The notes under the pieces were generated by a model. The model was not told the origin of the DNA and did not search any database. It was given only the letters and a program-made list of their open reading frames with translations. Positions 1 through 64,000 of a stretch of 64,000 bases of DNA are shown one piece after another; the first letter of the stretch is position 1, and each line of letters starts with the position of its first letter. The DNA comes from Persicirhabdus sediminis. Lineage in GTDB: Bacteria > Verrucomicrobiota > Verrucomicrobiia > Verrucomicrobiales > Akkermansiaceae. Location: positions 1-64,000 of the forward strand of contig NZ_JAENIM010000032.1 in the NCBI RefSeq assembly GCF_016595495.1, given 5' to 3'. The translations under genes and the position numbers were made by a program.

Positions 1-297
1 GGCAGCCAGTACACAAGCTGCAAACTACGTAAGTTACTCGGAGATCATAAGTTCAAGCAGTCGATGTCAGCCAAAGGAAACTGCTACGACAATGCAACAT
101 GTGAGAGTTTTTTCGGCTCACTTAAAGCAGAACTACTTCCTAGCTGTGGCTATTTCGCAAGCAGAGAACTAGCTCGCAAAGCTATTTTTGAGTACATTGA
201 GGGCTTTTATAACACCTACAGACGCCACTCATCACTGGGCTATATATCGCCATTTGAGTACCTCAAAAAACAAAATCAGGTTGCTCTAGCAGCCTAA
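1..297 (+). CDS. IS3-family transposase, C-terminal part (cut by window edge)
   Basis: The reading frame is open from base 1 and ends at the TAA at 295-297, giving 98 visible residues. It begins GSQYTS, the stretch that directly follows the second catalytic Asp in IS3-family DDE integrases, and continues with SMSAKGNCYDNA and ESFFGSLKAE. The Glu of ESFF is the third catalytic acid. The tail has the usual RRHSSLGYISPFEY ending of the rve_3 integrase core. The ATG at 64 is internal, not a start. The 5' part, OrfA and the left inverted repeat lie outside the window. The element ends within about 50 bp of the truncated KAP NTPase, which it probably disrupted. Confidence 0.9.
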   Translation, partial: GSQYTSCKLRKLLGDHKFKQSMSAKGNCYDNATCESFFGSLKAELLPSCGYFASRELARKAIFEYIEGFYNTYRRHSSLGYISPFEYLKKQNQVALAA

Positions 298-348
298 TTC
301 AACTAAAAAAATTAAAGGACACTTGCTGTACGAAATTTGAGGGGAAGA

Positions 349-1023
349 TCAGTGCTTGATCGTTTCCAAATAGTGGACGGCATAATCAGGTCGACATCTA
401 TCGAGTTCATCGACGAGAACAAGAGCTTTAGTTGTTTTACCATGAAAGATCTTACGGAGTAGACCTTTGAAGTCGTTAAGTGCTTTATTTCTATTCAGGT
501 AGTCTTGACTGAAAGTAGATAGAACTATTTCTTCATCAACGCCTTCAGCAAAACCTTTGGCTGTGGCGATGTCTGCGCCTAACTTCTGTTTTATGAATTC
601 ATTCGCTAGCCCCATAGCAAAGAATCCAATGGTTTTAGCTGCCTTTTTAAACTTCTCAATATCACCTTCATCTGCGTCCTTTATTTGATCCGTTAAATCC
701 AAAATTCCATGTATAATGGATGAGAGTGAATCGTTACAAAAATCACTTTCCCAAGCATTGAGATACAAAGGGACAGGCATGAATTCTTGTTTGGGTCCAT
801 CTTTTCTAATCTTCTCTAAGCGTTTTTTCCACATCTCGAGAAAATGGGTTTTGCCTGAACCAAATTCCCCATCTAAAGCGACTACTAGACTGCCATCGAC
901 AAAGTCCTTATCTATATGGAGATAGTCCTCTAGTGAGGTGGCAAATTCTTCTCTGGAGAAAAGGTCCGTCGTTACGGAATCTTGGATTTCGACCTTAACG
1001 GAGGGAGGTGTTCCAGTATGCAT
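349..1023 (-). pseudogene. KAP-family P-loop NTPase, truncated
   Basis: The 224 residues match the N-terminal part of KAP NTPases. A Walker A GEFGSGKT lies at residues 52-59 and a Walker B plus KAP signature (LVLVDELDRCRPDYAV) at about 201-216. The frame then stops after IKH, about 8 residues past the conserved region. Family members normally run on for 200 or more residues with sensor and membrane or C-terminal regions, so this is a 3'-truncated gene. The stop lies about 50 bp from the end of the convergent IS3 transposase, which suggests IS-mediated loss of the 3' half. KAP NTPases are ATPases often found in mobile or defence loci (PifA-like phage exclusion is the classical member). The lost function cannot be stated. 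Confidence 0.8.
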
Positions 1024-1072
1024 ATATGGCTTCTATCTTTATTTCAGATAGATTGAAACCAGAATGTTCAGG

Positions 1073-1317
1073 AAAAATGCCCGGCATTTTTTCACATCAA
1101 ATCACCCAATCCCTTATAAATAAGGACATCCTAGCGCAAATTAAGAATTCATTTCCGGGTTTTTCTGGGGGGGGATTTCCAGCCAGCTGGATGGGTCAAC
1201 TGGTCTGGAGTCACCTCATGCTAGCTGAGTTTATTGATCCTCGTAGCATTGATCATCAAAACACTGATCCATGCATAGCGCTGGGGAATTTTCAGCGCGG
1301 CTGACCACCTTAGCCGG
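1073..1317. repeat. 245-bp tandem duplication, copy 1 (includes a detached cysE 3' end)
   Basis: This segment is repeated immediately downstream at 1318-1563. It starts with a near-perfect palindrome, AAAAATGCCCGGCATTTTT. A spacer follows, and it ends with a minus-strand copy of the last codons of cysE (1231-1317). Translating that tail gives the same 28 residues and stop as the intact gene except for one Asn in place of Asp, with two further synonymous differences. The non-coding half differs much more between the copies. No start or upstream cysE sequence accompanies copy 1, so it is a dead gene fragment. Confidence 0.9.
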
Positions 1318-1563
1318 AAAAAAATGCCCGGCATTTTTTCACAGTAAATCCATCGACCCCCTATAAACACAGACATCCCGACTCAAATTAAGAATTCATT
1401 TCCGGGTTTTTCTGGGGGGAATTTCCAGCCAGCTGGATGGGTCAACTGGTCTGGAGTCACCTCATGCTGGGTGAGTTTATTGATCCTCGTAGCATTGATC
1501 ATCAAAACACTGATCCATGCATAGCGCTGGGGAATCTTCAGCGCGGCTGACTACCTTCGCCGG
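1318..1563. repeat. 245-bp tandem duplication, copy 2 (overlaps the end of intact cysE)
   Basis: This is the second unit of the tandem pair. It starts with the same AT-flanked GCCCGGC palindrome at 1318-1340, and bases 1477-1563 are the authentic 3' end of cysE. The palindrome could act as the cysE terminator, since on the minus strand it is followed by a T-rich arm. That is an inference from position only. Confidence 0.88.
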
Positions 1564-2325
1564 CACACCAGCAACGGTGGTATGAGCAGGCACATCGTGG
1601 ATCACCACGCTGCCAGCGCCAATTTTGCCACATTCGCCAATTTCCACGCGACCGAGCAGCTTGGCTCCCGCGCCAATCATCACGCCTGAGCGCACGATGG
1701 GGTGACGGTCGCCAACTTCTTTGCCGGTACCACCGAGGGTGACTTCGTGCAAAATAGACACATTGTCCTCAACGATGGCAGTTTCCCCAATCACCACGCT
1801 ATTTCCGTGGTCCAGCATGATGCCGCAGCCGATGCGAGCGGCTGGATGGATGTCCACATTGAGCACCTCGCTGCACAGGCTCTGCAGGTAGAGCGCTAGG
1901 CTGCGCCGGTTGTGCGTCCAGAAATAATGTGCCACGCGGTAAATGGTCACCGCGATGAATCCTTTGTAATAAAGTAGCGGCTCAAATGGCGTATGGCAGG
2001 CGGCGTCGCGCTCGGTGATGGCTAGCAAATCACAGCCAGCTTGCAGGACGATTTGTGGTTGCTCGCCAAAAACCTCCAACAACATCGGCTCCATCTGCTC
2101 ACGTGGCATGTCTTCGCGCGCCACCTTGCGTGCCAGCCTAGCGGCTAGAGCACCAGCAAACGTTTGCTTGCTAAGCACTACATCATCAATAAGTCGCGCA
2201 AGCTGAGGCTCATCCCCAGCGACAAGTTTTGCCTGATCACGCAGTTGATTCCACAGGCGATCGAGATCGACTGGCGGCTTCAAACACAACTTAACACGTT
2301 TCTGGCTGGGTAATTCCTTTTCCAT
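1477..2325 (-). CDS. cysE: Serine O-acetyltransferase
   Basis: CysE transfers an acetyl group from acetyl-CoA to L-serine, the first step of cysteine synthesis. The protein has 282 residues. The alpha-helical SATase N-terminal domain spans about residues 20-125 and the left-handed beta-helix hexapeptide repeats about 145-260, with the active-site MLDHGNSVVIGETA segment and the HEVTLGGTG loop. The C-terminal tail is unusual. In place of the GDGI-type end that docks into CysK, it carries three Cys within CMDQCFDDQC and ends YEDQ. That tail is duplicated downstream at 1231-1317. The start ATG at 2323-2325 is 18 bp from the divergent Rrf2 regulator, a likely controller of cysteine genes. Confidence 0.95.
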   Translation of the reverse strand: MEKELPSQKRVKLCLKPPVDLDRLWNQLRDQAKLVAGDEPQLARLIDDVVLSKQTFAGALAARLARKVAREDMPREQMEPMLLEVFGEQPQIVLQAGCDLLAITERDAACHTPFEPLLYYKGFIAVTIYRVAHYFWTHNRRSLALYLQSLCSEVLNVDIHPAARIGCGIMLDHGNSVVIGETAIVEDNVSILHEVTLGGTGKEVGDRHPIVRSGVMIGAGAKLLGRVEIGECGKIGAGSVVIHDVPAHTTVAGVPAKVVSRAEDSPALCMDQCFDDQCYEDQ

Positions 2326-2343
2326 AGTATATTGACTTCTTGT

Positions 2344-2757
2344 ATGAGAATTTCACAAAAGCTTGAATACGCCTGTCGCGCCATGGCTCAGCTAGCCAAG
2401 CATCCTGCTGGAGAAACCCTTACACGACTTGACGCTCTAGCGCAACGGGAAGCCGTCTCAGCGAACTTTTTAGTTCAAATCCTCAACGATCTCAAACGCA
2501 CTGGGCTAGTGGAATCCAAGCGTGGTAAAACTGGTGGTTACACACTGGGCAAGTCAGCCAAAGAGATCACCCTCTTCGATATCACCACAGCGGTAGAGCC
2601 AAGCATGCTCAGCCATTCACTCACCAAAGATGGCGAGTCTGGCCCAGCTGTAGAGAAAGCCTGGCTAGGCCTGTCTACCCAGCTCACCGAAAGCCTCAAA
2701 AAAGTCAGCCTCAGCGACCTCGCCTCCAGCGATGAGTCCACTATGTTCTACATCTAA
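2344..2757 (+). CDS. Rrf2-family transcriptional regulator
   Basis: This is a 137-residue winged-helix regulator. MRISQKLEYACRAMAQLA is the standard Rrf2 opening, which is why the ATG at 2344 is preferred to the in-frame TTG at 2332. The HTH spans about residues 25-60 (ANFLVQILNDLKRTGLVES, then the wing KRGKTGGYTL). The three Cys that bind Fe-S in IscR and NsrR are absent, so it is more like CymR or another non-cluster Rrf2 protein. Its divergent, nearly abutting arrangement with cysE suggests control of cysteine or sulfur metabolism, which is an inference from position. Confidence 0.9.
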   Translation: MRISQKLEYACRAMAQLAKHPAGETLTRLDALAQREAVSANFLVQILNDLKRTGLVESKRGKTGGYTLGKSAKEITLFDITTAVEPSMLSHSLTKDGESGPAVEKAWLGLSTQLTESLKKVSLSDLASSDESTMFYI

Positions 2758-2778
2758 AAATTCACCTTCCCCCAGCAC

Positions 2779-3624
2779 ATGCCGGGTCACCCATCCAGCC
2801 AGCTAGCTAGAAATGCGCGCCGCGTTCGTGGCTGGCAGATGTGGGTTATCGTGGTCATTTTTTCCCTTGGGAGTCTCCAGCCAGCGTCGGCAACGCTGCT
2901 GACGGTGCCCAACCCACATGCTGAAGTCACCAACCAACGGCGCGCCAATGGCAATGCCTGTGGCCCCGCTTGCTTGATCAACTCACTCAGCTATGGCTCT
3001 GAAAAATGGCAAAACGTGCTAGTAGGCCAAGCTGGCACTAACAGCCGCACGCGCATTTACGGGCTGATCGCCAGATACGGCAAGCAACCGTCCCACCACT
3101 TGCAGGGAAATCACCCGCGGTGGAATCCTAATGCCGGAATCAATATCCTCGACCTCACGGATATTGCTAACGAAATGAACGCTGGCCGCTGGCTGCCAAA
3201 GATCAAAAACCAGATCCTCAACCGTCAGGCGCGTGAAACTAACAGCCAGCTACTCAAACGCAGCCACAAGCTCATGGTGGCATCGATGAAAAAAGGCTAC
3301 CCGCCTACCATCAGCCTGAGCCGCTACGCCTATCAGCACAGCCAGATTGTCAACAAAGTTACCTGGTCGCCAGTGCGCTCGCACTTTGTCATGATCTACG
3401 AAATCCCCACTAGCCTGCCGCGCAATGCCACCAGTTTCAAAGTGCGCTACATTGATCCCTGGGGCGGACTGCTGCACACAGGCACCATTCACGCGCAGTC
3501 TAACGCGTTTACCCAATCGCCCTTCTTGATTGCCGATTTCCCCAATACCTCAGCGGGAAAAAACCTGCTCAAGGCAGATACTAAAACCGTGCTCACCCTA
3601 GCAGGTATCATCGGCGCATTCTAA
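2779..3624 (+). CDS. Secreted protein with papain/C39-like cysteine peptidase features
   Basis: The protein has 281 residues. A hydrophobic segment at about residues 21-38 ends in an Ala-Ser-Ala signal-peptidase-like site, giving an exported protein. The mature part shows NACGPACLINSL (candidate nucleophile Cys at the start of a helix), then HFVMIYEI (candidate His) and YIDPWGG (candidate Asp/Asn). That is the order and spacing of C39-like papain-fold domains. The fold assignment is by motif only; substrate and partner are unknown. The ATG at 2839 is an alternative start giving a shorter signal peptide. The gene lies 21 bp after the Rrf2 gene and may be cotranscribed with it. Confidence 0.7.
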   Translation: MPGHPSSQLARNARRVRGWQMWVIVVIFSLGSLQPASATLLTVPNPHAEVTNQRRANGNACGPACLINSLSYGSEKWQNVLVGQAGTNSRTRIYGLIARYGKQPSHHLQGNHPRWNPNAGINILDLTDIANEMNAGRWLPKIKNQILNRQARETNSQLLKRSHKLMVASMKKGYPPTISLSRYAYQHSQIVNKVTWSPVRSHFVMIYEIPTSLPRNATSFKVRYIDPWGGLLHTGTIHAQSNAFTQSPFLIADFPNTSAGKNLLKADTKTVLTLAGIIGAF

Positions 3625-3707
3625 AAATCTCCAGCGGGAAAGATGATTCCAGCTAGATCATTGCTTAGCGAAATTTTCACTTCTAGCTAGCTTCAGCTAG
3701 AAACTCA

Positions 3708-4298
3708 CTACAGACCTAACGCCTCCTTGAGAACCGCCATTTCAGCATCTGAATACGTCAGCGTGAGAGCAGCCTGCTGGCCACGCTCGCCCATTTTCGC
3801 CCAAGTTTTCTGCACAATCTTGATCATTTTCCCATGCTCAGTATCGGCGATTAGATTAGCAAATTGGAACTCCAGAAAAACCAAACACAGCGCATCTTCC
3901 AGCACTTGGCATTCCTCGTCGCCCTTGATGTTCTTTTTCTGGTTGAGAGACTTTACCCGCTCTATCACCTCGTCGGCGTAGCCAAGGTCTCGCAGAATTT
4001 CAGCTGACTTCTCAGCGTGAAATGACTTCAAACCCTCACGCCATTTTAGATAACCAGCGCGGTTCATTGGCTGGCTAGAACGCGGTACCTGCCAGCGGCA
4101 AATGTGCTGGCACCTCGCCGCCAGCTGCAAGCCTTCGCTTGCGTTAGGCATCAGCTTGTTTACCCAGCCAGAAACCCGCTCAGCATGCACCAGCTCGCGC
4201 GCGCGCATTTCACCATCAACTTCTATCAAATTAGGATCTTCACCGTTAGCCGCATCAAATGCCGCCATCGCCCGCTCTTTCAGTCCAGTCTGTGTCAT
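3708..4298 (-). CDS. DUF4202 family protein
   Basis: The protein is about 196 residues from the ATG at 4298 (MTQTGLKERAMAAFDAAN). That start fits the usual DUF4202 length, although the frame is open to an ATG at 4418. Family hallmarks are AAFDAANGEDP near the N-terminus, LVHAERVSGWVNKL, AARCQHICRW, NRAGYLKWREGLKSFHAEK and VLEDALCLVFLEFQF. The conserved His/Glu/Asp pattern (AARCQH, FHAEK, VLED) resembles an all-helical HD-like metal site, but no biochemical role is established. It stands alone with no clear operon partner. Confidence 0.85.
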   Translation of the reverse strand: MTQTGLKERAMAAFDAANGEDPNLIEVDGEMRARELVHAERVSGWVNKLMPNASEGLQLAARCQHICRWQVPRSSQPMNRAGYLKWREGLKSFHAEKSAEILRDLGYADEVIERVKSLNQKKNIKGDEECQVLEDALCLVFLEFQFANLIADTEHGKMIKIVQKTWAKMGERGQQAALTLTYSDAEMAVLKEALGL

Positions 4299-4654
4299 GG
4301 CCACAACATAATACCTGCCGACAAAGAAACAACCATCATAGCTGAAAAATTCACCGCGTCTAATGACCTCCACGAAGTGTGTTGCCTCCGCTGGCATTGG
4401 CCCAAAACCAGAGCCCATACCCTACCAAAAACTCCGGCCCGCCAAATACCAGCAGGAAGCAGATTCTCCACTAACTGGATCACCGCTGCCAAAAGTTCAT
4501 ACTCTCTCAGCTGACGGCTCCCCCTGCGTTAGCAGCTCCAAATCAAAAAGACTATGCCAGCACAATGTGAAGCCATGATGAAGATCGTGTGAAAAATCCA
4601 CATTCTTCTAGCTGGACGATTTCCTGCTGACTCAAGCTCCTAGCCTCCCACCAG
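4299..4654. other. Spacer without a supported gene
   Basis: Short frames are open here on both strands, but none has a recognisable domain and all overlap the alternative 5' end of the DUF4202 gene. The sequence is dotted with CAGCTGG and CTAGC words like other spacers in this window. I see no RNA gene or convincing terminator. Confidence 0.4.
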
Positions 4655-5527
4655 CTACGCCAATGGCCGACCACTTGTTGCGCCAGATTTCTCGTCGTGG
4701 AAATCTATCACCCTCTCGGTCAAATCATCAGTCTGTTCATTTCCCCAACAATCAACCAACTCACAGCTAGCGTACGCTCGGCTAGTCTTTTTATATTCAA
4801 CGATCCAGCTCTCGCGCAACCCTTGCTCATCGTCATTCTTTGTTGGATAGTTGAATGGTAACCTATCCACGCCACACCGCCATGGCTTTGGCGTCAGCCG
4901 CGCACGATAGCAGGCTTGTTTCTCACATAACTTCATGTACAGCGGATCCGCGCCAAGGTGGTGCATCAGGCCAGCAACTTCGTCGCCAGCTGGATCTAAC
5001 TCTAGATTCAAAAACAAATACCTCAGCCCTCCCGCAGTGCGGTAAATCCTCACACCAGCCGAAGGACGGTTTCCTAACACGGTCTTCAATTTAGCAATGG
5101 CATCGCGCTCAAACAGCTCTCTAGCTGGCTCCTGTGGTTTCCTAGCAAAAATCCCGATCAATGTATCCAACAAACTGCTAGCTATGTGTAGCTGCCTATA
5201 ATCCACATCTACAAAAACCACTCGATCCGTATTGAGCACCTCTACACCCTGTTTGTTGCGAGTGATGATGACTCCCTTAGTTTCGCCGAGCTCACGCCAA
5301 TCTTGCAAACATTGCTCGCGCAGCGGGTTCACACCGTAGTCGTAGCGGTCAAGCTCACCATGATCAGCCAGTCGCTTTTTCACCTCTAGCGCTCGCTTCG
5401 TGCCCATCCGCGTAGCCTCCTCCACACTGACGTCCGACCAGCCCCAACAGCGCATCTTTTCACCAAGATCTCCGAGCGGAGACGGCCCCACAGACTCACC
5501 CTGCGCCCAGTATTTTGGAATTTTCAT
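4655..5527 (-). CDS. Conserved hypothetical protein
   Basis: This 290-residue protein is soluble, with no signal peptide or membrane segment. Visible features are the opening MKIPKYWAQGE, a strand-like hydrophobic block VVFVDVDY at about 103-110, a basic motif VRIYRTAGGLRYLF at about 158-171, and a Cys/Arg-rich block (LCEKQACYRARLTPKPWRC). The Asp-rich strand followed by RIYRTAGG is loosely reminiscent of primase-polymerase or nucleotidyltransferase folds, but the similarity is too weak to name. It is encoded alone on the minus strand, between the DUF4202 and PP-loop ATPase genes. Confidence 0.65.
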   Translation of the reverse strand: MKIPKYWAQGESVGPSPLGDLGEKMRCWGWSDVSVEEATRMGTKRALEVKKRLADHGELDRYDYGVNPLREQCLQDWRELGETKGVIITRNKQGVEVLNTDRVVFVDVDYRQLHIASSLLDTLIGIFARKPQEPARELFERDAIAKLKTVLGNRPSAGVRIYRTAGGLRYLFLNLELDPAGDEVAGLMHHLGADPLYMKLCEKQACYRARLTPKPWRCGVDRLPFNYPTKNDDEQGLRESWIVEYKKTSRAYASCELVDCWGNEQTDDLTERVIDFHDEKSGATSGRPLA

Positions 5528-5696
5528 ATTGTCAGTTAGTAATTTCTATCACTTTGGCTGCAACAGTTTCTAGCGAATCATTAGAAACTTGCTGTCCATG
5601 CTAGACATCACAGCAAACTCTCCCCCGCTTGACGATTACAATTATCCACTTGTATTGCCATCTAGCTGGCTAGTTTCCAGCTGGCTGGCAGATTAT

Positions 5697-6371
5697 TTAG
5701 ACCAACTCAATGTCGGCAAACATAAATCCATCGCGCAAAACCGACTCGCCAATCGCCACTGGAATGGGTCGATCAAACATCGGCCCGTCCACCACACAGC
5801 TGTGGAATTCTCCATTCTCACCACAAGGGTCAACGCCAACTGGCAGTTTTCCTATCAGCTCATGATTCCAGTACTGGCCAGCGAGCTCAGCGGGCACTTG
5901 TTCTGGGTTCACCACGCTGAGAATCGTCTTCACACCAGCGGCTAACATCTCATCAGCCAGCTCGCTAGTATTTTTTCCCCAGATAGGAAATACTGGTTCA
6001 ATACCTGATCCCTCCATGTTTTTGATGCGATAATCTCTAACGTCTTCCAAATACAAATCGCCAAAGGCCATACACTCCACTCGCTCAGCTTGCGCTCGGC
6101 TAACAAACTCGCCCATGATTCGTTCGTAGTCTTCGTTAGTACACGGAAATGGCAGCGGCAACTCGATCAACGGAAGCCCAACAGCCGCGGCTTGTTTGCG
6201 CAAAACTTCATTCCTAACACCATGCATTGCCACCCGCTCAAATTCTTGGTTGGTTGTGGTAAACAATGCCGTCACTTCGTAGTCATCCCCCAGCCTCAGC
6301 TGGTGCAATGCCCACGCACTATCTTTACCACTACTCCACGACATCCATGTCTTGCGTTTCTCCATGCGCAC
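5697..6371 (-). CDS. PP-loop ATPase, DUF71 / Dph6-like
   Basis: This 224-residue protein has the N-terminal PP-loop SSGKDSAWAL at about residues 13-22. It continues with the DUF71 pattern (VTALFTTTNQEFERVAMHGV, LPLIELPLPFPC, FGDLYLEDVRDYR, EPVFPIWGKNT, CGENGEFHSCVVDGPMF). Archaeal and eukaryotic relatives are diphthine-ammonia ligases. Bacteria lack diphthamide, so the substrate here is unknown but is expected to be adenylated and then amidated or thiolated. A start at residue 3 (6365) is equally possible. Confidence 0.85.
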   Translation of the reverse strand: MRMEKRKTWMSWSSGKDSAWALHQLRLGDDYEVTALFTTTNQEFERVAMHGVRNEVLRKQAAAVGLPLIELPLPFPCTNEDYERIMGEFVSRAQAERVECMAFGDLYLEDVRDYRIKNMEGSGIEPVFPIWGKNTSELADEMLAAGVKTILSVVNPEQVPAELAGQYWNHELIGKLPVGVDPCGENGEFHSCVVDGPMFDRPIPVAIGESVLRDGFMFADIELV

Positions 6372-6478
6372 AAACTGTCAGACCCATCACCACTCGGCAA
6401 GTAAGAGCTGCCCGCCGCGCCAGCAACGCACACCTTAAGCTTGCTCATCGCCGCTATTGCGCTTAGGTAGGCGCAGTC

Positions 6479-7405
6479 ATGAGCAAAGTTGCATTATTAT
6501 TTTCCGGACAAGGAGCCCAGAAAGTGGGCATGGGCAAGGACCTCGTAGAAGCGTATCCAGCGGCCAAAGCATTGTTTGAGCAAGCTGACGCGGCGCTTGG
6601 TTACTCGCTTTCAGAGATTATGTTTGAAGGCCCAGCTGAAGAGCTGACCAAAACATCACGCTGCCAGCCAGCCCTTTACCTACATGGACTCGCTGCGCTT
6701 GCCATTCTCAAGGAGCGCGTGCCTAGCCTGAAGCCAGAAGCCTGTGCTGGTCTGTCACTCGGTGAGTTCACCGCTCACTCTGCAGCGGGAACATTTTCAT
6801 TCGAAACTGGCCTGTCTCTGGTAGCCCAGCGCGGTACCTTTATGGACGAAGCCTGTGCGGCAACTGAAGGATCTATGGCAGCCATGATCGGCGGTAAACC
6901 TGAAGACGTAGCGGCTCTCGCTGCTGACTGCGACATCGATGTGGCCAACTTCAATGCTCCTGGCCAGATTGTGGTTTCCGGCAGCATCGAGGGGGTAGAC
7001 AAAGCTGTAGCTGAAGCAAAAAGCCGCGGGATCCGCATGGCGAAAAAGCTGCCAGTTGCTGGTGCTTACCACTCACGCCTGATGCAGAGCGCGCAGGACC
7101 AGCTAGCTGCTGTGCTGGCTGATGCCGACATCGCCCAGCCTGAGCTGCCAGTGGTTTGCAACTTTGGTGCAAAAATCGTCGAGTCTCCAGCTGAGATCCG
7201 CGAAATGCTGGAAAAACAAGTCACTGGCTCAGTGCGCTGGACCGAATCTGTAGAGCTTCTCATCGAGCAAGGTTTTGATACCTTCATCGAATTGGGCCCA
7301 GGCAAAGTGCTGGCTGGCCTGATGGGCAGAATCAGCAAAAACGTGACGATGATTTCCATCGAAGACGCCGCCAGCCTAGACGCTGCTGTTGAGTCACTTA
7401 GCTAA
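6479..7405 (+). CDS. fabD: Malonyl-CoA:ACP transacylase
   Basis: FabD loads malonate from CoA onto acyl carrier protein for fatty-acid synthesis. The protein has 308 residues, the full family length. The opening LLFSGQGAQKVGMG, the nucleophile elbow GLSLGEF with Ser93, and GAYHSRLM with catalytic His198 are all present. A purine-rich TAGGTAGG precedes the ATG by about 8 bp. It is not beside other fab genes in this window; the next gene is a tRNA. Confidence 0.95.
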   Translation: MSKVALLFSGQGAQKVGMGKDLVEAYPAAKALFEQADAALGYSLSEIMFEGPAEELTKTSRCQPALYLHGLAALAILKERVPSLKPEACAGLSLGEFTAHSAAGTFSFETGLSLVAQRGTFMDEACAATEGSMAAMIGGKPEDVAALAADCDIDVANFNAPGQIVVSGSIEGVDKAVAEAKSRGIRMAKKLPVAGAYHSRLMQSAQDQLAAVLADADIAQPELPVVCNFGAKIVESPAEIREMLEKQVTGSVRWTESVELLIEQGFDTFIELGPGKVLAGLMGRISKNVTMISIEDAASLDAAVESLS

Positions 7406-7479
7406 AAAGTCACATTTTCGACAAAAAAAACATTGCGCGCAGCGGAAACTTACCCTAGTTTGCCGCCGCGCCAGCAAGT

Positions 7480-7556
7480 GGAGCGGTAGCTCAGTTGGTT
7501 AGAGCACCGGCCTGTCACGCCGGGGGTCGCGGGTTCAAGTCCCGTCCGCTCCGCCA
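7480..7556 (+). tRNA. tRNA-Asp (GTC), CCA encoded
   Basis: The 77-nt cloverleaf has acceptor stem GGAGCGG/CCGCTCC, a D-arm with AGTTGGTTAGA, anticodon stem CCGGC/GCCGG around loop CTGTCAC (anticodon GTC), and a T-arm with GGGTTCAAGTCCC. Discriminator G and an encoded CCA follow. A strong intrinsic terminator follows 16 bp later. Confidence 0.97.
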
Positions 7557-7571
7557 CTTGCTTAGCAATAT

Positions 7572-7607
7572 GCCTCGTTTGAGATCACTCTCAACGAGGC
7601 TTTTTTG
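7572..7607 (+). terminator. Rho-independent terminator after tRNA-Asp
   Basis: An inverted repeat GCCTCGTT...AACGAGGC with an inner GAG/CTC pairing is followed by six T. Confidence 0.9.
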
Positions 7608-7712
7608 TGTCTAAAATTTCACACCAACTGGCGTCAACGAGTCCCATTGGCAAACACCTTTTAAATTCGATAACGATCACAGCCGCCGATTCCCAGCTGG
7701 ATTGTGAATCCA

Positions 7713-8126
7713 TTAATTCAAACCAAACGCCTGACGGCTCCGGAGTAACTCACGGAAGGTAATAATACCCAAAATCGTGCCTACCGGGAATGTGAAACAC
7801 ATCAAAAAACTGAGCACAAAGGCGGTATAATATCCAAACCGCTTTTTCATCAAAATCCCAATGGAGGCAAAGAAATGCAATGCGGCAAACCAACCAGCTA
7901 GAATCGATGCCCTCCTAGCCATATCAGAATCATAGCCACGCGCAGTCACCCACTCACCAATGCCTAACAATAATAGAATGCTAAGCATCAGAGCCAACAA
8001 TAACCACAAGGTGATCATGAAATATACCCACATGCTAACCTTAGGCCTGGTAGATTGATAGTATGGGTAAATACCTGAATTCATTACGGCTGTACTCATA
8101 TCCGTTCTAAATTGACCTACAATCAT
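7713..8126 (-). CDS. Small integral membrane protein of unknown function
   Basis: Up to 137 residues with three to four predicted membrane spans: WVYFMITLWLLLALMLSILLLLG, ILAGWFAALHFFASIGILM, and YYTAFVLSFLMCFTFPVGTILGII. It ends with the FPVGTILGIITFRELLRSR pattern seen in many small bacterial membrane proteins of unknown role. The second ATG at 8099 (MSTAVMNS) is an equally plausible start. No operon partner is evident. Confidence 0.65.
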   Translation of the reverse strand: MIVGQFRTDMSTAVMNSGIYPYYQSTRPKVSMWVYFMITLWLLLALMLSILLLLGIGEWVTARGYDSDMARRASILAGWFAALHFFASIGILMKKRFGYYTAFVLSFLMCFTFPVGTILGIITFRELLRSRQAFGLN

Positions 8127-8252
8127 TAAAACGTGTGAGCTCTACGCGTTAACCGAAAAACAGCCTCTCTAGCTGAGCTAAGCCACACAAAATCAAAACT
8201 AACGAATCAAAGAAACAATAGATCATATTTCTGTGCTTAAGGGAACAAACAG

Positions 8253-9932
8253 ATGAACCCGAAAAAGAACTCGGACCAAAGTGCTAGAGAACCTATTAAA
8301 ACCGCTACACAAACTTTTCACCCGATGGCCCTTATCCGCTTCACCCAAATATTGCTTGTCACTTTTTGCCTGCACCTCCCGGCGCTCAGCAAGACGATCT
8401 ATGTCGATCAAACTAACGAAGAGGCAGATGCCGATGGCTCCAGCTGGCAAACTGCCTTTGCTGATATCCAGCCAGCTCTGGACGCGGCTATCCCCGGTGA
8501 TGAAATCTGGGTAGCCTCAGGCGTCTATCAGCCAACTCGGCTAGCTGTCGCGGACGACCCCAGATCTGCCAGCTTCCAGCTCTGCGGTGGAGTCACCATG
8601 CTGGGCGGTTTTCCTCCTCGCGGCGGCGACCAGAGCATCTCAGCTAGAGACCTAGACCTCTACCCCACTATCCTCTCTGGCGATCTGCCAGCTGGAGATC
8701 AACCCGACAGCAATGCCTATCACGTGGTCACCGCTACTGGTCTGATAGCGACCACCACCCTTAAGGGATTCATCATCGAAGATGGACGCGCCAATAGCTC
8801 CAATGAAAGAACTCATGAAACAGGCGGCGGCATTACCGCAACCGACAGCCTGCTGGATCTAATCAACTGCAGGGTGATTGGCAACGTCGGCACGTTTGGC
8901 GGCGGCATCGCGGCTAACAACTCAACCATCAATCTCATCAACTGCCTAATTTCTGGCAACGCGGGTTTATTTGCCGCCGGCTGCTATTTCACTAACAATA
9001 GCGTAGCCAACATCATCAACTGCACCATTACCGAGAATGCCACAGGTTACACAGGTGCTGGTATCTATTACGAAAATAGCACGCTGCATATTAACAACTC
9101 CATCCTGTGGAGCAATTACCTGATCCAGTCAGGCAAGACCATCGGTGATTCTAACTTAGCCGTCTCCATATACGTGCCTATCTTACCGGTCGATTACGCC
9201 ACAGGGAGTGAGAAATTCACCATCAAGAATTCTATCATTGAGTCATCCGGCGGATCAGAAAACTGGCTAGTCTATAATGGCCTAGACGGCGGTAACAACA
9301 TCGACAGTAACCCGCATTTCATCTCCCCTGCCCACCCAATCACCGTGCCCAACAAAGGCGGCAACTACAAACTTTTAGTGACATCGCCCGCGCTCAACAG
9401 CGGCGACGGCGTAGCTAGAAGCAGTGCCAACCCAACAGAATCCGATATCATCGGCAAGCCAAGGTTCATGGGCGTCATCGACCTAGGTGCCTACGAAGGG
9501 GCCGAGCTCTACAGTTTCTCCAAACTCTATCCAGAGCTTCCTCCTGGGGTCGACAGCAACGGCAACGGTAATTCTAACTACCATGACTACGTCACTGGTA
9601 ACGATCCACGCAGCGATTCCTATCAAACACCAAATACACCACGTATGGTGGGCGACAACCAAATTGTCTTTGAATACCTAGCAGAGCACTTGGCGGATGA
9701 TGTGAATATCTACTTTGAAAAATCCACCAACTTGAAGGATTGGACAACCATGGCTGAAGGCGCTGACTACACCGTGATTTCAGACCTAACGATAGGGACT
9801 CGTCAGCAGAAAACGATCAAAGTGCTTCATCAAAAAAGATCTATCTCACAGCAATTCTATCGCTACCGCAGCGAGCTCACGCCGATAGAACAACCAGCTG
9901 ACAATTCATCCACCGCCAAGAAGGCGAATTAG
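8253..9932 (+). CDS. Secreted right-handed beta-helix (choice-of-anchor Q-type) protein
   Basis: This 559-residue protein has an N-terminal hydrophobic export signal at about residues 26-47. KTIYVDQTNEEADADGSSW, AFADIQPALDAA and GDEIWVASGVYQPT follow, which is the DUF1565/beta-helix opening of choice-of-anchor Q proteins. The middle part contains repeated GGGI.A.NS, NLINCLISGNAG and IINCTITENATG turns typical of parallel beta-helices (Pmp-like repeats). The C-terminal part resembles the VDSNGNGNSNYHDYV dockerin-like/EF-hand segment common in PVC secreted proteins. It is likely surface-exposed or released; the ligand is unknown. Confidence 0.8.
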   Translation: MNPKKNSDQSAREPIKTATQTFHPMALIRFTQILLVTFCLHLPALSKTIYVDQTNEEADADGSSWQTAFADIQPALDAAIPGDEIWVASGVYQPTRLAVADDPRSASFQLCGGVTMLGGFPPRGGDQSISARDLDLYPTILSGDLPAGDQPDSNAYHVVTATGLIATTTLKGFIIEDGRANSSNERTHETGGGITATDSLLDLINCRVIGNVGTFGGGIAANNSTINLINCLISGNAGLFAAGCYFTNNSVANIINCTITENATGYTGAGIYYENSTLHINNSILWSNYLIQSGKTIGDSNLAVSIYVPILPVDYATGSEKFTIKNSIIESSGGSENWLVYNGLDGGNNIDSNPHFISPAHPITVPNKGGNYKLLVTSPALNSGDGVARSSANPTESDIIGKPRFMGVIDLGAYEGAELYSFSKLYPELPPGVDSNGNGNSNYHDYVTGNDPRSDSYQTPNTPRMVGDNQIVFEYLAEHLADDVNIYFEKSTNLKDWTTMAEGADYTVISDLTIGTRQQKTIKVLHQKRSISQQFYRYRSELTPIEQPADNSSTAKKAN

Positions 9933-10025
9933 CTAACAAAGGTCAGCTAGCTAGCTGAAATCAACTCAGACAATACCATTTGCGCCGTCAAACCGTAGGC
10001 TTGGCAAACCGCGCTAATAGTATGA

Positions 10026-10421
10026 TTAAGCATTATCCTTAGCGCGCACAAAAATTCCCCACTGAATCAAGGCCAGCGGTAAGCAACTCAGCAGCCAAGC
10101 AAATGATAAGGTGGCGGAGCTTTTCAAAAACCACGGTTCACGGTTTTTCTTTCCCCATAAGACGTAGAAACCAATCAAGGATCCAAGTAAGCCAACCATC
10201 AAACCAGTCCCCCCTGCCTTAAATGCAAAGTCGATATACGGTGAGATGTCTGCCTCTGAGTTATCCGCAGCCCCGCTCAGATGATTGAAGCTCAGAATGA
10301 TCGCAAAAGCGGTAGCAAACACCGCAAGCAAATGCACTCCTTGTAGGGCGACCGCCGCAACAGCTAACTTATGACCACTGCGGCTAGCTAACTTCCCATC
10401 AACTTTTTTGCTAGTTTCCAT
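10026..10421 (-). CDS. Small membrane protein of unknown function
   Basis: This 131-residue protein has three predicted transmembrane helices: VAAVALQGVHLLAVFATAFAII, GGTGLMVGLLGSLIGFYVLW and SATLSFAWLLSCLPLALIQW. The N-terminus is basic and cytoplasmic. No named family is recognised. It lies between a beta-helix protein and hemL, and there is no evidence of shared function. Confidence 0.6.
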   Translation of the reverse strand: METSKKVDGKLASRSGHKLAVAAVALQGVHLLAVFATAFAIILSFNHLSGAADNSEADISPYIDFAFKAGGTGLMVGLLGSLIGFYVLWGKKNREPWFLKSSATLSFAWLLSCLPLALIQWGIFVRAKDNA

Positions 10422-10498
10422 TTACCAAAAATCTAGCTAGCTGACATGAACTCGTCAACACCCAACCTAACAAATCATGTTTACGCTACTAAATTTAC

Positions 10499-10532
10499 AA
10501 AAAATGACCCAGCCGGCACGAGTCCAGCTGGG
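10499..10532 (-). terminator. Probable terminator of hemL
   Basis: Read on the minus strand, CCCAGC...GCTGGG forms a GC-rich stem just after the hemL stop and is followed by TCATTTTTTG. Confidence 0.65.
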
Positions 10533-10559
10533 CATTGATTTGAAATCTATCACCAACGA

Positions 10560-11843
10560 TTAGATCTTACCAAGGGCCACATTCATGGCCTCTAGCGTAT
10601 CGTCGATATCATCATTGCTGTGAGCCATGCTGATGAAGCCAGTCTCGTACGGGCTTGGCGCCACATACACGCCCTGCTCGAGCATGGAGTAGAAGTATTT
10701 CTTAAATGGCTCTTTCTCACAAGTCATCACGGAGTCGAGGTTGATGATCTCCTGCTCAGTGAAGAATAGGCAATACATTGAGCCCACACGGTTGAACTTA
10801 TAACCGAGACCTTTTTCCTGCAGAATGCCGCGCACGCCAGCTTCCAGACGCGCACCGAGTTCTTCTAATCTCTGGTATCCAGACTGTCTATCTAGCTCTC
10901 TCAGCTGGGCCAAACCAGCTGCCATTGCCAGCGGGTTGCCGCTGAGTGTACCAGCCTGATAGACAGGACCATCAGGAGCGAGGAAATCCATCACGTCAGC
11001 GCGACCACCAAAGGCTCCAACAGGAAGTCCTCCACCAATCACTTTACCCATTGCCGTTAGATCTGGCATCAGCCCTTCGAGCTCTTGCACGCCGCCTTTA
11101 GCCACGCGGAAGCCAGTCATCACTTCATCCATAATGAAGAGAGCTCCGTGCTTTTTAGTAATGTCACGCATCAGCTGCATGAAGCCCGGCTGAGGTAAAA
11201 TCAATCCAGCATTGGCTGGATAGGCCTCGACGATCACCGCTGCAATCTGGTCGCCCATTTTAGCAAAGAGCTCTTCTAACTTACCCGCGTCGTTGTACGG
11301 AAGGATGATGGTTTCTGCGGCAAATGCATTAGGAATACCAGCTGAGTCAGGCTCACCATGAGTCAGCGCACCTGATCCAGCTGCTACTAACAAACTGTCC
11401 ACATGACCGTGATAACAACCGTCAAATTTCACCACCTTATCGCGACCAGTGAATCCACGAGCCAGGCGAATTGCCGACATGGTCGCTTCGGTTCCTGAGT
11501 TCACCATGCGAACTTTTTCTACTGACGGCACCCAGTCAACGACCTTGTTAGCCATCTCTACTTCGTACGGGTTAGGGATGCCAAAAGAAACACCTTCTTT
11601 AGCTGCTGCGTGCACGGCTTCGATCACTGAAGTTGGAGCGTGACCAAGAATCGCTGGCCCCCATGTGCCCACGTAGTCGATCATCTTGTTGCCGTCGACA
11701 TCTTCAATGCGAGAGCCCTTGGCGCGACGCACGAAAAATGGATCTCCATCTACATTACGAAATGCGCGAACTGGTGAGTTCACGCCACCAGGAATCACTT
11801 TTTTAGCGGCTGCAAAGAGCTTCTGCGATAAGTCGGTCTTCAT
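10560..11843 (-). CDS. hemL: Glutamate-1-semialdehyde 2,1-aminomutase
   Basis: HemL is a PLP enzyme converting glutamate-1-semialdehyde to 5-aminolevulinate in the C5 haem pathway. The protein has 427 residues, full length. Signatures are PGGVNSPVRAFRNV at the N-terminus, MVNSGTEATMSAIRLARG, and FIMDEVMTGFRVA. The PLP lysine motif TAMGKVIGGGLPVGAFGG lies around residue 267, and the C-terminal half holds QAGTLSGNPLAMAAG. Together with hemN at 58.6 kb, it supports a complete haem route in this genome. Confidence 0.96.
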   Translation of the reverse strand: MKTDLSQKLFAAAKKVIPGGVNSPVRAFRNVDGDPFFVRRAKGSRIEDVDGNKMIDYVGTWGPAILGHAPTSVIEAVHAAAKEGVSFGIPNPYEVEMANKVVDWVPSVEKVRMVNSGTEATMSAIRLARGFTGRDKVVKFDGCYHGHVDSLLVAAGSGALTHGEPDSAGIPNAFAAETIILPYNDAGKLEELFAKMGDQIAAVIVEAYPANAGLILPQPGFMQLMRDITKKHGALFIMDEVMTGFRVAKGGVQELEGLMPDLTAMGKVIGGGLPVGAFGGRADVMDFLAPDGPVYQAGTLSGNPLAMAAGLAQLRELDRQSGYQRLEELGARLEAGVRGILQEKGLGYKFNRVGSMYCLFFTEQEIINLDSVMTCEKEPFKKYFYSMLEQGVYVAPSPYETGFISMAHSNDDIDDTLEAMNVALGKI

Positions 11844-12117
11844 GCCGAGAAAATGAGCCAGCTAGCCGCCCGCTGCAATGCCAAAATAGCGACATCAGAG
11901 AATCGCACACATTCCTCACCAAGACAGCCTTCCAGCCAGCTGTCTGACGGTTGGGCTAACAATTCACCCACATCCTAACTTTGAACTTTGCGCAATGCGC
12001 GCCACTCTGTGCAATTCTCATTGCTCCACGCTGCTGCCGGTAACCTAATGAAACATCTTGCGGATAACTCATTAACGGTTAAACTCTAGGGATTAGTTTC
12101 AGAAACCATCATTTCCC

Positions 12118-12774
12118 ATGGATAACAAACCCATCAATTCAGAGCCTAGCCATCTAACTCGGCGCAAGTTCATTCATACAACGACAGCTGGAGTCACCGG
12201 CGCCATTCTCAGTCAATCATCAGCCTTTGCAGATACCAAACAAGTCCCATCAGCTAAAGAGAACCAAAATAACAAAACCATGAATAATTATCCCAAAACA
12301 TTCTCCCATATTGGATTGTCCGTCCCTAACCTCGATGAAGCCGTCAAATTCTACGAAGAAGTAATGGGCTGGTACACCATCATGAAACCTACTCTAGTAG
12401 AGGAAGAATCTGAAACTGCGATCGGCCAAATGTGCATTGATGTTTTTGGCACCGACTGGGGTTCATTCAAAATCGCCCACCTATCTACTGGTGATAAAAT
12501 CGGTATCGAAATATTTGAATTCAAAAATAACAAAAAACCAGACGACTTTGAGTACTGGAAAACTGGCACATTCCACTTCTGCGTGCAGGATCCTAACATC
12601 GAGGCATTAGTTGAAAAAATAGTCGCCCACGGCGGCAAACAACGCATGCCTATCAGAGAGTACTACCCTAACGAAAAACCATACAAAATGGTCTACGTTG
12701 AAGATCCATTTGGCGTAGTCTTTGAGATTTATACTCACAGCTACGAGCTGACCTATTCACAGGGTGCTTACTAA
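12118..12774 (+). CDS. Tat-exported VOC (glyoxalase-like) family protein
   Basis: This 218-residue protein has a twin-arginine signal, LTRRKFIHTTTAG, followed by a hydrophobic stretch and an Ala-Phe-Ala cleavage-like site at about residue 40. From residue about 60 there is one VOC module: FSHIGLSVPNLDEAVKFYEEV, FKIAHLSTGDKIGIEIFEF, FHFCVQDPNIEALVEKI and VYVEDPFGVVFEIYTH. This gives His/Glu metal-ligand candidates in each beta-alpha-beta-beta-beta half. An internal ATG at 12280 would give a cytoplasmic 164-residue form. Substrate unknown; lactoylglutathione lyase-type chemistry is only a family-level guess. Confidence 0.85.
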   Translation: MDNKPINSEPSHLTRRKFIHTTTAGVTGAILSQSSAFADTKQVPSAKENQNNKTMNNYPKTFSHIGLSVPNLDEAVKFYEEVMGWYTIMKPTLVEEESETAIGQMCIDVFGTDWGSFKIAHLSTGDKIGIEIFEFKNNKKPDDFEYWKTGTFHFCVQDPNIEALVEKIVAHGGKQRMPIREYYPNEKPYKMVYVEDPFGVVFEIYTHSYELTYSQGAY

Positions 12775-12883
12775 GAATACCTAACATCAGGTTGAAGTCA
12801 GCTGGACAGTATGGCGCAACAAGCGCCATCCAGCTAACTAGATCTGTCGCTAAATTTCAGCTCGTTGATCTATTTCCTTTCGC

Positions 12884-14107
12884 CTAACTTGTACCGCGAA
12901 ATCCGCGCAAGCTGTAGAGTTTGCTAGGACTTTCAGCTGGCTGGCCAGCTGAGGTGATAGCTTTGGCGCCTTGCTTGCGTTTCTTGCCAAACTTTTTGCG
13001 GTGAGTTCTGAATTGATTGTTGATGAAGGATTTGCCGCCGATGGCCACGCCGTCGGTGAAGTATTTTATTTTGTGCCGCAGTAGTTCGGCGGGTGAGATT
13101 TTGCCCTCTCTAGCACGTTCATTTTCTAGCTGGGATTTGGCATTATCATTAGTCACGGCGGCATCTTCTATCAGCCAGAGTCGGTAGCGATGGGCGTTTT
13201 TCTTCCAGCTAGTTTGCGCTACGCGCATCACCTCGCAGAGCCCGTAGCGACAGCGTTTGCTGCCAGCTAGCGCGGCGGCGTAACCGCACCAGCGGTAGTC
13301 TTTTGGATCGCTAACAATGCCAGCCCTAACTGGATTAAGATCGATGTAGGCGGCGATGGCGTGCAGCGCGGTGAAATCTTCACCAGTTTCGTGTTCGGCG
13401 GTTTTATTAGTAGATTCTACCAATACGCTTTTGTAACGGCCCATCCAAAGCGCGCCGCGCCTTCCGTGAGTTTTGTTATACCACCGGCTGTAGCGCTCTT
13501 TGAGTTCTTTGACGAATTTTTCTAAATTACAAAATCGCTCTTTGTATTTAGTTAGTTGCTCATCAGCGTAGCGCTCCATGCCATTGGCACGCATGTGCGC
13601 CAGCTCGGCTCGCAGCTGGCTGATGTACGCTTTGCTATACAGCGTTCGCAGGTGCTCGATCAGCCGCTCTTCCCCTTGCTGCTTGGTTTGCGACGGTCTT
13701 TCATCTGGCCGACCTTGTGACTCATAGGCTTCAAATTTGGCATTGAATTTCACCCTGCTAGGGACGCGAATGAGCAAGTGAAAGTGGTTATCCATCAAAC
13801 AATAAGTCAGGATCTTTATTCCTGAAAAGCGCGCCATACGCCACATGATGCGCAAAAACGCTTCTTTTTCTTGGTCGCCAAACAGGTAATCTCCACCCGC
13901 CGTGCGGCTCATCACATGATAACAATACGAGTGCCGATCATCGCCAACAATGCGCACATGCCCGCCAGACGGCGGCGCACAAATCATGCCCGCCGCGCCA
14001 CCAGAAAAACCCGTTTTACAATCCGCCAGCTGTAGCGGCGTTAGCGGCTTCGTTTCCGCTGTTTTTTGCTGATTATGCAATGGTTCTGGAGATTTCACAA
14101 TCACCAA
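12884..14107 (-). CDS. REP-associated tyrosine transposase (RAYT, Y1/HUH fold)
   Basis: The protein has 407 residues. The HUH metal-binding motif is visible in LMDNHFHLLIRVP, preceded by CYHVMSRTAGGDYLF, the standard RAYT opening. Downstream come RYSRWYNKTHGRRGALWMGRY (candidate catalytic Tyr region) and AAYIDLNPVRAGIVSDP. RAYTs are usually single-copy, host-domesticated enzymes that mobilise short palindromic REP elements. Candidate hairpins lie just 5' of this gene and elsewhere in the window. The Lys/Arg-rich C-terminus probably contacts DNA. Confidence 0.9.
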   Translation of the reverse strand: MVIVKSPEPLHNQQKTAETKPLTPLQLADCKTGFSGGAAGMICAPPSGGHVRIVGDDRHSYCYHVMSRTAGGDYLFGDQEKEAFLRIMWRMARFSGIKILTYCLMDNHFHLLIRVPSRVKFNAKFEAYESQGRPDERPSQTKQQGEERLIEHLRTLYSKAYISQLRAELAHMRANGMERYADEQLTKYKERFCNLEKFVKELKERYSRWYNKTHGRRGALWMGRYKSVLVESTNKTAEHETGEDFTALHAIAAYIDLNPVRAGIVSDPKDYRWCGYAAALAGSKRCRYGLCEVMRVAQTSWKKNAHRYRLWLIEDAAVTNDNAKSQLENERAREGKISPAELLRHKIKYFTDGVAIGGKSFINNQFRTHRKKFGKKRKQGAKAITSAGQPAESPSKLYSLRGFRGTS

Positions 14108-14142
14108 TATCGCACAGAATCAATGGCTTGCATCTAAAAAAT

Positions 14143-14171
14143 GCCGTACATCTTTTGGTTGCACATACGGC
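14143..14171. repeat. Hairpin 5' of the RAYT gene (REP-like candidate)
   Basis: The inverted repeat GCCGTA...TACGGC has an approximately 17-nt loop and lies 36 bp upstream of the RAYT start. Its closeness to the transposase suggests a REP-like substrate; no copy number can be given from one window. Confidence 0.4.
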
Positions 14172-14280
14172 GCTAAAGCTTGAGAATTCGATGTAAAATC
14201 AGGCTGTAGCTGGCAGCCCAGCAGCCCCGTGCTGAAATCTCTGCATGTTTTCTAGCAGTGCTAGCAGTGCTGGTGTCAAA

Positions 14281-14404
14281 AAAAAATGCACGGCATTTTT
14301 TACGGAGATGAGGCCTAATCCCATATATCTAGGTCATTCCTCTCAAATCCCCCAAAACTCTTTTCGGGTTTTCCCTGGAAAATATCCATGCCTGCCCAGC
14401 TGGC
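14281..14404. repeat. Diverged copy of the palindrome-headed element seen at 1073 and 1318
   Basis: It opens with AAAAAATGCACGGCATTTTTT. It then shares, in the same order and over nearly the same length (about 120 bp), a TATA-rich block, CTCAAAT, TTTTCGGGTTTT.CTGG and a closing CCAGCTGG with the non-coding half of the cysE-linked duplication. The similarity is patchy, so it is an old copy or a related family member. Confidence 0.5.
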
Positions 14405-14430
14405 GCCAGCTACCTGAGCCCATGATTATC

Positions 14431-14928
14431 TTATCGCAGGGCGACATCGACGCCGTTTTGGCGCGCTAGCTCGGCTAGCTGGCTAGTTTCGCCTGCTATG
14501 GTATGGTCAGGTAGCCACAGGTGCTGGCGTTTATCGAAATAGATCAAAACTCCAGCTGGAAAAACAACCAGCTCGTAGACCTTGTCCCACGCGACCTCGG
14601 AGGAAAATGAGGCGCCAGCCATGCTGATGCCAGCTGGGGAGAATTCGTAGCTGACCAGCTCGCCGTAGCCAGCTGAGCCACGCATTCTGCGCAGGTAGAG
14701 GATTTTCCAGATGATGGGTCGCACGAGCGCGAAGGTGCCAACCATGATGGACAAGACAGCCATCATTTCAGGCCCCACCATGATCATGGTGTAGCCGCCG
14801 TAGGCGAGGCAACCGATGGCCACAAGTGTACGCAAAAGCAGCCAAAAACGCCAGCGGTGCCAGGCGTGTTTGGCGTACGCGTGGGCGTAGACTTCATCGT
14901 GAAACTGTGATTGCGCGGTGATGGTCAT
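14431..14928 (-). CDS. YcxB-like membrane protein
   Basis: The protein has 165 residues. Two adjacent transmembrane helices at about residues 27-70 (FWLLLRTLVAIGCLAYGGY and MAVLSIMVGTFALVRPIIW) are followed by a soluble domain with YEFSPAGISMAGASFSSEVAWDKVYEL and VLIYFDKRQHLWLPDHTI. This is the YcxB-like C-terminal layout. The function of the family is unknown. It lies 50 bp from truA on the same strand and could be cotranscribed. Confidence 0.8.
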   Translation of the reverse strand: MTITAQSQFHDEVYAHAYAKHAWHRWRFWLLLRTLVAIGCLAYGGYTMIMVGPEMMAVLSIMVGTFALVRPIIWKILYLRRMRGSAGYGELVSYEFSPAGISMAGASFSSEVAWDKVYELVVFPAGVLIYFDKRQHLWLPDHTIAGETSQLAELARQNGVDVALR

Positions 14929-14978
14929 CGTTTTCAGCTGGCTGTAAATAGGATCTAGGGTGGGATTTAATAAATGGC

Positions 14979-15734
14979 TTAATAGTCTACACTGACCAGG
15001 CTGAGGCCGTCGGCAGGTGCGCAGAGTGGAGATTTACCATTGGGCAATGATGCCTCTTGGTCGAGTAATGCTTGGAAATCGTCCATGCGCAGTCGCCCTT
15101 GAGCCACCTGCACGGCGGCGCCAACCATCAGACGGACCATTTTGTACATAAATCCATCACCAGTGAAAATTAAGCGGTAACCACCGTCGATCACCTCAAA
15201 GCGCGACTCGGTGATGGTTCTCACGTAATCAGTCGATGCGGTTTCGTTGCCTCGGTTGGCGGCAAATGCCTTGTAATCGTGGGTGCCTAGATACACCTCC
15301 AGCGCTTGTTCCAAGGTGACGGGATCAAGCAGACGTGGCAGGTGCCAAGCGAGGCCAGCTTTGAGCGGCGGCAAGATGGGCTCGAGACACAGCTCGTATT
15401 GGTAGGTTTTGGCTTTGGCGGAAAATCTAGCGTGAAATGTTTCGGCGACTTCTTGGCAGTCGAGCACGCGGATGGCAGCTGGCAGCTTAGTATTCAGCGC
15501 AGGCACCCAGTTGTATGGGTTCATGGAAATCTCAGCTGGCGGCACAAAGCTGGCAACTTGGCCAAATGCACTCACTCCTGAATCAGTGCGGCCAGAACCT
15601 TGAATTCGCACTGGCTGCTTGGCCACCTCAGCCATCGCTTTTTCTAATAAGTCCTGCACGGTATTTCCGCACGGCTGCGACTGCCAGCCCTCAAACGGGC
15701 GGCCATCATAGGCGATGGTTAATTTCAAATTCAT
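14979..15734 (-). CDS. truA: tRNA pseudouridine(38-40) synthase
   Basis: TruA isomerises uridines 38-40 in the tRNA anticodon arm. The protein has 251 residues, the usual length. GSGRTDSGVSA contains the catalytic Asp51, and AYDGRPFEGWQSQP, FHARFSAKAKTYQYEL and GDGFMYKMVRLMVG are further TruA blocks. The start ATG at 15734 fits the family N-terminus (MNLKLTIAYDG). Confidence 0.95.
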   Translation of the reverse strand: MNLKLTIAYDGRPFEGWQSQPCGNTVQDLLEKAMAEVAKQPVRIQGSGRTDSGVSAFGQVASFVPPAEISMNPYNWVPALNTKLPAAIRVLDCQEVAETFHARFSAKAKTYQYELCLEPILPPLKAGLAWHLPRLLDPVTLEQALEVYLGTHDYKAFAANRGNETASTDYVRTITESRFEVIDGGYRLIFTGDGFMYKMVRLMVGAAVQVAQGRLRMDDFQALLDQEASLPNGKSPLCAPADGLSLVSVDY

Positions 15735-16053
15735 AAGCTGATTCTAATCAGTGAGGGTTGCCCGCTTGGTGTACACGCCAGCAATGACGATGCAATACGA
15801 TTTTTAACCGCTATTTAACACACGGATAAAAGTTAAGTGAAAGGTTTTAGTTGACCTAGGGAACTACTTCTTAATACATCACACGTATCACGCCCGATTG
15901 AAGATTGGTAAGCCAAATTCAACAATCGACATTGATGCGAGTCACAAAAACGATCGCGAAGGCAGTCTAGCTGATGAACTTCACCGGTGACCCATCACCG
16001 TCATTGCCAGATTCGCCTCCAGCCAGATAGCAGAAAGATAAACCTAACCCATT
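15735..16053. other. Intergenic region without recognised gene
   Basis: This 319-bp spacer separates truA from a divergent zinc-ribbon membrane protein. It presumably contains both promoters. No hairpin terminator, RNA gene or repeat stands out. Confidence 0.4.
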
Positions 16054-16500
16054 ATGAATCATTATCCTAAACTCCTAAAAAAGGATCGATTTTCCTCACC
16101 ATGGCTACTCATCACCTTGAGCAGCCTGTTGATCTTGCGTTACGCCGCCATGTTCGGCGTCGCCACCTGTCTCGCGCTTACTTACTTTATGCGCGATCAA
16201 GTTTACCTGTATGCCGCTGGCTGCTGTGCCATCGTCATTATCTTCAGCTTGATTGTCGCTGGCGCGGAATCTCATAAGATCCTCTGCCGCCACTGCCGCA
16301 GCCCGTTCATGAAATCCTCATCAAGCCGCCGCGACAAACGTGCGGCGCGCTGGCTGGGCAGCTACCGACTCCCTGCAGCCGTTCAGGTCCTCTTTATGGG
16401 GAGCTGCAAGTGCTCACACTGCAACGGCCGCAATAATGTGTTCTCATCTAAACCGCAAAAGGAGCACTCACCTGCCGCGCAGCATCGCCGTCGGGCGTAA
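16054..16500 (+). CDS. Membrane protein with C-terminal Cys pairs (zinc-ribbon-like)
   Basis: This 148-residue protein has two predicted transmembrane helices at about residues 17-43 and 50-70. A short cytoplasmic part with CRHC and, about 40 residues later, CKCSHC can form a four-Cys zinc site. No named family is recognised. Its 3' end overlaps the convergent tsaE gene by about 50 bp, so the last residues (KPQKEHSPAAQHRRRA) are encoded opposite tsaE. Confidence 0.55.
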   Translation: MNHYPKLLKKDRFSSPWLLITLSSLLILRYAAMFGVATCLALTYFMRDQVYLYAAGCCAIVIIFSLIVAGAESHKILCRHCRSPFMKSSSSRRDKRAARWLGSYRLPAAVQVLFMGSCKCSHCNGRNNVFSSKPQKEHSPAAQHRRRA

Positions 16501-16879
16501 TTTCCACCCAATTGGTCTCAGGTGGCATCAGATCGGCAAATCGATCTGCCCACTCGACGACCACCACACCTCCTTCGTCGAGGTATTCGTCCCAGCCGAT
16601 GCGCAATAGCTCATCGGCTGATTCCATTCTATAGAGGTCGAGATGGAACATCGGCAGCCGTCCGCCGACGTATTCGTGTAATAAAGTAAAGGTTGGGCTA
16701 GTAACTTCACCCTCGTGGCCCAGTCCACGCGCCATTCCTTTAGACAGGTGCGTCTTGCCCATACCGAGCCCGCCAACTAGGGCGATCACTTCGCCGCCTT
16801 TGAAGCTCTTGGCCCACTGCGCCCCTAAGTCGATCATAGCCTGTGCTCCGGCCACTACTTGCACATTCGCGTTTTCCAT
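16448..16879 (-). CDS. tsaE: tRNA threonylcarbamoyladenosine biosynthesis ATPase
   Basis: TsaE is the ATPase of the TsaBDE complex that installs t6A37 in ANN-decoding tRNAs. The protein has 143 residues. Walker A GGLGMGKT lies at residues 36-43, then VTSPTFTLLHEY and HLDLYRM, and the GWDEYL and VVVVEWADRF blocks. The tsaB and tsaD partners are not in this window. Confidence 0.94.
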   Translation of the reverse strand: MENANVQVVAGAQAMIDLGAQWAKSFKGGEVIALVGGLGMGKTHLSKGMARGLGHEGEVTSPTFTLLHEYVGGRLPMFHLDLYRMESADELLRIGWDEYLDEGGVVVVEWADRFADLMPPETNWVEITPDGDAARQVSAPFAV

Positions 16880-17077
16880 GTAATGTCACTAGCCTACGGT
16901 TTCCAGCTTGGTCAACCGTAGAAACAAAACTCATTCATAGAGATGGTCCGAAAGAAAAATGCAGGTTTTATGAAATTAATGCTTGCCCCTAAGGCCACCC
17001 TGTGGTGAATTCCCCGCCCCGTCACGCCGGCAGACTTCTTCTACCGCGGACAAAACATGTCAACCAGGGATAGAATC

Positions 17078-17389
17078 ATGGCATACGCAGTTTTTAAAAC
17101 AGGCGGCAAGCAATACCGCGTACAAGAAGGCGACAAGATCGACGTAGAGAAGATCAATGTTGAAGCAGGTGAAGAGGCTACCTTTAACGAGGTTCTCTTG
17201 GTAAATGACGGAGAGAACACCACTATTGGTGCTCCTTTCATCGATGGTGCTAAAGTCACCGCCAAAGTTGTCGAGCAGTTCCGCGGCAAAAAAGGCGTTG
17301 CTTTTAAGTTCAAGCGTCGTCAGGGCTACCACAAGACCAAAGGTTATCGTCGTTCCCTTACTAAGCTGGAAATCACCAACATCGCATAA
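17078..17389 (+). CDS. rplU: 50S ribosomal protein L21
   Basis: This 103-residue protein begins MAYAVFKTGGKQYRVQEGD, the standard L21 N-terminus. The ATG at 17078 is therefore chosen over the in-frame ATG at 17057. RRQGYHKTKGYRRSLTKLEI is the conserved C-terminal block. It is followed 24 bp later by rpmA, the usual L21-L27 pair. Confidence 0.97.
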   Translation: MAYAVFKTGGKQYRVQEGDKIDVEKINVEAGEEATFNEVLLVNDGENTTIGAPFIDGAKVTAKVVEQFRGKKGVAFKFKRRQGYHKTKGYRRSLTKLEITNIA

Positions 17390-17413
17390 TTAATCTCATA
17401 ACCATTACTTACT

Positions 17414-17668
17414 ATGGCTCATAAGAAAGGACAAGGTTCCGTAAAGAACGGTCGCGACTCACGCTCTAAGCGTCTTGGCGTGAAAAAGTTCGGCGGTGAA
17501 AAAGTAATCGCAGGTAACATCATCATCCGTCAGCGTGGCACTAAGTGGCACCCAGGCAGAGGCGTTGGAATCGGCAAAGACCACACAATCTTCGCTCTCG
17601 AAGAAGGTCAGGTTTACTTCGACAAAGGTGGTCGCCGCGTTAACGTTGGCGAACTCGCTAGCGCGTAA
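17414..17668 (+). CDS. rpmA: 50S ribosomal protein L27
   Basis: This 84-residue protein has the typical [16 protein letters not shown] start, [35 protein letters not shown] and a short acidic tail. The N-terminus that reaches the peptidyl-transferase centre is intact and shows no Firmicutes-type cleavable extension. A terminator closes the rplU-rpmA operon. Confidence 0.97.
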
Positions 17669-17690
17669 GTTGCCAAAAAGAACAATTTCA

Positions 17691-17727
17691 AATGCTCAGC
17701 TGATTCATTCAGCTGAGCATTTTTTTT
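17691..17727 (+). terminator. Terminator of rplU-rpmA
   Basis: A 13-bp stem AATGCTCAGCTGA/TCAGCTGAGCATT with a 5-nt loop is followed by a run of seven T. Confidence 0.93.
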
Positions 17728-17789
17728 GCCTTCATTTCCGCCAGCTGGGTGGATTTATCGACATTTCCCATTGCCATTGGAAGCGGCAC

Positions 17790-17817
17790 TTGTGCTGTGA
17801 GTGATCGCCACTATAAT
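17790..17817 (+). promoter_or_regulatory. Candidate sigma-70-type promoter of the luxE-luxC-like pair
   Basis: TTGTGC at 17790 and a perfect TATAAT at 17812 are separated by 16 bp, between the rpmA terminator and the luxE-like gene. The -10 overlaps the ATG at 17816. If it is used, the transcript would start near 17824 and translation near the in-frame ATG at 17831, almost leaderless. Confidence 0.3.
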
Positions 17818-18895
17818 GCAGCCATCTAAAATGGACGCGATTGTAGACAAAATCACCCGCTGGATTGGCGCACCTGAAAGTGACACCGAGACCAGCTTTG
17901 ACGAGCTAGCCATCGAGCTATTTCATTACCAATTTGCCCATAACATGGCGTATCAGAATTACTGCCGCGCGCTGGGCATCGATACCGCTGAGCAAATTTC
18001 CAGCTGGCGCGACATCCCAGCGGTGACCACGGATGTTTTCAAGCTAGCTGCCCACAACCCGAGCAGCGTGGATATCACCAGCTGCAATCACGTTTTCCAT
18101 ACCTCTGGCACCACGGGAGAAAGTTTTGGTTGTCACTATTTCCCCTCGCTGGACATTTACGAATCATCGATTCTGAGCGCGTGGCACGAGCTCGACCAAC
18201 CCGCCATCAGCCAGCCATTGATCTTCACCAAAAACCACTCATTGAGCCCGCATTCGTCGCTGGTGCACATGTTTGAGTGCTTGCGCCGCAGCTATGCAGC
18301 CAACACTGACGATTCGATTTACCTGATCGACGGTGACGGCCAGCTGGACGTTGATGCCGTGCGCCGCGCTGCCGCGTCGGACAAACCAGTAAGCCTGCTG
18401 GGCACGGCGCTCGCCTTTCTACACCTATTCCAGCTGATGGAAAAATCTGGCGACTCATTCACCCTGCCAGCTGGCAGCTGGGCGTTGGAAACTGGCGGTT
18501 ACAAAGGCAGCCAGTTCTCGCTCAGCAAAGAAGAACTGTACGCGTTGTTTGCGGAAAAACTTGGCCTGCAACCGGACCAGCTAGTCAACGAATACAGCAT
18601 GACCGAGCTGAGCAGCCAGTTTTATACCAGAGGCATTGGCAACGCCCATTGCGGTCCACGATGGACGCGCACACGCGTCATCGACCCAAATACCGGCGCC
18701 GAGGTGGCGCAAGGTGAGCTGGGATATCTGGTGATTTACGATCTGGCAAATGTCCACTCGGTCAGCGCCATCCGCACCCAAGACCTCGCCATTTCCTGCG
18801 GCGAAAACCAATTCATCTTAATAGGCCGCGATCCATCCGCATTGCCGCGCGGGTGCTCACGCAGCGCCCAAGAATCACTGCAAGCCGCCAAATAA
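17816..18895 (+). CDS. luxE: LuxE-like acyl-protein synthetase
   Basis: This 359-residue protein (from the ATG at 17816; GTG 17801 and ATG 17831 are alternatives) is of the LuxE/PaaK adenylate-forming family. It activates a fatty acid with ATP and passes it to its own Cys and then to a LuxC reductase. Visible blocks are FDELAIELFHYQFAHNMAYQNYC, IPAVTTDVFKLA, the nucleotide loop HTSGTTGESFGC at about residue 98, GSWALETGGYKG and QLVNEYSMTELSSQFY. It is followed 19 bp later by the LuxC-like gene. No luciferase or LuxD gene is visible. The symbol marks family membership, not bioluminescence. Confidence 0.85.
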   Translation: MQPSKMDAIVDKITRWIGAPESDTETSFDELAIELFHYQFAHNMAYQNYCRALGIDTAEQISSWRDIPAVTTDVFKLAAHNPSSVDITSCNHVFHTSGTTGESFGCHYFPSLDIYESSILSAWHELDQPAISQPLIFTKNHSLSPHSSLVHMFECLRRSYAANTDDSIYLIDGDGQLDVDAVRRAAASDKPVSLLGTALAFLHLFQLMEKSGDSFTLPAGSWALETGGYKGSQFSLSKEELYALFAEKLGLQPDQLVNEYSMTELSSQFYTRGIGNAHCGPRWTRTRVIDPNTGAEVAQGELGYLVIYDLANVHSVSAIRTQDLAISCGENQFILIGRDPSALPRGCSRSAQESLQAAK

Positions 18896-18914
18896 TTTCC
18901 AGCTAGAAACCACC

Positions 18915-20015
18915 ATGCCTACACCTCTTCACCACCGCGCTAGATTGATTGCCAGAGCGAGCGCACCATTTAGCGAATTCCTCGGCAGCTTCCGCGCCAA
19001 CGACCTCATCCACTGGCTCGACGGCGAGCTGGGCAACCACTCAGCGCTAGGGCATTTCATCCCGCACGGGCGCATCCGCAGCCGCGCCATTCCAGCTAGA
19101 AATATCCTCCACATCGTCAGCGGCAATACCCCGCACGGCGGCATGCAGAGCCTGCTCAACGGGCTCATCCTGGGGGCCTATAATTTTGTCAAAACTCCCT
19201 CAGGCGGCCTGCCGGAGTTGGAAGCCTACGTCGACGCCTTGCCCACTGAGCTAAAATCACTAGTCACTCTGAGCCCGACTATTCCCGACTCGTGGTGGGC
19301 GCGCGCTGATGCGGTGATCGCCACCGGATCCGACGCCAGCATGGCGGAGATTCAGAAAAAAATTCAGCCTGGGCAGAAATTCATCACCCACGGGCACAAG
19401 CTGAGCATTGGCATCATCGCCGAGCCAGCTGGCAAATCGCTGCGCGAACTCGCGCAACTTGCGGTGAATGACATCTGCCGCTACAACCAACACGGCTGCC
19501 TTTCCAGCCAAGCGATTTACGTCAAATCCAGCGATCAGCTCAGCGTGCGTGAATTTGCCAACCAACTGGCCGATGTGATGGCAGAATATGAAATCCAAAA
19601 CCCACGTGGAGAGATCGACATTTCCTCAGCTGGAGCGATCAGCAATGCACGCGAAACCTATCGATTTCTCGCAGCCAACTGCCCCGACGCCGACATCTGG
19701 CAGAGCGCCGATGATACCTCGTGGACGGTGATTTATGAACAATCACCTGTGCTGAAAGCCAGCCCGCTGAACCGCTTCATCTACGTCAGACCTCTGCCCG
19801 ATGATCTCAGCCAGCTCGGCCCCGAGCTGCGCTACTTATCGACTGCGGCTGTCCACCCATTCACTGCGGAAGTCGCCGAGTCATTCAGCCATTTACCAGC
19901 CAGCCGGCTGTGCGCGCTGGGTGAGTCGCAAAACCCAACACTCTTCTGGCACCACGACGGCTATGCATCGATTGCTGAACTCGTCAGCTGGCAGGACATC
20001 GACCTGCCAATGTAA
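18915..20015 (+). CDS. luxC: LuxC-like acyl-CoA/acyl-protein reductase
   Basis: This 366-residue protein is of the LuxC family, aldehyde-dehydrogenase-fold enzymes that reduce thioester-bound acyl groups to aldehydes with NADPH. The blocks ARNILHIVSGNTPHGGMQSL and GLILGAYNFVKTPSGGLPEL form the nucleotide-binding half. The catalytic Cys195 lies in YNQHGCLSSQAIYV. It is shorter than the roughly 480-residue Vibrio enzyme. With the preceding LuxE-like protein it forms a fatty-acid-to-aldehyde module. The aldehyde's destination is unknown, since no decarbonylase, luciferase or polyketide genes are adjacent. Confidence 0.87.
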   Translation: MPTPLHHRARLIARASAPFSEFLGSFRANDLIHWLDGELGNHSALGHFIPHGRIRSRAIPARNILHIVSGNTPHGGMQSLLNGLILGAYNFVKTPSGGLPELEAYVDALPTELKSLVTLSPTIPDSWWARADAVIATGSDASMAEIQKKIQPGQKFITHGHKLSIGIIAEPAGKSLRELAQLAVNDICRYNQHGCLSSQAIYVKSSDQLSVREFANQLADVMAEYEIQNPRGEIDISSAGAISNARETYRFLAANCPDADIWQSADDTSWTVIYEQSPVLKASPLNRFIYVRPLPDDLSQLGPELRYLSTAAVHPFTAEVAESFSHLPASRLCALGESQNPTLFWHHDGYASIAELVSWQDIDLPM

Positions 20016-20136
20016 TTGAGCTGGAGAAATTCCCGCCGCGCACGCCCGTCAGTTGGCCAGCTAAGTAGCTAGCTAGGTGGCGGGAAAATTCACCCTTTCC
20101 ATCGCGCGGGTCAGTTGCTAAATACAGCCATCAGCT

Positions 20137-20364
20137 ATGAGCAGCGAATCACCAATCACGACCACGGGCACCATCATCCAGCGCTACAACAATGGCGTTT
20201 ATCAAGTCTCTCTGCCTAATGGCAAAAAGATCATTGGCCACGTTCCCAGCTACCTTGAGGAGCTACACAGCTCGCTGCAGCCAGAAGATCAGGTGAGTCT
20301 GGAGATGACGCCTTTCGACTTCGAAAAAGGCCGCATTGTAGGCAAAGTGGAAGCGGGAGAATAA
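20137..20364 (+). CDS. Divergent IF-1-like S1/OB-fold protein
   Basis: The 75 residues align over their whole length with translation initiation factor IF-1: GTIIQRYNNGVYQVSLPNGK at the start and PFDFEKGRIVGKV at the end. The usual central HISGKxRxxxIRILPGD segment is replaced by GHVPSYLEELHSSLQPEDQ. This is therefore probably a paralogue, with the canonical infA elsewhere, rather than the primary initiation factor. It lies about 120 bp after the luxC-like gene and has its own terminator. Confidence 0.75.
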   Translation: MSSESPITTTGTIIQRYNNGVYQVSLPNGKKIIGHVPSYLEELHSSLQPEDQVSLEMTPFDFEKGRIVGKVEAGE

Positions 20365-20415
20365 TCCTCTTTCCCAGCTAGTAGATCAGGCGGCACGTTC
20401 CCCCTTTTCCAAGGC

Positions 20416-20462
20416 AAAAAAAATCCACCAGCTGGTCAGGCCATTGGCCATTGCAGCTGGTG
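20416..20462 (-). terminator. Terminator of the hydrazine-synthase-alpha-like unit
   Basis: On the minus strand CACCAGCTG...CAGCTGGTG, with an inner TGGCC pairing, is followed by an eight-T run. It lies beyond the plus-strand terminator of the convergent IF-1-like gene. Confidence 0.8.
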
Positions 20463-20482
20463 AATGATAATTTTCATGTATC

Positions 20483-20513
20483 GGGCAGCTGGTTTCCAGC
20501 TGCCCTATTTTTA
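20483..20513 (+). terminator. Terminator of the IF-1-like gene
   Basis: GGGCAGCTGG/CCAGCTGCCC stem with a 3-nt loop, then TATTTTTA. Confidence 0.82.
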
Positions 20514-20518
20514 TCAAA

Positions 20519-23500
20519 TTACGGCTGACCGTCTTTGATGAACTCCATGATATTGCGTTTCTCGATCTCAGCTTCGCGCTCACGCAGTTTCATGCGCTGC
20601 TCGTAGAATGCTTTCTCTTTGTCGGTCCAAACGTTATTTTCGTCGTATTCACCGATAAATGGCACGTTCAGGTCGATCCAAGCAGCAATCAGGTCTTTCT
20701 CGCGCTTGCTGAGCTTCACATCGTGATGGCCTTTTTCCAGCATCTCGATCATGCCGCTATTCGCAGAGCCAGCGTAGTATGGAGGAGTCGCTTCCACCGT
20801 AGCTAGACGGGTGTAATAATCCACCCACTCGTTTGGCATACCGCTACCCATTTTGCCATCTGGACGTCTGCCCACTTTGAGCAATGTCAGGTATGACTGG
20901 TAGAGCTCGCGCTTCATGGTATTGGCACCACGCTCTTCAACGAGGTCGAACACAGGTGTACGAGTCAGATCAATTTCCTTAGCTTCCTTACCTGGAGCGT
21001 GACATTCAATACAATGTTTGTCCCAGATTGGCTGGATCAGCTTAGCGTAGCTGAATCCTTCCTTGTCGGTTTCATAGAATGGCTTGATCTGCTGAGGCGC
21101 ACTTCTGATTGCCATGTTCACACTTGGCAGTGGCGCATCTTTTTTATCTTCGTGACAACCGATGCAGGAGAAATTCTCACCCGGCATCAGAGTAGCCCAG
21201 CTACGCATGGTCTGCGCGGCGTGGCCATTTTTATCAATCAGCTGAAGGTAGATTGGCTTACGAGCTGGCACTTCAAACATAGCAGAGCCATCTTCGTGCA
21301 CGTCCACTTCACCCAAGATACGCTTGGCATCAAATGTAGCGGAACCCACACCTACTGGAGTCACGGTATGCACACCAAAGCTGGAGTACTTTTTACCAGG
21401 TCCGATTTCGTCGCGAGGAGGTCCCCACAGCGCGCCACCTAGAGTGACAGGCTTGTAGTCGAGCTCGATCACACGGATTTTATCAATGCTACCCGGCTCG
21501 ATGCCTTCAGCACTTGGCCCGTGGTAGACGTTCTGCACGTACATGGTACCTGTGTCCTTCTTGTAATCCACCTTAGATGGCTTCAATACTGGAACTGGAC
21601 GCTCGCGCACAGGAATCGCCTGTAGCACAGACAAGTCGCGGTTAGCAGCTAAGAGCTCGCGAGTGCCGTCGCGCTGCATGTAGTAGAGCTTGTAGCGCAT
21701 GTGCTCTGGCTCCTTACGCTTATCAACAAACCCCCTTTTAGTGGTCATGTAGCCACCTAGTGGGCTGTAGCTGATGAGGAAGTCATTTTCGCTAAATGGA
21801 TATGGATAAGAATACTGATCCCCTTCACGTCCGTAGTGGTCACCACCACGACGTTTCTTCTCGTGATCCCAGCCAATGAACTCCAGACCTTCATATTTCT
21901 GACGGCCCTTGTGGATATCAATTTCCACCAGCTTACCACCCTGAGAGGTATGGTAACCACCAGCAATACCTAGCACCTTGTGGCTGCCTGGTACGGCGCG
22001 TGTGTGCTGAAAGCTAGTCGGCTCGGCAGTTTGGTTCCCGTAGAACTCAGTCTGGTTGGTACCATCTGGGTTCATCGCAAACAATGAGTGAGCGTAAGTC
22101 TGACCACGGTCGTTGTAGTCACGGCGGTTGTAAACCACACGTCCATCATTGAGCATGGTAGCCTGAGTGGTATTCGTTTGGTCAAAACCGACACGGCGCT
22201 GGTACTTACCATCCTTGTTCATCAGGAAGAAGTTGGAGCAATCACCCCAGCCACATGTCACATCCTGCACAATGCGGGATGAGTTGAATATGATGTCACC
22301 ATTTGGCAGATAAGTTGGCTCGATGTCAGCACCGTAGTTTTCGTCATCTGTCAGCGCGCGGATCTCACGCGATGCTAGGTCCATTTCGTAAATGCAATAG
22401 TTGCCAGTTTCTGGCGCACTTTCTGCGATCGTACCAATTGATCGATTAGTCTTACGCCAAGCAAATAGCAACCTTTTGGCATCAAATGACAGCTCTGGGT
22501 CGCGCACGATGCCACCTTTAGAGTCGAACAATAATTCATCTTTAGCAAAGTGGCCATTGCCCTCAGGCGAGAGGTCGATGATGCGCAACTGAGATTCACC
22601 TACAGGCAAACCTTCGGTTTCAGTTTGCGTATAGATACCAGCGACCGATCCAAAGTTTTGGTGAGTGGCGTAAATGATCTGCTGCGTCTCGTTGAGCAGC
22701 GGAGCAATGCGATCTTGGCGGCGCACCTTACATGCATCCACATACAGCTGGAGCAATTCACTACTGCCAGCGCCTTGACCACTCTTCACCAAAGCATCGA
22801 GTTTCTTAGCTACCTTAGCGCCTTTGTCGCCAAGGTCATTGATCACCTCTTTGACGAGTTTGACTTCAAGCTCAGCAGAGCGGTTTGCATCAAAGTAATT
22901 TGTGAAATCCTTACGGGCATCATAAACGCCGCTGCCGAGCTCTCCGTGAATTTGGTTGTCTTGCAGAAACCAATCCATCTCATGTGGGTAATCTGCCCAC
23001 ATTTGCTTGCCATCATCAGTATGCAAGTAGAACTCAAGCAGTTCACCTTCATAGGTGCGATAAGCCACGATTTCATCCGAGTTCACCTTAGAGCGCAGGT
23101 TGGCCATAGAAGCCGCCCAGCTACCCTTATTTTCGTAGAGCTTCGGAAACATATCGGTCTCCGGTGGAGCTGCGGCTTTGGTGAAGCGAAGTTGTCTGAA
23201 ATTGATAAATGCGTGCACATGCTTGGCGCTCGTTTTCAGCTCGATCGTATGAGTGCCTGCCTCCAACTCCAACTCCCCCATGGAAACCAAGCGGTAATCT
23301 GACCAATCGTCACCATTTGGTAAATGTCTATGCAAGACACGCTCGCCATTCACCCACAGCTCAGCTGGTACTCCGCGCTGAGCTGCGTACTCGATGAGCA
23401 TATTGCGCTTCATCTTCTCAGGCACCTCAAATGACCACTTAGCCACCGCATTGCCTGGCCAACTTGTAATCTGGCTATCTTCGCCTCTAGTCACATGCGC

Positions 23501-23620
23501 CTTTGGCCCATCAAAGGTGACATCTTTTGGGAGACAATAAAGATCGCCATCAGCTCCCAGTGCCAGCGACATGCTGAGCATGGAAACAGCAATAATCCCC
23601 GTTCCTATATATTTTCTCAT
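20519..23620 (-). CDS. Exported dihaem protein with hydrazine-synthase-alpha-like domain
   Basis: This 1033-residue protein has a signal peptide at residues 1-22 (cleavage near LALGAD). The N-terminal part resembles a carbohydrate- or PA14-like beta-sandwich (NMLIEYAAQRGVPAELWVNG). The centre is a TolB/WD40-type propeller (DPELSFDAKRLLFAW, EPTYLPNGDIIFNSSR, QATMLNDGRVVYNR). The blocks RERPVPVLKPSKVDY to ENFSCIGCHE match the HzsA-related middle region. Two CxxCH haem sites are present: CIGCH 819-823 and CIECH 870-874. True hydrazine synthase needs beta and gamma subunits that are absent here, so anammox chemistry is not implied. It is translationally coupled to the preceding propeller gene. 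Confidence 0.85.
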   Translation of the reverse strand: MRKYIGTGIIAVSMLSMSLALGADGDLYCLPKDVTFDGPKAHVTRGEDSQITSWPGNAVAKWSFEVPEKMKRNMLIEYAAQRGVPAELWVNGERVLHRHLPNGDDWSDYRLVSMGELELEAGTHTIELKTSAKHVHAFINFRQLRFTKAAAPPETDMFPKLYENKGSWAASMANLRSKVNSDEIVAYRTYEGELLEFYLHTDDGKQMWADYPHEMDWFLQDNQIHGELGSGVYDARKDFTNYFDANRSAELEVKLVKEVINDLGDKGAKVAKKLDALVKSGQGAGSSELLQLYVDACKVRRQDRIAPLLNETQQIIYATHQNFGSVAGIYTQTETEGLPVGESQLRIIDLSPEGNGHFAKDELLFDSKGGIVRDPELSFDAKRLLFAWRKTNRSIGTIAESAPETGNYCIYEMDLASREIRALTDDENYGADIEPTYLPNGDIIFNSSRIVQDVTCGWGDCSNFFLMNKDGKYQRRVGFDQTNTTQATMLNDGRVVYNRRDYNDRGQTYAHSLFAMNPDGTNQTEFYGNQTAEPTSFQHTRAVPGSHKVLGIAGGYHTSQGGKLVEIDIHKGRQKYEGLEFIGWDHEKKRRGGDHYGREGDQYSYPYPFSENDFLISYSPLGGYMTTKRGFVDKRKEPEHMRYKLYYMQRDGTRELLAANRDLSVLQAIPVRERPVPVLKPSKVDYKKDTGTMYVQNVYHGPSAEGIEPGSIDKIRVIELDYKPVTLGGALWGPPRDEIGPGKKYSSFGVHTVTPVGVGSATFDAKRILGEVDVHEDGSAMFEVPARKPIYLQLIDKNGHAAQTMRSWATLMPGENFSCIGCHEDKKDAPLPSVNMAIRSAPQQIKPFYETDKEGFSYAKLIQPIWDKHCIECHAPGKEAKEIDLTRTPVFDLVEERGANTMKRELYQSYLTLLKVGRRPDGKMGSGMPNEWVDYYTRLATVEATPPYYAGSANSGMIEMLEKGHHDVKLSKREKDLIAAWIDLNVPFIGEYDENNVWTDKEKAFYEQRMKLREREAEIEKRNIMEFIKDGQP

Positions 23621-23621
23621 C

Positions 23622-24557
23622 TTATCTAATTGATTTGTTGTTTGCTTTTCCGTCTTTCAAAACTTGCACGTGTGTTGGTCGTCCGAATTTGTCATCTGCC
23701 TCAATAGCCCATAACACATCTTTATCGCGGTTCACCGCAATCACCATATGTGAGCTATTAAAAATAGCCAAAACCATGGTTCCGTCTGGCTGGATTTCCG
23801 CCCCAGCGCAGAAGGTCATGTTGATGTCAGGCAGGTCAGAGTTCTTCAGCTCCCAGACAACTTTGCCCTCTGGGGTGATTTCGCAAAAAGAGCTATTGTA
23901 GCCACCGCCGACAAACAGGTTGCCATTTTCCAGCTCGACTGCGGAATGCAGCGCACGCCACTCCACCCCTTGTCGTTTCATGGTTTGCGGCGTGATCTTG
24001 CGCAGCACCTTGCCGTCTTTATCTAGCTCGTAGAGTGTATTTTCCTGCTTGGCTACCAGCCAGAATGTGCCGCGGTCGGTTTTCCGCAAGCTACGGAACT
24101 GACCGTGATGATTGCCAGCTACTTTAAATTCAAACTGCTCGGCCACTTTTCCATCAACGCCCACATGAACTAAGCGGCTATTGCCCCCTTCAGCAATCCA
24201 TACAGAACCATCATCCATCAAGTGGCCGTTGTGCAGCTCAACCTTATTGGTATTGCCCAGAGCTGGCGCGGTGTAGCTAGTTGTCGGCTTACCATCGGCA
24301 TCGGTCATCACCCAGAGGTCACCACCAGACGCAGCGATACCACCATTATCCAGCATCCATGCATCCTGACATGAGCCGGTGAGCTTTACTCGTTGGGAAA
24401 TGCTACCGTCTGGCTCACGGACTACCGCTTCTCGCTTGTTATAAACAGCCAGTAATAGTTGCGGCACATCAGCCGCTGACAGCGCCATGCTTGACGCTAA
24501 TGCCGCAATCATTGCGGTAGATAGACAGTATTTTGTGGATTTCATGATCATTTGCAA
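23622..24557 (-). CDS. Exported beta-propeller protein (arylsulfotransferase/NHL-like repeats)
   Basis: This 311-residue protein has an N-terminal signal peptide ending near SSMALSAAD. Repeats follow of the type GHLMDDGSVWIAEGGNSRLVHV, RKTDRGTFWLVAKQENTLYELDKDGKVL, AVELENGNLFVGGGYNSSFCEITPEGKVVWEL and EIQPDGTMVLAIFNSSHMVIAV. These are blades of a six- or seven-bladed propeller. Its stop lies 1 bp from the start of the dihaem gene, so the two are cotranscribed, translationally coupled and probably act together outside the cytoplasm. No catalytic motif is evident. Confidence 0.8.
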   Translation of the reverse strand: MQMIMKSTKYCLSTAMIAALASSMALSAADVPQLLLAVYNKREAVVREPDGSISQRVKLTGSCQDAWMLDNGGIAASGGDLWVMTDADGKPTTSYTAPALGNTNKVELHNGHLMDDGSVWIAEGGNSRLVHVGVDGKVAEQFEFKVAGNHHGQFRSLRKTDRGTFWLVAKQENTLYELDKDGKVLRKITPQTMKRQGVEWRALHSAVELENGNLFVGGGYNSSFCEITPEGKVVWELKNSDLPDINMTFCAGAEIQPDGTMVLAIFNSSHMVIAVNRDKDVLWAIEADDKFGRPTHVQVLKDGKANNKSIR

Positions 24558-24877
24558 TGGCTCCTCAAGGGGTGCTTGGTTGATGAAAAAGCGTCACCGA
24601 GTCAATCGATTATACAATTACCTCTCCATAGACACCTGAGCCCCCTTGGTAGTTCGCTTCTATGCTATTAGGTATACTATGAAACCTATCGTGCACATGT
24701 GCAAACTAAGTCAGAAATCCCGCACATCCTGCTACTCCCAGAACCTCTAGTACCATGTCATTTTTCACATATTCCCAATTCGTCAAACTCTATACCTAAA
24801 TCGCCACAGGCCACACAATACGCTTTGCACGCCAGCTCAAGCGCCACATAGTGCAGCTCACCCACCGCTTCACCCAC
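24558..24877. other. Divergent intergenic region
   Basis: About 320 bp lie between the exported propeller/dihaem unit and a glycosyltransferase on the other strand. It must hold both promoters. AT-rich words such as TATACT occur, but no box pair with acceptable spacing can be chosen. A GTG at 24851 is an alternative glycosyltransferase start. Confidence 0.35.
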
Positions 24878-25837
24878 ATGCATACTCGATTTCAAACCAA
24901 GGTCAGCTGCCAGCTGAGCATTGTCGTACCGATGTTCAACGAACAAGATGTCGTCGGAGTCTTTTTTGACACCATCATCCCACAGCTGGAGCTCGCCACT
25001 GATGACTACGAAATCGTCTGCGTGAATGACGGCAGCATCGATAGCACCTGGGAAAAACTGCAAGCGCACGCCAAACAAAACCCGCGCATCAAGCTCATCG
25101 ACCTATCGCGCAACTTTGGCAAAGAAATCGCCCTCACCGCGGGCCTCGACCACTCAGCTGGCCGCGCCACCATCCCTATTGACTGCGATCTGCAAGACCC
25201 ACCCGAGCTCATCCCCCAGATGTTTGAAAAATGGCAGCAAGGCTACCACGTCGTGCTCGCCCGCCGTATCGACCGCTCCAGCGACTCGCGTTCCAAACGC
25301 TGGACGTCTGGCAATTTCTACAAAATCATGGGCAAGTTCTCCGAAATCGAGCTGCCACAAAACGTCGGAGATTTCCGCCTTATCGACCGCAAAGCGCTGG
25401 ACGTGCTCAATAGCTACCCAGAAAGATCGCGTTTCATGAAAGGGCTATTCGCCTCGCTCGGATTCCGCGAGTATACGCTCGATTACACCCGCCCTGAGCG
25501 CGCCGCTGGCACCACCAAATGGAACTATCGCAAACTCTTCCAGCTGGCGATGGAAGGCTTCATCTCCTTCACCTCATTCCCTCTCAAAGTCTGGTCCTAC
25601 ATTGGTGCTACCATCGCCCTAATCGCCTTCGCATTTGGTGGCTGGATGGTCTTCAAAACCATGATGTGGGGAGTTGATGTGCCCGGTTACGCCTCACTCA
25701 TGGTCGTCACCTGCATCATGTCTGGGCTCATCTTGCTCAGCCTTGGCGTCATCGGCGAATACCTCGCGCGCATATTCACCGAGGTCAAAGGCAGGCCCAT
25801 CTACATCGTCATGGAGCGCGAAGGGTTTGATGAGTAA
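24878..25837 (+). CDS. Family 2 glycosyltransferase, GtrB/DPM1-like, membrane-anchored
   Basis: The protein is about 319 residues from the ATG at 24878 (a GTG at 24851 is in frame). The GT-A domain shows LSIVVPMFNEQDVV, VCVNDGSIDST, LSRNFGKEIALTAGLDHS, IDCDLQDPPELI (DxD-type motif) and GDFRLIDRKALDVL. Two C-terminal membrane helices follow (WSYIGATIALIAFAFGGWMVF and MVVTCIMSGLILLSLGVIGEYLARI). This is the layout of enzymes that load a sugar onto undecaprenyl phosphate on the inner face of the membrane. Sugar and acceptor are unknown. Confidence 0.9.
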   Translation: MHTRFQTKVSCQLSIVVPMFNEQDVVGVFFDTIIPQLELATDDYEIVCVNDGSIDSTWEKLQAHAKQNPRIKLIDLSRNFGKEIALTAGLDHSAGRATIPIDCDLQDPPELIPQMFEKWQQGYHVVLARRIDRSSDSRSKRWTSGNFYKIMGKFSEIELPQNVGDFRLIDRKALDVLNSYPERSRFMKGLFASLGFREYTLDYTRPERAAGTTKWNYRKLFQLAMEGFISFTSFPLKVWSYIGATIALIAFAFGGWMVFKTMMWGVDVPGYASLMVVTCIMSGLILLSLGVIGEYLARIFTEVKGRPIYIVMEREGFDE

Positions 25838-25994
25838 TTTTAGAATGCAAAATAGTGCATGAAAATTCCAGCCAGACGCAGAATGGTGAAGACCAAATAG
25901 AGTCTTTCATCGTCCCAGAATTCACAGCTCTCTATTCACCACACACTCTTCAAAGGCTTGCAGATTGGGCGGGGTATGATATGAGCAAAGCACC

Positions 25995-27284
25995 ATGAAG
26001 GTGCTTTCATATAAGGACTCAGAATATACGTCATTTGTGGCGACTCTAGACCGCCGTGCCATCCCGGAAAAAGGCGTCGAAGATCTCGTCAGCGATATCA
26101 TTGCTAACGTTAAGGAAAACGGCAACCAAGCCGTCTACGAGTATACGAAAAAGTTCGACCACCTGCACCTGACTGATGAATCACTTTTTGTCTCCGCTGA
26201 CGAGCTGGCTGAAGCCGCCGCCAGCGTCGATGACGATGTCAAAGCCGCGATTGAAGCATCACGCCAGAACATCCACGATTTTTCCCGCCGCAGTTTTAGA
26301 CAAAACTGGAGCGCCGAGAATGCTCAAGGAGTGACCTTTGGCGAACGATTCACGCCATACGACCGCATTGCCGCCTACGTTCCAGGCGGTAAAGCACCAC
26401 TGGTTTCCTCCGCGCTGATGACAGCCGCCTTTGCTCAAGCAGCTGGCGTGAAAGAAATCATCGCCGCCACACCAGCTGGCGCCGACGGTAAAGTCAACCC
26501 AGCACTGCTCTATGCGCTGCAGCAATCTGGCGCTACCGAGATCATCAAAGTGGGCGGCGCGCAGGCGATTGCCGCGCTAGCTCTGGGAACCCAAACGGTG
26601 CGCCCAGTGGAAAAAATCTTCGGCCCAGGCAACAGCTTTGTGGTGGAAGCCAAGCGCCAGCTCGTTGGCGCGGTTTCTATCGACCTTCTGCCTGGACCTA
26701 GTGAAGTGCTCATCATTGCTGACGACTCAGCCGTGCCTGAGTTCATCGCCGCTGACATGCTTGCGCAAGCCGAACACGGCGGCGACAGCATCGTTGGATT
26801 TGTCACTACTTCTGATACCTTGATTGCCAAAGTAGATGCCGCCATTCAAGACCAGCTGAAATCACTCAGCCGCGCCAACTACATGCAAACCGTGCTCGAT
26901 AACAGCACCTTCTGCCTACAGGCCAAGGACCTCGATGAAGCCATGGAAATCTGCAACGCATTCGCGCCAGAGCACCTTTCTCTCATTGTAGAAAATGAAG
27001 ATAGCTGGCTGGAAAAAGTGAAAACTGCTGGTGCCATCTACGTTGGCAACATGGCTGCTGTGGCTGTCGGCGATTTCCTCGCTGGACCATCACACACACT
27101 GCCAACTGGCGGATCAGGCAAATCATTCTCCGGCATCCGCGCCGACCAATTCCAGCGCCGCACATCCATCGTCAGAATGGACCAAGCTGCAGTGAAAAAA
27201 TCCGTCGATCACGTCGAGACATTTGCTCGCGTAGAAGGGCTCGACGCCCACGGCCAGTCCGTGCGTCTGCGCGCCGACGCTTAA
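25995..27284 (+). CDS. hisD: Histidinol dehydrogenase
   Basis: HisD oxidises L-histidinol to L-histidine in two NAD-dependent steps. The protein has 429 residues, full length. The blocks ERFTPYDRIAAYVPGGKAPLVSS, VGGAQAIAALALGT, KIFGPGNSFVVEAKRQL, AQAEHGGDS (zinc ligands) and AGPSHTLPTGGSGKSFSGI (active site) are all present. No other his genes are adjacent. Confidence 0.97.
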   Translation: MKVLSYKDSEYTSFVATLDRRAIPEKGVEDLVSDIIANVKENGNQAVYEYTKKFDHLHLTDESLFVSADELAEAAASVDDDVKAAIEASRQNIHDFSRRSFRQNWSAENAQGVTFGERFTPYDRIAAYVPGGKAPLVSSALMTAAFAQAAGVKEIIAATPAGADGKVNPALLYALQQSGATEIIKVGGAQAIAALALGTQTVRPVEKIFGPGNSFVVEAKRQLVGAVSIDLLPGPSEVLIIADDSAVPEFIAADMLAQAEHGGDSIVGFVTTSDTLIAKVDAAIQDQLKSLSRANYMQTVLDNSTFCLQAKDLDEAMEICNAFAPEHLSLIVENEDSWLEKVKTAGAIYVGNMAAVAVGDFLAGPSHTLPTGGSGKSFSGIRADQFQRRTSIVRMDQAAVKKSVDHVETFARVEGLDAHGQSVRLRADA

Positions 27285-27435
27285 CAGACTTTTCGTCTGC
27301 AGAGTGAGGGTGAAGGTTGAGTTCTATTTAGCTAAAACTCTAAATTAGCTAAACTCTCACTCCTCCCCCCTCCCTGACGCGCTTGCTGTTTTCTGAAAAC
27401 GGCACACTAATAGCTGAAAAACTACCTTTCCCACC

Positions 27436-28077
27436 ATGACCATTCTCATCACCGCAGGGCCAACCGTCGAAGCCATTGATCCAGTGCGCTACCTCACCAA
27501 CCGCTCGTCGGGGAAAATGGGATACGCGCTGGCGGAAGCAGCAGCCACCATGGGCCACCGAGTGATTTTGGTCAGTGGCCCAACCCAGCTGGATGTGCCA
27601 GACGGTGTCGACTTCATCCCCGTGGAGAGCGCCGACGATATGTATGAGGCGGTCGCCAACTGGATCAAAAAAGCTGACATTGCTATCATGGCAGCTGCAG
27701 TGGCTGATTATAAAATGGCCCAAGTCGCCGAGCAGAAAATCAAAAAATCTGCAGATCAAGACACTCTCACCCTCCAGCTGGTAAAAACTCGCGACATCCT
27801 TGGATCAGCTCGCCAGCAGATGAACTTCACCGGCACATTGATAGGTTTTGCCGCTGAAACTGAGAAGCTTATCACAAACGCTCGCAACAAACTTCAGCGG
27901 AAAAACTGCGACCTCATCGTCGCTAATGATGTAAGTAGAGCTGATATCGGCTTCCATGCAGATGACAACGAAATCGTGCTCGTCAGCGAGCAAGGCGAAG
28001 AACCACTCGCCAAAGCCAGCAAAGAGCACCTCGCTCACGTCATTTTGGAAAAAGCCATCCAGCTGGCCACCAAGTAA
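27436..28077 (+). CDS. coaB: Stand-alone phosphopantothenate-cysteine ligase (CoaB domain)
   Basis: This 213-residue protein covers only the CoaB half of the usual CoaBC fusion. Signatures are ILITAGPTVEAIDPVRYLTNRSSGKMGYALAEAA, SGPTQL, AAAVADYK, KIKK and GFAAETEKL, with the nucleotide-binding NRSSGKMG near residue 22-29. CoaB joins cysteine to phosphopantothenate on the coenzyme A pathway. The decarboxylase (CoaC) must be encoded elsewhere or be a separate gene. The gene is 151 bp after hisD and probably has its own promoter. Confidence 0.9.
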   Translation: MTILITAGPTVEAIDPVRYLTNRSSGKMGYALAEAAATMGHRVILVSGPTQLDVPDGVDFIPVESADDMYEAVANWIKKADIAIMAAAVADYKMAQVAEQKIKKSADQDTLTLQLVKTRDILGSARQQMNFTGTLIGFAAETEKLITNARNKLQRKNCDLIVANDVSRADIGFHADDNEIVLVSEQGEEPLAKASKEHLAHVILEKAIQLATK

Positions 28078-28346
28078 TCTGTTAGCGTGCAATTTCCCCA
28101 GCGCACATCAAACGCCTGATTGCTAACTTTTCATCCTGATACCCCCTATCTAAATGACTCATTAGACTAACACGCAACCCGTTCGCTGTTAGCTAAATAT
28201 AACAAGCGCAGTCACGTGACGGGCAACTAAATCGTTAATTTTGTCGATTTTCATAGCGACCATCTGACGACTCGAAAGCTCACACAAACATCTGTCACAC
28301 AGGACAATTTTGACTCCTGTCACTCACCGATAATACTGCCGCGGTT

Positions 28347-29456
28347 ATGAAAAAAACCACATTGTTATCAATGCTATACGGCGCCAGTATCATCGGCGCA
28401 AGTGCAGCGAACCTCTCGCTGGACTTATCCGACGGAAATTCTATCGACTGGCACGATGCTAGTTGGCTCAACGACGGCAACTCAGCAGGTTGGTCAGATA
28501 ACTCCGACGCGACCATCACTAATTCAGCAGGAGCAACAACTAGGCTCAGCTTCAGCCAAGATGTGACCGTCAACAACTTACATTTCGATAAGATAGGCGA
28601 CACCAAGCAGGTCCATGCATTTACCGGAAGTAACGGCGCGACTTTCACGGTAAACGGTGAACTAACAAGCAATCTAGGTGATAAAATCGCCTTTAACGGT
28701 ATAGGAACCCAGCTAGGCGGCAGCGGCACCATCTCAGGAGCTGAAGTCCACCTAAACAATAACACCATGCTCGCTAGCAATAGCAACCTGACTGTGGCAG
28801 CTGGTGGCATCCTGAGAATCGCTCAATCGGCTAAATTCAACGGCGCAGCGCTTGGTCTCAACGGCGGCACATTGAAAATCAGCAGCACGCTCGCTTCTGA
28901 CTCATTAAGCGCTCTGCGCGGCAATGGCAACATCGAGCTAGACGGTGGAACTGGCTCCAATACCGTGATCACCATGTCACTCAATATCGGCGCGAATGCT
29001 GATGGCTCAGGCGTTGGCCGCATGTATGTTGATAACAAAAATACAGGTCCAGGTAATGCAGGTCGTTATACCTTCCAGCTAGCTGGCGTGAATGAATTCG
29101 ACCTCACTAAGATTGGCGATACGCTTGATAGTGACCAATTCATCGGCACAGATGACGCATCATTCACCCTTGTTTACGGCGGTGAACTGCTGCTCAAAAT
29201 CAACGAAGATATCGCAGGCACTGACCTTGAGCTGGGTGACACCTTCAAACTCTTCGATGTAGCGAACTCATCAGGTGATTTCGACAGCATCAACGATGGT
29301 GGCTACCTCGCCAGCATCAATGAAAACTGGGGGTGGGAATTTGACCCTACTACAGGTGAACTCAAAGTGATTGAAATCCCAGAACCAAGCTCAGCAGCAC
29401 TGCTTGGTCTAGCAGGTGTGGCCATGATCATGCGCCGTAGAAATACCCGCGCCTAA
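28347..29456 (+). CDS. PEP-CTERM-sorted secreted protein
   Basis: This 369-residue protein has a signal peptide ending near ASAANL. A beta-rich, low-Cys body contains autotransporter-like strand repeats (ATFTVNGELTSNLGDKIAF, GTISGAEVHLNNNTMLAS). It ends IPEPSSAALLGLAGVAMIMRRRN, that is, a PEP motif, hydrophobic helix and Arg-rich tail, recognised and cleaved by an exosortase. It shares the IGANADGSG block with the second PEP-CTERM protein at 46.2 kb. It is likely surface- or matrix-attached; ligand unknown. A strong terminator follows. Confidence 0.88.
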   Translation: MKKTTLLSMLYGASIIGASAANLSLDLSDGNSIDWHDASWLNDGNSAGWSDNSDATITNSAGATTRLSFSQDVTVNNLHFDKIGDTKQVHAFTGSNGATFTVNGELTSNLGDKIAFNGIGTQLGGSGTISGAEVHLNNNTMLASNSNLTVAAGGILRIAQSAKFNGAALGLNGGTLKISSTLASDSLSALRGNGNIELDGGTGSNTVITMSLNIGANADGSGVGRMYVDNKNTGPGNAGRYTFQLAGVNEFDLTKIGDTLDSDQFIGTDDASFTLVYGGELLLKINEDIAGTDLELGDTFKLFDVANSSGDFDSINDGGYLASINENWGWEFDPTTGELKVIEIPEPSSAALLGLAGVAMIMRRRNTRA

Positions 29457-29482
29457 TCACACAGTAGGATAATTCATAGTAA

Positions 29483-29520
29483 ACTCTGAGCTGGAAATTT
29501 CCGGCTCAGAGTATTTTTTT
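29483..29520 (+). terminator. Terminator after the PEP-CTERM gene
   Basis: ACTCTGAGC...GCTCAGAGT stem, then ATTTTTTT. Confidence 0.9.
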
Positions 29521-29576
29521 ACCCAGCTGGAAACGCCACAAATTCCGCTGGGTCATCCGGCTAGCTCGCCAGCCAA

Positions 29577-30935
29577 TCAGCTGGCCAAGATCTCAGCTTT
29601 CAGGCATTCAAATACCTGCTCGGCTGACTGCACATTCACGCCAGCTGATTGGCTGATGTACACAGGTTGTTCGTCGGCATCGACATTATCGCGGCCGTGC
29701 GACCCTTTCACTAAAGTGGCATCCAGCGGGATCACATCTAGCAACCCACGGAAACCAAGTTTCTTTTTGATCAAGAACTTGGCAATTTTCCCCAGCGGAA
29801 ATTTCAGCTCTGGGTCGATGAATAACTCAACTGGATCATAGCCAGGTTTGCGGTGAATATCGATGCAGCGGGCAAAATCTGGAGCCACCGCGTCATCCAG
29901 CCAGTAGTAGTAGGCAAACCAAGCATTGCCCTCAGCCACAGCTATCAAATCACCAGCTCGCGAGTCGCCGCCAAAAGCATCTTGCTGGCTGCGCACTTCT
30001 TCCACACCAGCTGTCGATTCTAGCAGCTGAATAACTTCATCGCGCAGACTTTCATCATTGAGGTAAATGTGCGCCACTTGGTGGTCAGCAATGGCAAATA
30101 CCTTGCTGGCTCCGCAGTCCATGAGCTCGCGACCAAGTTCATTTTTGATGGTGATCCAGCCTTTTTCGCGGAACAGACGGTTCAGATAAACTGGCTGGTC
30201 GACCTTGGAAATCCCGTACTCAGAGAGGATGACCACCTTGATGTCGCGCGCTTGATAGAAATCAATCAGCTCGCCAACCACGTGGTCAATCTGCTCCAGC
30301 TCAGCTGGGATTTCTGCGGCGCCGGGGCCAAATTTCTGCAGGCAATAATCGAGATGCGGCAGGTAAACGAGATTCAAACTTGGCTGGTGTTTTTCCTCCA
30401 CCCACATGGCTGATTTGGCAATCCACTGCGAGCTCGGGATGTCCGCCTTTGGCCCCCAGAAAGTAGGAAATGGAAACTCACCCAAGTCCGCTTTGACCTG
30501 CTCGCGCATGTCCATTGGCTGGGTGTAAACGTCAAAAAATTTGCGCCCGTCAGCTGGATACATTGGCCGCGGCGTCACACTCCAGTCAGCACTAGAATAC
30601 ATGTTGTACCACCAGAACATCTTCGCGCAGGTGAAGTCTGGGTGGTCAGCGCGCAGGCTTTCCCAGAGTTTTTCACCACGTACCAGATGGTTGCTTTGCT
30701 TCCAAAATTTGTGTTCCGCATCGACGCGATCGTACCAACCATTGGCAACAATGCCGTGCTCAGCTGGGCTCAAGCCGGTAAGGTAAGTCGACTGCGCGGT
30801 GCAAGTAACCGCAGGAAAGGCAGGTTTGAATGACGATAGCTGACCAGCGTCGGCAAATGCCTGGATATTTGGGGTATGATTTCCAATCAGGCTGCGGGTC
30901 AATCCGACCACATTGAGAACGGCTAAGCGCTGCAT
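29577..30935 (-). CDS. Alkaline-phosphatase-fold (nucleotide pyrophosphatase/PDE family) protein, EboF-like
   Basis: The protein is about 452 residues from the ATG at 30935 (MQRLAVLNVVGLTRSLIG). This start leaves 23 bp after the upstream gene; the longer frame would overlap it. The phosphatase core shows TPNIQAFADAG, FPAVTCTAQSTYLTGLSPAEHG (Thr nucleophile region), LPHLDYCLQKFGP, VVILSEYGIS, ADHQVAHIYL and KGSHGRD, matching the metal-binding Asp/His set. Its position directly after an AroB-like protein mirrors the eboD-eboF order of ebo clusters. In cyanobacteria and eustigmatophytes these clusters take part in making or exporting an unidentified or scytonemin-type metabolite. Confidence 0.85.
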   Translation of the reverse strand: MQRLAVLNVVGLTRSLIGNHTPNIQAFADAGQLSSFKPAFPAVTCTAQSTYLTGLSPAEHGIVANGWYDRVDAEHKFWKQSNHLVRGEKLWESLRADHPDFTCAKMFWWYNMYSSADWSVTPRPMYPADGRKFFDVYTQPMDMREQVKADLGEFPFPTFWGPKADIPSSQWIAKSAMWVEEKHQPSLNLVYLPHLDYCLQKFGPGAAEIPAELEQIDHVVGELIDFYQARDIKVVILSEYGISKVDQPVYLNRLFREKGWITIKNELGRELMDCGASKVFAIADHQVAHIYLNDESLRDEVIQLLESTAGVEEVRSQQDAFGGDSRAGDLIAVAEGNAWFAYYYWLDDAVAPDFARCIDIHRKPGYDPVELFIDPELKFPLGKIAKFLIKKKLGFRGLLDVIPLDATLVKGSHGRDNVDADEQPVYISQSAGVNVQSAEQVFECLKAEILAS

Positions 30936-30958
30936 AATTCGGTTGTATCTATGAGCAA

Positions 30959-32128
30959 TTATTTCTCCAGCTCGAGCTCGCCAAGTTCCAGCAATCGTAG
31001 GTAATCGATGCATTCATCCAGCAACTCGTGATCCATCGCATGTGCGTCGCCTCCACGACCGACTTCTTGCAGCAGCAACACGGTCAGCTCACCACCCAAA
31101 TGTTCGCGAAATTCATTAAGACCTGCGTACAATTTTCGTGTTCCGTCGGCTAATTTCTCATCCAGACCGTCATGCCAGCGAGGTAAACGTAAGTTTTTCA
31201 GCACATCGAGCACGCGCATGGCCGATTTTTTATCCAGCCAGCCGCATTTCCATGAATATAATGTGTCTAATGCCACGCCAATGCTCACGGCATCAGCATG
31301 TGTGAGGGCAAATTCTGTCATTTGCTCCAGTTTGTGAGCCGCCCAGTGGCCATAATCGAGTGGTCGGCTATTGCCGTTTTCGAATGGATCGCCACCATAA
31401 GCAATATGTGCTGCATGCAACATGGCAGATCGCTCAACCGCTTCTTCCACCGCGTGCGGTTTTAGCTTCGCCAGCAGCTGTGCATTATCTTCCAGCCAGT
31501 CGAAAAAATCGCCATCTTTCACCAGAGCCACCTTCACAGCTTCCACCAAACCAGCGCGAAAATCGTGTTCTGGCTGGGAAAAGAGGAAGGCAAAATCATT
31601 CACCACCGCATAAGGAACACTAAATGCCCCTAAGAAATTCTTTTTGCCATAGGCATTGATACCATTTTTCACCCCTACCCCGCTATCGTCTTGCGACAAT
31701 GTGGTGGTGGGAAACCTGACCAATCGCAGACCGCGATGGCAAGTAGCCGCAGCAAAACCAATCACATCCAGCAGCGCGCCGCCGCCGATGCAAAAGACGT
31801 AGGAATGGCGGTCGATGCCAGCATTCTCCATTTTATCCCACGCCAGCTGTAATGTATTGGCATCGCGCTTACACCCTTCGCCGCCGTCAATCAGGACGGT
31901 TTCAGTGAAACGGAACCCTTGCAGACGCTTACAGCGATCGTGGATCTGGCTTTCCAACTCGGGAAAAGCAGCCGCTACCGCACGGTCGAGAAAAACCAAG
32001 ATCTTCGCATTACCATTGGTTTCCAGCAATCCATCGAGCAAGCGATTACTGCCGGCAAATGCGTCGCGCGTAAATCGCACCCGGTGTTTTAAGTTCAGCC
32101 GAATCTCAAAATCTTTTCCCGAATTCAT
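30959..32128 (-). CDS. 3-dehydroquinate-synthase-like enzyme, EboD-like
   Basis: This 389-residue protein is of the AroB/sugar-phosphate cyclase superfamily: KILVFLDRAVAAAF, VLIDGGEGCKRD, YVFCIGGGALLDVIGFAAATCHRG, RFPTTTLSQDDSGVGVKNGIN, GKKNFLGAF and RAGLVEAVKVALV, with the metal His in GHWAAHKLE. The sequence departs from housekeeping AroB, and its partner is the alkaline-phosphatase-fold gene 23 bp downstream. It is therefore read as EboD-like or another specialised cyclase rather than the shikimate enzyme. EboA, EboB, EboC and EboE homologues are not adjacent. Confidence 0.82.
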   Translation of the reverse strand: MNSGKDFEIRLNLKHRVRFTRDAFAGSNRLLDGLLETNGNAKILVFLDRAVAAAFPELESQIHDRCKRLQGFRFTETVLIDGGEGCKRDANTLQLAWDKMENAGIDRHSYVFCIGGGALLDVIGFAAATCHRGLRLVRFPTTTLSQDDSGVGVKNGINAYGKKNFLGAFSVPYAVVNDFAFLFSQPEHDFRAGLVEAVKVALVKDGDFFDWLEDNAQLLAKLKPHAVEEAVERSAMLHAAHIAYGGDPFENGNSRPLDYGHWAAHKLEQMTEFALTHADAVSIGVALDTLYSWKCGWLDKKSAMRVLDVLKNLRLPRWHDGLDEKLADGTRKLYAGLNEFREHLGGELTVLLLQEVGRGGDAHAMDHELLDECIDYLRLLELGELELEK

Positions 32129-32298
32129 AAATCAGTTTTCGTAATAGTGTGCTCAAGTCTTCCTCTATGAGGATTAATTGCGAACTTCGTTGCTTATAGT
32201 ATATCCCATGATCGCGCGCAATCATCGAGTCACTAAAGCAAAAATCCGCAACTGGCGATGAGCCATTGCGGAGTGATTGAGAGGTTTTCTGGCTTACG

Positions 32299-32333
32299 AA
32301 AAAAACAGCGAACCGTAATAAAACGATTCGCTG
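32299..32333 (-). terminator. Terminator of rpsM-rpsK-rpsD
   Basis: On the minus strand CAGCGAA.CG...CG.TTCGCTG is followed by seven T. It ends the operon directly after rpsD, so rpoA and rplQ are not in this transcript. Confidence 0.9.
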
Positions 32334-32362
32334 CTCCCGTAAACTTAGATATCGCAGAGCGA

Positions 32363-32974
32363 TTAACGTGAGTAAAGCTCAACAACGAGCTGCACGTTCA
32401 CCTGTGCATCCATGTCCTCAGGCTCAGGCATGCGAGCGATGTGGCCTTTCATGGTTGCGCGGTCCAGAGTCAACCAGTCCTTAAGTGGAACTGCTTGAGT
32501 CAGGTCGAGGAAACGAAGTCCGAGCTGCTGAGAAGATGCCTTCTCGCGTACAGTGATCACATCACCTGGCTTACAGTGGTAAGATGGGATGTCCACTTTC
32601 TGACCGTTAACCTGGACGTGGCCATGGTTTACGATCTGACGTGCTGCTGAACGTGTATTGCCGATTCCGAGACGGTAGCAAACGTTGTCGAGACGAAGCT
32701 CGAGAAGCTGAAGAAGTACGTCACCGGTAATACCGCGACGGCGCTGTGCTTCAGCAAAGTAGAGACGGAACTGCTTTTCAAGAACACCGTACTGGAAACG
32801 AAGCTTCTGCTTCTCACCAAGTGCTACTGAGTAATCGGACTTCTTGCGACGACCAGCGCGAACACCGTGCTGACCAGGAGGGAAGTTACGACGCTCAAGC
32901 GCCTTTGATGGGCCAAACAATGCCACACCAAAGCGACGGTTGATTCTGTCTTTAGGGCCTGTATAACGTGCCAT
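32363..32974 (-). CDS. rpsD: 30S ribosomal protein S4
   Basis: This 203-residue protein begins MARYTGPKDRINRRFGVALFG. It has no zinc-binding Cys in the N-terminal region. The S4 RNA-binding domain shows LELRLDNVCYRLGIGNTRSAARQIVNHGHVQVNG. It is the last gene of the rpsM-rpsK-rpsD operon. In many bacteria S4 represses this operon, so an S4-binding leader upstream of rpsM is possible, but none can be confirmed by eye. Confidence 0.97.
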   Translation of the reverse strand: MARYTGPKDRINRRFGVALFGPSKALERRNFPPGQHGVRAGRRKKSDYSVALGEKQKLRFQYGVLEKQFRLYFAEAQRRRGITGDVLLQLLELRLDNVCYRLGIGNTRSAARQIVNHGHVQVNGQKVDIPSYHCKPGDVITVREKASSQQLGLRFLDLTQAVPLKDWLTLDRATMKGHIARMPEPEDMDAQVNVQLVVELYSR

Positions 32975-33006
32975 AAGTAAAGTTAGTTAAATAGTTTCGA
33001 TTAGGA

Positions 33007-33567
33007 TTAGACGCGACGCGCTTTCTTAGGACGGCAGCCGTTGTGAGGAATCGCTGTCACATCTTGGATAGATGTGATTTCGATACCAAGACCTTGTACG
33101 GCACGAACAGCAGACTCACGACCGGAACCAGGTCCCTTAACGCGAACAGCTGCTTCTTTCAAACCGTGACCCATTGCCTGACGGCATGCGTCTTGTGCGA
33201 CGATTTGGCCAGCGTATGCAGTGCTCTTACGAGAACCTCTAAAGCCCATTTTACCGGAGCTAGACCAACCGATGGCATTGCCAAGGGCGTCAGTAACGCT
33301 AACGAGAGTATTGTTGAAAGTAGATTGAATATGAACGATACCTGTGCGGACGTTCTTATTACCTTTGGCTTTGTAAACCTTAACTTTTTCCTCTTCGCCA
33401 CCAGCGATTTCAGCAAAGATGTCTTTGCGTTCTTCTTTCTTTGGGGCGGCTTCCTGTGGGGCGGCTTGTTCAGCTGGCGCCTCAGTGGCAGGAGCTTCAG
33501 CAGCAACAGGAGTCTCTTCTACTGCCGGGGCAGCTTCTTCTGTTTTGTTGATTTCTTCTTCAGACAT
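33007..33567 (-). CDS. rpsK: 30S ribosomal protein S11 with acidic N-terminal extension
   Basis: This 186-residue protein is about 55 residues longer than the usual 129. The conserved S11 core starts near residue 68 ([24 protein letters not shown]) and runs to [14 protein letters not shown]. The first 60 residues are rich in Ala, Glu and Pro ([20 protein letters not shown]) and probably disordered. The ATG at 33567 lies just 18 bp after rpsM, and no ATG occurs between the extension and the core. The extension therefore seems genuine rather than a mis-called start. Confidence 0.95.
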
Positions 33568-33585
33568 GATGAGAAAAGTTAATGA

Positions 33586-33960
33586 TTACTTCTTAGCTAC
33601 TACGCCTTGAGTTCTCTTCTTACCCTTACGAGTACGAGCGTTTGTGCGAGTGCGCTGACCGCGGACTGGAAGTCCACGACGGTGGCGCATTCCGCGGTTA
33701 CAGTTAATTTGCTGAAGGCGTTTCATGAAGGTCTGCTTCTCACGACGGAGATCACCTTCAATGATGATGCCCTCAGAAGTGATCACTTGTGCGATCTTCA
33801 CCAATTGCTCTTCAGAAAGCTCACCAGTACGGATGTCTGCATCCACACCAGCTTGCTCAAGAATGCGCTTAGCCGTTGAACGGCCTACGCCATAGATGTA
33901 AGGAAGAGAAGCTTCGATGCGCTTCTCGTTCGGGATTTCTATACCGAAAATACGTGCCAT
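33586..33960 (-). CDS. rpsM: 30S ribosomal protein S13
   Basis: This 124-residue protein starts from the ATG at 33960 ([26 protein letters not shown]). The frame is open further upstream to 34053, but that part has no S13 similarity. Helix-two-turn-helix blocks and the Arg/Lys-rich tail [20 protein letters not shown] are intact. It is the first gene of the operon rpsM-rpsK-rpsD. The usual preceding rpmJ is not visible. Confidence 0.96.
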
Positions 33961-34161
33961 GATACCTATAATTTTACGAGATACTCCGATACACTCCAAC
34001 CAGTTGGGTGTATTGCGGGGCGCTTCATTTAGCAGACTCCCGCTATCTGGCAAGCCAGAATTGTGATTTTTTCATAAAAAAAATTCCCTCACTTTGAGTT
34101 TACGCAAGTTTTATTTGGCACTTGATCGCATTGTTCTCATTCAGTTACACAGCCATCACAC

Positions 34162-36066
34162 ATGTCAGAGAAATCACTCGAAGCCATTGCCAGCGCCAGC
34201 GAACTTAGCCTGCGCTATAGCTCACACGTCGTGCTCGACGGCGCCACGGTTGCCATTCATCACGGTGAACGCATCGGTCTGGTCGGCAGAAATGGATGTG
34301 GAAAATCCACATTCCTAAAAATTGCCGCCGACGAACTCAAACCAGATTCCGGCACCTTCACTCGCAAACGCGGATTGATCACCGGCTACCTGCCGCAGAA
34401 CTTCGAGCTAGAAGAAGAACTCAACGTGCTCGACAACGTGCTCAATGGCGCGCGCCACATTCTCGACCTCATTGAGAAATACGAAGAAACTCCAGCTGAC
34501 AGCGCTCAGTCCGCTGAGCTGCTCGACGAGATCACCGCTCATGGCGGCTGGGAGCTCGACCACCGCGCCCAGAGCCTGATCACCAACTTGCATGCGCCAG
34601 CCCAAGATCGCATCGTCAGCACCCTCTCAGGTGGCGAGAAGCGCCGTGTCGCACTCTGCCGCGCGCTCATCGGCCAGCCAGACTTCCTTATTCTCGACGA
34701 GCCTACCAACCACCTTGATACCGAATCTATCGAGTGGCTGGAAAAATTCCTCGGCCGCTACACCGGCACCTGCCTGTTTGTTACCCACGACCGCTACTTC
34801 CTCGATCGTGTCACCACCCGCATCGTTGAGATCGCCCGCGGTCAGTGTCTTTCCTACCAAGGCAACTACACCGACTACATGATCACCCGCGCCGAGCGCG
34901 CCGCCAACGAGGCCAATACCGAGCACAAACGCCAGCGCTTCCTACAAAAGGAACTCGACTGGGTGCGCCGCCGTCCAAAAGCACGTGGCACCAAGTCGCG
35001 CGACCGTCTCGACCGCTACTTTGAAATCAAAGACCAAGAGGCTCCTGAGCAGGAAATGAACGTCGAGCTCATCATCCCGACACCACCTAAGCTGGGCAAA
35101 AAAGTCATTGAAGTCACCGACGTGGCCCACGGCTACAATGGCGAGTTACTCTTTGCCGACGTCAACCTCAAGGTCGAGCCAGGTGAAAAACTCGGCATCG
35201 TCGGCCGCAACGGCATGGGCAAATCCACCCTGCTCAAGATCATCCTCGGGCAAATTGAACCAACACACGGAACGGTAGAAATTGGCAACAAAACCGAGAT
35301 CAACTTCATCGACCAAGGGCGCCTCATGCTCGACGATCAAAAATCCGTCTGGGAAGAAGTGGGTGAAGGTCAGGAAAATGTCCGCCTCGGCGAAGAAACC
35401 ATCGGCCTGCGCGCTTACTTACGCCGCTTCCTCTTCACCGAGGAACGCATCAATACCAAAATCGAGCTGCTCAGCGGTGGCGAACGATCACGCGTTCTGC
35501 TAGCCAAAATCCTCCGCCGCGGTGGCAATGTGATTGTACTCGATGAGCCTACCAACGACTTGGATCTATCCACCCTGCGCCTGCTAGAAGAAGCGCTCGA
35601 CGGCTTCACCGGCACCGTCATCACCGTCAGCCACGATCGTTATTTCCTCAACCGCGTATGCTCCAACATCCTCGCGTTTGAAGGCGACGGTGTGGTCAGC
35701 TACAACGTCGGCAACTACGACTATTATCTAGAAAAGAAAGCCCAGCGCGAAGCCACTGCCGCCAGCTACGCCAAGCTCACCGAGAAACCAAAAGCCGCAC
35801 CGAAAAAATCCACCGAGCGACCACGCAAGCTCAGCTGGAACGAGGAACGCGAGCTCGAGGGCATCGAAGAAATCATCATGGAAGCAGAGGAAAATGTCAG
35901 CCAGCTAGAAGAGGCATTCAACGCCCCTGACTTCTACGAAAAACACGGCGACAACTGGCAACAACTGCAAAAAGAACTCGAAGACGCCAAAAATAAAGTG
36001 CCCGAACTCTACGCCCGTTGGGAAGAACTCGAGGCCATCAAAGCCGCCTTCGAAGCGGCCAAATAA
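34162..36066 (+). CDS. ABC-F family ATPase, Uup-type
   Basis: This 634-residue soluble protein has two ABC domains and no membrane spans. The first Walker A, GRNGCGKST, lies at residues 42-50, with signature LSGGEKRRV and LILDEPTNHLD. The second domain has GRNGMGKST, LSGGERSRV and VLDEPTNDLD. The inter-domain linker is rich in Arg (RRRPKARGTKSRDRLDRY). The C-terminal 75 residues form a charged coiled coil like that of Uup, which contacts DNA or the ribosome. ABC-F proteins act on stalled or immature ribosomes. The genomic position opposite the rpsM operon fits a translation role. Confidence 0.92.
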   Translation: MSEKSLEAIASASELSLRYSSHVVLDGATVAIHHGERIGLVGRNGCGKSTFLKIAADELKPDSGTFTRKRGLITGYLPQNFELEEELNVLDNVLNGARHILDLIEKYEETPADSAQSAELLDEITAHGGWELDHRAQSLITNLHAPAQDRIVSTLSGGEKRRVALCRALIGQPDFLILDEPTNHLDTESIEWLEKFLGRYTGTCLFVTHDRYFLDRVTTRIVEIARGQCLSYQGNYTDYMITRAERAANEANTEHKRQRFLQKELDWVRRRPKARGTKSRDRLDRYFEIKDQEAPEQEMNVELIIPTPPKLGKKVIEVTDVAHGYNGELLFADVNLKVEPGEKLGIVGRNGMGKSTLLKIILGQIEPTHGTVEIGNKTEINFIDQGRLMLDDQKSVWEEVGEGQENVRLGEETIGLRAYLRRFLFTEERINTKIELLSGGERSRVLLAKILRRGGNVIVLDEPTNDLDLSTLRLLEEALDGFTGTVITVSHDRYFLNRVCSNILAFEGDGVVSYNVGNYDYYLEKKAQREATAASYAKLTEKPKAAPKKSTERPRKLSWNEERELEGIEEIIMEAEENVSQLEEAFNAPDFYEKHGDNWQQLQKELEDAKNKVPELYARWEELEAIKAAFEAAK

Positions 36067-36087
36067 TCCCCTCAGCTAGATCTCACC

Positions 36088-36124
36088 AGCTGGCAATTCC
36101 CCCGCGGAGTTGCCAGCTTTTTTT
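36088..36124 (+). terminator. Terminator of the ABC-F gene
   Basis: AGCTGGCAA...TTGCCAGCT stem followed by TTTTTTTT. Confidence 0.92.
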
Positions 36125-36284
36125 GGGGGCAACTTGTAGCACATCGATGATGAAATCACCTCCCGCATAGCTGGCTTAGCTAGGGATAAAATACACAAAT
36201 GCTCCCACCGGAATGTGATTAAAAATCATCAGGTCATTCTCTTCCCTGAATTTCCACAAGAATATCCTTCAAGCTGAAATCTCA

Positions 36285-36595
36285 GCCAGCAGGACCATTT
36301 TCTAGCTGAAGATCGGCGACATTCCCCCCGGCTGAAAATCTACAACACCATTCTCTGTCCGAAATTAAAGCCAACTGGACCATGTTCTGGCTGAAGACCG
36401 GCGACATTCCCCCCGGCTGAAAATCTACAACATCATTCTCTGTGCGAAATTAAATCTAGCAGGACCATGTTCTAGCCGAAGACCGGCGACATCCCCCCAG
36501 CTGAAAAGCCACAACATCATTCTCTGTCCGAAATTAAAGCTAGCAGGATTATATTCTAGCTGAAAGCCGGTCACCTCCTCCGCTGGGCTGAAAGC
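36285..36595. repeat. 85-bp tandem repeat array (about 3.6 units)
   Basis: Units begin at 36285, 36370, 36455 and 36539. Each contains AGCAGGACCAT (or a variant), TTCTAGCTGAAGA, CGGCGACATTCCCCCCGGC, TGAAAATCTACAACA and ATTCTCTGTCCGAAATTAAA. Units differ at scattered positions, so the array is not brand new. A short minus-strand frame (36425-36697) exists only because the repeat lacks stops. I do not regard it as a gene. Confidence 0.85.
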
Positions 36596-36836
36596 CCATA
36601 AGATCAAAGCCCAGGGTTTTAACCCTGGGGCCAAGCCAAACCTAAAACCCGCGCGCTGAAAGTGCGCCAGAAAAGGCGACCACCACCTCCCATTCATCTG
36701 GTCAAAAATGGCGCCTCCTTACAAAGATCCTCCTCTCCGCCTTAACACCCCTTCTAGCGCACTTTCAGCGCGCATACTCAAACACCTCCCCCCCATGGCT
36801 AAAGCCATGGGCTCTGATCTTGAGGGCTTTCAGCCC
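36585..36836. repeat. Long imperfect inverted repeat with hairpins
   Basis: GCGCGCTGAAAGTGCGC at 36651-36667 is exactly inverted at 36757-36773. GGGCTGAAAGCCC near 36585 is inverted as GGGCTTTCAGCCC at 36824-36836. Between these lies a self-complementary CCCAGGGTTTTAACCCTGGG (36611-36630), matched on the other arm by a degenerate CCATGGCTAAAGCCATGGG. The whole could fold into a large cruciform and forms the left border of the 18-bp minisatellite. Confidence 0.75.
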
Positions 36837-37232
36837 AACTGCAAACCTCCAACCAACTGCAAACCTCCAACCAACTGCAAACCTCCAACCAACTGCAAAC
36901 CTCCAACCAACTGCAAACCTCCAGCCAACTACAAAACACCAGCCAACTGCAAAACACCAGCCAACTGCAAAACACCAGCCAACTGCAAAACACCAGCCAA
37001 CTGCAAAACACCAGCCAACTGCAAAACACCAGCCAACTGCAAACCACCAGCCAACTGCAAACCGCCAGCCAACTGCAAAACACCAGCCAACTGCAAACCG
37101 CCAGCCAACTGCAAACCGCCAGCCAACTGCAAACCGCCAGCCAACTGCAAACCACCAGCCAACTGCAAACCACCAGCCAACTACAAAGAACCAGCCAACT
37201 ACAAAGAACCAGCCAACTACAAAGAACCAGCC
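36837..37232. repeat. 18-bp minisatellite, 22 units
   Basis: There are twenty-two contiguous 18-bp units of the type AACTGCAAACCACCAGCC. Internal variants (CCT/CCA/CCG/ACA/GAA at one codon and TGC/TAC at another) are arranged in blocks. Because the unit lacks stops, long frames exist on both strands. On the plus strand it would encode a 6-residue N-C-K-P-P-A repeat. No signal peptide, RBS or conserved flanking domain supports translation. Confidence 0.93.
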
Positions 37233-37252
37233 CTACTAATACCCCCTCAATA

Positions 37253-37963
37253 TCACTCCGCTGACGTCAGCGCAAAGGTCACCTCTACGGTTGAGCTGAT
37301 AGATACCGTGCCCGCAGCTAGCGATCCAGCTGAGGATGCTCCGTCTAAAACAGAATCTATAGAATTCCTCGTAATCCTGACACCATAAAAACCATCATTA
37401 ACCGGTCTATCTTTAATAATCAGCGGCTTGCCAATTTTCGAATCCAATACCTCAGCCATGCTTGCCGCTTTCTTTTTCGCCGCAGCTAGCGCCTTTAGCC
37501 TAGTGCTTTCCTGATGGGGAATCGGATCCGCCAGCTGGAGCTCAACCGAGCGCACGCTCAGCCCATCCAGCTGCGATAGCCCAATCCACAGCTCACGGTA
37601 TTTTTGTAAATCCTGGCTCACATATCTGATGTCCGTCTGCGCCTTATAGCCGAGGTGCACGTATTTGCAATCTTGGCGCTCCCTTTCTTCCTCAAGACTG
37701 ATAGACGAGGTACTAATCTTCTTTTCATCACCGCCCTGTTGCTTGAGAAAGGCCAAAACCTTCGCCACCTTTTTGTCGTGAACTTCTGCGGTTTCAGCCA
37801 CCTTTTCTCCCTTGCTTTCCACCCGCAGCCTCCAGCTCATTTCATCTGGAGCCACCCTTTCCTCAGCCATACCAGTCACGGTGATATGTGGAACTTCCAG
37901 CTCTGAGGCTGATAGAGAACTGATAGCAAAAACGGTGGTCAATAAACTAGTGGTGAATTTCAT
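37253..37963 (-). CDS. SIMPL domain (DUF541) exported protein
   Basis: This 236-residue protein has a cleavable signal peptide (FTTSLLTTVFAISSLSASE). The SIMPL/DUF541 fold follows: ITVTGMAEERVAPDEMSWRLRV, ISTSSISLEEE, YKAQTDIRYVSQD and the helix RLKALAAAKKKAASMAEVL. The family includes the periplasmic stress protein YggE/BP26, which forms channel-like oligomers. Its exact role is unknown. Its 3' end abuts the minisatellite block. Confidence 0.9.
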   Translation of the reverse strand: MKFTTSLLTTVFAISSLSASELEVPHITVTGMAEERVAPDEMSWRLRVESKGEKVAETAEVHDKKVAKVLAFLKQQGGDEKKISTSSISLEEERERQDCKYVHLGYKAQTDIRYVSQDLQKYRELWIGLSQLDGLSVRSVELQLADPIPHQESTRLKALAAAKKKAASMAEVLDSKIGKPLIIKDRPVNDGFYGVRITRNSIDSVLDGASSAGSLAAGTVSISSTVEVTFALTSAE

Positions 37964-38191
37964 CTCCTAGATCTAGCAAGTCACACCATAGCCTCAAGAT
38001 CAAAAATGCGTTTAAATCAATCTCGCTAACAAGCCAGCTAGACCAGCCAAATCACGCCATTTCCCCAATCGCCGTTTAACATTCTTAAACAGCCAATTTC
38101 GAAGATAAATTCAACCCACCCTTGACGAAGCGGCAGAGTAAACTTATCGCTAATTCGCATCGATTTTCGAGTAAGCAACATCATTCAGATT

Positions 38192-39310
38192 ATGGCTAAA
38201 CCAACCACCAAACCGGCAAGACCCTTTTTCTCATCTGGTCCATGCGCAAAGCGCCCTGGATACAGCCTAGCAAACCTCAACACGGATTGCCTCGGTCGCT
38301 CACACCGTTCAGCCATTGGCAAAAAAGTACTTCAAGAGGCTATTGATAAAAGCCGCAAGGTGCTTGGTGTCCCTGACGACTACCGCATCGGCATCGTTCC
38401 TGCCTCAGACACTGGCGCTGTGGAAATGATCCTCTGGAGTGCGCTCGGCGAGCGCGCTGTGGACGTCTGCCACTGGGAATCATTTGGCAAAGGCTGGTTT
38501 GCCGACATCACCAAACAGCTCAAGCTGGAAACCGTCAACGAGATCACTGCTGACTACGGCCAACTGCCAGACCTCTCACAGGTCAATCCAGCTAACGACT
38601 GCGTATTCACATGGAACGGCACCACCTCTGGCGTGCGCGTACCTAACGGCGACTGGATCAGCGCTGAGCGCGAAGGCCTCACCATCTGTGACGCCACATC
38701 AGCGGCATTTGCCATGGAGCTTCCTTGGGAAAAATTAGACGTCACCACTTACTCATGGCAGAAAGTGCTCGGCGGCGAAGGTGGCCACGGCATCGTCATC
38801 CTCAGCCCACGCGCAGTAGCTCGCTTGGAGTCATTCACAGCTGATCGCCCGCTGCCAAAAATCTTCACGCTCGCTAAAGGTGGTTCTCTCATCGAAGGCA
38901 TCTTCAAAGGCGCAACGATCAATACACCATCCATGATCGCAGTGGCTGACTACATCGACGCCCTCGACTGGGCCGACTCTATCGGTGGTCTTCCAGCTAT
39001 GATCGCTCGCGCTAACAGCAACGCTGCGGTGATCGAGAAATTCATCGCTGAGCGCGACTGGGTGAGCAACCTCGCTGTAGATCCTGCTACCGCCTCAACC
39101 ACTTCTGTTTGCCTCAGCCTCCAGCTAGAAGCTGATAAAGTGAAGCAAATGGTCAAGCTGCTAGACAGCGAGCAAGCCGCCTACGACATCGGCGCCTACC
39201 GCGACGCGCCAGCTGGCCTACGCATCTGGTGTGGTGCTACCGTGAATACCGAAGACCTCGAAGCTCTCGTGCCTTGGCTCGACTGGGCCTACGAGCAGGT
39301 CAAAGGGTAA
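38192..39310 (+). CDS. serC: Phosphoserine aminotransferase
   Basis: SerC is a PLP enzyme that makes O-phosphoserine from 3-phosphohydroxypyruvate. The protein has 372 residues. [14 protein letters not shown] at the N-terminus, the GRSHRS loop and [23 protein letters not shown] with the PLP Lys191 followed by VLGGEGGHG mark the Methanosarcina/alphaproteobacterial-type SerC subfamily rather than the E. coli type. Serine made here is also the substrate of CysE at the left end of the window. A terminator follows. Confidence 0.95.
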
Positions 39311-39330
39311 TCACTCCAACAACAAATTTC

Positions 39331-39367
39331 AAAAGCCTCTAAGCAAATCGCTTAGAGGCTTTTTCTT
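39331..39367 (+). terminator. Terminator of serC
   Basis: AGCCTCTAAGC/GCTTAGAGGCT stem, 5-nt loop, then TTTTTCTTT. Confidence 0.93.
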
Positions 39368-39395
39368 TGGCTGAGAAATTCTACCTATCAGCTAG

Positions 39396-40901
39396 CTACA
39401 TCAGCTGGGCACCCGCTTCAGCCAGCGGGCTACGCTCGCCTTTACTCAGCGCGATGTGCGCGGCAAATGGCTGACCTTTCAGACGGTTGCGGGTGTACAC
39501 CAGACCATTACTGCGGCTGTCGACGTACGGGTTATCAATCTGCGCTGGATCACCAACTAAGACTAACTTAGAGCCCGCTGACATACGCGTGACGATGGTT
39601 TTAGCCTCCTTCGGCGTCAGCTGTTGGGCTTCGTCGAGAATGAAGAATCGATTAGGAATAGAGCGCCCGCGGATATAACAAAGCGCTTCAATTTCTATCA
39701 CCCCTTGCTCTAGCATCTCATCGTATGGCTTGCGTAATGGGTCTCCTCCCTGTGGCTGGTTTTTCCCCTGCTTGCGGCGTGGGCCTTTTTGCGTCGCCGG
39801 CTGCATGAGAAAATCTAGCGCATCGTAAATCGGCTGCAGCCACGGGCGCATTTTGTCATCCAGCCCACCGGGCAAGAATCCTAACTGGTCACCCATTGCC
39901 ACCACTGGGCGACTCACTGTTAGCCCGGTGTATTGGCGGTTGAACATCTCGTGCAAACCAGCTGCCACCGCCACCAATGTTTTACCCGTACCCGCCTGAC
40001 CGTAGCAGGTCACACAGGAAATCTTAGGATTCATCAGAGCATCTATCAGGCACTTTTGACCGAGATTCAGCGGCTTCAAATGATGACCGTCGGGGATTCT
40101 CAAAACATCAGGAATTTGTAACCTAACGATAGTATTGTCACCATCGTAGCGGCCAGGCATCGTCTGCTTCTCGCCAGCGCGCAGCATCACGTATTGATTG
40201 AGCACAATGTTCGATACCCGCTCAGGCTCGACTTCTAAATCGCCCGAGCTAGCAAAGTTCTGCAGCTCGCTGCCATCCACATCAATCGTTGCTAGATCGT
40301 AGCTGGTCACCTCCTGCGGCTCAACTTTGTCGTTGAGGTAATCCTCACAGACAATGCCCACCGCGCGTGCCTTCAGCTGCATGTTTAGATCTTTTGTCAC
40401 TAACACCACTGGCGCTGAGTTATACTCCATCAGCAACAAGCTAGCTGCTAGAATGCGGTGATCGACTCGTTCATGATCGGGAAATACTCGCAAAAATTGC
40501 GCCAGCGCCGACGAGTTCTTTTCACAAAAATCTGGATCGTAAATCACCAGCCTAACACTACCACCACCATCAGTCGCCACGCCGTGAGTCACATTAGAGC
40601 TAACCGAAAACATCTCAGTGAGCTTGCGGTGAACCTGTCGCGCATTGGCCCCGCGCTCGGATTGTTCATTTTTGAAGCGATCCAGCTCGGCTAACACATC
40701 AACCGGAATACAAATATGGTTATCTTTAAACCGCCCAAGGCATCCGGGATCATGCAGCAGCACATTGGTATCCAGCACAAAATTCTTGGCTACTTGCGAC
40801 GGAGCTTTCAGCCCGTATTCGCTGATACTGGGCTTTTTCATCTTCTTCTTTTTAGACTGTGAGGCTTCTTCAAATAGGTTCGTTTGGACTGGGGCCGTCA
40901 T
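39396..40901 (-). CDS. PIN-PhoH fusion protein (PhoH2-like)
   Basis: This 501-residue protein has an N-terminal PIN ribonuclease domain (KNFVLDTNVLLHDP, IPVDVLAELDRFK, DHRILAASLLL, VVLVTKDLNMQLKA) with the expected acidic residues. The C-terminal PhoH ATPase domain carries Walker A GQAGTGKT at about residue 300 and NRFFILDEAQQLTP as Walker B. Such fusions have RNA helicase/RNase activity in mycobacteria and are widespread. The N-terminal basic patch (SQSKKKKMKKPS) may bind RNA. The PIN nuclease belongs to the VapC superfamily, but no antitoxin gene precedes it. Confidence 0.93.
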   Translation of the reverse strand: MTAPVQTNLFEEASQSKKKKMKKPSISEYGLKAPSQVAKNFVLDTNVLLHDPGCLGRFKDNHICIPVDVLAELDRFKNEQSERGANARQVHRKLTEMFSVSSNVTHGVATDGGGSVRLVIYDPDFCEKNSSALAQFLRVFPDHERVDHRILAASLLLMEYNSAPVVLVTKDLNMQLKARAVGIVCEDYLNDKVEPQEVTSYDLATIDVDGSELQNFASSGDLEVEPERVSNIVLNQYVMLRAGEKQTMPGRYDGDNTIVRLQIPDVLRIPDGHHLKPLNLGQKCLIDALMNPKISCVTCYGQAGTGKTLVAVAAGLHEMFNRQYTGLTVSRPVVAMGDQLGFLPGGLDDKMRPWLQPIYDALDFLMQPATQKGPRRKQGKNQPQGGDPLRKPYDEMLEQGVIEIEALCYIRGRSIPNRFFILDEAQQLTPKEAKTIVTRMSAGSKLVLVGDPAQIDNPYVDSRSNGLVYTRNRLKGQPFAAHIALSKGERSPLAEAGAQLM

Positions 40902-41474
40902 GGCGTTAGAGTTGGCTGGTTAGTGATTAATGATGCGTCTGCACCCGCTGAAATGGCTAACACTCCCTGTCACAAAGAACCAACCAATCCACGCGCACAT
41001 ACGCGACGGATATAATTATTTAAGTTAATTAAATCATCACACAAAATCTCCACATCAAGCAACACAAATCTGAGACAGCTAATTGGCCCCGCCCTCAGAG
41101 CCTCCATTCTGCCTTCGGCAGACCATACTAACGAAACGTCTCCGTGGGTTGCACTCGCTGAGCTCGCTGACCCACGGCTAAAATCCTCCAGCCCGCCGGG
41201 CTAACAGCTACTCCAGCTAGCTGAAAAATAACGTCGCGTCTACTCCAGCTAACTGACCCAATCTAACGATCCATATATTATAGCCATACGAAACCCGCAG
41301 GGTTTACAGACTTTAGCCGTGGGTAAGGGAGCCTGCGACCGCCCCCCACGGTAGCCCCGCTAACAAGAAAATCCCACGAAGTGGGAATGGAAATAAGAAG
41401 TTACTCCAGCCAGTTGGGCAAAAAAATACTGGCGAGGACCGGAGCCCCCGCCAGCTGTTATGGCCAACAAATTA
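40902..41474. repeat. Hairpin-rich intergenic block (REP-like)
   Basis: This 573-bp stretch lacks a supported gene. It holds several short palindromes: CTGCCTTCGGCAG (41109-41121), CCGTGGGT...ACCCACGG (41142-41177), AGCCCGCCGGGCT (41190-41202), AAACCCGCAGGGTTT (41291-41305), CCGTGGG...CCCACGG (around 41318-41351) and TCCCACGAAGTGGGA (41383-41397). Repeated use of the CCGTGGGT arm suggests copies of one dispersed hairpin family. The window encodes a RAYT transposase that could act on such elements. Confidence 0.6.
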
Positions 41475-42959
41475 TTATGTTAAAAAACTGGTAATGACTT
41501 TCCATAAATCAGGGCTACCTGAAACCGCGACCCAGAGATAGATAATGAGCGGGGACAAGAGAGCGTACATCACCCCCGTCTTGATAAAGTCTCGAGTTTC
41601 TAGATAGCCACTTGCGTAAGCCACCGCATTTGGCGGGGTGGAAATTGGCAGCATCATTGCACATGAACAACACAGCGCCACAGCCACAGCCATCATCGTC
41701 GGGTCACCAGATGCTAGACCGATACAGATAGGCATGAGAATCGATGCGGTAGCGGTATTACTCATCAAGTTAGACTGAGCCACCGCAAGGTAACAAACAA
41801 CAATCACCAGAATCCAAACTGCTAGACCTACAGGCAACAAGCTAGCAAACCATGCTGCTAGACCGGTCTTAGCAACGGCGACACCGAGCGACAAACCACC
41901 ACTCAGCAGCAAGAGAACGTCCCACTGAAGCTTACGTACATCCGCACTAGTTAGAACACCAGTCACAGTGAGCCCAACAATAGGAATAAAGGAAACCACC
42001 GCACTTGGCATCTTGTGCCACTTCTCAGTCATCCACAATGCCACTGTAGCAACAAAGATGATACCTACCATGAGGCGGTGCAGCATTGAGTATGGGTTGC
42101 GAGCTTCTTCTTCCAGCTCCTTTTTCTCCACCTCTTTGAGCTCGATGGATTCCTGCTCGCACGGGTAGCGTTTTTTCAGGAAATACCAACCGACCACAGC
42201 TAACAAAAGAGCTGGTGGCAAGCCGTACTGCATCCAGCCAAGGAAGCTGATAGAATGTCCAGCAGCCTCTAATGCACCCGCAGCAATCGCATTTGGCGGC
42301 GAGCCAATAATAGTGCCCATACCACCAATGTTAGCTCCAACAGGAATCCCCAGATAGAGAGCTTTGATAAATGGATCCCCCTTTGGCAGCGCACGAGCTA
42401 CAGGAGCCACTACAGCAATCATCATAGCCGCCGTAGCCGTATTACTCATGAACATACTGAAGACGAAGGTCACCGTCATACAACCCGCTAACACCGCAGC
42501 AGGCTTGGTTCCAAAAAGTTTCAATACCCGCATCGCAATCGCTTGGTCCAGGTCAGTTTTGCTAGCCGCAATAGCTAGAGTGAAACCACCAACAAAGAGC
42601 CACATCAGCGGGCTAGACCATGGCTGCACAAAGGCTTGCCAAGCATGGGTATCGCCAGCTTCTGCAAAAACACCACCGGGCCTACCAAGAATGAGAATCT
42701 GCATGCCCATCACTAACAAGGCCACCGCATAAGCTGGAATCGCCTCGGTAATCCACATCAGCGCAGCAAAAACCATAATCCATAATGTGGTTCTACCAGC
42801 ATTACTTAGGTTATCAAACATCGGCGCGCCGCTGTGAGCCCACATTGCCACTAACCACGCCACCAAAGCACATAATGCAATTTTTACCAGACCACGAATC
42901 ACGGTGTGGTCAACCTCCCCCATTATTCGGGCAGCCCGTGCCCTTGTATCTAGTTGCAT
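41475..42959 (-). CDS. DASS-family (SLC13) sodium-coupled anion transporter
   Basis: The protein is about 494 residues from the ATG at 42959 (MQLDTRARAARIM). The frame is open to 43064 but the extra part is not conserved. It has 11-12 predicted transmembrane helices with two inverted repeats, each carrying the DASS signature SNTAT (FMSNTATAAMMIAV and LMSNTATASILMPI), plus GSPPNAIAAG and STPPNAVAY. Family members import di- or tricarboxylates, sulfate or phosphate with sodium. The substrate cannot be fixed from the sequence. It has no neighbouring sensor or catabolic genes. Confidence 0.92.
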   Translation of the reverse strand: MQLDTRARAARIMGEVDHTVIRGLVKIALCALVAWLVAMWAHSGAPMFDNLSNAGRTTLWIMVFAALMWITEAIPAYAVALLVMGMQILILGRPGGVFAEAGDTHAWQAFVQPWSSPLMWLFVGGFTLAIAASKTDLDQAIAMRVLKLFGTKPAAVLAGCMTVTFVFSMFMSNTATAAMMIAVVAPVARALPKGDPFIKALYLGIPVGANIGGMGTIIGSPPNAIAAGALEAAGHSISFLGWMQYGLPPALLLAVVGWYFLKKRYPCEQESIELKEVEKKELEEEARNPYSMLHRLMVGIIFVATVALWMTEKWHKMPSAVVSFIPIVGLTVTGVLTSADVRKLQWDVLLLLSGGLSLGVAVAKTGLAAWFASLLPVGLAVWILVIVVCYLAVAQSNLMSNTATASILMPICIGLASGDPTMMAVAVALCCSCAMMLPISTPPNAVAYASGYLETRDFIKTGVMYALLSPLIIYLWVAVSGSPDLWKVITSFLT

Positions 42960-43129
42960 ACTAACCCTAGACCAGAAAAGTCTCGTGATGACAACATCAA
43001 GCGGCGCAAAAGCAAAATATGCACAGGTTTCGACAATGGGGAAAAACCTATATGGCTTAAGCAAACAATTGTGCCCAACAGCTACTTACTAGCAGCTAAA
43101 TAAAATAGTCTACGCATCGAAACAAAAAG

Positions 43130-43211
43130 TACCGAGAACAGGGGTCGAACCTGCACGCCCGAAGGCACTAGATCCTAAATCTAGCGTGTCTACCAATTCC
43201 ACCATCTCGGC
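43130..43211 (-). tRNA. tRNA-Leu (TAG)
   Basis: On the minus strand the acceptor stem is GCCGAGA/TCTCGGT (G-U at the first pair), with D-loop AATTGGTAGAC. Anticodon stem CTAGA/TCTAG surrounds loop TTTAGGA (anticodon TAG). A long variable arm GTGCCTTCGGGCGT and T-arm GGTTCGACCCC follow. Discriminator A is present and CCA is not encoded, unlike the tRNA-Asp at 7480. Confidence 0.95.
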
Positions 43212-43628
43212 TTGTTTTGGCGTAGAGCGGCGCCAATAAAGCAGAATTTTTATTTTTGGCAATCCCCTTTCTTCATGAATTTTTCAGACAGTCGACACAA
43301 GTCACGACAAAAGCTTGTTGATCAGCAGCTTGCAGTCACCTGAATAAAAGAAATTTCTCACCAGATCCCAGTGCGAGCTAGCCAGCGCATAGCCCACATC
43401 ATCTAGCTAAGCGTGCCGCTGAGCCTAACTAGCAACGACAACATCGTCGCAGCTCACTCATAAGTAGCTCGCCATGAAAAAATCTAAGTCATTGAATTAT
43501 CGTCAGCTAAATATCAGCGGAAACAGTTATCTTGATCATAGAAGTAAATTTCCAAAATTTTACCTTCCCCCATGCATGCCTATTTACTAATATTTTATGA
43601 AGTCATCATTAATAACTGATCCATCATC
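43212..43628. other. Intergenic region upstream of ptsH
   Basis: This 417-bp spacer is between divergent tRNA-Leu and ptsH. It holds only a 38-codon frame (43474-43590) without RBS or homology. The AT-rich end (TTACTAATATTTTATGAAG, close to the ptsH start) is a plausible promoter region. Confidence 0.35.
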
Positions 43629-43895
43629 ATGCCAAGCTGCGAATTTACCGTAAACAACAAACTGGGAATCCATGCCCGTCCTGCCGCCCAATTTGTAAAA
43701 ACTGCCAGCGCCTATCCGTGCGATATCGTAGTTGAAAAAGACGGTGAAGAAGCGGACGGCAAAAGCATCATGGGCCTAATGATGCTGGCAGCTGGACACG
43801 GATCTGTGCTGCTCGTGACCGCTGATGGAGATCAAGCGGATGATGCTCTCAAAGCGCTTGGAGATCTGATCCAACGCAACTTTGAAGAAAACTAA
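43629..43895 (+). CDS. ptsH: Phosphocarrier protein HPr
   Basis: This 88-residue protein has the active-site His at exactly residue 15 (KLGIHARPAAQF) and the regulatory Ser at exactly residue 46 (GKSIMGLMML). It can accept phosphate from EI and, in principle, from an HPr kinase. A terminator separates it from ptsI, so the two are separate transcripts or linked only by read-through. No EII permease gene is in the window. Confidence 0.96.
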   Translation: MPSCEFTVNNKLGIHARPAAQFVKTASAYPCDIVVEKDGEEADGKSIMGLMMLAAGHGSVLLVTADGDQADDALKALGDLIQRNFEEN

Positions 43896-43944
43896 AATTC
43901 ACCGGCACTGGCGACGAGCCAGCTCGATTATTCAGCTCAATGAC

Positions 43945-43977
43945 GATCGGCACTTCTACCAAGTGCCGATTTTTTTT
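43945..43977 (+). terminator. Terminator between ptsH and ptsI
   Basis: ATCGGCACTT/AAGTGCCGAT stem with a 6-nt loop and seven T. Confidence 0.92.
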
Positions 43978-44078
43978 GCCTATATCCATGCATAATTCGC
44001 AAAAAACTAGAGGATTTTTGCAAATTGTCATATATTCGCCTTTGACCCAGCGGTTAATTCTCTGCAAGATAACGCCGC

Positions 44079-45839
44079 ATGCCTGAGAGAAAAAAAGAAA
44101 TCATCATTCAAGGGACACCTGCCTCACCAGGAATCGCCTTCGCTCCAGTGCATTGTGTCGCCCGTGGATTTTCCGCCCCTGAGGTGTATGAAATTGAAGA
44201 CCAACATGTGGCTACCGAGCAGCAACGGTTTGAGCGCGCGCTCGAACTAACAAAGATCCAAATCGACGAGCTGCAAACCAAAATTGAACAACTTTCAGGC
44301 GAAGGTGAAGGCAAGATTTTTGAAGCCCACCTGATGACGCTAGAGGATAATACCCTGCTGAGCAGAGTCAAAGACGCCATCGCCAACCGCAAACAAAATG
44401 CCGAATACGCATTCTACGCGGTGATGCAAAATTTTCTCGAAGCGATGCGCCGCATCAACGACCCGTACCTCAAAGAGCGGGCGTCAGACGTCGATGACAT
44501 CTGTCAGCGAGTACTGCGCAATTTCGAAGAAGAAACTGAGGAAAATAGCGACCGCCCAGACCACAGCCATATCATCGTTGCTTACGATCTGAACCCATCA
44601 GACACCGCCACAATGGACCGCAAAAAGGTCTTAGGATTTGCCACCGAGCAAGGCAGCATCAACTCTCATACAGCCATCCTATCTCGCTCACTCGGCATCC
44701 CAAGTATCGTCGGACTGAACCGCGCCATGATGGAAGTAGAGACACTTTCATTCTGCATTCTAGACGGGTATTCTGGAAAATTAATCCTCAACCCAGAACC
44801 CGAAACGATTTCTATCTACCGCGAGCGCCAGCTGCAAAAACTCAAACTACAAAACGAGCTAGAATCACTGCGCGACCGCGAAACTACCACCATTGATGGG
44901 CGCGAAATCACTCTAGCAGCTAACATCGAATTCATCAACGAGCTGCCACAAGTGCAAAAGTCCGGCGCCAAAGGCATCGGCCTCTATCGTACCGAATTCT
45001 ATCTGCTCAACGGCGGTGAACTGCCCGACTCCGAGCAGCAAGCTCGCGTCTACACCGGTGTGGCCAAAGCCATGCGCCCACACCAAACCATCATCCGCAC
45101 GCTCGACGCCGGTGGTGATAAACTCTCAGCTGAACCACTCACTCACAACGAGCCGAATCCATTTCTCGGCTGGCGCGGCATCCGCGTTTCTCTAGCTAGA
45201 AAGGCGATGTTCAAAGAACAAATCCGCGCCATTCTCAAAGCGAGTACCGCTGGAAAAATCGGCATGATGTTCCCCATGGTTTCTGGACTGCGGGAAGTTC
45301 AAAGCGCTAAAAAAATCATCGATGAATGCATGCTCGAGCTCGATAAAGAAGGCATCGACTTCGACGAAGATATCGATATCGGCGTGATGATAGAAATTCC
45401 ATCTGCCGCTCTCATGGCTAACGAAATTGCCAAAGAGGTAGACTTCTTCTCTATCGGCACTAACGACCTCATCCAATATACCGTAGCCGTTGACCGCGTA
45501 AATCCATACGTGGCTGACCTCTACAAACCAACTCACCCAGCTGTCATCCGCCTCATCAAGATGACCGTCGATGCCGCCTACAACCATGGCATCTGGACCG
45601 GCGTGTGTGGAGAAATGGCTGCTGATCTCGACCTAACACCACTACTCATCGGCCTAGGAATCGAAGAACTATCTGTCGGCTCACACCAGCTTCCGAGCAT
45701 CAAACAAGCGGTGCGTTCGCTGTCACATGCCGAATGCTCAGCCATGGCTGACGAAGCATTGCGCGCGTCATCCAGCCCAGAAATTTTATCCTTATCCAAA
45801 GATCTAGCGATGAAATCCTACCCGCGTTTGTTTGAATAA
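44079..45839 (+). CDS. ptsI: PTS enzyme I (phosphoenolpyruvate-protein phosphotransferase)
   Basis: This 586-residue protein transfers phosphate from PEP to HPr. The N-terminal domain contains the phosphorylated His197 in QGSINSHTAILSRSLGIPSIVG. The PEP-binding barrel shows KGIGLYRTEFYLL, RTLDAGGDK, GWRGIRVSLA, FSIGTNDLIQYTVAVDR and TGVCGEMAAD with the catalytic Cys. The whole is full length with no NPr/EIIA fusion. With only HPr nearby, this may serve regulation or a single permease elsewhere. Confidence 0.96.
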   Translation: MPERKKEIIIQGTPASPGIAFAPVHCVARGFSAPEVYEIEDQHVATEQQRFERALELTKIQIDELQTKIEQLSGEGEGKIFEAHLMTLEDNTLLSRVKDAIANRKQNAEYAFYAVMQNFLEAMRRINDPYLKERASDVDDICQRVLRNFEEETEENSDRPDHSHIIVAYDLNPSDTATMDRKKVLGFATEQGSINSHTAILSRSLGIPSIVGLNRAMMEVETLSFCILDGYSGKLILNPEPETISIYRERQLQKLKLQNELESLRDRETTTIDGREITLAANIEFINELPQVQKSGAKGIGLYRTEFYLLNGGELPDSEQQARVYTGVAKAMRPHQTIIRTLDAGGDKLSAEPLTHNEPNPFLGWRGIRVSLARKAMFKEQIRAILKASTAGKIGMMFPMVSGLREVQSAKKIIDECMLELDKEGIDFDEDIDIGVMIEIPSAALMANEIAKEVDFFSIGTNDLIQYTVAVDRVNPYVADLYKPTHPAVIRLIKMTVDAAYNHGIWTGVCGEMAADLDLTPLLIGLGIEELSVGSHQLPSIKQAVRSLSHAECSAMADEALRASSSPEILSLSKDLAMKSYPRLFE

Positions 45840-46223
45840 TAGTGACTTGCGACATCGCCCATCGCAGCTAGCTTGCATCTCCAGCCAGCTGGCTCCTAGT
45901 GCCCGTATTCACAGCTGATTTCCCTGTGCTTAATACAACTGTTAGCTTAGCTGCTTTTTTTTGAAAAAGTGTGTCTTACCCTTTGATAGCCAGTTTAGAG
46001 CGGCTCTGAGGCAGTAAAAAAAAATCTCATACAAGATCTGCTAACACCAACATCTAAGCAACTTAGTTAGAATGAGATACAACCGTTTACCTCATGCGTT
46101 TATCCGACTGTTAGTCTGAGCTTAGCCTTGAGAGCCCCGCCTGTCCTACACTTATAATTGAAGTGTAAATCCATTTACTAGCTGATTCTAATCCCCAGCT
46201 GTTTATGGCTAACCAATAGCACA
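45840..46223. other. Intergenic region upstream of the second PEP-CTERM gene
   Basis: In 384 bp there is no supported gene. A poly-A tract (46017-46024) and a TTTTTTTGAAAAAGTG stretch near 45956 are the only compositional features. No convincing ptsI terminator hairpin is seen. Confidence 0.35.
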
Positions 46224-47324
46224 ATGAACAATAAATCTATACTCACAGGCTTGGCTTGCTATGCCACAGGCATGGCTCTTTCACACGCTGCATTAGTAAT
46301 CGGCAGCGAGGACGAACAAAGAAACTGGCTATCATGGATCCAAAATGGCGGCGGCTGGACGGATTCAGAAACTGGTGAGGACGCTACTTGGGAAGACGGT
46401 AATGATGCCATTTTTTACATCGATAAAAATGGAGGAGTAAACGTCAACCAAGACATCGTGGTCAACAGCATCACGCGCCTCAATACCCTAGCTGGTGAGG
46501 GTGGGATGTTCCGCATCTTGGGCAAAAACAATAGTGCGACAAATACCAGCATCACCATCAATTCGTTTATCCAGGGAGACCCTAATGACCCAAAACAAGA
46601 CATGTCATTTGGCCGCAATTTAGACGTCTATGGTGATTTTGAAGTTAGAAATATCTCCCACCTAAACTTAGAAGGAGGTGATGACAATAACCGCGGCGCG
46701 ACCATCTATGGCACCATCACCATGACCAGCTCTACCACCGGCGTGCGCCTGCAGGGAGCCGATCTCTCGAATGCAACGCTACGCATGACTGGCCAAGCTC
46801 TCGATGTACAGAAAGATACTAGCATCAACCACCTCAGCGGTAGCGGTAGATTTTTTTCCGGTGGCAGCACTGAAAATACACTCACCGTTCAAAACCTAAC
46901 GATAGGAGCTAATGCTGATGGATCAGGCGGTCTGGGTTCATTTGTACAGACCAGCACCGGCGCCCTCAATGTCATCTTTGGCGGCGGTGATGTGAGAATG
47001 ACTGTAGAGCTAGGAACGGATCTCAGTGACGTTTTCCAAATCAAAGGTCAACTAACACTAGGTGGCAATCTAGTGATTAATACGCTAGGAACTGGCGACT
47101 TTAAATCAGGAGACAGCTACACCTTATTCCAAGCTGATGGAGGTATTGTTGGAGATTTCGACTCTATCACACTGCCTAAGCTAGAAGATGGCCTCGAGTG
47201 GATCATTGACCGCGACAGCAACAGCTGGACGATCACCGTGTCCGACAAAATCCCAGAGCCAACCTCACTAGCACTGCTTGGGCTTGGAGCTGCTGCAGCT
47301 ACGCTGAGACGCCGTCGCCGCTAA
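46224..47324 (+). CDS. PEP-CTERM-sorted secreted protein (paralogue of the 28.3-kb gene)
   Basis: This 366-residue protein has an N-terminal signal (SILTGLACYATGMALSHA). The body is beta-rich, with low-complexity Asn/Gly/Asp turns and the block NLTIGANADGSGGLG. It ends IPEPTSLALLGLGAAAATLRRRRR, a complete PEP-CTERM sorting signal. The block IGANADGSG and the order of strands that follow (GELLLKIN/GGNLVINT, GDTFKLF/GDSYTLF, GDFDSI/GDFDSI) are shared with the earlier PEP-CTERM protein. The two belong to one family, and function is unknown. Confidence 0.87.
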   Translation: MNNKSILTGLACYATGMALSHAALVIGSEDEQRNWLSWIQNGGGWTDSETGEDATWEDGNDAIFYIDKNGGVNVNQDIVVNSITRLNTLAGEGGMFRILGKNNSATNTSITINSFIQGDPNDPKQDMSFGRNLDVYGDFEVRNISHLNLEGGDDNNRGATIYGTITMTSSTTGVRLQGADLSNATLRMTGQALDVQKDTSINHLSGSGRFFSGGSTENTLTVQNLTIGANADGSGGLGSFVQTSTGALNVIFGGGDVRMTVELGTDLSDVFQIKGQLTLGGNLVINTLGTGDFKSGDSYTLFQADGGIVGDFDSITLPKLEDGLEWIIDRDSNSWTITVSDKIPEPTSLALLGLGAAAATLRRRRR

Positions 47325-47346
47325 AATAGCTCATAAGCTTTCCGCC

Positions 47347-47385
47347 AGCTGGTGAATCTATCATGGTTCACCAGCTTTTTTTCTT
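47347..47385 (+). terminator. Terminator after the second PEP-CTERM gene
   Basis: AGCTGGTGAA...TTCACCAGCT stem followed by TTTTTTTCTTTT. Confidence 0.92.
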
Positions 47386-47401
47386 TTAGCAGAAAAGTGG
47401 T

Positions 47402-49399
47402 CTAGCTAACGGGCTGCCAAATGCCAATGAACGCCTTCGCCTGCCTTGGGTCATTCAGGCAAGTAGCGCCAACCTGGATCATCTTATCCAACTCCCCTTC
47501 AGCCAGTGCTGCCTTACGAAGGATTCGATAGACGCCTGCTTGATTTGATTTTTTCATCAATCCCAAAGCTACACGCCCCATCGTTACACGACAGTTGAGC
47601 TCCACCACAGCACGTAGCTGTAGTCGGTCGTCTAGATCTCGATAGACCATGGCATCTACACCTAGCGGGCCAACATACCCATCCAGCTGGCTAGCGAGTA
47701 TTTCAGCTAACTGCTCACGATAGAGTGACTCAATTTTCGCCTCACTGAATAAAAACTTAGCCACTTCTGGGTCTAATCCAGATGCCCATTTTGGCAGCAC
47801 GCGGCAGCCCAAAAATCGCCCCTGTTTATCATTGAGCACATGCGTCATGCCGACCAACTGCACACAGCCAGCAGTATCACGTTCGTATTGTACTGAGAAA
47901 TCACAAACCTTGTTCAGATACGGCTCGGCGACCACGGCCCCGTGGTTTTTCAGCTGAGATTCTAGCCAGCGGCGGTCTGCCTCAGCCAGTTTACCATCAA
48001 CTAACAATCGATGACCGCGTCCAGCATTTGAATAGTCAGATTTCAGCAAGATGCCTGCTGGCGAGATAGTTTGTAAACTAGCTAGCTGTTGATCTAACTC
48101 GTCCACGTCTACACGATCAATAACAACTCCAGCTGAACGATCACCGAGCGCCGTGAGCAGCTTTACGCCCATCTGTTTAGAGAAATACTCAGCTGGTACA
48201 GAATCCTGCAGCTGGAAGTCCACACTATCTGAAACCTGATCTGCCAGCGGAGCTAAATATTTCACCGCATCTGGCGACCACGCCCATGGTCGTAGCCCAC
48301 CTAACTTACGCTCGCGTAAATCTTCCAGCGTCGCAAATTCAGGCAAATCAAAGCCAGCTAGCTGAAGCGATTCAAGATGGCTAACTGCTGGCAGTTCATC
48401 TACTAGAACTAAATCATCTTTGCGGCTCAGCGCCAGAGATATCAGCTGGAGGTCTTTCTCTAACGCTAGCTCCATCTTGTTTGGCTGATAGTTGCCTCCG
48501 CCAGCTGCCGCAGCTACGTACGATTCGGCATTTGGGTTGAACCAATGCACTACTGGCGTGCGTCCACGTGACTGCTCGCACACAGCTAGATGGCGAATAA
48601 AATCCTCATCCAATCCAGCTAGCTTACGCCCCTCGGCATTAAATGGCGCCATGCCCTTAGCCTTTGCTGGCGCTAGCGGAAATTGCAGATAGGTTTTGAA
48701 TGCATTCCAGTCGCTCTGCCCCTGCGCCTTCCATTTACGGAACCACTTCACGCCGTGACCAACGTGATTGATTTCATCCAAATAAATCTTCTCTAACACA
48801 GCCGCTGTGCCGCCATCGCCCACTTCACGAAATAGCTTTGCGTAGTGTTTTGAGAAATCTAAGTTAGACTGTTCAAATGTGAGATTTAACCGAGTGACAA
48901 AATCCATAGGCGTTTCCATGTTAGCCACTAGTCGCCAAAAATAATCATTCACAGGCAGCTCGCCAAACTCAATGCCGCAATCACGCATGCGCCGCATGTA
49001 CATCAGCGTATGCATTTGCTCTTCGCGCATCGCCTCATACACACCAGCGCGGTATTGCTTGGGCGCGTCGGGAAATTTCAGCAGAACCAATGCCATGAGC
49101 TCAGCAGCCATCAATTCGTGGTTGCAGAGGAAGTGCATCATTTTCCCCCGTTCGCTATCTTCGTCCATACGGTTCACGCCAGGAAAATCAGCCCGCACAC
49201 CTTTATCTGAAATGCGCAGCTCGGCGGGTCGTCCCGGCGCCTCCGGTGTTTTCCACGCCTTGCCAGGCTGGTCGTCCATGGCAATTTCTGGCGGTAATTC
49301 TAACTTCTCCTCCAGAGTGGTCGCCATCAAAATCCTCTCGGCTGCCTCGCGCATCTGCATGCAGGCAAAATAAAGCGTTTGCTGGAAATCGCTAGCCAA
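47402..49399 (-). CDS. DUF455 ferritin-like / ATP-grasp fusion protein
   Basis: The 665 residues form two parts. Residues about 1-270 are a DUF455 ferritin-like four-helix domain with paired Glu/His metal motifs (CNHELMAAELMALVL, AMREEQMHTLMYMRRM, LTFEQSNLDF, IYLDEINHVGHGVKW). Residues about 290-660 look like an ATP-grasp ligase: PAGILLKSDYSNAGRG, GAVVAEPYLNKVCDFSVQYE, GPLGVDAMVY and the metal motif VVELNCRVTMGRVAL. The start is TTG at 49399; an ATG at 49360 is possible. DUF455 alone is usually about 250-280 residues, so this is a fusion. It suggests a metal-dependent oxidation coupled to an amide- or peptide-forming ligation; the substrate is unknown. Confidence 0.8.
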   Translation of the reverse strand: MASDFQQTLYFACMQMREAAERILMATTLEEKLELPPEIAMDDQPGKAWKTPEAPGRPAELRISDKGVRADFPGVNRMDEDSERGKMMHFLCNHELMAAELMALVLLKFPDAPKQYRAGVYEAMREEQMHTLMYMRRMRDCGIEFGELPVNDYFWRLVANMETPMDFVTRLNLTFEQSNLDFSKHYAKLFREVGDGGTAAVLEKIYLDEINHVGHGVKWFRKWKAQGQSDWNAFKTYLQFPLAPAKAKGMAPFNAEGRKLAGLDEDFIRHLAVCEQSRGRTPVVHWFNPNAESYVAAAAGGGNYQPNKMELALEKDLQLISLALSRKDDLVLVDELPAVSHLESLQLAGFDLPEFATLEDLRERKLGGLRPWAWSPDAVKYLAPLADQVSDSVDFQLQDSVPAEYFSKQMGVKLLTALGDRSAGVVIDRVDVDELDQQLASLQTISPAGILLKSDYSNAGRGHRLLVDGKLAEADRRWLESQLKNHGAVVAEPYLNKVCDFSVQYERDTAGCVQLVGMTHVLNDKQGRFLGCRVLPKWASGLDPEVAKFLFSEAKIESLYREQLAEILASQLDGYVGPLGVDAMVYRDLDDRLQLRAVVELNCRVTMGRVALGLMKKSNQAGVYRILRKAALAEGELDKMIQVGATCLNDPRQAKAFIGIWQPVS

Positions 49400-49430
49400 T
49401 TCGCCAGCCAGCTAGAAAATTTGCCAGCTA

Positions 49431-49473
49431 AAAACAAAAAAGGCTCTTTGGTAGCAGGACAACCAAAGAGCCT
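49431..49473 (-). terminator. Terminator of the sulfatase gene
   Basis: On the minus strand AGGCTCTTTGGT/ACCAAAGAGCCT is followed by a T-rich run (TTTTTGTTTT). Confidence 0.93.
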
Positions 49474-49493
49474 AATAAATTCAATGAAACAAA

Positions 49494-50936
49494 CTACTTC
49501 CCTGAGCCCTGGATTTTATCAGTCTCTTTAAAGGTATTAAAGCGCTCAAGATCTTTGCACAACTGCTGAACAATCTCAGGATGTTGGGCTGCAATATCGT
49601 TCTGCTCTTTTTCATCTACGCTGAGATCAAATAACAAAGGCGCATCGTAGTTAGCTGGATCGTATAGTGGCGGATCTTCACGTCCTTGCTTTTTACCTTT
49701 GAGCTTAAGATAGGCTTCAGCGTGTTTCTTGCGGTTGAGCGGCCAGTGCAGTTTGTATTTCCCCTTACGAGTGAAGCTGCCTGAGCCAGCACGCCAGAAT
49801 AGCTGACGGTCATCGGCTATCTTTGACTCCCCTTTGAGAACTGGCAAAATGTTCACCCCGTCAATGTCGCGATCTGTTGGGAGCTTGCCTCCAGCAGCTG
49901 CTACTAGAGTTGGCAGCAGATCTAGGTTAGAAATCACATTATCTTTATCTACAGTTCCAGCCTTCAGCTGAGCTGGCCATTTAATGGCAAATGGAGTTCT
50001 AACTCCACCTTCGTAGTAGGTCGCCTTATGACCAGAAAACTGCTTACAAGGACGAATCTTGGTGCCGCCATTATCGTTAGTGATCACCACGATAGTATTC
50101 TCTGCTAGGCCTAACTCTTCTAGCTTATTGTTGATTCTACCTACTTGCACATCAAAGGCTGTGATCATGCCATCGTAGACCTTTTGCAGATCATCGTATT
50201 CACCACTAACTTCCTTTGGCTTTCTCACCTTATTGACTGTTGCGCCCTCTGGTAGGTACTTCGGATCAACTGTATACGGGCTGTGCACGTTGAAGCTCGC
50301 GTAGTAGATGAAAAATGGCTTGTCCTTATTTTCTTCGATGAATGATAGCGTTCTATCAGTAAGGGCGTCTGTGGTGTAGCCAGAGCCATCTACCGGCTTG
50401 CCATTCTCACGTAGGCCATCCCACCTGTCGTAGCTACAGCCGCCTAGGAAGTTGAAAGCGTAGTCAAAACCACGAGCGTTAGGCTGATACTTTTCATTTA
50501 CACCAAGGTGCCACTTGCCAATTGCCGCTGTCGTGTAACCAGCATCTTTAAGAATATTTGAAATGAAGACCTCTTTGGTATCTACCCCACGATCGAATTT
50601 TGCCGCTTCCTCGGTATTACCCGTTAGAGTCTCATAACCAAATCTAGCTTGATAACGGCCAGTCATCAATCCAGCACGCGATGGCGCACAGACAGCGTGA
50701 GTCGTGTAGGCTTGGCGGAAAAACACACCGTCTTCTATCAGCTTATCTACGTGTGGAGTTTTTAAATTCTCGTTGCCTGTATAGCTATAGGCTTCGTAGT
50801 TCAAATCGTCAGTAATCATGACGATGATGTTTGGTTTGTCTGCAGCATCTAGCGAAGTCGCCAGCGGAGCACTCATCACACAAGCACAGGCTGAGGCAGC
50901 CCATGCGGCAGAGAAAAATTGGTTTCGTTTCTTCAT
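49494..50936 (-). CDS. Secreted arylsulfatase (S1 family sulfatase)
   Basis: The protein is about 480 residues from the ATG at 50936, which gives a clean signal peptide (NQFFSAAWAASACACVMSA); the longer frame adds unconserved residues. The formylglycine motif CAPSRAGLMTGR carries modifiable Cys83. NIIVMITDDLN supplies metal-binding Asp pairs, and GKWHLGVN and TNDNGG the remaining sites. It hydrolyses sulfate esters, probably of marine or mucin polysaccharides, outside the cytoplasm. It needs an FGly-generating or anSME maturase not encoded here. Confidence 0.93.
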   Translation of the reverse strand: MKKRNQFFSAAWAASACACVMSAPLATSLDAADKPNIIVMITDDLNYEAYSYTGNENLKTPHVDKLIEDGVFFRQAYTTHAVCAPSRAGLMTGRYQARFGYETLTGNTEEAAKFDRGVDTKEVFISNILKDAGYTTAAIGKWHLGVNEKYQPNARGFDYAFNFLGGCSYDRWDGLRENGKPVDGSGYTTDALTDRTLSFIEENKDKPFFIYYASFNVHSPYTVDPKYLPEGATVNKVRKPKEVSGEYDDLQKVYDGMITAFDVQVGRINNKLEELGLAENTIVVITNDNGGTKIRPCKQFSGHKATYYEGGVRTPFAIKWPAQLKAGTVDKDNVISNLDLLPTLVAAAGGKLPTDRDIDGVNILPVLKGESKIADDRQLFWRAGSGSFTRKGKYKLHWPLNRKKHAEAYLKLKGKKQGREDPPLYDPANYDAPLLFDLSVDEKEQNDIAAQHPEIVQQLCKDLERFNTFKETDKIQGSGK

Positions 50937-51129
50937 AATTGTATCTCGCCTCCGACGTACGGGGCTCGGATAGAGTTCAAATAGAATAAGATAGATACCT
51001 GTAATACAACAAGACAACTATCCCACACCTATACACGAAAACAAACTCGCAGACATGGATAAAAAACGAAATATATCAGCAGCAGCTAGAACCTAACATC
51101 AACTAGCTACAGCCAACTAACAATCGCCG

Positions 51130-52050
51130 CTATTTCTCAGCTGGATCGGATTTCTCAGCTGGATCGGATTTCTCAGCTGGCTCAGTATGCCCAGCTGGTT
51201 GGCTTGCTCTGAGCGCCTCCTCGTATTTTTTGTACACCTCGGGAGGCAGCATTTCCTTCATCATCTGTTGTGACCACGGTTCGGCAAGTATGCCATTCAC
51301 GGTACCCACCAGAAATAGACAGGCCACATAAACAGCGATACGAGCTGGCCCGATGTTAGTTCCATGGACTTGGGTGCGCGCGCGCAAATCCCAGATGGCA
51401 TAACCAAACTTCTTGGTGAAAAAATACGAAACGATTAGAGCGATGACAAAAATTGGGCCCATGCCCATGCCTAGGCCCATCACCCAGACGCGCACAGATC
51501 GTAACAAAGCAGCGCCGATACCCAAACGATTGCCATCGTCAGCGAGCACCTTGATGCCCAAAATGGCTTTGCCCGGCGTGGTGCCAAACATGTGTAGCAG
51601 CGCCGCCTCAATAACAAACCACGGCAGCAGCAAGAACAATTGCATTTCACTAGGCTCTTGATAGTAAGTGACAATGTCCACATCAGCAAAGTAGATGTAT
51701 CCGGACACCATCGTCATGTAAATGATGAGGTCTAACCAGCGCGCCCAAAATCGACGCATCAGCCGTGGTGACTGTGGTAATGCTGGCGGCCCTTTCTTCG
51801 CTAGAATTTCACGATAGGGATCTAATGACGGTTGATCGTCGAACTCACCCTCGCCTGAGTCGATCCCATCTGGCTGGCTGATGAAATGCGACGAGAAGGC
51901 GCCCATTTCAGCGAGCGGCATCCATTTGTCTAATCCGCGGTGCCACGCTAAATCTTCAGCTGAATATTCATTGCGCTGGATTTTCCCCACCACTTGGTAG
52001 GTCTCCATTGGCCCTTGTTTTTCGCCGTCTTTTAATACCCAAACTTGCAT
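51130..52050 (-). CDS. GYF-like / RDD-family membrane protein
   Basis: The protein is about 306 residues from the ATG at 52050 (MQVWVLKDGEKQGPM), which leaves 13 bp after the permease stop upstream. Residues 1-55 form a GYF_2-type peptide-binding module (VWVLKDGEKQGPMETYQV, WHRGLDKWMPLAEM). From about 125 on is an RDD domain with four to five membrane helices, opening with the Arg/Asp signature RRFWARWLDLIIYM. The C-terminus ends in three direct 7-residue KSDPAE-type repeats encoded by near-identical DNA at 51133-51183. Cotranscribed with the LolC/E-like permease. Confidence 0.85.
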   Translation of the reverse strand: MQVWVLKDGEKQGPMETYQVVGKIQRNEYSAEDLAWHRGLDKWMPLAEMGAFSSHFISQPDGIDSGEGEFDDQPSLDPYREILAKKGPPALPQSPRLMRRFWARWLDLIIYMTMVSGYIYFADVDIVTYYQEPSEMQLFLLLPWFVIEAALLHMFGTTPGKAILGIKVLADDGNRLGIGAALLRSVRVWVMGLGMGMGPIFVIALIVSYFFTKKFGYAIWDLRARTQVHGTNIGPARIAVYVACLFLVGTVNGILAEPWSQQMMKEMLPPEVYKKYEEALRASQPAGHTEPAEKSDPAEKSDPAEK

Positions 52051-52063
52051 GTTAGTTGGTAAA

Positions 52064-53707
52064 TTACTGGTTGCGAAGCGAGCGAGCGGCGTCACTACGG
52101 GCAGCGCCAATCACCGGGAAGATGGTAGCGACCACACACATGAGGAAGGCAATCACGCTGATAACGACGATTTCGATAGAGTTGATCTCAGCTGGCAGCC
52201 CATCCGTGAAGCCATTGAAGTCAGCTGGAAATGGATCGAAGCCGACCTTTTCCATCAGCCCTTGAATTGGCTTGCGGTTCCAGATCACCAGCAGTCCAGA
52301 GATCACTCCTAGCAGAGTACCTATGAAGCCGATAATCAATCCCTGATAGAGGAATACCTTTACTAGCTGGAATGGTGTCGCACCGAGCGCCTTCATCACG
52401 CCGATCTCACGTTTTTTCTGAATCGTCACGGTGAACATCACCGCTGAGATGGAGAAGGCGGAAACCATCACAATGAAAAATAAGGCAAAGCTCAGCATGA
52501 TGCGCTGCATTTTGATCAGGCCAAATTGCTGCTGGTAGCGCTGCATCCACGAGGAAGCAACCCACATACTATCAGCGATAGCTGGATCCACTACTTCTCT
52601 AGCAAATTGCTCAGCTAGGGCTGGATTTTCCATGCGCACGCCAATGCCCTGTACCATGTCCCCCATGCCAAAGAGCGACTGGCCAACTGGTAGAGGAATG
52701 ATGAGAGGAGGACCTGGCGCGTGTGGTGTATCGGTGTAAATACCAATCACCTCAAGGTCTTTAGGCAGGATGAAGTCGGTTGAAGATTTGATTTCATCCA
52801 GCGTGGCTTGATCAATATCCACATCAGCCAGCTGGTCTAAAGTTGTCACCATCTCAGCTGTTGCTCCCGCAGGAAAACGTCTCTCAGGATCCTCATCGCT
52901 GTCTCTATCACCACGATAAAGAAGATCGAGGAAATCATTCACCACCTGCTTTTCCTGTTCACGCAGCAGAGGGTTGTCTGCCAGCATTTGTGCAGTGCCA
53001 TTGATAGGGATGAGATCATTCAGCTGATAGATCTCCAGCTCACCGTCTACTACCTTCGCCTTGTTGAGGCTGGTTTTGATAAATTCAATCTCTGGCTGGA
53101 ATGACTCAGCGGCTGGCGGAGCATCTAACCTCTCGAGAATCGGTTTCACTTTTTTCAAGTTGCGGCTGGATAGAGCCTGAATAGAGTCGCCCACCTGTAG
53201 GTCTAAATTTTTCGCTACAAGAGAAGATATCACCGCAACATCCCCCACGCCCATGTTGGCGTCGCCAGCTTCTATCACCTCGGCGAGAGCTGCCAGCTGG
53301 ACATCATCATCCGTATCTATCGCCTGCACCTGCAATGGTATAGCTCGAGTATAAGCATCCTCAATGATAGCGTAGTCCTGCACGATGGCATAGGTGCTGG
53401 TGACACCTGGCAGAGATTCTAACCGCTTCTGCATACCACGCCACTCAGCTACTACAGGGCTGATCTCGGCATCCGGATCATCTGGCACGGCGGCCCAGTT
53501 AGTCATGCGCACCTCCACATGGGCGGTGTGTGAGAGCACGCGCTCGTAGACCATTTTCTCAAAGCCACCAAAAACCGACATCACCACAACCAGCACCATC
53601 ACGCCCAAACCGACGCCTAGCAGAGAGATCAAGGTGATCACCGAGGCATGGGTGCGCAGCGGATTTAAATAGCGAGTCGCTAGCAGAAGACTGAAGTTCT
53701 TTTTAAT
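52064..53707 (-). CDS. LolC/LolE-like ABC transporter permease (FtsX/MacB superfamily)
   Basis: This permease has one N-terminal helix, a large periplasmic domain (about residues 65-400) and three C-terminal helices (FALFFIVMVSAFSISAVMFTV, LYQGLIIGFIGTLLGVISGLLVI, IVVISVIAFLMCVVATIFPVI). With KREIGVMKALGATP this is the lipoprotein-releasing LolCE pattern. A GTG at 53641 begins MITLISLLGVGLGV, but the in-frame upstream codons read NFSLLLATRYLNPLRTHASV, the conserved LolC N-terminus. They extend to a candidate ATT start at 53707; no ATG is present. The LolD ATPase gene is not adjacent. Confidence 0.8.
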   Translation of the reverse strand: MKKNFSLLLATRYLNPLRTHASVITLISLLGVGLGVMVLVVVMSVFGGFEKMVYERVLSHTAHVEVRMTNWAAVPDDPDAEISPVVAEWRGMQKRLESLPGVTSTYAIVQDYAIIEDAYTRAIPLQVQAIDTDDDVQLAALAEVIEAGDANMGVGDVAVISSLVAKNLDLQVGDSIQALSSRNLKKVKPILERLDAPPAAESFQPEIEFIKTSLNKAKVVDGELEIYQLNDLIPINGTAQMLADNPLLREQEKQVVNDFLDLLYRGDRDSDEDPERRFPAGATAEMVTTLDQLADVDIDQATLDEIKSSTDFILPKDLEVIGIYTDTPHAPGPPLIIPLPVGQSLFGMGDMVQGIGVRMENPALAEQFAREVVDPAIADSMWVASSWMQRYQQQFGLIKMQRIMLSFALFFIVMVSAFSISAVMFTVTIQKKREIGVMKALGATPFQLVKVFLYQGLIIGFIGTLLGVISGLLVIWNRKPIQGLMEKVGFDPFPADFNGFTDGLPAEINSIEIVVISVIAFLMCVVATIFPVIGAARSDAARSLRNQ

Positions 53708-53822
53708 AAGCCTGTAAAGAGTTGAAGTTCGGCGACAAGGTCTGTGTTTCCAGCTGGATTGTCCATCACAAAGCGCTGCGATCAGCGGCCAGCTAGCTGC
53801 TCGAGCGCGTCAGCTAAGCAGG

Positions 53823-54464
53823 TCATTTTTCGTCGCCCTCATAATACTCACGCTGCGGCAGGATGATTTTGTAGCGCACCGCCAGCAGACGCAGCACCAC
53901 GGTCACGGTGATAGAAATCAACATGGCTGCATTTTCAGCTAGATCTATCGCCCGCAGCCCGAGGTATAAATACCCGCCCACAAAGGCACAGGTTGCGTAG
54001 ATGTTGGATTTGCGGAAAATCGTTGGCACTTTATTACAGATAATATCAGCCAGCACACCGCCAAAGGTACCGGTAGTTACGCCAAGCAGCACCGAGATGA
54101 ATGAGCTAGCTCCAGCCTCCTGCGCATACACGGTGCCAGCAATCGCCCACAACCCGAGCCCCAGCGCATCGGGGAAAACGAGGTATTTTTCACACTTCAC
54201 CAGCAGGCGCGGGAAAAAGGAAGCAAACACAGCCAGCCAGAAAACCACTACCGTATAGTGACTATTTTCCACCCAAAACAATGGCTGACGGTTGAGCACC
54301 AAATCGCGCACGGTACCACCGCCAAATGCTGCCATAAATGCTACCGCAAACAGACCGACAACGTCCATCTTGCGCTCAGCGCCACGGATGATGCCATAGA
54401 CTGCAAAAGCAACCACCGCGGCAAACTCAACAATATCAACAAATTCCACCTCGGCGAAATGCAC
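53823..54464 (-). CDS. TRIC-type cation channel family protein (UPF0126)
   Basis: This 213-residue protein has seven predicted membrane helices. It carries two copies of the UPF0126 half-motif: FMAAFGGGTVRDLVL and TGTFGGVLADIICNKVP. Bacterial members are trimeric, K+/Na+-conducting homologues of eukaryotic TRIC channels. It is about 115 bp upstream (in transcription) of the LolC/E-like gene, so cotranscription is possible. Confidence 0.92.
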   Translation of the reverse strand: MHFAEVEFVDIVEFAAVVAFAVYGIIRGAERKMDVVGLFAVAFMAAFGGGTVRDLVLNRQPLFWVENSHYTVVVFWLAVFASFFPRLLVKCEKYLVFPDALGLGLWAIAGTVYAQEAGASSFISVLLGVTTGTFGGVLADIICNKVPTIFRKSNIYATCAFVGGYLYLGLRAIDLAENAAMLISITVTVVLRLLAVRYKIILPQREYYEGDEK

Positions 54465-54685
54465 ATTTTCCCCTCATTAGTCAACCCGAGGGCAAAGAAT
54501 GCTCAAAAGATGAGCAAGATATTCTCTCTAGCCACAGCGGCAAGCTCTGCTCACGTATTCACCCCGCTAGCTGATGAAATCGCTCTTTCCTTGCGATTTC
54601 CTTGGCCAAAATTGATATTCGAGCTTGCGATATGCGATTGCATGCCCGATGAATGCGCTACGCAAATTTAATTTTATTTTCTCCT

Positions 54686-55975
54686 ATGCCTATTAATATC
54701 GAAATGCCAAAGCTTTCCGACACGATGACGGAAGGCACACTCGTTAAATGGTGCAAGCAAGTTGGTGATGAAATCGAGATTGGTGACATTGTTGCCGAGA
54801 TCGAGACCGACAAAGCCACCATGGAAATGGAAGCCTTTGACGAAGGAACTCTTGTAGAAATCGTCATGCCTGAGGGATCTCGAGTCGTTGTAGGCGGAGT
54901 TCTTGCTATCATGCTCGAAGACGGCGAAGAAGCCGGTGATGCACCTGCTCCAGCAGCAGCTGCCGCGCCAGCTAGCCCAACTGCAGCTCCAGCTGAGCCA
55001 GTAGCTACACCATCAGCCGCTCCCACCTCAGTATCACCAATTTCAGAAGATGGCTCCCGCCTCAGAGTTTCTCCTCTAGCTCGCAAGATTGCCGCAGCTA
55101 AAGGAATCGACCTCGCTACTGTGCAAGGCTCAGGCCCTGGCGGTCGCATTGTCAAAGCTGACCTCGATGGTGCTTCTGCAGCGCCAGCTACACCAGCACC
55201 TGCGGCGACACCTGCAGCAGCTCCAGTAGCCCAGCCAGCAGCCGCAGCTCCAGCGTCACCAGCTATCATGCCACACGTTGGTCCAGAGGACACAGTGACA
55301 CCACTTTCTAGCATGCGTCGCATCATTGCCGATCGCCTGCTCACCTCGAAGACAACCATTCCTCATTTCTACCTACACGTAGAATGTGACGCCGCTCCAA
55401 TGATGGCGCTGCGCAAGCAGATCAATGCTCAAGCTGAGCAAACTCACGGCAACAAGTACACCGTGAATGATTTCATTGTCAAAGCGATCATCAACTCATG
55501 CCAAGCCGTGCCAGCTGTGAATGCTGCCTACAATGGTGACAGCATCGTGCAGTTTGCTAACGTTGGCCTCTCTGTAGCGGTTGCTGTGGATGACGGTCTC
55601 GTCACTCCAGTAGTGAAAAATGCTCAGTCAAAATCTATGCTCGAGATTTCTAAAGAGATCAAGGACATGGCTGGACGCGCTCGTGAGAACAAACTCAAGC
55701 CAGCTGAATTTGACGGCGGCACCATCACTCTGTCTAACTTAGGCGCGTGGGGAATCAATGATTTCAATGCGATTGTCAACCCACCACAAGCAGCCATCGT
55801 TAGCGCCGGCGCTATCGTAGAAAAGCCAGTGGTTAAGGATGGTCAGATCGTTCCAGGTCTGCGCATGGACATCGGCGTAAGCTGCGACCACCGCGTGGTA
55901 GACGGCGCTGTAGCCGCTCAGTTCATCAGCAACATTAAGAAGCTGATTGAGAACCCAGCGCTCATGCTGATCTGA
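54686..55975 (+). CDS. Dihydrolipoamide acetyltransferase (pyruvate dehydrogenase E2)
   Basis: This 429-residue protein is read from the ATG at 54686 (MPINIEMPKLSDTM). The lipoyl domain at residues 1-80 has lipoyl-Lys43 in ETDKATMEMEA. An Ala/Pro-rich hinge follows (about 85-120), then the E1/E3-binding domain (RVSPLARKIAAAKGID), a second Ala/Pro hinge, and the catalytic domain with SCDHRVVDGAVAAQF (catalytic His). The hinge composition supports a pyruvate- rather than 2-oxoglutarate-type E2. E1 and E3 genes are not adjacent. Confidence 0.93.
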   Translation: MPINIEMPKLSDTMTEGTLVKWCKQVGDEIEIGDIVAEIETDKATMEMEAFDEGTLVEIVMPEGSRVVVGGVLAIMLEDGEEAGDAPAPAAAAAPASPTAAPAEPVATPSAAPTSVSPISEDGSRLRVSPLARKIAAAKGIDLATVQGSGPGGRIVKADLDGASAAPATPAPAATPAAAPVAQPAAAAPASPAIMPHVGPEDTVTPLSSMRRIIADRLLTSKTTIPHFYLHVECDAAPMMALRKQINAQAEQTHGNKYTVNDFIVKAIINSCQAVPAVNAAYNGDSIVQFANVGLSVAVAVDDGLVTPVVKNAQSKSMLEISKEIKDMAGRARENKLKPAEFDGGTITLSNLGAWGINDFNAIVNPPQAAIVSAGAIVEKPVVKDGQIVPGLRMDIGVSCDHRVVDGAVAAQFISNIKKLIENPALMLI

Positions 55976-55996
55976 TAGCCAGCTAGAATTTCTATC

Positions 55997-56034
55997 TACG
56001 CCTTCTCGAATTTCTCGAGAAGGCGTATTTTTTT
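55997..56034 (+). terminator. Terminator of the E2 gene
   Basis: TACGCCTTCTCGA / TCTCGAGAAGGCGTA stem followed by TTTTTTT. Confidence 0.93.
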
Positions 56035-56303
56035 GCTCGCGTAGATTCCCCTTCCCACCAAACTAACATAACAAAATCTGTTATCAGATTGGCGCCTTGT
56101 GCCCTATGGGCTTCAAGCAAACACATGCTAGATTATCAATTGCTCGGTTCAATGGATTGAAATCACACATTGTTGCCAATTAGCATAGATTCTCTTAAAA
56201 ATATTTGCACATTGGCATCGCTGTTTTATAGGAAAAATGCATCTGGACAAACGATCCTGTGCTCCCTAGTTTCCCTCATCTCGTAATACTTATTATCAAT
56301 TTT
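56035..56303. other. Spacer between E2 and the FKBP gene
   Basis: About 270 bp after the E2 terminator contain a small hairpin, CTTGTGCCCTATGGGCTTCAAG (56097-56118), and AT-rich DNA leading to the FKBP start. No gene is supported, and the hairpin is too short to name as a known RNA. Confidence 0.35.
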
Positions 56304-57125
56304 ATGAAAATCAAAACTATCGCATTGATCACTGGCCTAGCTGGAATCGGTTTCGCTCAAGCTCAAAACGCACCAGCAGCTCCTGCTGCACCAGCAGCTC
56401 CTGCACCAGCTATTGACGCAGCCACTCTCAAGGCTAACGCATCATACATCATCGGCCACAGCTTCGGTTCACAGTTTGCCCAAGGCGGCCTCACACCTGA
56501 AGACCTCGATGCGGACGCTATCGTAGCTGCATTCAGAGAAGGCTACGCAGGCACAGAGCCTAAGCTTAGCGAAGAGCAAATGCAGCAGACAATGCAGGCA
56601 TTCCAAGCCAAGATGCAAGCACGCGCTGCTGAAGAGCAAGCCAAGATGGCTACTGAAAACCTCGAAGCTGGTCAGAAATTCCTCGAAGAGAACAAGAAAA
56701 AGGAAGGCATCATCACTACTGAGTCTGGCCTCCAGTACGAAATCATCAAGCCAGGTGGCGAAGAGAAGTACGTAGCACCAGAAGGTGGCGCTGACGAAGG
56801 CACACGCTTCATGGTAAACTACCGTGGTACACTCATCGACGGTACTGAGTTTGACGCATCACCAGAAGGTCAGCCATTCGCAATGCCTCTCGCAGTGATT
56901 CCAGGTTTCAAAGAAGCTCTTACAAACATGCCTGTTGGCGCTAAGTGGAAGCTCTTCATCCCAGCAGACCTCGCCTACGGTGAGCGCGGTGCAGGTCCAG
57001 CTATCCAGCCAAACAGCACACTTATCTTTGACCTCGAGCTCATTGAGATCGTGAAGCCAGAAGCAAAGCCAGCTGCTAGCGCAACAACTCCTGCTATCGA
57101 AGTACCTAAGCCAGCTGCTGAATAA
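56304..57125 (+). CDS. Exported FKBP-type peptidyl-prolyl cis-trans isomerase
   Basis: This 273-residue protein is read from the ATG at 56304, which gives a signal peptide (IKTIALITGLAGIGFAQAQ). An Ala/Pro linker follows, then an FKBP N-terminal dimerisation helix region (YIIGHSFGSQFAQGGLTPEDLD, helical to residue 140). The FKBP domain is at about 145-250: FMVNYRGTLIDGTEFDAS, VIPGFKEALTNMPVGAKWKLFIP, LAYGERGAGPAIQPNSTLIFDLELI. It resembles FkpA/Mip periplasmic folding factors. A short Ala/Pro-rich C-terminal tail follows. Confidence 0.93.
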   Translation: MKIKTIALITGLAGIGFAQAQNAPAAPAAPAAPAPAIDAATLKANASYIIGHSFGSQFAQGGLTPEDLDADAIVAAFREGYAGTEPKLSEEQMQQTMQAFQAKMQARAAEEQAKMATENLEAGQKFLEENKKKEGIITTESGLQYEIIKPGGEEKYVAPEGGADEGTRFMVNYRGTLIDGTEFDASPEGQPFAMPLAVIPGFKEALTNMPVGAKWKLFIPADLAYGERGAGPAIQPNSTLIFDLELIEIVKPEAKPAASATTPAIEVPKPAAE

Positions 57126-57183
57126 GCAACTCGCTAAATCTCATTTTGTAACGTTCATCGTTGCAAGATGTCCTATTTTCCTT

Positions 57184-57221
57184 AAGGCTGTTGGTAACTG
57201 TACCAACAGCCTTATTTTGTT
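57184..57221 (+). terminator. Terminator of the FKBP gene, abutting the next start codon
   Basis: AAGGCTGTTGGTA/TACCAACAGCCTT is a 13-bp stem with a 4-nt loop and the T-rich ATTTTGTT. The T tract ends at the ATG of the following gene. Confidence 0.9.
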
Positions 57222-57920
57222 ATGCATATCACCTATTACGGTCACTCCTGCTTCCTCGTTGATATCTCAGGTCACAAACTTCTCTTTGACCCATTCATCT
57301 CCGCCAACCCCAATGCTGAGCACATTGACATCGCCGAGATCAACCCCGACTTCGTGCTCATTTCCCATGGCCACGAAGACCACCTAGCTGACGCCGAAAC
57401 CATTCTCAAACAATCCGGCGCCAAGCTCATTTCCAATTTCGAAATCGTCTCATGGTACCAGCATAAGGGCATCGACAATTCACACGCCATGAACCACGGC
57501 GGCTGCTTCGATTTCCCATTTGGCAACCTACGCTACGTCAATGCCGTACACTCATCCACCCTGCCTGACGGCAACTCAGGCGGCAACCCAGGTGGCTTTG
57601 TCATCGAGTCTGAGCGCGGCACTTTCTACTACTCTGGCGATACCGCCCTGCACTACGACATGAAGCTGCTGCTCGAGCAATACGAGCGCATCGACTGGGC
57701 CGCCCTGTGCATTGGTGACAACTTCACCATGGGAGCCAAAGACGCCTCGCGCTGCGCCCGCTGGCTGAATGTGAAAAACGTGCTAGGTCTGCATTACGAC
57801 ACCTTTCCGCCGATTGCCATTGACCGCGAGCAAACAACACGCATCTTCAACTCAGCCGACATCAAGCTACACCTGCCTGAAATCGGTGAAACCATAGGCC
57901 TTCACGCCCAATACCACTAA
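57222..57920 (+). CDS. Metallo-beta-lactamase-fold hydrolase, UPF0173
   Basis: This 232-residue protein begins MHITYYGHSCFLVDISGHKLLFDPFIS. The metal-binding HGHEDHLAD motif is near residues 49-57, and further ligands are in NHGG, YYSGDTALHYDMKL and GLHYDTFPPI. This is the UPF0173/YtkL family of predicted metal-dependent hydrolases (Zn or Mn), with no agreed substrate. The start codon sits directly on the T tract of the preceding terminator, so a leaderless or read-through mRNA is likely. ispF follows 12 bp later. Confidence 0.92.
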   Translation: MHITYYGHSCFLVDISGHKLLFDPFISANPNAEHIDIAEINPDFVLISHGHEDHLADAETILKQSGAKLISNFEIVSWYQHKGIDNSHAMNHGGCFDFPFGNLRYVNAVHSSTLPDGNSGGNPGGFVIESERGTFYYSGDTALHYDMKLLLEQYERIDWAALCIGDNFTMGAKDASRCARWLNVKNVLGLHYDTFPPIAIDREQTTRIFNSADIKLHLPEIGETIGLHAQYH

Positions 57921-57932
57921 CATCACCACATC

Positions 57933-58409
57933 ATGTTTCGCACTGGAATCGGATACGACGTTCACCAATTTGCAGATAACCGCCCACTCATTCTCGGCGG
58001 CGTAGAAATCCCTCACAGCCAAGGGCTCGCTGGCCACTCAGATGCCGACGTGCTCTGCCACGCCATCGCCGATGCCATCCTCGGCTGCCTCGGACTTCCT
58101 GACATTGGCCATTATTTTCCACCTACAGACGCCTCCATCGAAGGCATCTGCTCGCTGGATATCCTCGCCAAATGCCGTGAACTCTGTGCGGAAAAAGGAG
58201 CCGAAATCCAAAACGTAGACTCCACCATGATCGCTGAGTGCCCAAAAGTCCTGCCGCACGCAGCCGCCATGAAAATCAAAATCTCAGACGCTCTAGGCAT
58301 CACCCCAGAGCAAATTGGCATCAAAGCCACCACCAACGAAACCATGGGATTTGTTGGTCGCAAAGAAGGCATCGCCGCGCTCGCCAATGCGCTGGTGGAA
58401 ATCAAATAA
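57933..58409 (+). CDS. ispF: 2-C-methyl-D-erythritol 2,4-cyclodiphosphate synthase
   Basis: IspF makes the cyclic diphosphate intermediate of the MEP isoprenoid pathway. The 158-residue protein has zinc ligands Asp9 and His11 (GIGYDVHQF) and His43 (GHSDADVLCHAI), the GLPDIGHYFPPTD block and the KATTNETMGFVGRKEG block. It is probably cotranscribed with the UPF0173 gene (12 bp apart), with no known functional link. Confidence 0.97.
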   Translation: MFRTGIGYDVHQFADNRPLILGGVEIPHSQGLAGHSDADVLCHAIADAILGCLGLPDIGHYFPPTDASIEGICSLDILAKCRELCAEKGAEIQNVDSTMIAECPKVLPHAAAMKIKISDALGITPEQIGIKATTNETMGFVGRKEGIAALANALVEIK

Positions 58410-58567
58410 TTCCGGCTACAGTGGGCGCTGCTCAGCCAGCCGCCCGCTAGTCGATTCACCCAAAATCCGCACGATGGATGGCAAGATCTAGGCAGTTAAT
58501 AAACGCGCATCTCATCCTCGTGAATGTATCATTTCCGTAAGTACAGCGGCTAGCGCCGATTATTCCT

Positions 58568-59926
58568 ATGTCTATTCTCATCCCAGACCTCGATCTCATC
58601 CGCAAATACAACCAGCCGGGGCCACGTTACACCTCGTACCCTACAGCGCCTCACTTTGCAGATTCATGCCCGACAGCCCAGCTCGCCGCTGAGCCAGCCA
58701 AAGATCGCAGCCCGCTCTCGCTCTACTTTCACATTCCCTTCTGCCGCAAGCTCTGCTGGTTCTGCGGCTGCACCACCATCATCAGCACCCAGCAAGATAG
58801 GGCCGACCAATACCTAGACTATCTAGAAAAGGAAATCGACCTGCTCTTGCCTAGCATTGAGGGCAGAAAAGTCCACCAGCTCCACTTCGGCGGCGGTACA
58901 CCTAACTTCCTCAGCCCAGCTCAAATCCTGCGCTTCTCCAAGTTCCTCCACGAGAGATTTGAATTTGCTCCAGATGCTGAAATGAGCGCTGAATTTGACC
59001 CGCGTACACTCGACAAAGCGCGTCTCGACGCCTTTGTAGAACTCGGCATCAACCGCGCATCTATCGGCGTGCAAGACATCCGCGAAGAAGTGCAAAAAGC
59101 CATCAACCGCGTCCAGCCACATGAGGTAAACGTGCAGGTGCTAGAGTGGCTCAGAGCCGCTGGCATCAGCTCTATCAACATGGACCTCATCTACGGGCTG
59201 CCATTCCAGACACCGGAAACATTTCAGGAAACGCTAGACCAAGCCATCGCCTACGCACCTACTCGTTTCGCCGTATTCTCATACGCTCACGTGCCATGGA
59301 TCAAGCCTGCTCAGAAAATCCTCGAAGCCAAAACACTGCCTGAGCCAGATGAAAAAATCAAAATGCTCGGCCGCATCATCAGCACGCTAACAAGTGCCGA
59401 CTACCACTACATCGGTATGGACCACTTTGCGGCTCAAGATGATCCTCTAACCATCGCGCACAAAAATAAAACTCTGCAGCGCAACTTCCAAGGATACAGC
59501 ACCCACGCTGGCCTAGAAATCTGCGCATTTGGCATGAGCTCTATCAGCCAGACAGCTCGCTCGTACCGCCAAAACTACAAAGAGCTCGACCAATACTGCG
59601 CCGCTCTAGACGAAGGCCGCCTGCCTATCGAGCGAGGCCTCATCCTCAACGACGACGACCTGCTGCGCCGCGATATCATCATGAGCCTCATGTGTCACCT
59701 AGAAATCGACTACGCAGCGAAGTCTGCAGAACACGGCATCGACTTCAAAGCTCACTTCGACCGCGAGCTCGAAGAACTCAAGCCAATGCAAGACGACGGC
59801 CTCATCCAGCTGGAAGATGATAAATTCACCATCACCCAGCAGGGCACACTCTTCATTCGCAACATCGCCATGAAGTTCGACGCCTACCTAGCTGAAGGTA
59901 AAGGCAAATACTCAAAGACGGTTTAG
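58568..59926 (+). CDS. hemN: Oxygen-independent coproporphyrinogen III oxidase
   Basis: This 452-residue radical-SAM enzyme has the CxxxCxxC cluster motif HIPFCRKLCWFCGC (Cys59, 63, 66) followed by Cys68. PGPRYTSYPTAPHF is the true-HemN N-terminus that distinguishes it from HemW, and FGGGTPNFLS and EFDPRTLD are further blocks. It performs the anaerobic oxidative decarboxylation in haem synthesis. It is consistent with hemL at 10.6 kb. Confidence 0.96.
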   Translation: MSILIPDLDLIRKYNQPGPRYTSYPTAPHFADSCPTAQLAAEPAKDRSPLSLYFHIPFCRKLCWFCGCTTIISTQQDRADQYLDYLEKEIDLLLPSIEGRKVHQLHFGGGTPNFLSPAQILRFSKFLHERFEFAPDAEMSAEFDPRTLDKARLDAFVELGINRASIGVQDIREEVQKAINRVQPHEVNVQVLEWLRAAGISSINMDLIYGLPFQTPETFQETLDQAIAYAPTRFAVFSYAHVPWIKPAQKILEAKTLPEPDEKIKMLGRIISTLTSADYHYIGMDHFAAQDDPLTIAHKNKTLQRNFQGYSTHAGLEICAFGMSSISQTARSYRQNYKELDQYCAALDEGRLPIERGLILNDDDLLRRDIIMSLMCHLEIDYAAKSAEHGIDFKAHFDRELEELKPMQDDGLIQLEDDKFTITQQGTLFIRNIAMKFDAYLAEGKGKYSKTV

Positions 59927-59941
59927 GCTAGTTTGTTAGCT

Positions 59942-60060
59942 TTCAGTGTTCAGTGTTCAGTGTTCAGTGTTCAGTGTTCAGTGTTCAGTGTTCAGTGTTC
60001 AGTGTTCAGTGTTCAGTGTTCAGTGTTCAGTGTTCAGCGTTCAGTGTTCAGCGTTCAGCG
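59942..60060. repeat. 7-bp tandem repeat, 17 units (TTCAGTG)
   Basis: Seventeen uninterrupted units of TTCAGTG, with three TTCAGCG variants at the 3' end, start about 15 bp after the hemN stop. The unit length is not a multiple of three, and the array is open in several frames. The apparent small ORF here is an artefact. Confidence 0.95.
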
Positions 60061-60480
60061 GTTGACTAACTTCGCTTGCGATCTGAAAACTGAAAACTAC
60101 AAACTGAAAACTACAAACTGAAAACTCCCCCCCCCCATACCAGCTAGACAGCCCACTCCCCTAGCTGACTATCTCTCCAAGCAGCTGGCTATCCTCTCTT
60201 GCGGTCTGAAAACTACAAACTGAAAACTCCCTCCCCCATCCCAGCTAGACATCCCACTTCCCTAGCGGACTATCTCTCCAAGCAGCTGCCTATCCTCGCT
60301 TGCGATCTGAAAACTGAAAACTGAAAACTCCCTCCCCTATCCCAGCTAGACACCCCACTCCCCTAGCTGACTATCTCTCCAAGCAGCTGACTATCTCTCC
60401 AAGCAGCTGACTATCTCTCCAAGCAGCTGACTATCCTCGCTTGCGATCTGAAAACTGAAAACTACAAACTGAAAACTAAC
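60061..60480. repeat. Degenerate ~100-bp direct repeats with nested 20-bp units
   Basis: Four copies of a unit begin with CTTGCG(A/G)TCTGAAAAC near 60075, 60198, 60298 and 60440. They are followed by (ACTGAAAACT)n stretches, CCCAGCTAGACA-CCCACT and CTATCTCTCCAAGCAGCT. Within the third, a 20-bp word GCTGACTATCTCTCCAAGCA is repeated three times head to tail (60367-60428). Unit lengths vary from about 100 to 140 bp. No coding potential is supported. Confidence 0.8.
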
Positions 60481-60533
60481 AAATTCCCCTTCTTCATTGC
60501 CACAAGCCGCACTTTCTAGCAAGCTGCGTGCAG

Positions 60534-61169
60534 ATGGACAACCTATCCCACCTCTTCATCACCTGCTTTGCAGCCCTATTGCCGATAGCAAACCCGCTCG
60601 GCAATGCTGCTATTTTCCTCTCTATCACAGATGGAGATAAGGTAGAGCAACGCCACAAGCTAGCCGCCAAAGGTTCGCTATACATGCTCATCATCCTCAT
60701 GAGCTTCCTGCTAGCTGGTAGTTTTATCCTGCATTTCTTTGGCCTCAGCTTAGAAGGCATCCGCATCGCTGGCGGGCTCATCATTGCCAAAACCGCCTTC
60801 AACCTGCTCAGCCCAAAAACCGAGGATACCCACAGCCAAGAAGAACATCACGAGGTCAAAGCCAAAGATGACATCTCATTTTCCCCACTCGCCATGCCAT
60901 TGTTAGCTGGCCCAGGTGCCATCGCCTCAGTCATGGGCACCACCTCTCTAGTAAGCGGCTGGAATGTGCCCGCCTACCTCACGCTCAGCGCCGCCATCCT
61001 GCTAGTCTGTTTGATCTGCTGGCTGGTATTGCACAACTCAGAGCTCATCCTCAAATTCCTTGGCGTCAACGGCGCTAACGCCCTAACCAAGATCATGGGA
61101 TTCATCCTCCTCTGCATGGGTGTCCAGCTAGTCATCAATGGCGTGCTGCCATTGATTCCAACCAGCTAG
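60534..61169 (+). CDS. MarC-family integral membrane protein
   Basis: The protein is about 211 residues from the ATG at 60534 (a GTG at 60528 is in frame). It has six predicted membrane helices. LLPIANPLGNAAIFLSIT and GPGAIASVMG are the two MarC/UPF0056 signature blocks, in an inverted-repeat arrangement. The family's function is unresolved; E. coli MarC is no longer thought to confer resistance. The stop overlaps the convergent gene at 61166 by 4 bp. Confidence 0.92.
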   Translation: MDNLSHLFITCFAALLPIANPLGNAAIFLSITDGDKVEQRHKLAAKGSLYMLIILMSFLLAGSFILHFFGLSLEGIRIAGGLIIAKTAFNLLSPKTEDTHSQEEHHEVKAKDDISFSPLAMPLLAGPGAIASVMGTTSLVSGWNVPAYLTLSAAILLVCLICWLVLHNSELILKFLGVNGANALTKIMGFILLCMGVQLVINGVLPLIPTS

Positions 61170-61696
61170 TTAGCCAAATCAGCTGGCGTGATCTCAATGC
61201 GCGCCAGCTCATTACCGGCCTCATCTTTGTAGATGTAAACCAAAGTCACTCCCAGATCGCGCAGCCGCTTCATCTCTGCGCTGTCACGGTAGTTCTCTAG
61301 CAAACGAGTGCGCAGCTCATTAGTTCTCTCTGCAAAACTATCATCAGCTGCTAGCTCAGTACCTAGCAGGGTGTAAAAATAATGTAGCTGTAAGCCCGGC
61401 TCAGCTGACGAGCTCTCCAGCCGAGTCGCCGCATCCAGCTGGCGTGGCAGCGTCTCATTCAGCTTAGCGGCAATCTGCTCCAGCTCGGCTTCTGGGCTCA
61501 TGCTAGCTTCCTCATTCACCAGCTCTGCTTTCACCGCTTCCTCGCTAACCGCCTGCTTAGCATTGGCCGCCTGACGTTTTTTTATCGCCGCGGTCACCGC
61601 TCGGTTGCCCACGAAAACACCTCCTAACATAAAGACCATACCTATTGCCAAGACAATATTCCTCATGCGCTTTTCCGGTCCTTCAAGTTTCTGCAT
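61166..61696 (-). CDS. Membrane-anchored protein of unknown function
   Basis: The protein has 176 residues. One N-terminal transmembrane anchor (NIVLAIGMVFMLGGVFVGNRA) is followed by an Ala/Glu-rich, probably helical stalk (about 35-75). A small soluble domain follows with LNETLPRQLDAATRLESS, LQLHYFYTLLG and VTLVYIYKDEAGNELARI. The last block, short beta-strands after a helix, occurs in several uncharacterised exported proteins. No name is justified. Confidence 0.6.
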   Translation of the reverse strand: MQKLEGPEKRMRNIVLAIGMVFMLGGVFVGNRAVTAAIKKRQAANAKQAVSEEAVKAELVNEEASMSPEAELEQIAAKLNETLPRQLDAATRLESSSAEPGLQLHYFYTLLGTELAADDSFAERTNELRTRLLENYRDSAEMKRLRDLGVTLVYIYKDEAGNELARIEITPADLAN

Positions 61697-61885
61697 TCTA
61701 AATTTCTAGCCAGCTAGCTAGTCACCGACAATGCTTAAATCTATCGAGCCTATTCTAACCCAATATGAGCTTATTATGTATGACAGCCAGAGATCACGCC
61801 TCATATTAAGCTTTCTGCTTTTCAAAACTCACCTTTCTCTCTAGTTGATAATCAATCCCTTCACGTCACCCCTCCCACCATCCCT

Positions 61886-62191
61886 ATGAAAGAACATCCC
61901 ACTACCGCGGAAGCCCGTGCCAAATATTGGCGCAAAAACATCACCTATCTATTTATCCTGCTGTCCATCTGGTTCATGGCTTCATTAGGCGCTGGCGTGC
62001 TTTTTGTGGATGAACTCGACAAAATCACCATCCCGGGAACCGGCTTCAAACTTGGTTTTTGGATGGCCCAGCAAGGTAGCATCCTTGTCTTTCTTGGCCT
62101 CATCGGGGTGTACGTATTGCTCATGAACAAGCTCGATAAAGAGCTGCTAGACGGCAAAGAAGAAGGGGAAATGGACGCCTCTGACCACTAA
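61886..62191 (+). CDS. DUF4212 small subunit of a sodium:solute symporter
   Basis: This 101-residue protein begins with an N-terminal YWRKNITYLFILLSIWFMASLGAG helix. A short loop and a second helix (GFWMAQQGSILVFLGLIGVYVLLM) follow, then a charged tail. This matches DUF4212, the predicted small partner that precedes VC_2705-type sodium:solute symporters. The partner follows 20 bp downstream, confirming the pair. Confidence 0.92.
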   Translation: MKEHPTTAEARAKYWRKNITYLFILLSIWFMASLGAGVLFVDELDKITIPGTGFKLGFWMAQQGSILVFLGLIGVYVLLMNKLDKELLDGKEEGEMDASDH

Positions 62192-62211
62192 CCCTAACTG
62201 CACCAAATCCT

Positions 62212-63924
62212 ATGGACCCAGTACAATTGTGGACATTCATCATCGCCGGGCTTTCTTTCACGCTCTACATCTATATCGCTATCCGCTCGCGCGCCGGCTC
62301 TACCAAAGATTTCTATGTGGCTGGTGGCGGTGTACCGTCCATCGCTAACGGTCTCGCTACCGCAGCTGATTGGATGAGCGCCGCATCGTTCCTTGGCATG
62401 GCTGGAGCGATCTCTACCATGGGCCGCGACGGTGGTTGTTACCTCATGGGCTGGACCGGTGGCTACGTGCTTCTAGCACTATTGTTAGCTCCCTACCTGC
62501 GCCGCTTTGGCAAATTCACCGTGCCTGATTTCATCGGCGACCGCTACTACTCACAGGCAGCTCGCATCGTCGCCGTCATCTGCGCCATCTTTGTCTGCTT
62601 CACCTACGTCTGTGGGCAGATGCGCGGCGTTGGTGTTGTCTTCTCGCGCTTCCTTAATGTCGACGTCACTTGGGGCGTCATCATTGGCATGGCACTCGTC
62701 TTTTTCTACGCTGTGTTAGGTGGCATGAAAGGCATCACCTACACTCAGGTAGCCCAGTACTGCGTGTTGATTTTTGCCTTCATGGTTCCCGCCTTTTTCA
62801 TTGCCTTCCAGATGGCTGGCAATCCCATTCCACAGATAGCATTTGGCGGTGAATACAAAGATAGCGGCCAATTCATTCTTGAAAGATTAGATGGTCTCAG
62901 CGCCCAGCTAGGATTTGGTACCTACACAGATGGCTCGAAGTCTACCATTGATGTCTTCTGTATCACGGCAGCGCTGATGTTAGGAACCGCTGGTCTACCC
63001 CACGTGATTGTTCGTTTCTACACAGTGAAAAAAGTATCCGCCGCTAGAACCTCAGCTTTCTGGGCGCTCCTCTTCATTGCCATCCTCTACACTACAGCTC
63101 CTGCTATCTCGGTATTTGCTAGACTCAATTTGCTAGAAGCAGTCAATGAAACCCCACGCGTAGAAGCGCCTCAGTGGTTTGAAAAATGGTCCGATACAGG
63201 CCTCATCAGCTGGCAAGATAAGAATAACGACGGGCTGATCAATTACACGGGCACGGTGCAGCCAGCTGGCGCGCCACCACTAGCTGAAAATGAGCTCACT
63301 GTGGACAAGGACATCATCGTGCTGGCTAACCCTGAGATCGCTCAGCTCCCAGCTTGGGTCATCGGACTCGTCGCCGCTGGCGGCCTAGCAGCAGCTCTAT
63401 CAACAGCAGCTGGACTGCTCTTAGTTATCTCCACCGCCGTCGCTCACGATTTATTCAAGAAGACCATCAACCCTAACCTCACCGATAAACAAGAGCTCAA
63501 AATTGCTAGAATTGCAGCTGGCGGCGCCGTCATCGTTGCCGGTTACTTTGGCATTCACCCGCCTGACTTTGTTGCTTCTGTCGTTGCCTTTGCCTTCGGC
63601 CTAGCAGCATCGTCGTTTTTCCCAGTGATTGTGATGGGCATTTTCTCCAAGCGCATGAACAAAGAAGGCGCCATAGCGGGCATGATCTCTGGCATCACTT
63701 TCACCGCAGCCTACATCATTTACTTCAAGTTCATGAACCCAGAGCTCAATAATGCTGAGCATTGGCTGTTTGGCATCTCACCTGAAGGAATCGGCTCGAT
63801 TGGATTGTTAGTCAACTTTGTCATCGCTGGGCTGGTATGCAAATTCACCCCAAAAGCACCAGAGCATATCGCTCAGCTCGTCAACAGCGTGCGCCTGCCA
63901 CGCGACGCCTACGCTAAGGATTAA
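62212..63924 (+). CDS. Sodium:solute symporter (VC_2705/ActP-like subfamily)
   Basis: This 570-residue protein of the SSS family has about 13 transmembrane helices, including TKDFYVAGGGVPSIANGLATAADWMSAASF and GTAGLPHVIVRFYTV (sodium-site region). A hydrophilic loop at about residues 310-370 and a typical GLAAALSTAAGLLLVISTAVAHDL helix follow. It is related to acetate permease ActP, but substrate specificity of the DUF4212-partnered subfamily is not established. The final ~75 bp of the window hold no further supported gene. Confidence 0.93.
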   Translation: MDPVQLWTFIIAGLSFTLYIYIAIRSRAGSTKDFYVAGGGVPSIANGLATAADWMSAASFLGMAGAISTMGRDGGCYLMGWTGGYVLLALLLAPYLRRFGKFTVPDFIGDRYYSQAARIVAVICAIFVCFTYVCGQMRGVGVVFSRFLNVDVTWGVIIGMALVFFYAVLGGMKGITYTQVAQYCVLIFAFMVPAFFIAFQMAGNPIPQIAFGGEYKDSGQFILERLDGLSAQLGFGTYTDGSKSTIDVFCITAALMLGTAGLPHVIVRFYTVKKVSAARTSAFWALLFIAILYTTAPAISVFARLNLLEAVNETPRVEAPQWFEKWSDTGLISWQDKNNDGLINYTGTVQPAGAPPLAENELTVDKDIIVLANPEIAQLPAWVIGLVAAGGLAAALSTAAGLLLVISTAVAHDLFKKTINPNLTDKQELKIARIAAGGAVIVAGYFGIHPPDFVASVVAFAFGLAASSFFPVIVMGIFSKRMNKEGAIAGMISGITFTAAYIIYFKFMNPELNNAEHWLFGISPEGIGSIGLLVNFVIAGLVCKFTPKAPEHIAQLVNSVRLPRDAYAKD

Positions 63925-64000
63925 TCCATATTAGTTAGCTAGCTGAGTTGAAAAATAACTCCCATCAGCTAGCTTGTTATCATGCCAACTAGATATAGCA

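Follow-up and report, generated by a model that had tools for sequence, protein, structure and literature searches.

A LuxE-LuxC-type reductase pair without luciferase in Verrucomicrobiota, with relatives in TPP-riboswitch operons

Introduction

The closest described system to the genes studied here is the reductase of the luminous luxCDABE operons, known in structure from the Photobacterium LuxC-LuxE complex (PDB 7xc6). It belongs to the same two protein families as the pair of Persicirhabdus sediminis that we analyse and has the same catalytic cysteines and nucleotide loop. The solved folds closest to the model of LuxE are a different group, the PaaK-type aryl-acid CoA ligases (BT_0428, PaaK1/2), which are 14-17% identical to it. 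Unlike these ligases, our LuxE has a reductase as its partner and carries a conserved cysteine (RGCS) at its C-terminal end. A search of the open-access literature, mainly at the level of titles and abstracts, gave no account of the verrucomicrobial pair or of the TPP-linked operons described below, and the main text of a paper on TPP regulons (PMC3766115) has neither "lux" nor "reductase".

We studied a stretch of 64,000 nucleotides (the window; positions 1 to 64,000 of contig NZ_JAENIM010000032.1), in which a sequence-only reading had pointed out a luxE-luxC-like pair expected to turn a fatty acid into an aldehyde. Our analysis defines a dark and widespread branch of the lux-reductase fold within Verrucomicrobiota, in which LuxC is short and natural fusions of LuxE with LuxC occur. 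It also shows that other bacteria have a non-luminous LuxE-LuxC type linked with control by vitamin B1.

The pair in the window

Both genes lie on the forward strand in the order luxE-luxC, separated by 19 bp. The features of the locus are:

17690..17722, + strand: terminator-like hairpin after rpmA, a 14-pair stem followed by a T run (consensus match only)
17816..18895, + strand: luxE-like gene for an acyl-adenylating acyl-protein synthetase of 359 aa (ATG start at 17816, stop codon ending at 18895)
18101..18115, + strand: codons of the TSGTT nucleotide-binding loop, LuxE residues 96-100
18854..18856, + strand: codon of LuxE Cys347, the acyl carrier cysteine (RGCS)
18915..20015, + strand: luxC-like gene for an acyl-thioester reductase of 366 aa with the aldehyde-dehydrogenase fold
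19497..19499, + strand: codon of LuxC Cys195, the catalytic cysteine (NQHGCLSSQ)
20137..20364, + strand: IF-1-like gene downstream of the pair (PF01176, 37.3 bits; TIGR00008, 49.9 bits against a cut-off of 61.15)

The open reading frames agree with the genes and spacing of the sequence-only reading, which had also named the LuxE loop and the LuxC motif with Cys195; an alternative GTG start at 17801 would add five residues to LuxE. Its family assignments were confirmed by profile searches, in which LuxE scored 58.4 bits against PF04443 (cut-off 24.9) and LuxC 166.4 bits against PF05893 (cut-off 21). The top PDB sequence matches were the two chains of the luminous complex, 7xc6_E for LuxE (E 1e-13) and 7xc6_A for LuxC. 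Fold searches with the AlphaFold models (pLDDT 90.3 for LuxE and 95.9 for LuxC) placed 7xc6_A first for LuxC (E 2e-22, TM 0.76), with aldehyde dehydrogenases next, and PaaK-type adenylating ligases first for LuxE.

The catalytic residues, whose loss would have spoken against a working pair, are all kept. In the alignment with Photorhabdus LuxE, Cys347 falls on the cysteine of KGCA. This position is a cysteine in 62 of 62 aligned members, in all of which the SGTT of the loop is also identical. Cys195 aligns with the cysteine of Photorhabdus LuxC and is invariant in the alignment of 81 members. The shortness of LuxC, put at about 110 residues relative to the Vibrio protein, also stands, at 366 aa against 480 in Photorhabdus and 477 in 7xc6_A. 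The part that it lacks is the N-terminal ~100 residues, which are present in the luminous LuxC, including that of Photorhabdus, and in the thiamin-type LuxC described below. The short form is common to the whole verrucomicrobial clade, and the absence of this segment could change the oligomer or the function.

The pair is nevertheless far from the luminous proteins. Identity to Photorhabdus is ~21% for LuxE and ~24% for LuxC, and the luxE-luxC order is unlike that of luxCDABE. Against the luminous equivalogs the window proteins stay below the cut-offs, with 64 of 550 bits for LuxE (NF052244) and 70.8 of 750 bits for LuxC (NF052251). Because these scores are so low, details of the chemistry may differ from the luminous type.

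The observation that the window has no luciferase extends to the whole genome, which has no match to PF00296 (10 of 14 control genomes do). The same holds for the decarbonylase reported as missing from the window: the aldehyde-deformylating oxygenase family PF11266 has no match in the genome and matches in two of the 14 controls. Wax ester synthase (PF03007) matched neither this genome nor any control, and no LuxD thioesterase was found beside the pair. The luciferase family is also absent among the recurrent neighbours of the verrucomicrobial relatives, and the suspicion that the pair might sit beside luciferase in other genomes was not borne out at the loci examined. The absence of luciferase beside LuxE-LuxC is not in itself exceptional, because non-luminous stand-alone pairs are widespread.

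Spread and coupling in Verrucomicrobiota

A scan of one genome per species (84,980 species) gave 303 confirmed loci, 80 of which were kept; all are verrucomicrobial except one oddly binned contig (Porticoccaceae). In 54 of the 80, luxE lies directly 5' of luxC, mostly overlapping it when the starts of the longest frames are used. Seven loci (L093, L096, L099, L100, L101, L102 and L128) encode a single protein of 695-824 aa that carries both active sites, and these fusions have a single origin on the LuxE and LuxC trees. An eighth candidate, L124, was discarded as its two frames differ. LuxC stands alone in 19 loci, and 15 of the 18 LuxC-only genomes tested encode LuxE elsewhere.

In a survey of 142 genomes of the order, full-length LuxC and full-length LuxE were found in the same ten (Fisher's test, 1.5e-15, which ignores relatedness), and both were absent from every genome listed for g2, a large genus with genomes of 2.2-3.5 Mb. 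A survey of the phylum revealed remoter members as well, among them a family whose genomes measure 2.2-2.5 Mb.

The co-occurrence, the adjacency, the fusions, the unlinked LuxE genes and the invariant cysteines make it very likely that LuxE and LuxC work together and that selection maintains their catalysis. The fusions and the linkage further suggest that the two proteins form a complex. The pair is thus commoner than the window alone could show, and the case for a working unit is clearer.

TPP-riboswitch relatives outside the phylum

Searching the proteins of plasmid records brought up luxE-luxC pairs in Azospirillum, Pantoea, Pseudomonas, Priestia, Niallia and lactobacilli. We sampled nine of these operons (L043, L044, L045, L046, L048, L191, L192, L193 and L194). 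An SDR oxidoreductase belongs to them, often together with an NMT1/THI5-like ABC transporter or an NCS2 permease, or with ThiW in Niallia. The Rfam TPP riboswitch was found directly upstream of eight of the nine at the curated threshold, and the ninth, from Priestia, has one under that threshold (49 bits, E 1.2e-8). The sample includes near-copies, namely two Azospirillum and two lactobacilli operons, and a Pseudomonas copy broken into pieces, so that it represents about six independent lineages.

These operons are the nearest relatives that we sampled outside the phylum (28-38% identity to the window for LuxE and 29-30% for LuxC), and they share with the window pair the luxE-luxC order and the lack of luciferase. 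In both trees they form one clade that adjoins the verrucomicrobial clade, and the luminous Photorhabdus proteins fall outside the two (95/97 for LuxE, 99/97 for LuxC). This separation is support rather than proof, because the trees have midpoint roots and luminous LuxE sits on a long branch (1.83 changes per column). The two types also differ: the LuxC of the TPP-type operons is full-length (~485 aa, against 366 aa in the window), and the window pair lacks the riboswitch, the transporters and the SDR.

The records label the TPP-type genes as long-chain fatty acid--CoA ligase and acyl-CoA reductase. We think that they probably form a salvage operon for thiamin precursors, mislabelled as fatty-acid genes. 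The riboswitch, the transporters and the SDR suggest that an oxidised thiamin precursor would be imported and reduced to the alcohol. This tie to vitamin B1 makes a concrete and cheap substrate test possible.

Other non-luminous LuxC loci, in Chloroflexota (L049), Streptomyces (L188), Novosphingobium (L189) and Mycobacterium (L190), also lie away from luciferase, and LuxE adjoins LuxC in L049 and L188. All four are more distant on the trees and have other neighbours, and L188-L190 lack the TPP riboswitch.

Function and substrate

We consider it likely that the pair is a dedicated two-component carboxylic-acid reductase that uses ATP and NAD(P)H, acts on an acid that is probably small and does not serve to make light. 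Going by the conserved residues and the homology with the luminous complex, LuxE would adenylate the carboxylic acid with ATP and load the acyl group onto Cys347, from which it would pass to Cys195 of LuxC. LuxC would then use NAD(P)H to reduce the thioester, releasing an aldehyde. This aldehyde would go not to luciferase but to some other enzyme, such as a dehydrogenase encoded separately. A small carboxylic acid, rather than a role in light-making, is probable because the nearest relatives outside the phylum are under a vitamin B1 sensor. Ancestry and the PaaK-like fold of LuxE weakly favour a small, perhaps ring-bearing acid over tetradecanoate or another fatty acid.

The proposal that the pair turns a fatty acid into an aldehyde thus stands in one part, since an intact reductase pair of LuxE-LuxC type is present, and is not supported in the other: the proteins group apart from the luminous ones and have the TPP-type operons as sister group. 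"Fatty acid" is an assumption inherited from the lux name, and a lux name is no ground for reading "fatty aldehyde". The pair might still act like the luminous enzyme without light, supplying fatty aldehyde for lipids such as ether lipids or fatty alcohols. We regard this as possible but doubtful. Homology to the luminous fatty-acid reductase and the presence of plsC in a divergent cluster beside the pair at about 31 loci are consistent with it, but that cluster is otherwise made of housekeeping genes, LuxE and LuxC alike fall with the thiamin-linked type on the trees, the scores fall far under the luminous equivalog cut-offs and the genome has no match for an aldehyde decarbonylase.

A broader and rather unlikely scenario is that LuxE-LuxC diversified as a general carboxylic-acid reductase for cofactor salvage, of which bioluminescence would be one branch. 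The TPP operons would then serve to recover a thiamin precursor that had become oxidised. The verrucomicrobial pair, also in its single-chain fused form, would act on a related heterocyclic acid, reducing it in a pathway not yet described.

The verrucomicrobial pair could also do the very job of its sister operons, reducing an oxidised thiamin precursor (e.g., a pyrimidine or thiazole carboxylic acid) toward the alcohol for B1 salvage. The sister position of the TPP-type operons on both trees, the riboswitch upstream of all nine sampled (one of them below the curated score) and their ThiW and NMT1/THI5-like transporters argue for this. Yet, searches up to E 1 found no TPP riboswitch between 17650 and 20200 of the window, and none was found by motif at the pairs of the verrucomicrobial loci examined. 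A TPP riboswitch does precede thiC ~5 kb from the pair in L153, and there is a similar one in L154. Searches with blastp found neither an SDR nor matching transporters beside verrucomicrobial pairs; in the window the neighbours are rplU-rpmA and the IF-1-like gene. P. sediminis has ThiC and ThiG, and its only TPP riboswitch precedes thiC. These observations make B1 salvage by the pair improbable. Full thiamin control in Verrucomicrobiota was rejected, given that the pairs lack a riboswitch and that each of the ten genomes with the pair in the order survey also has ThiC and ThiG. What the verrucomicrobial pair has in common with the TPP-type operons is descent, not control.

Finally, that the pair is what is left of a former bioluminescence operon after decay or separation, as the short LuxC and the lack of a luciferase-family match in the genome might suggest, is extremely unlikely and was rejected: the frames are open, the catalytic residues are invariant, and the proteins spread through the phylum as a clade of their own, with fusions and with the short LuxC throughout.

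Chromosomal surroundings

No metabolic gene that could name the pathway is a constant companion of the pair across the 80 loci. The window pair had been described as lying right behind rplU-rpmA, which is correct for its position. A shared operon was rejected as a reading of this arrangement: the pair is probably separate, because the terminator-like hairpin intervenes and the pair sits elsewhere in other genomes. At 31-38 of ~90 loci (a few counted twice) it is found opposite a gene for a lipoprotein and the cluster tyrA-aroA-cmk-plsC, and the lone LuxE genes of L195 and L197 are at this site too. It looks like the ancestral location, from which the window pair would since have moved.

The IF-1-like gene follows the pair directly in L032, L040 and eight more loci, several of them of Akkermansiaceae type. 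It is a recurrent neighbour and, judged from gene order, a candidate associate of the module only. Other neighbours were set aside. A link to biotin was considered from bioB (identified by eye) and a ketoacyl-synthase beside the lone LuxC of Rubritalea profundi (L054), and again from a BioF-like neighbour in six loci, and both were inconsistent across loci. An aminotransferase-like frame just 5' of luxE in L163 was rejected as a partner, being one divergent case only.

The window has some further features. The hexamer CCAGCT/AGCTGG is strongly over-represented (277 occurrences against ~104 expected), also within luxE and luxC, and CCAGCTGG occurs 36 times against 1.4 expected, both counted over positions 1-64000. 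Downstream of the IF-1-like gene, 20519-23620 (- strand) encodes a protein of 1033 aa with a hydrazine synthase alpha middle domain (PF18582) that scores far under the hydrazine synthase equivalog. A protein with a C-terminal PEP-CTERM sorting motif (TIGR02595, 22.5 bits) is encoded at 28347-29456 (+ strand), and an Acido-Lenti-1 RNA (RF01687) lies at 36584-36629 (- strand), with 40.1 bits against a gathering score of 37.
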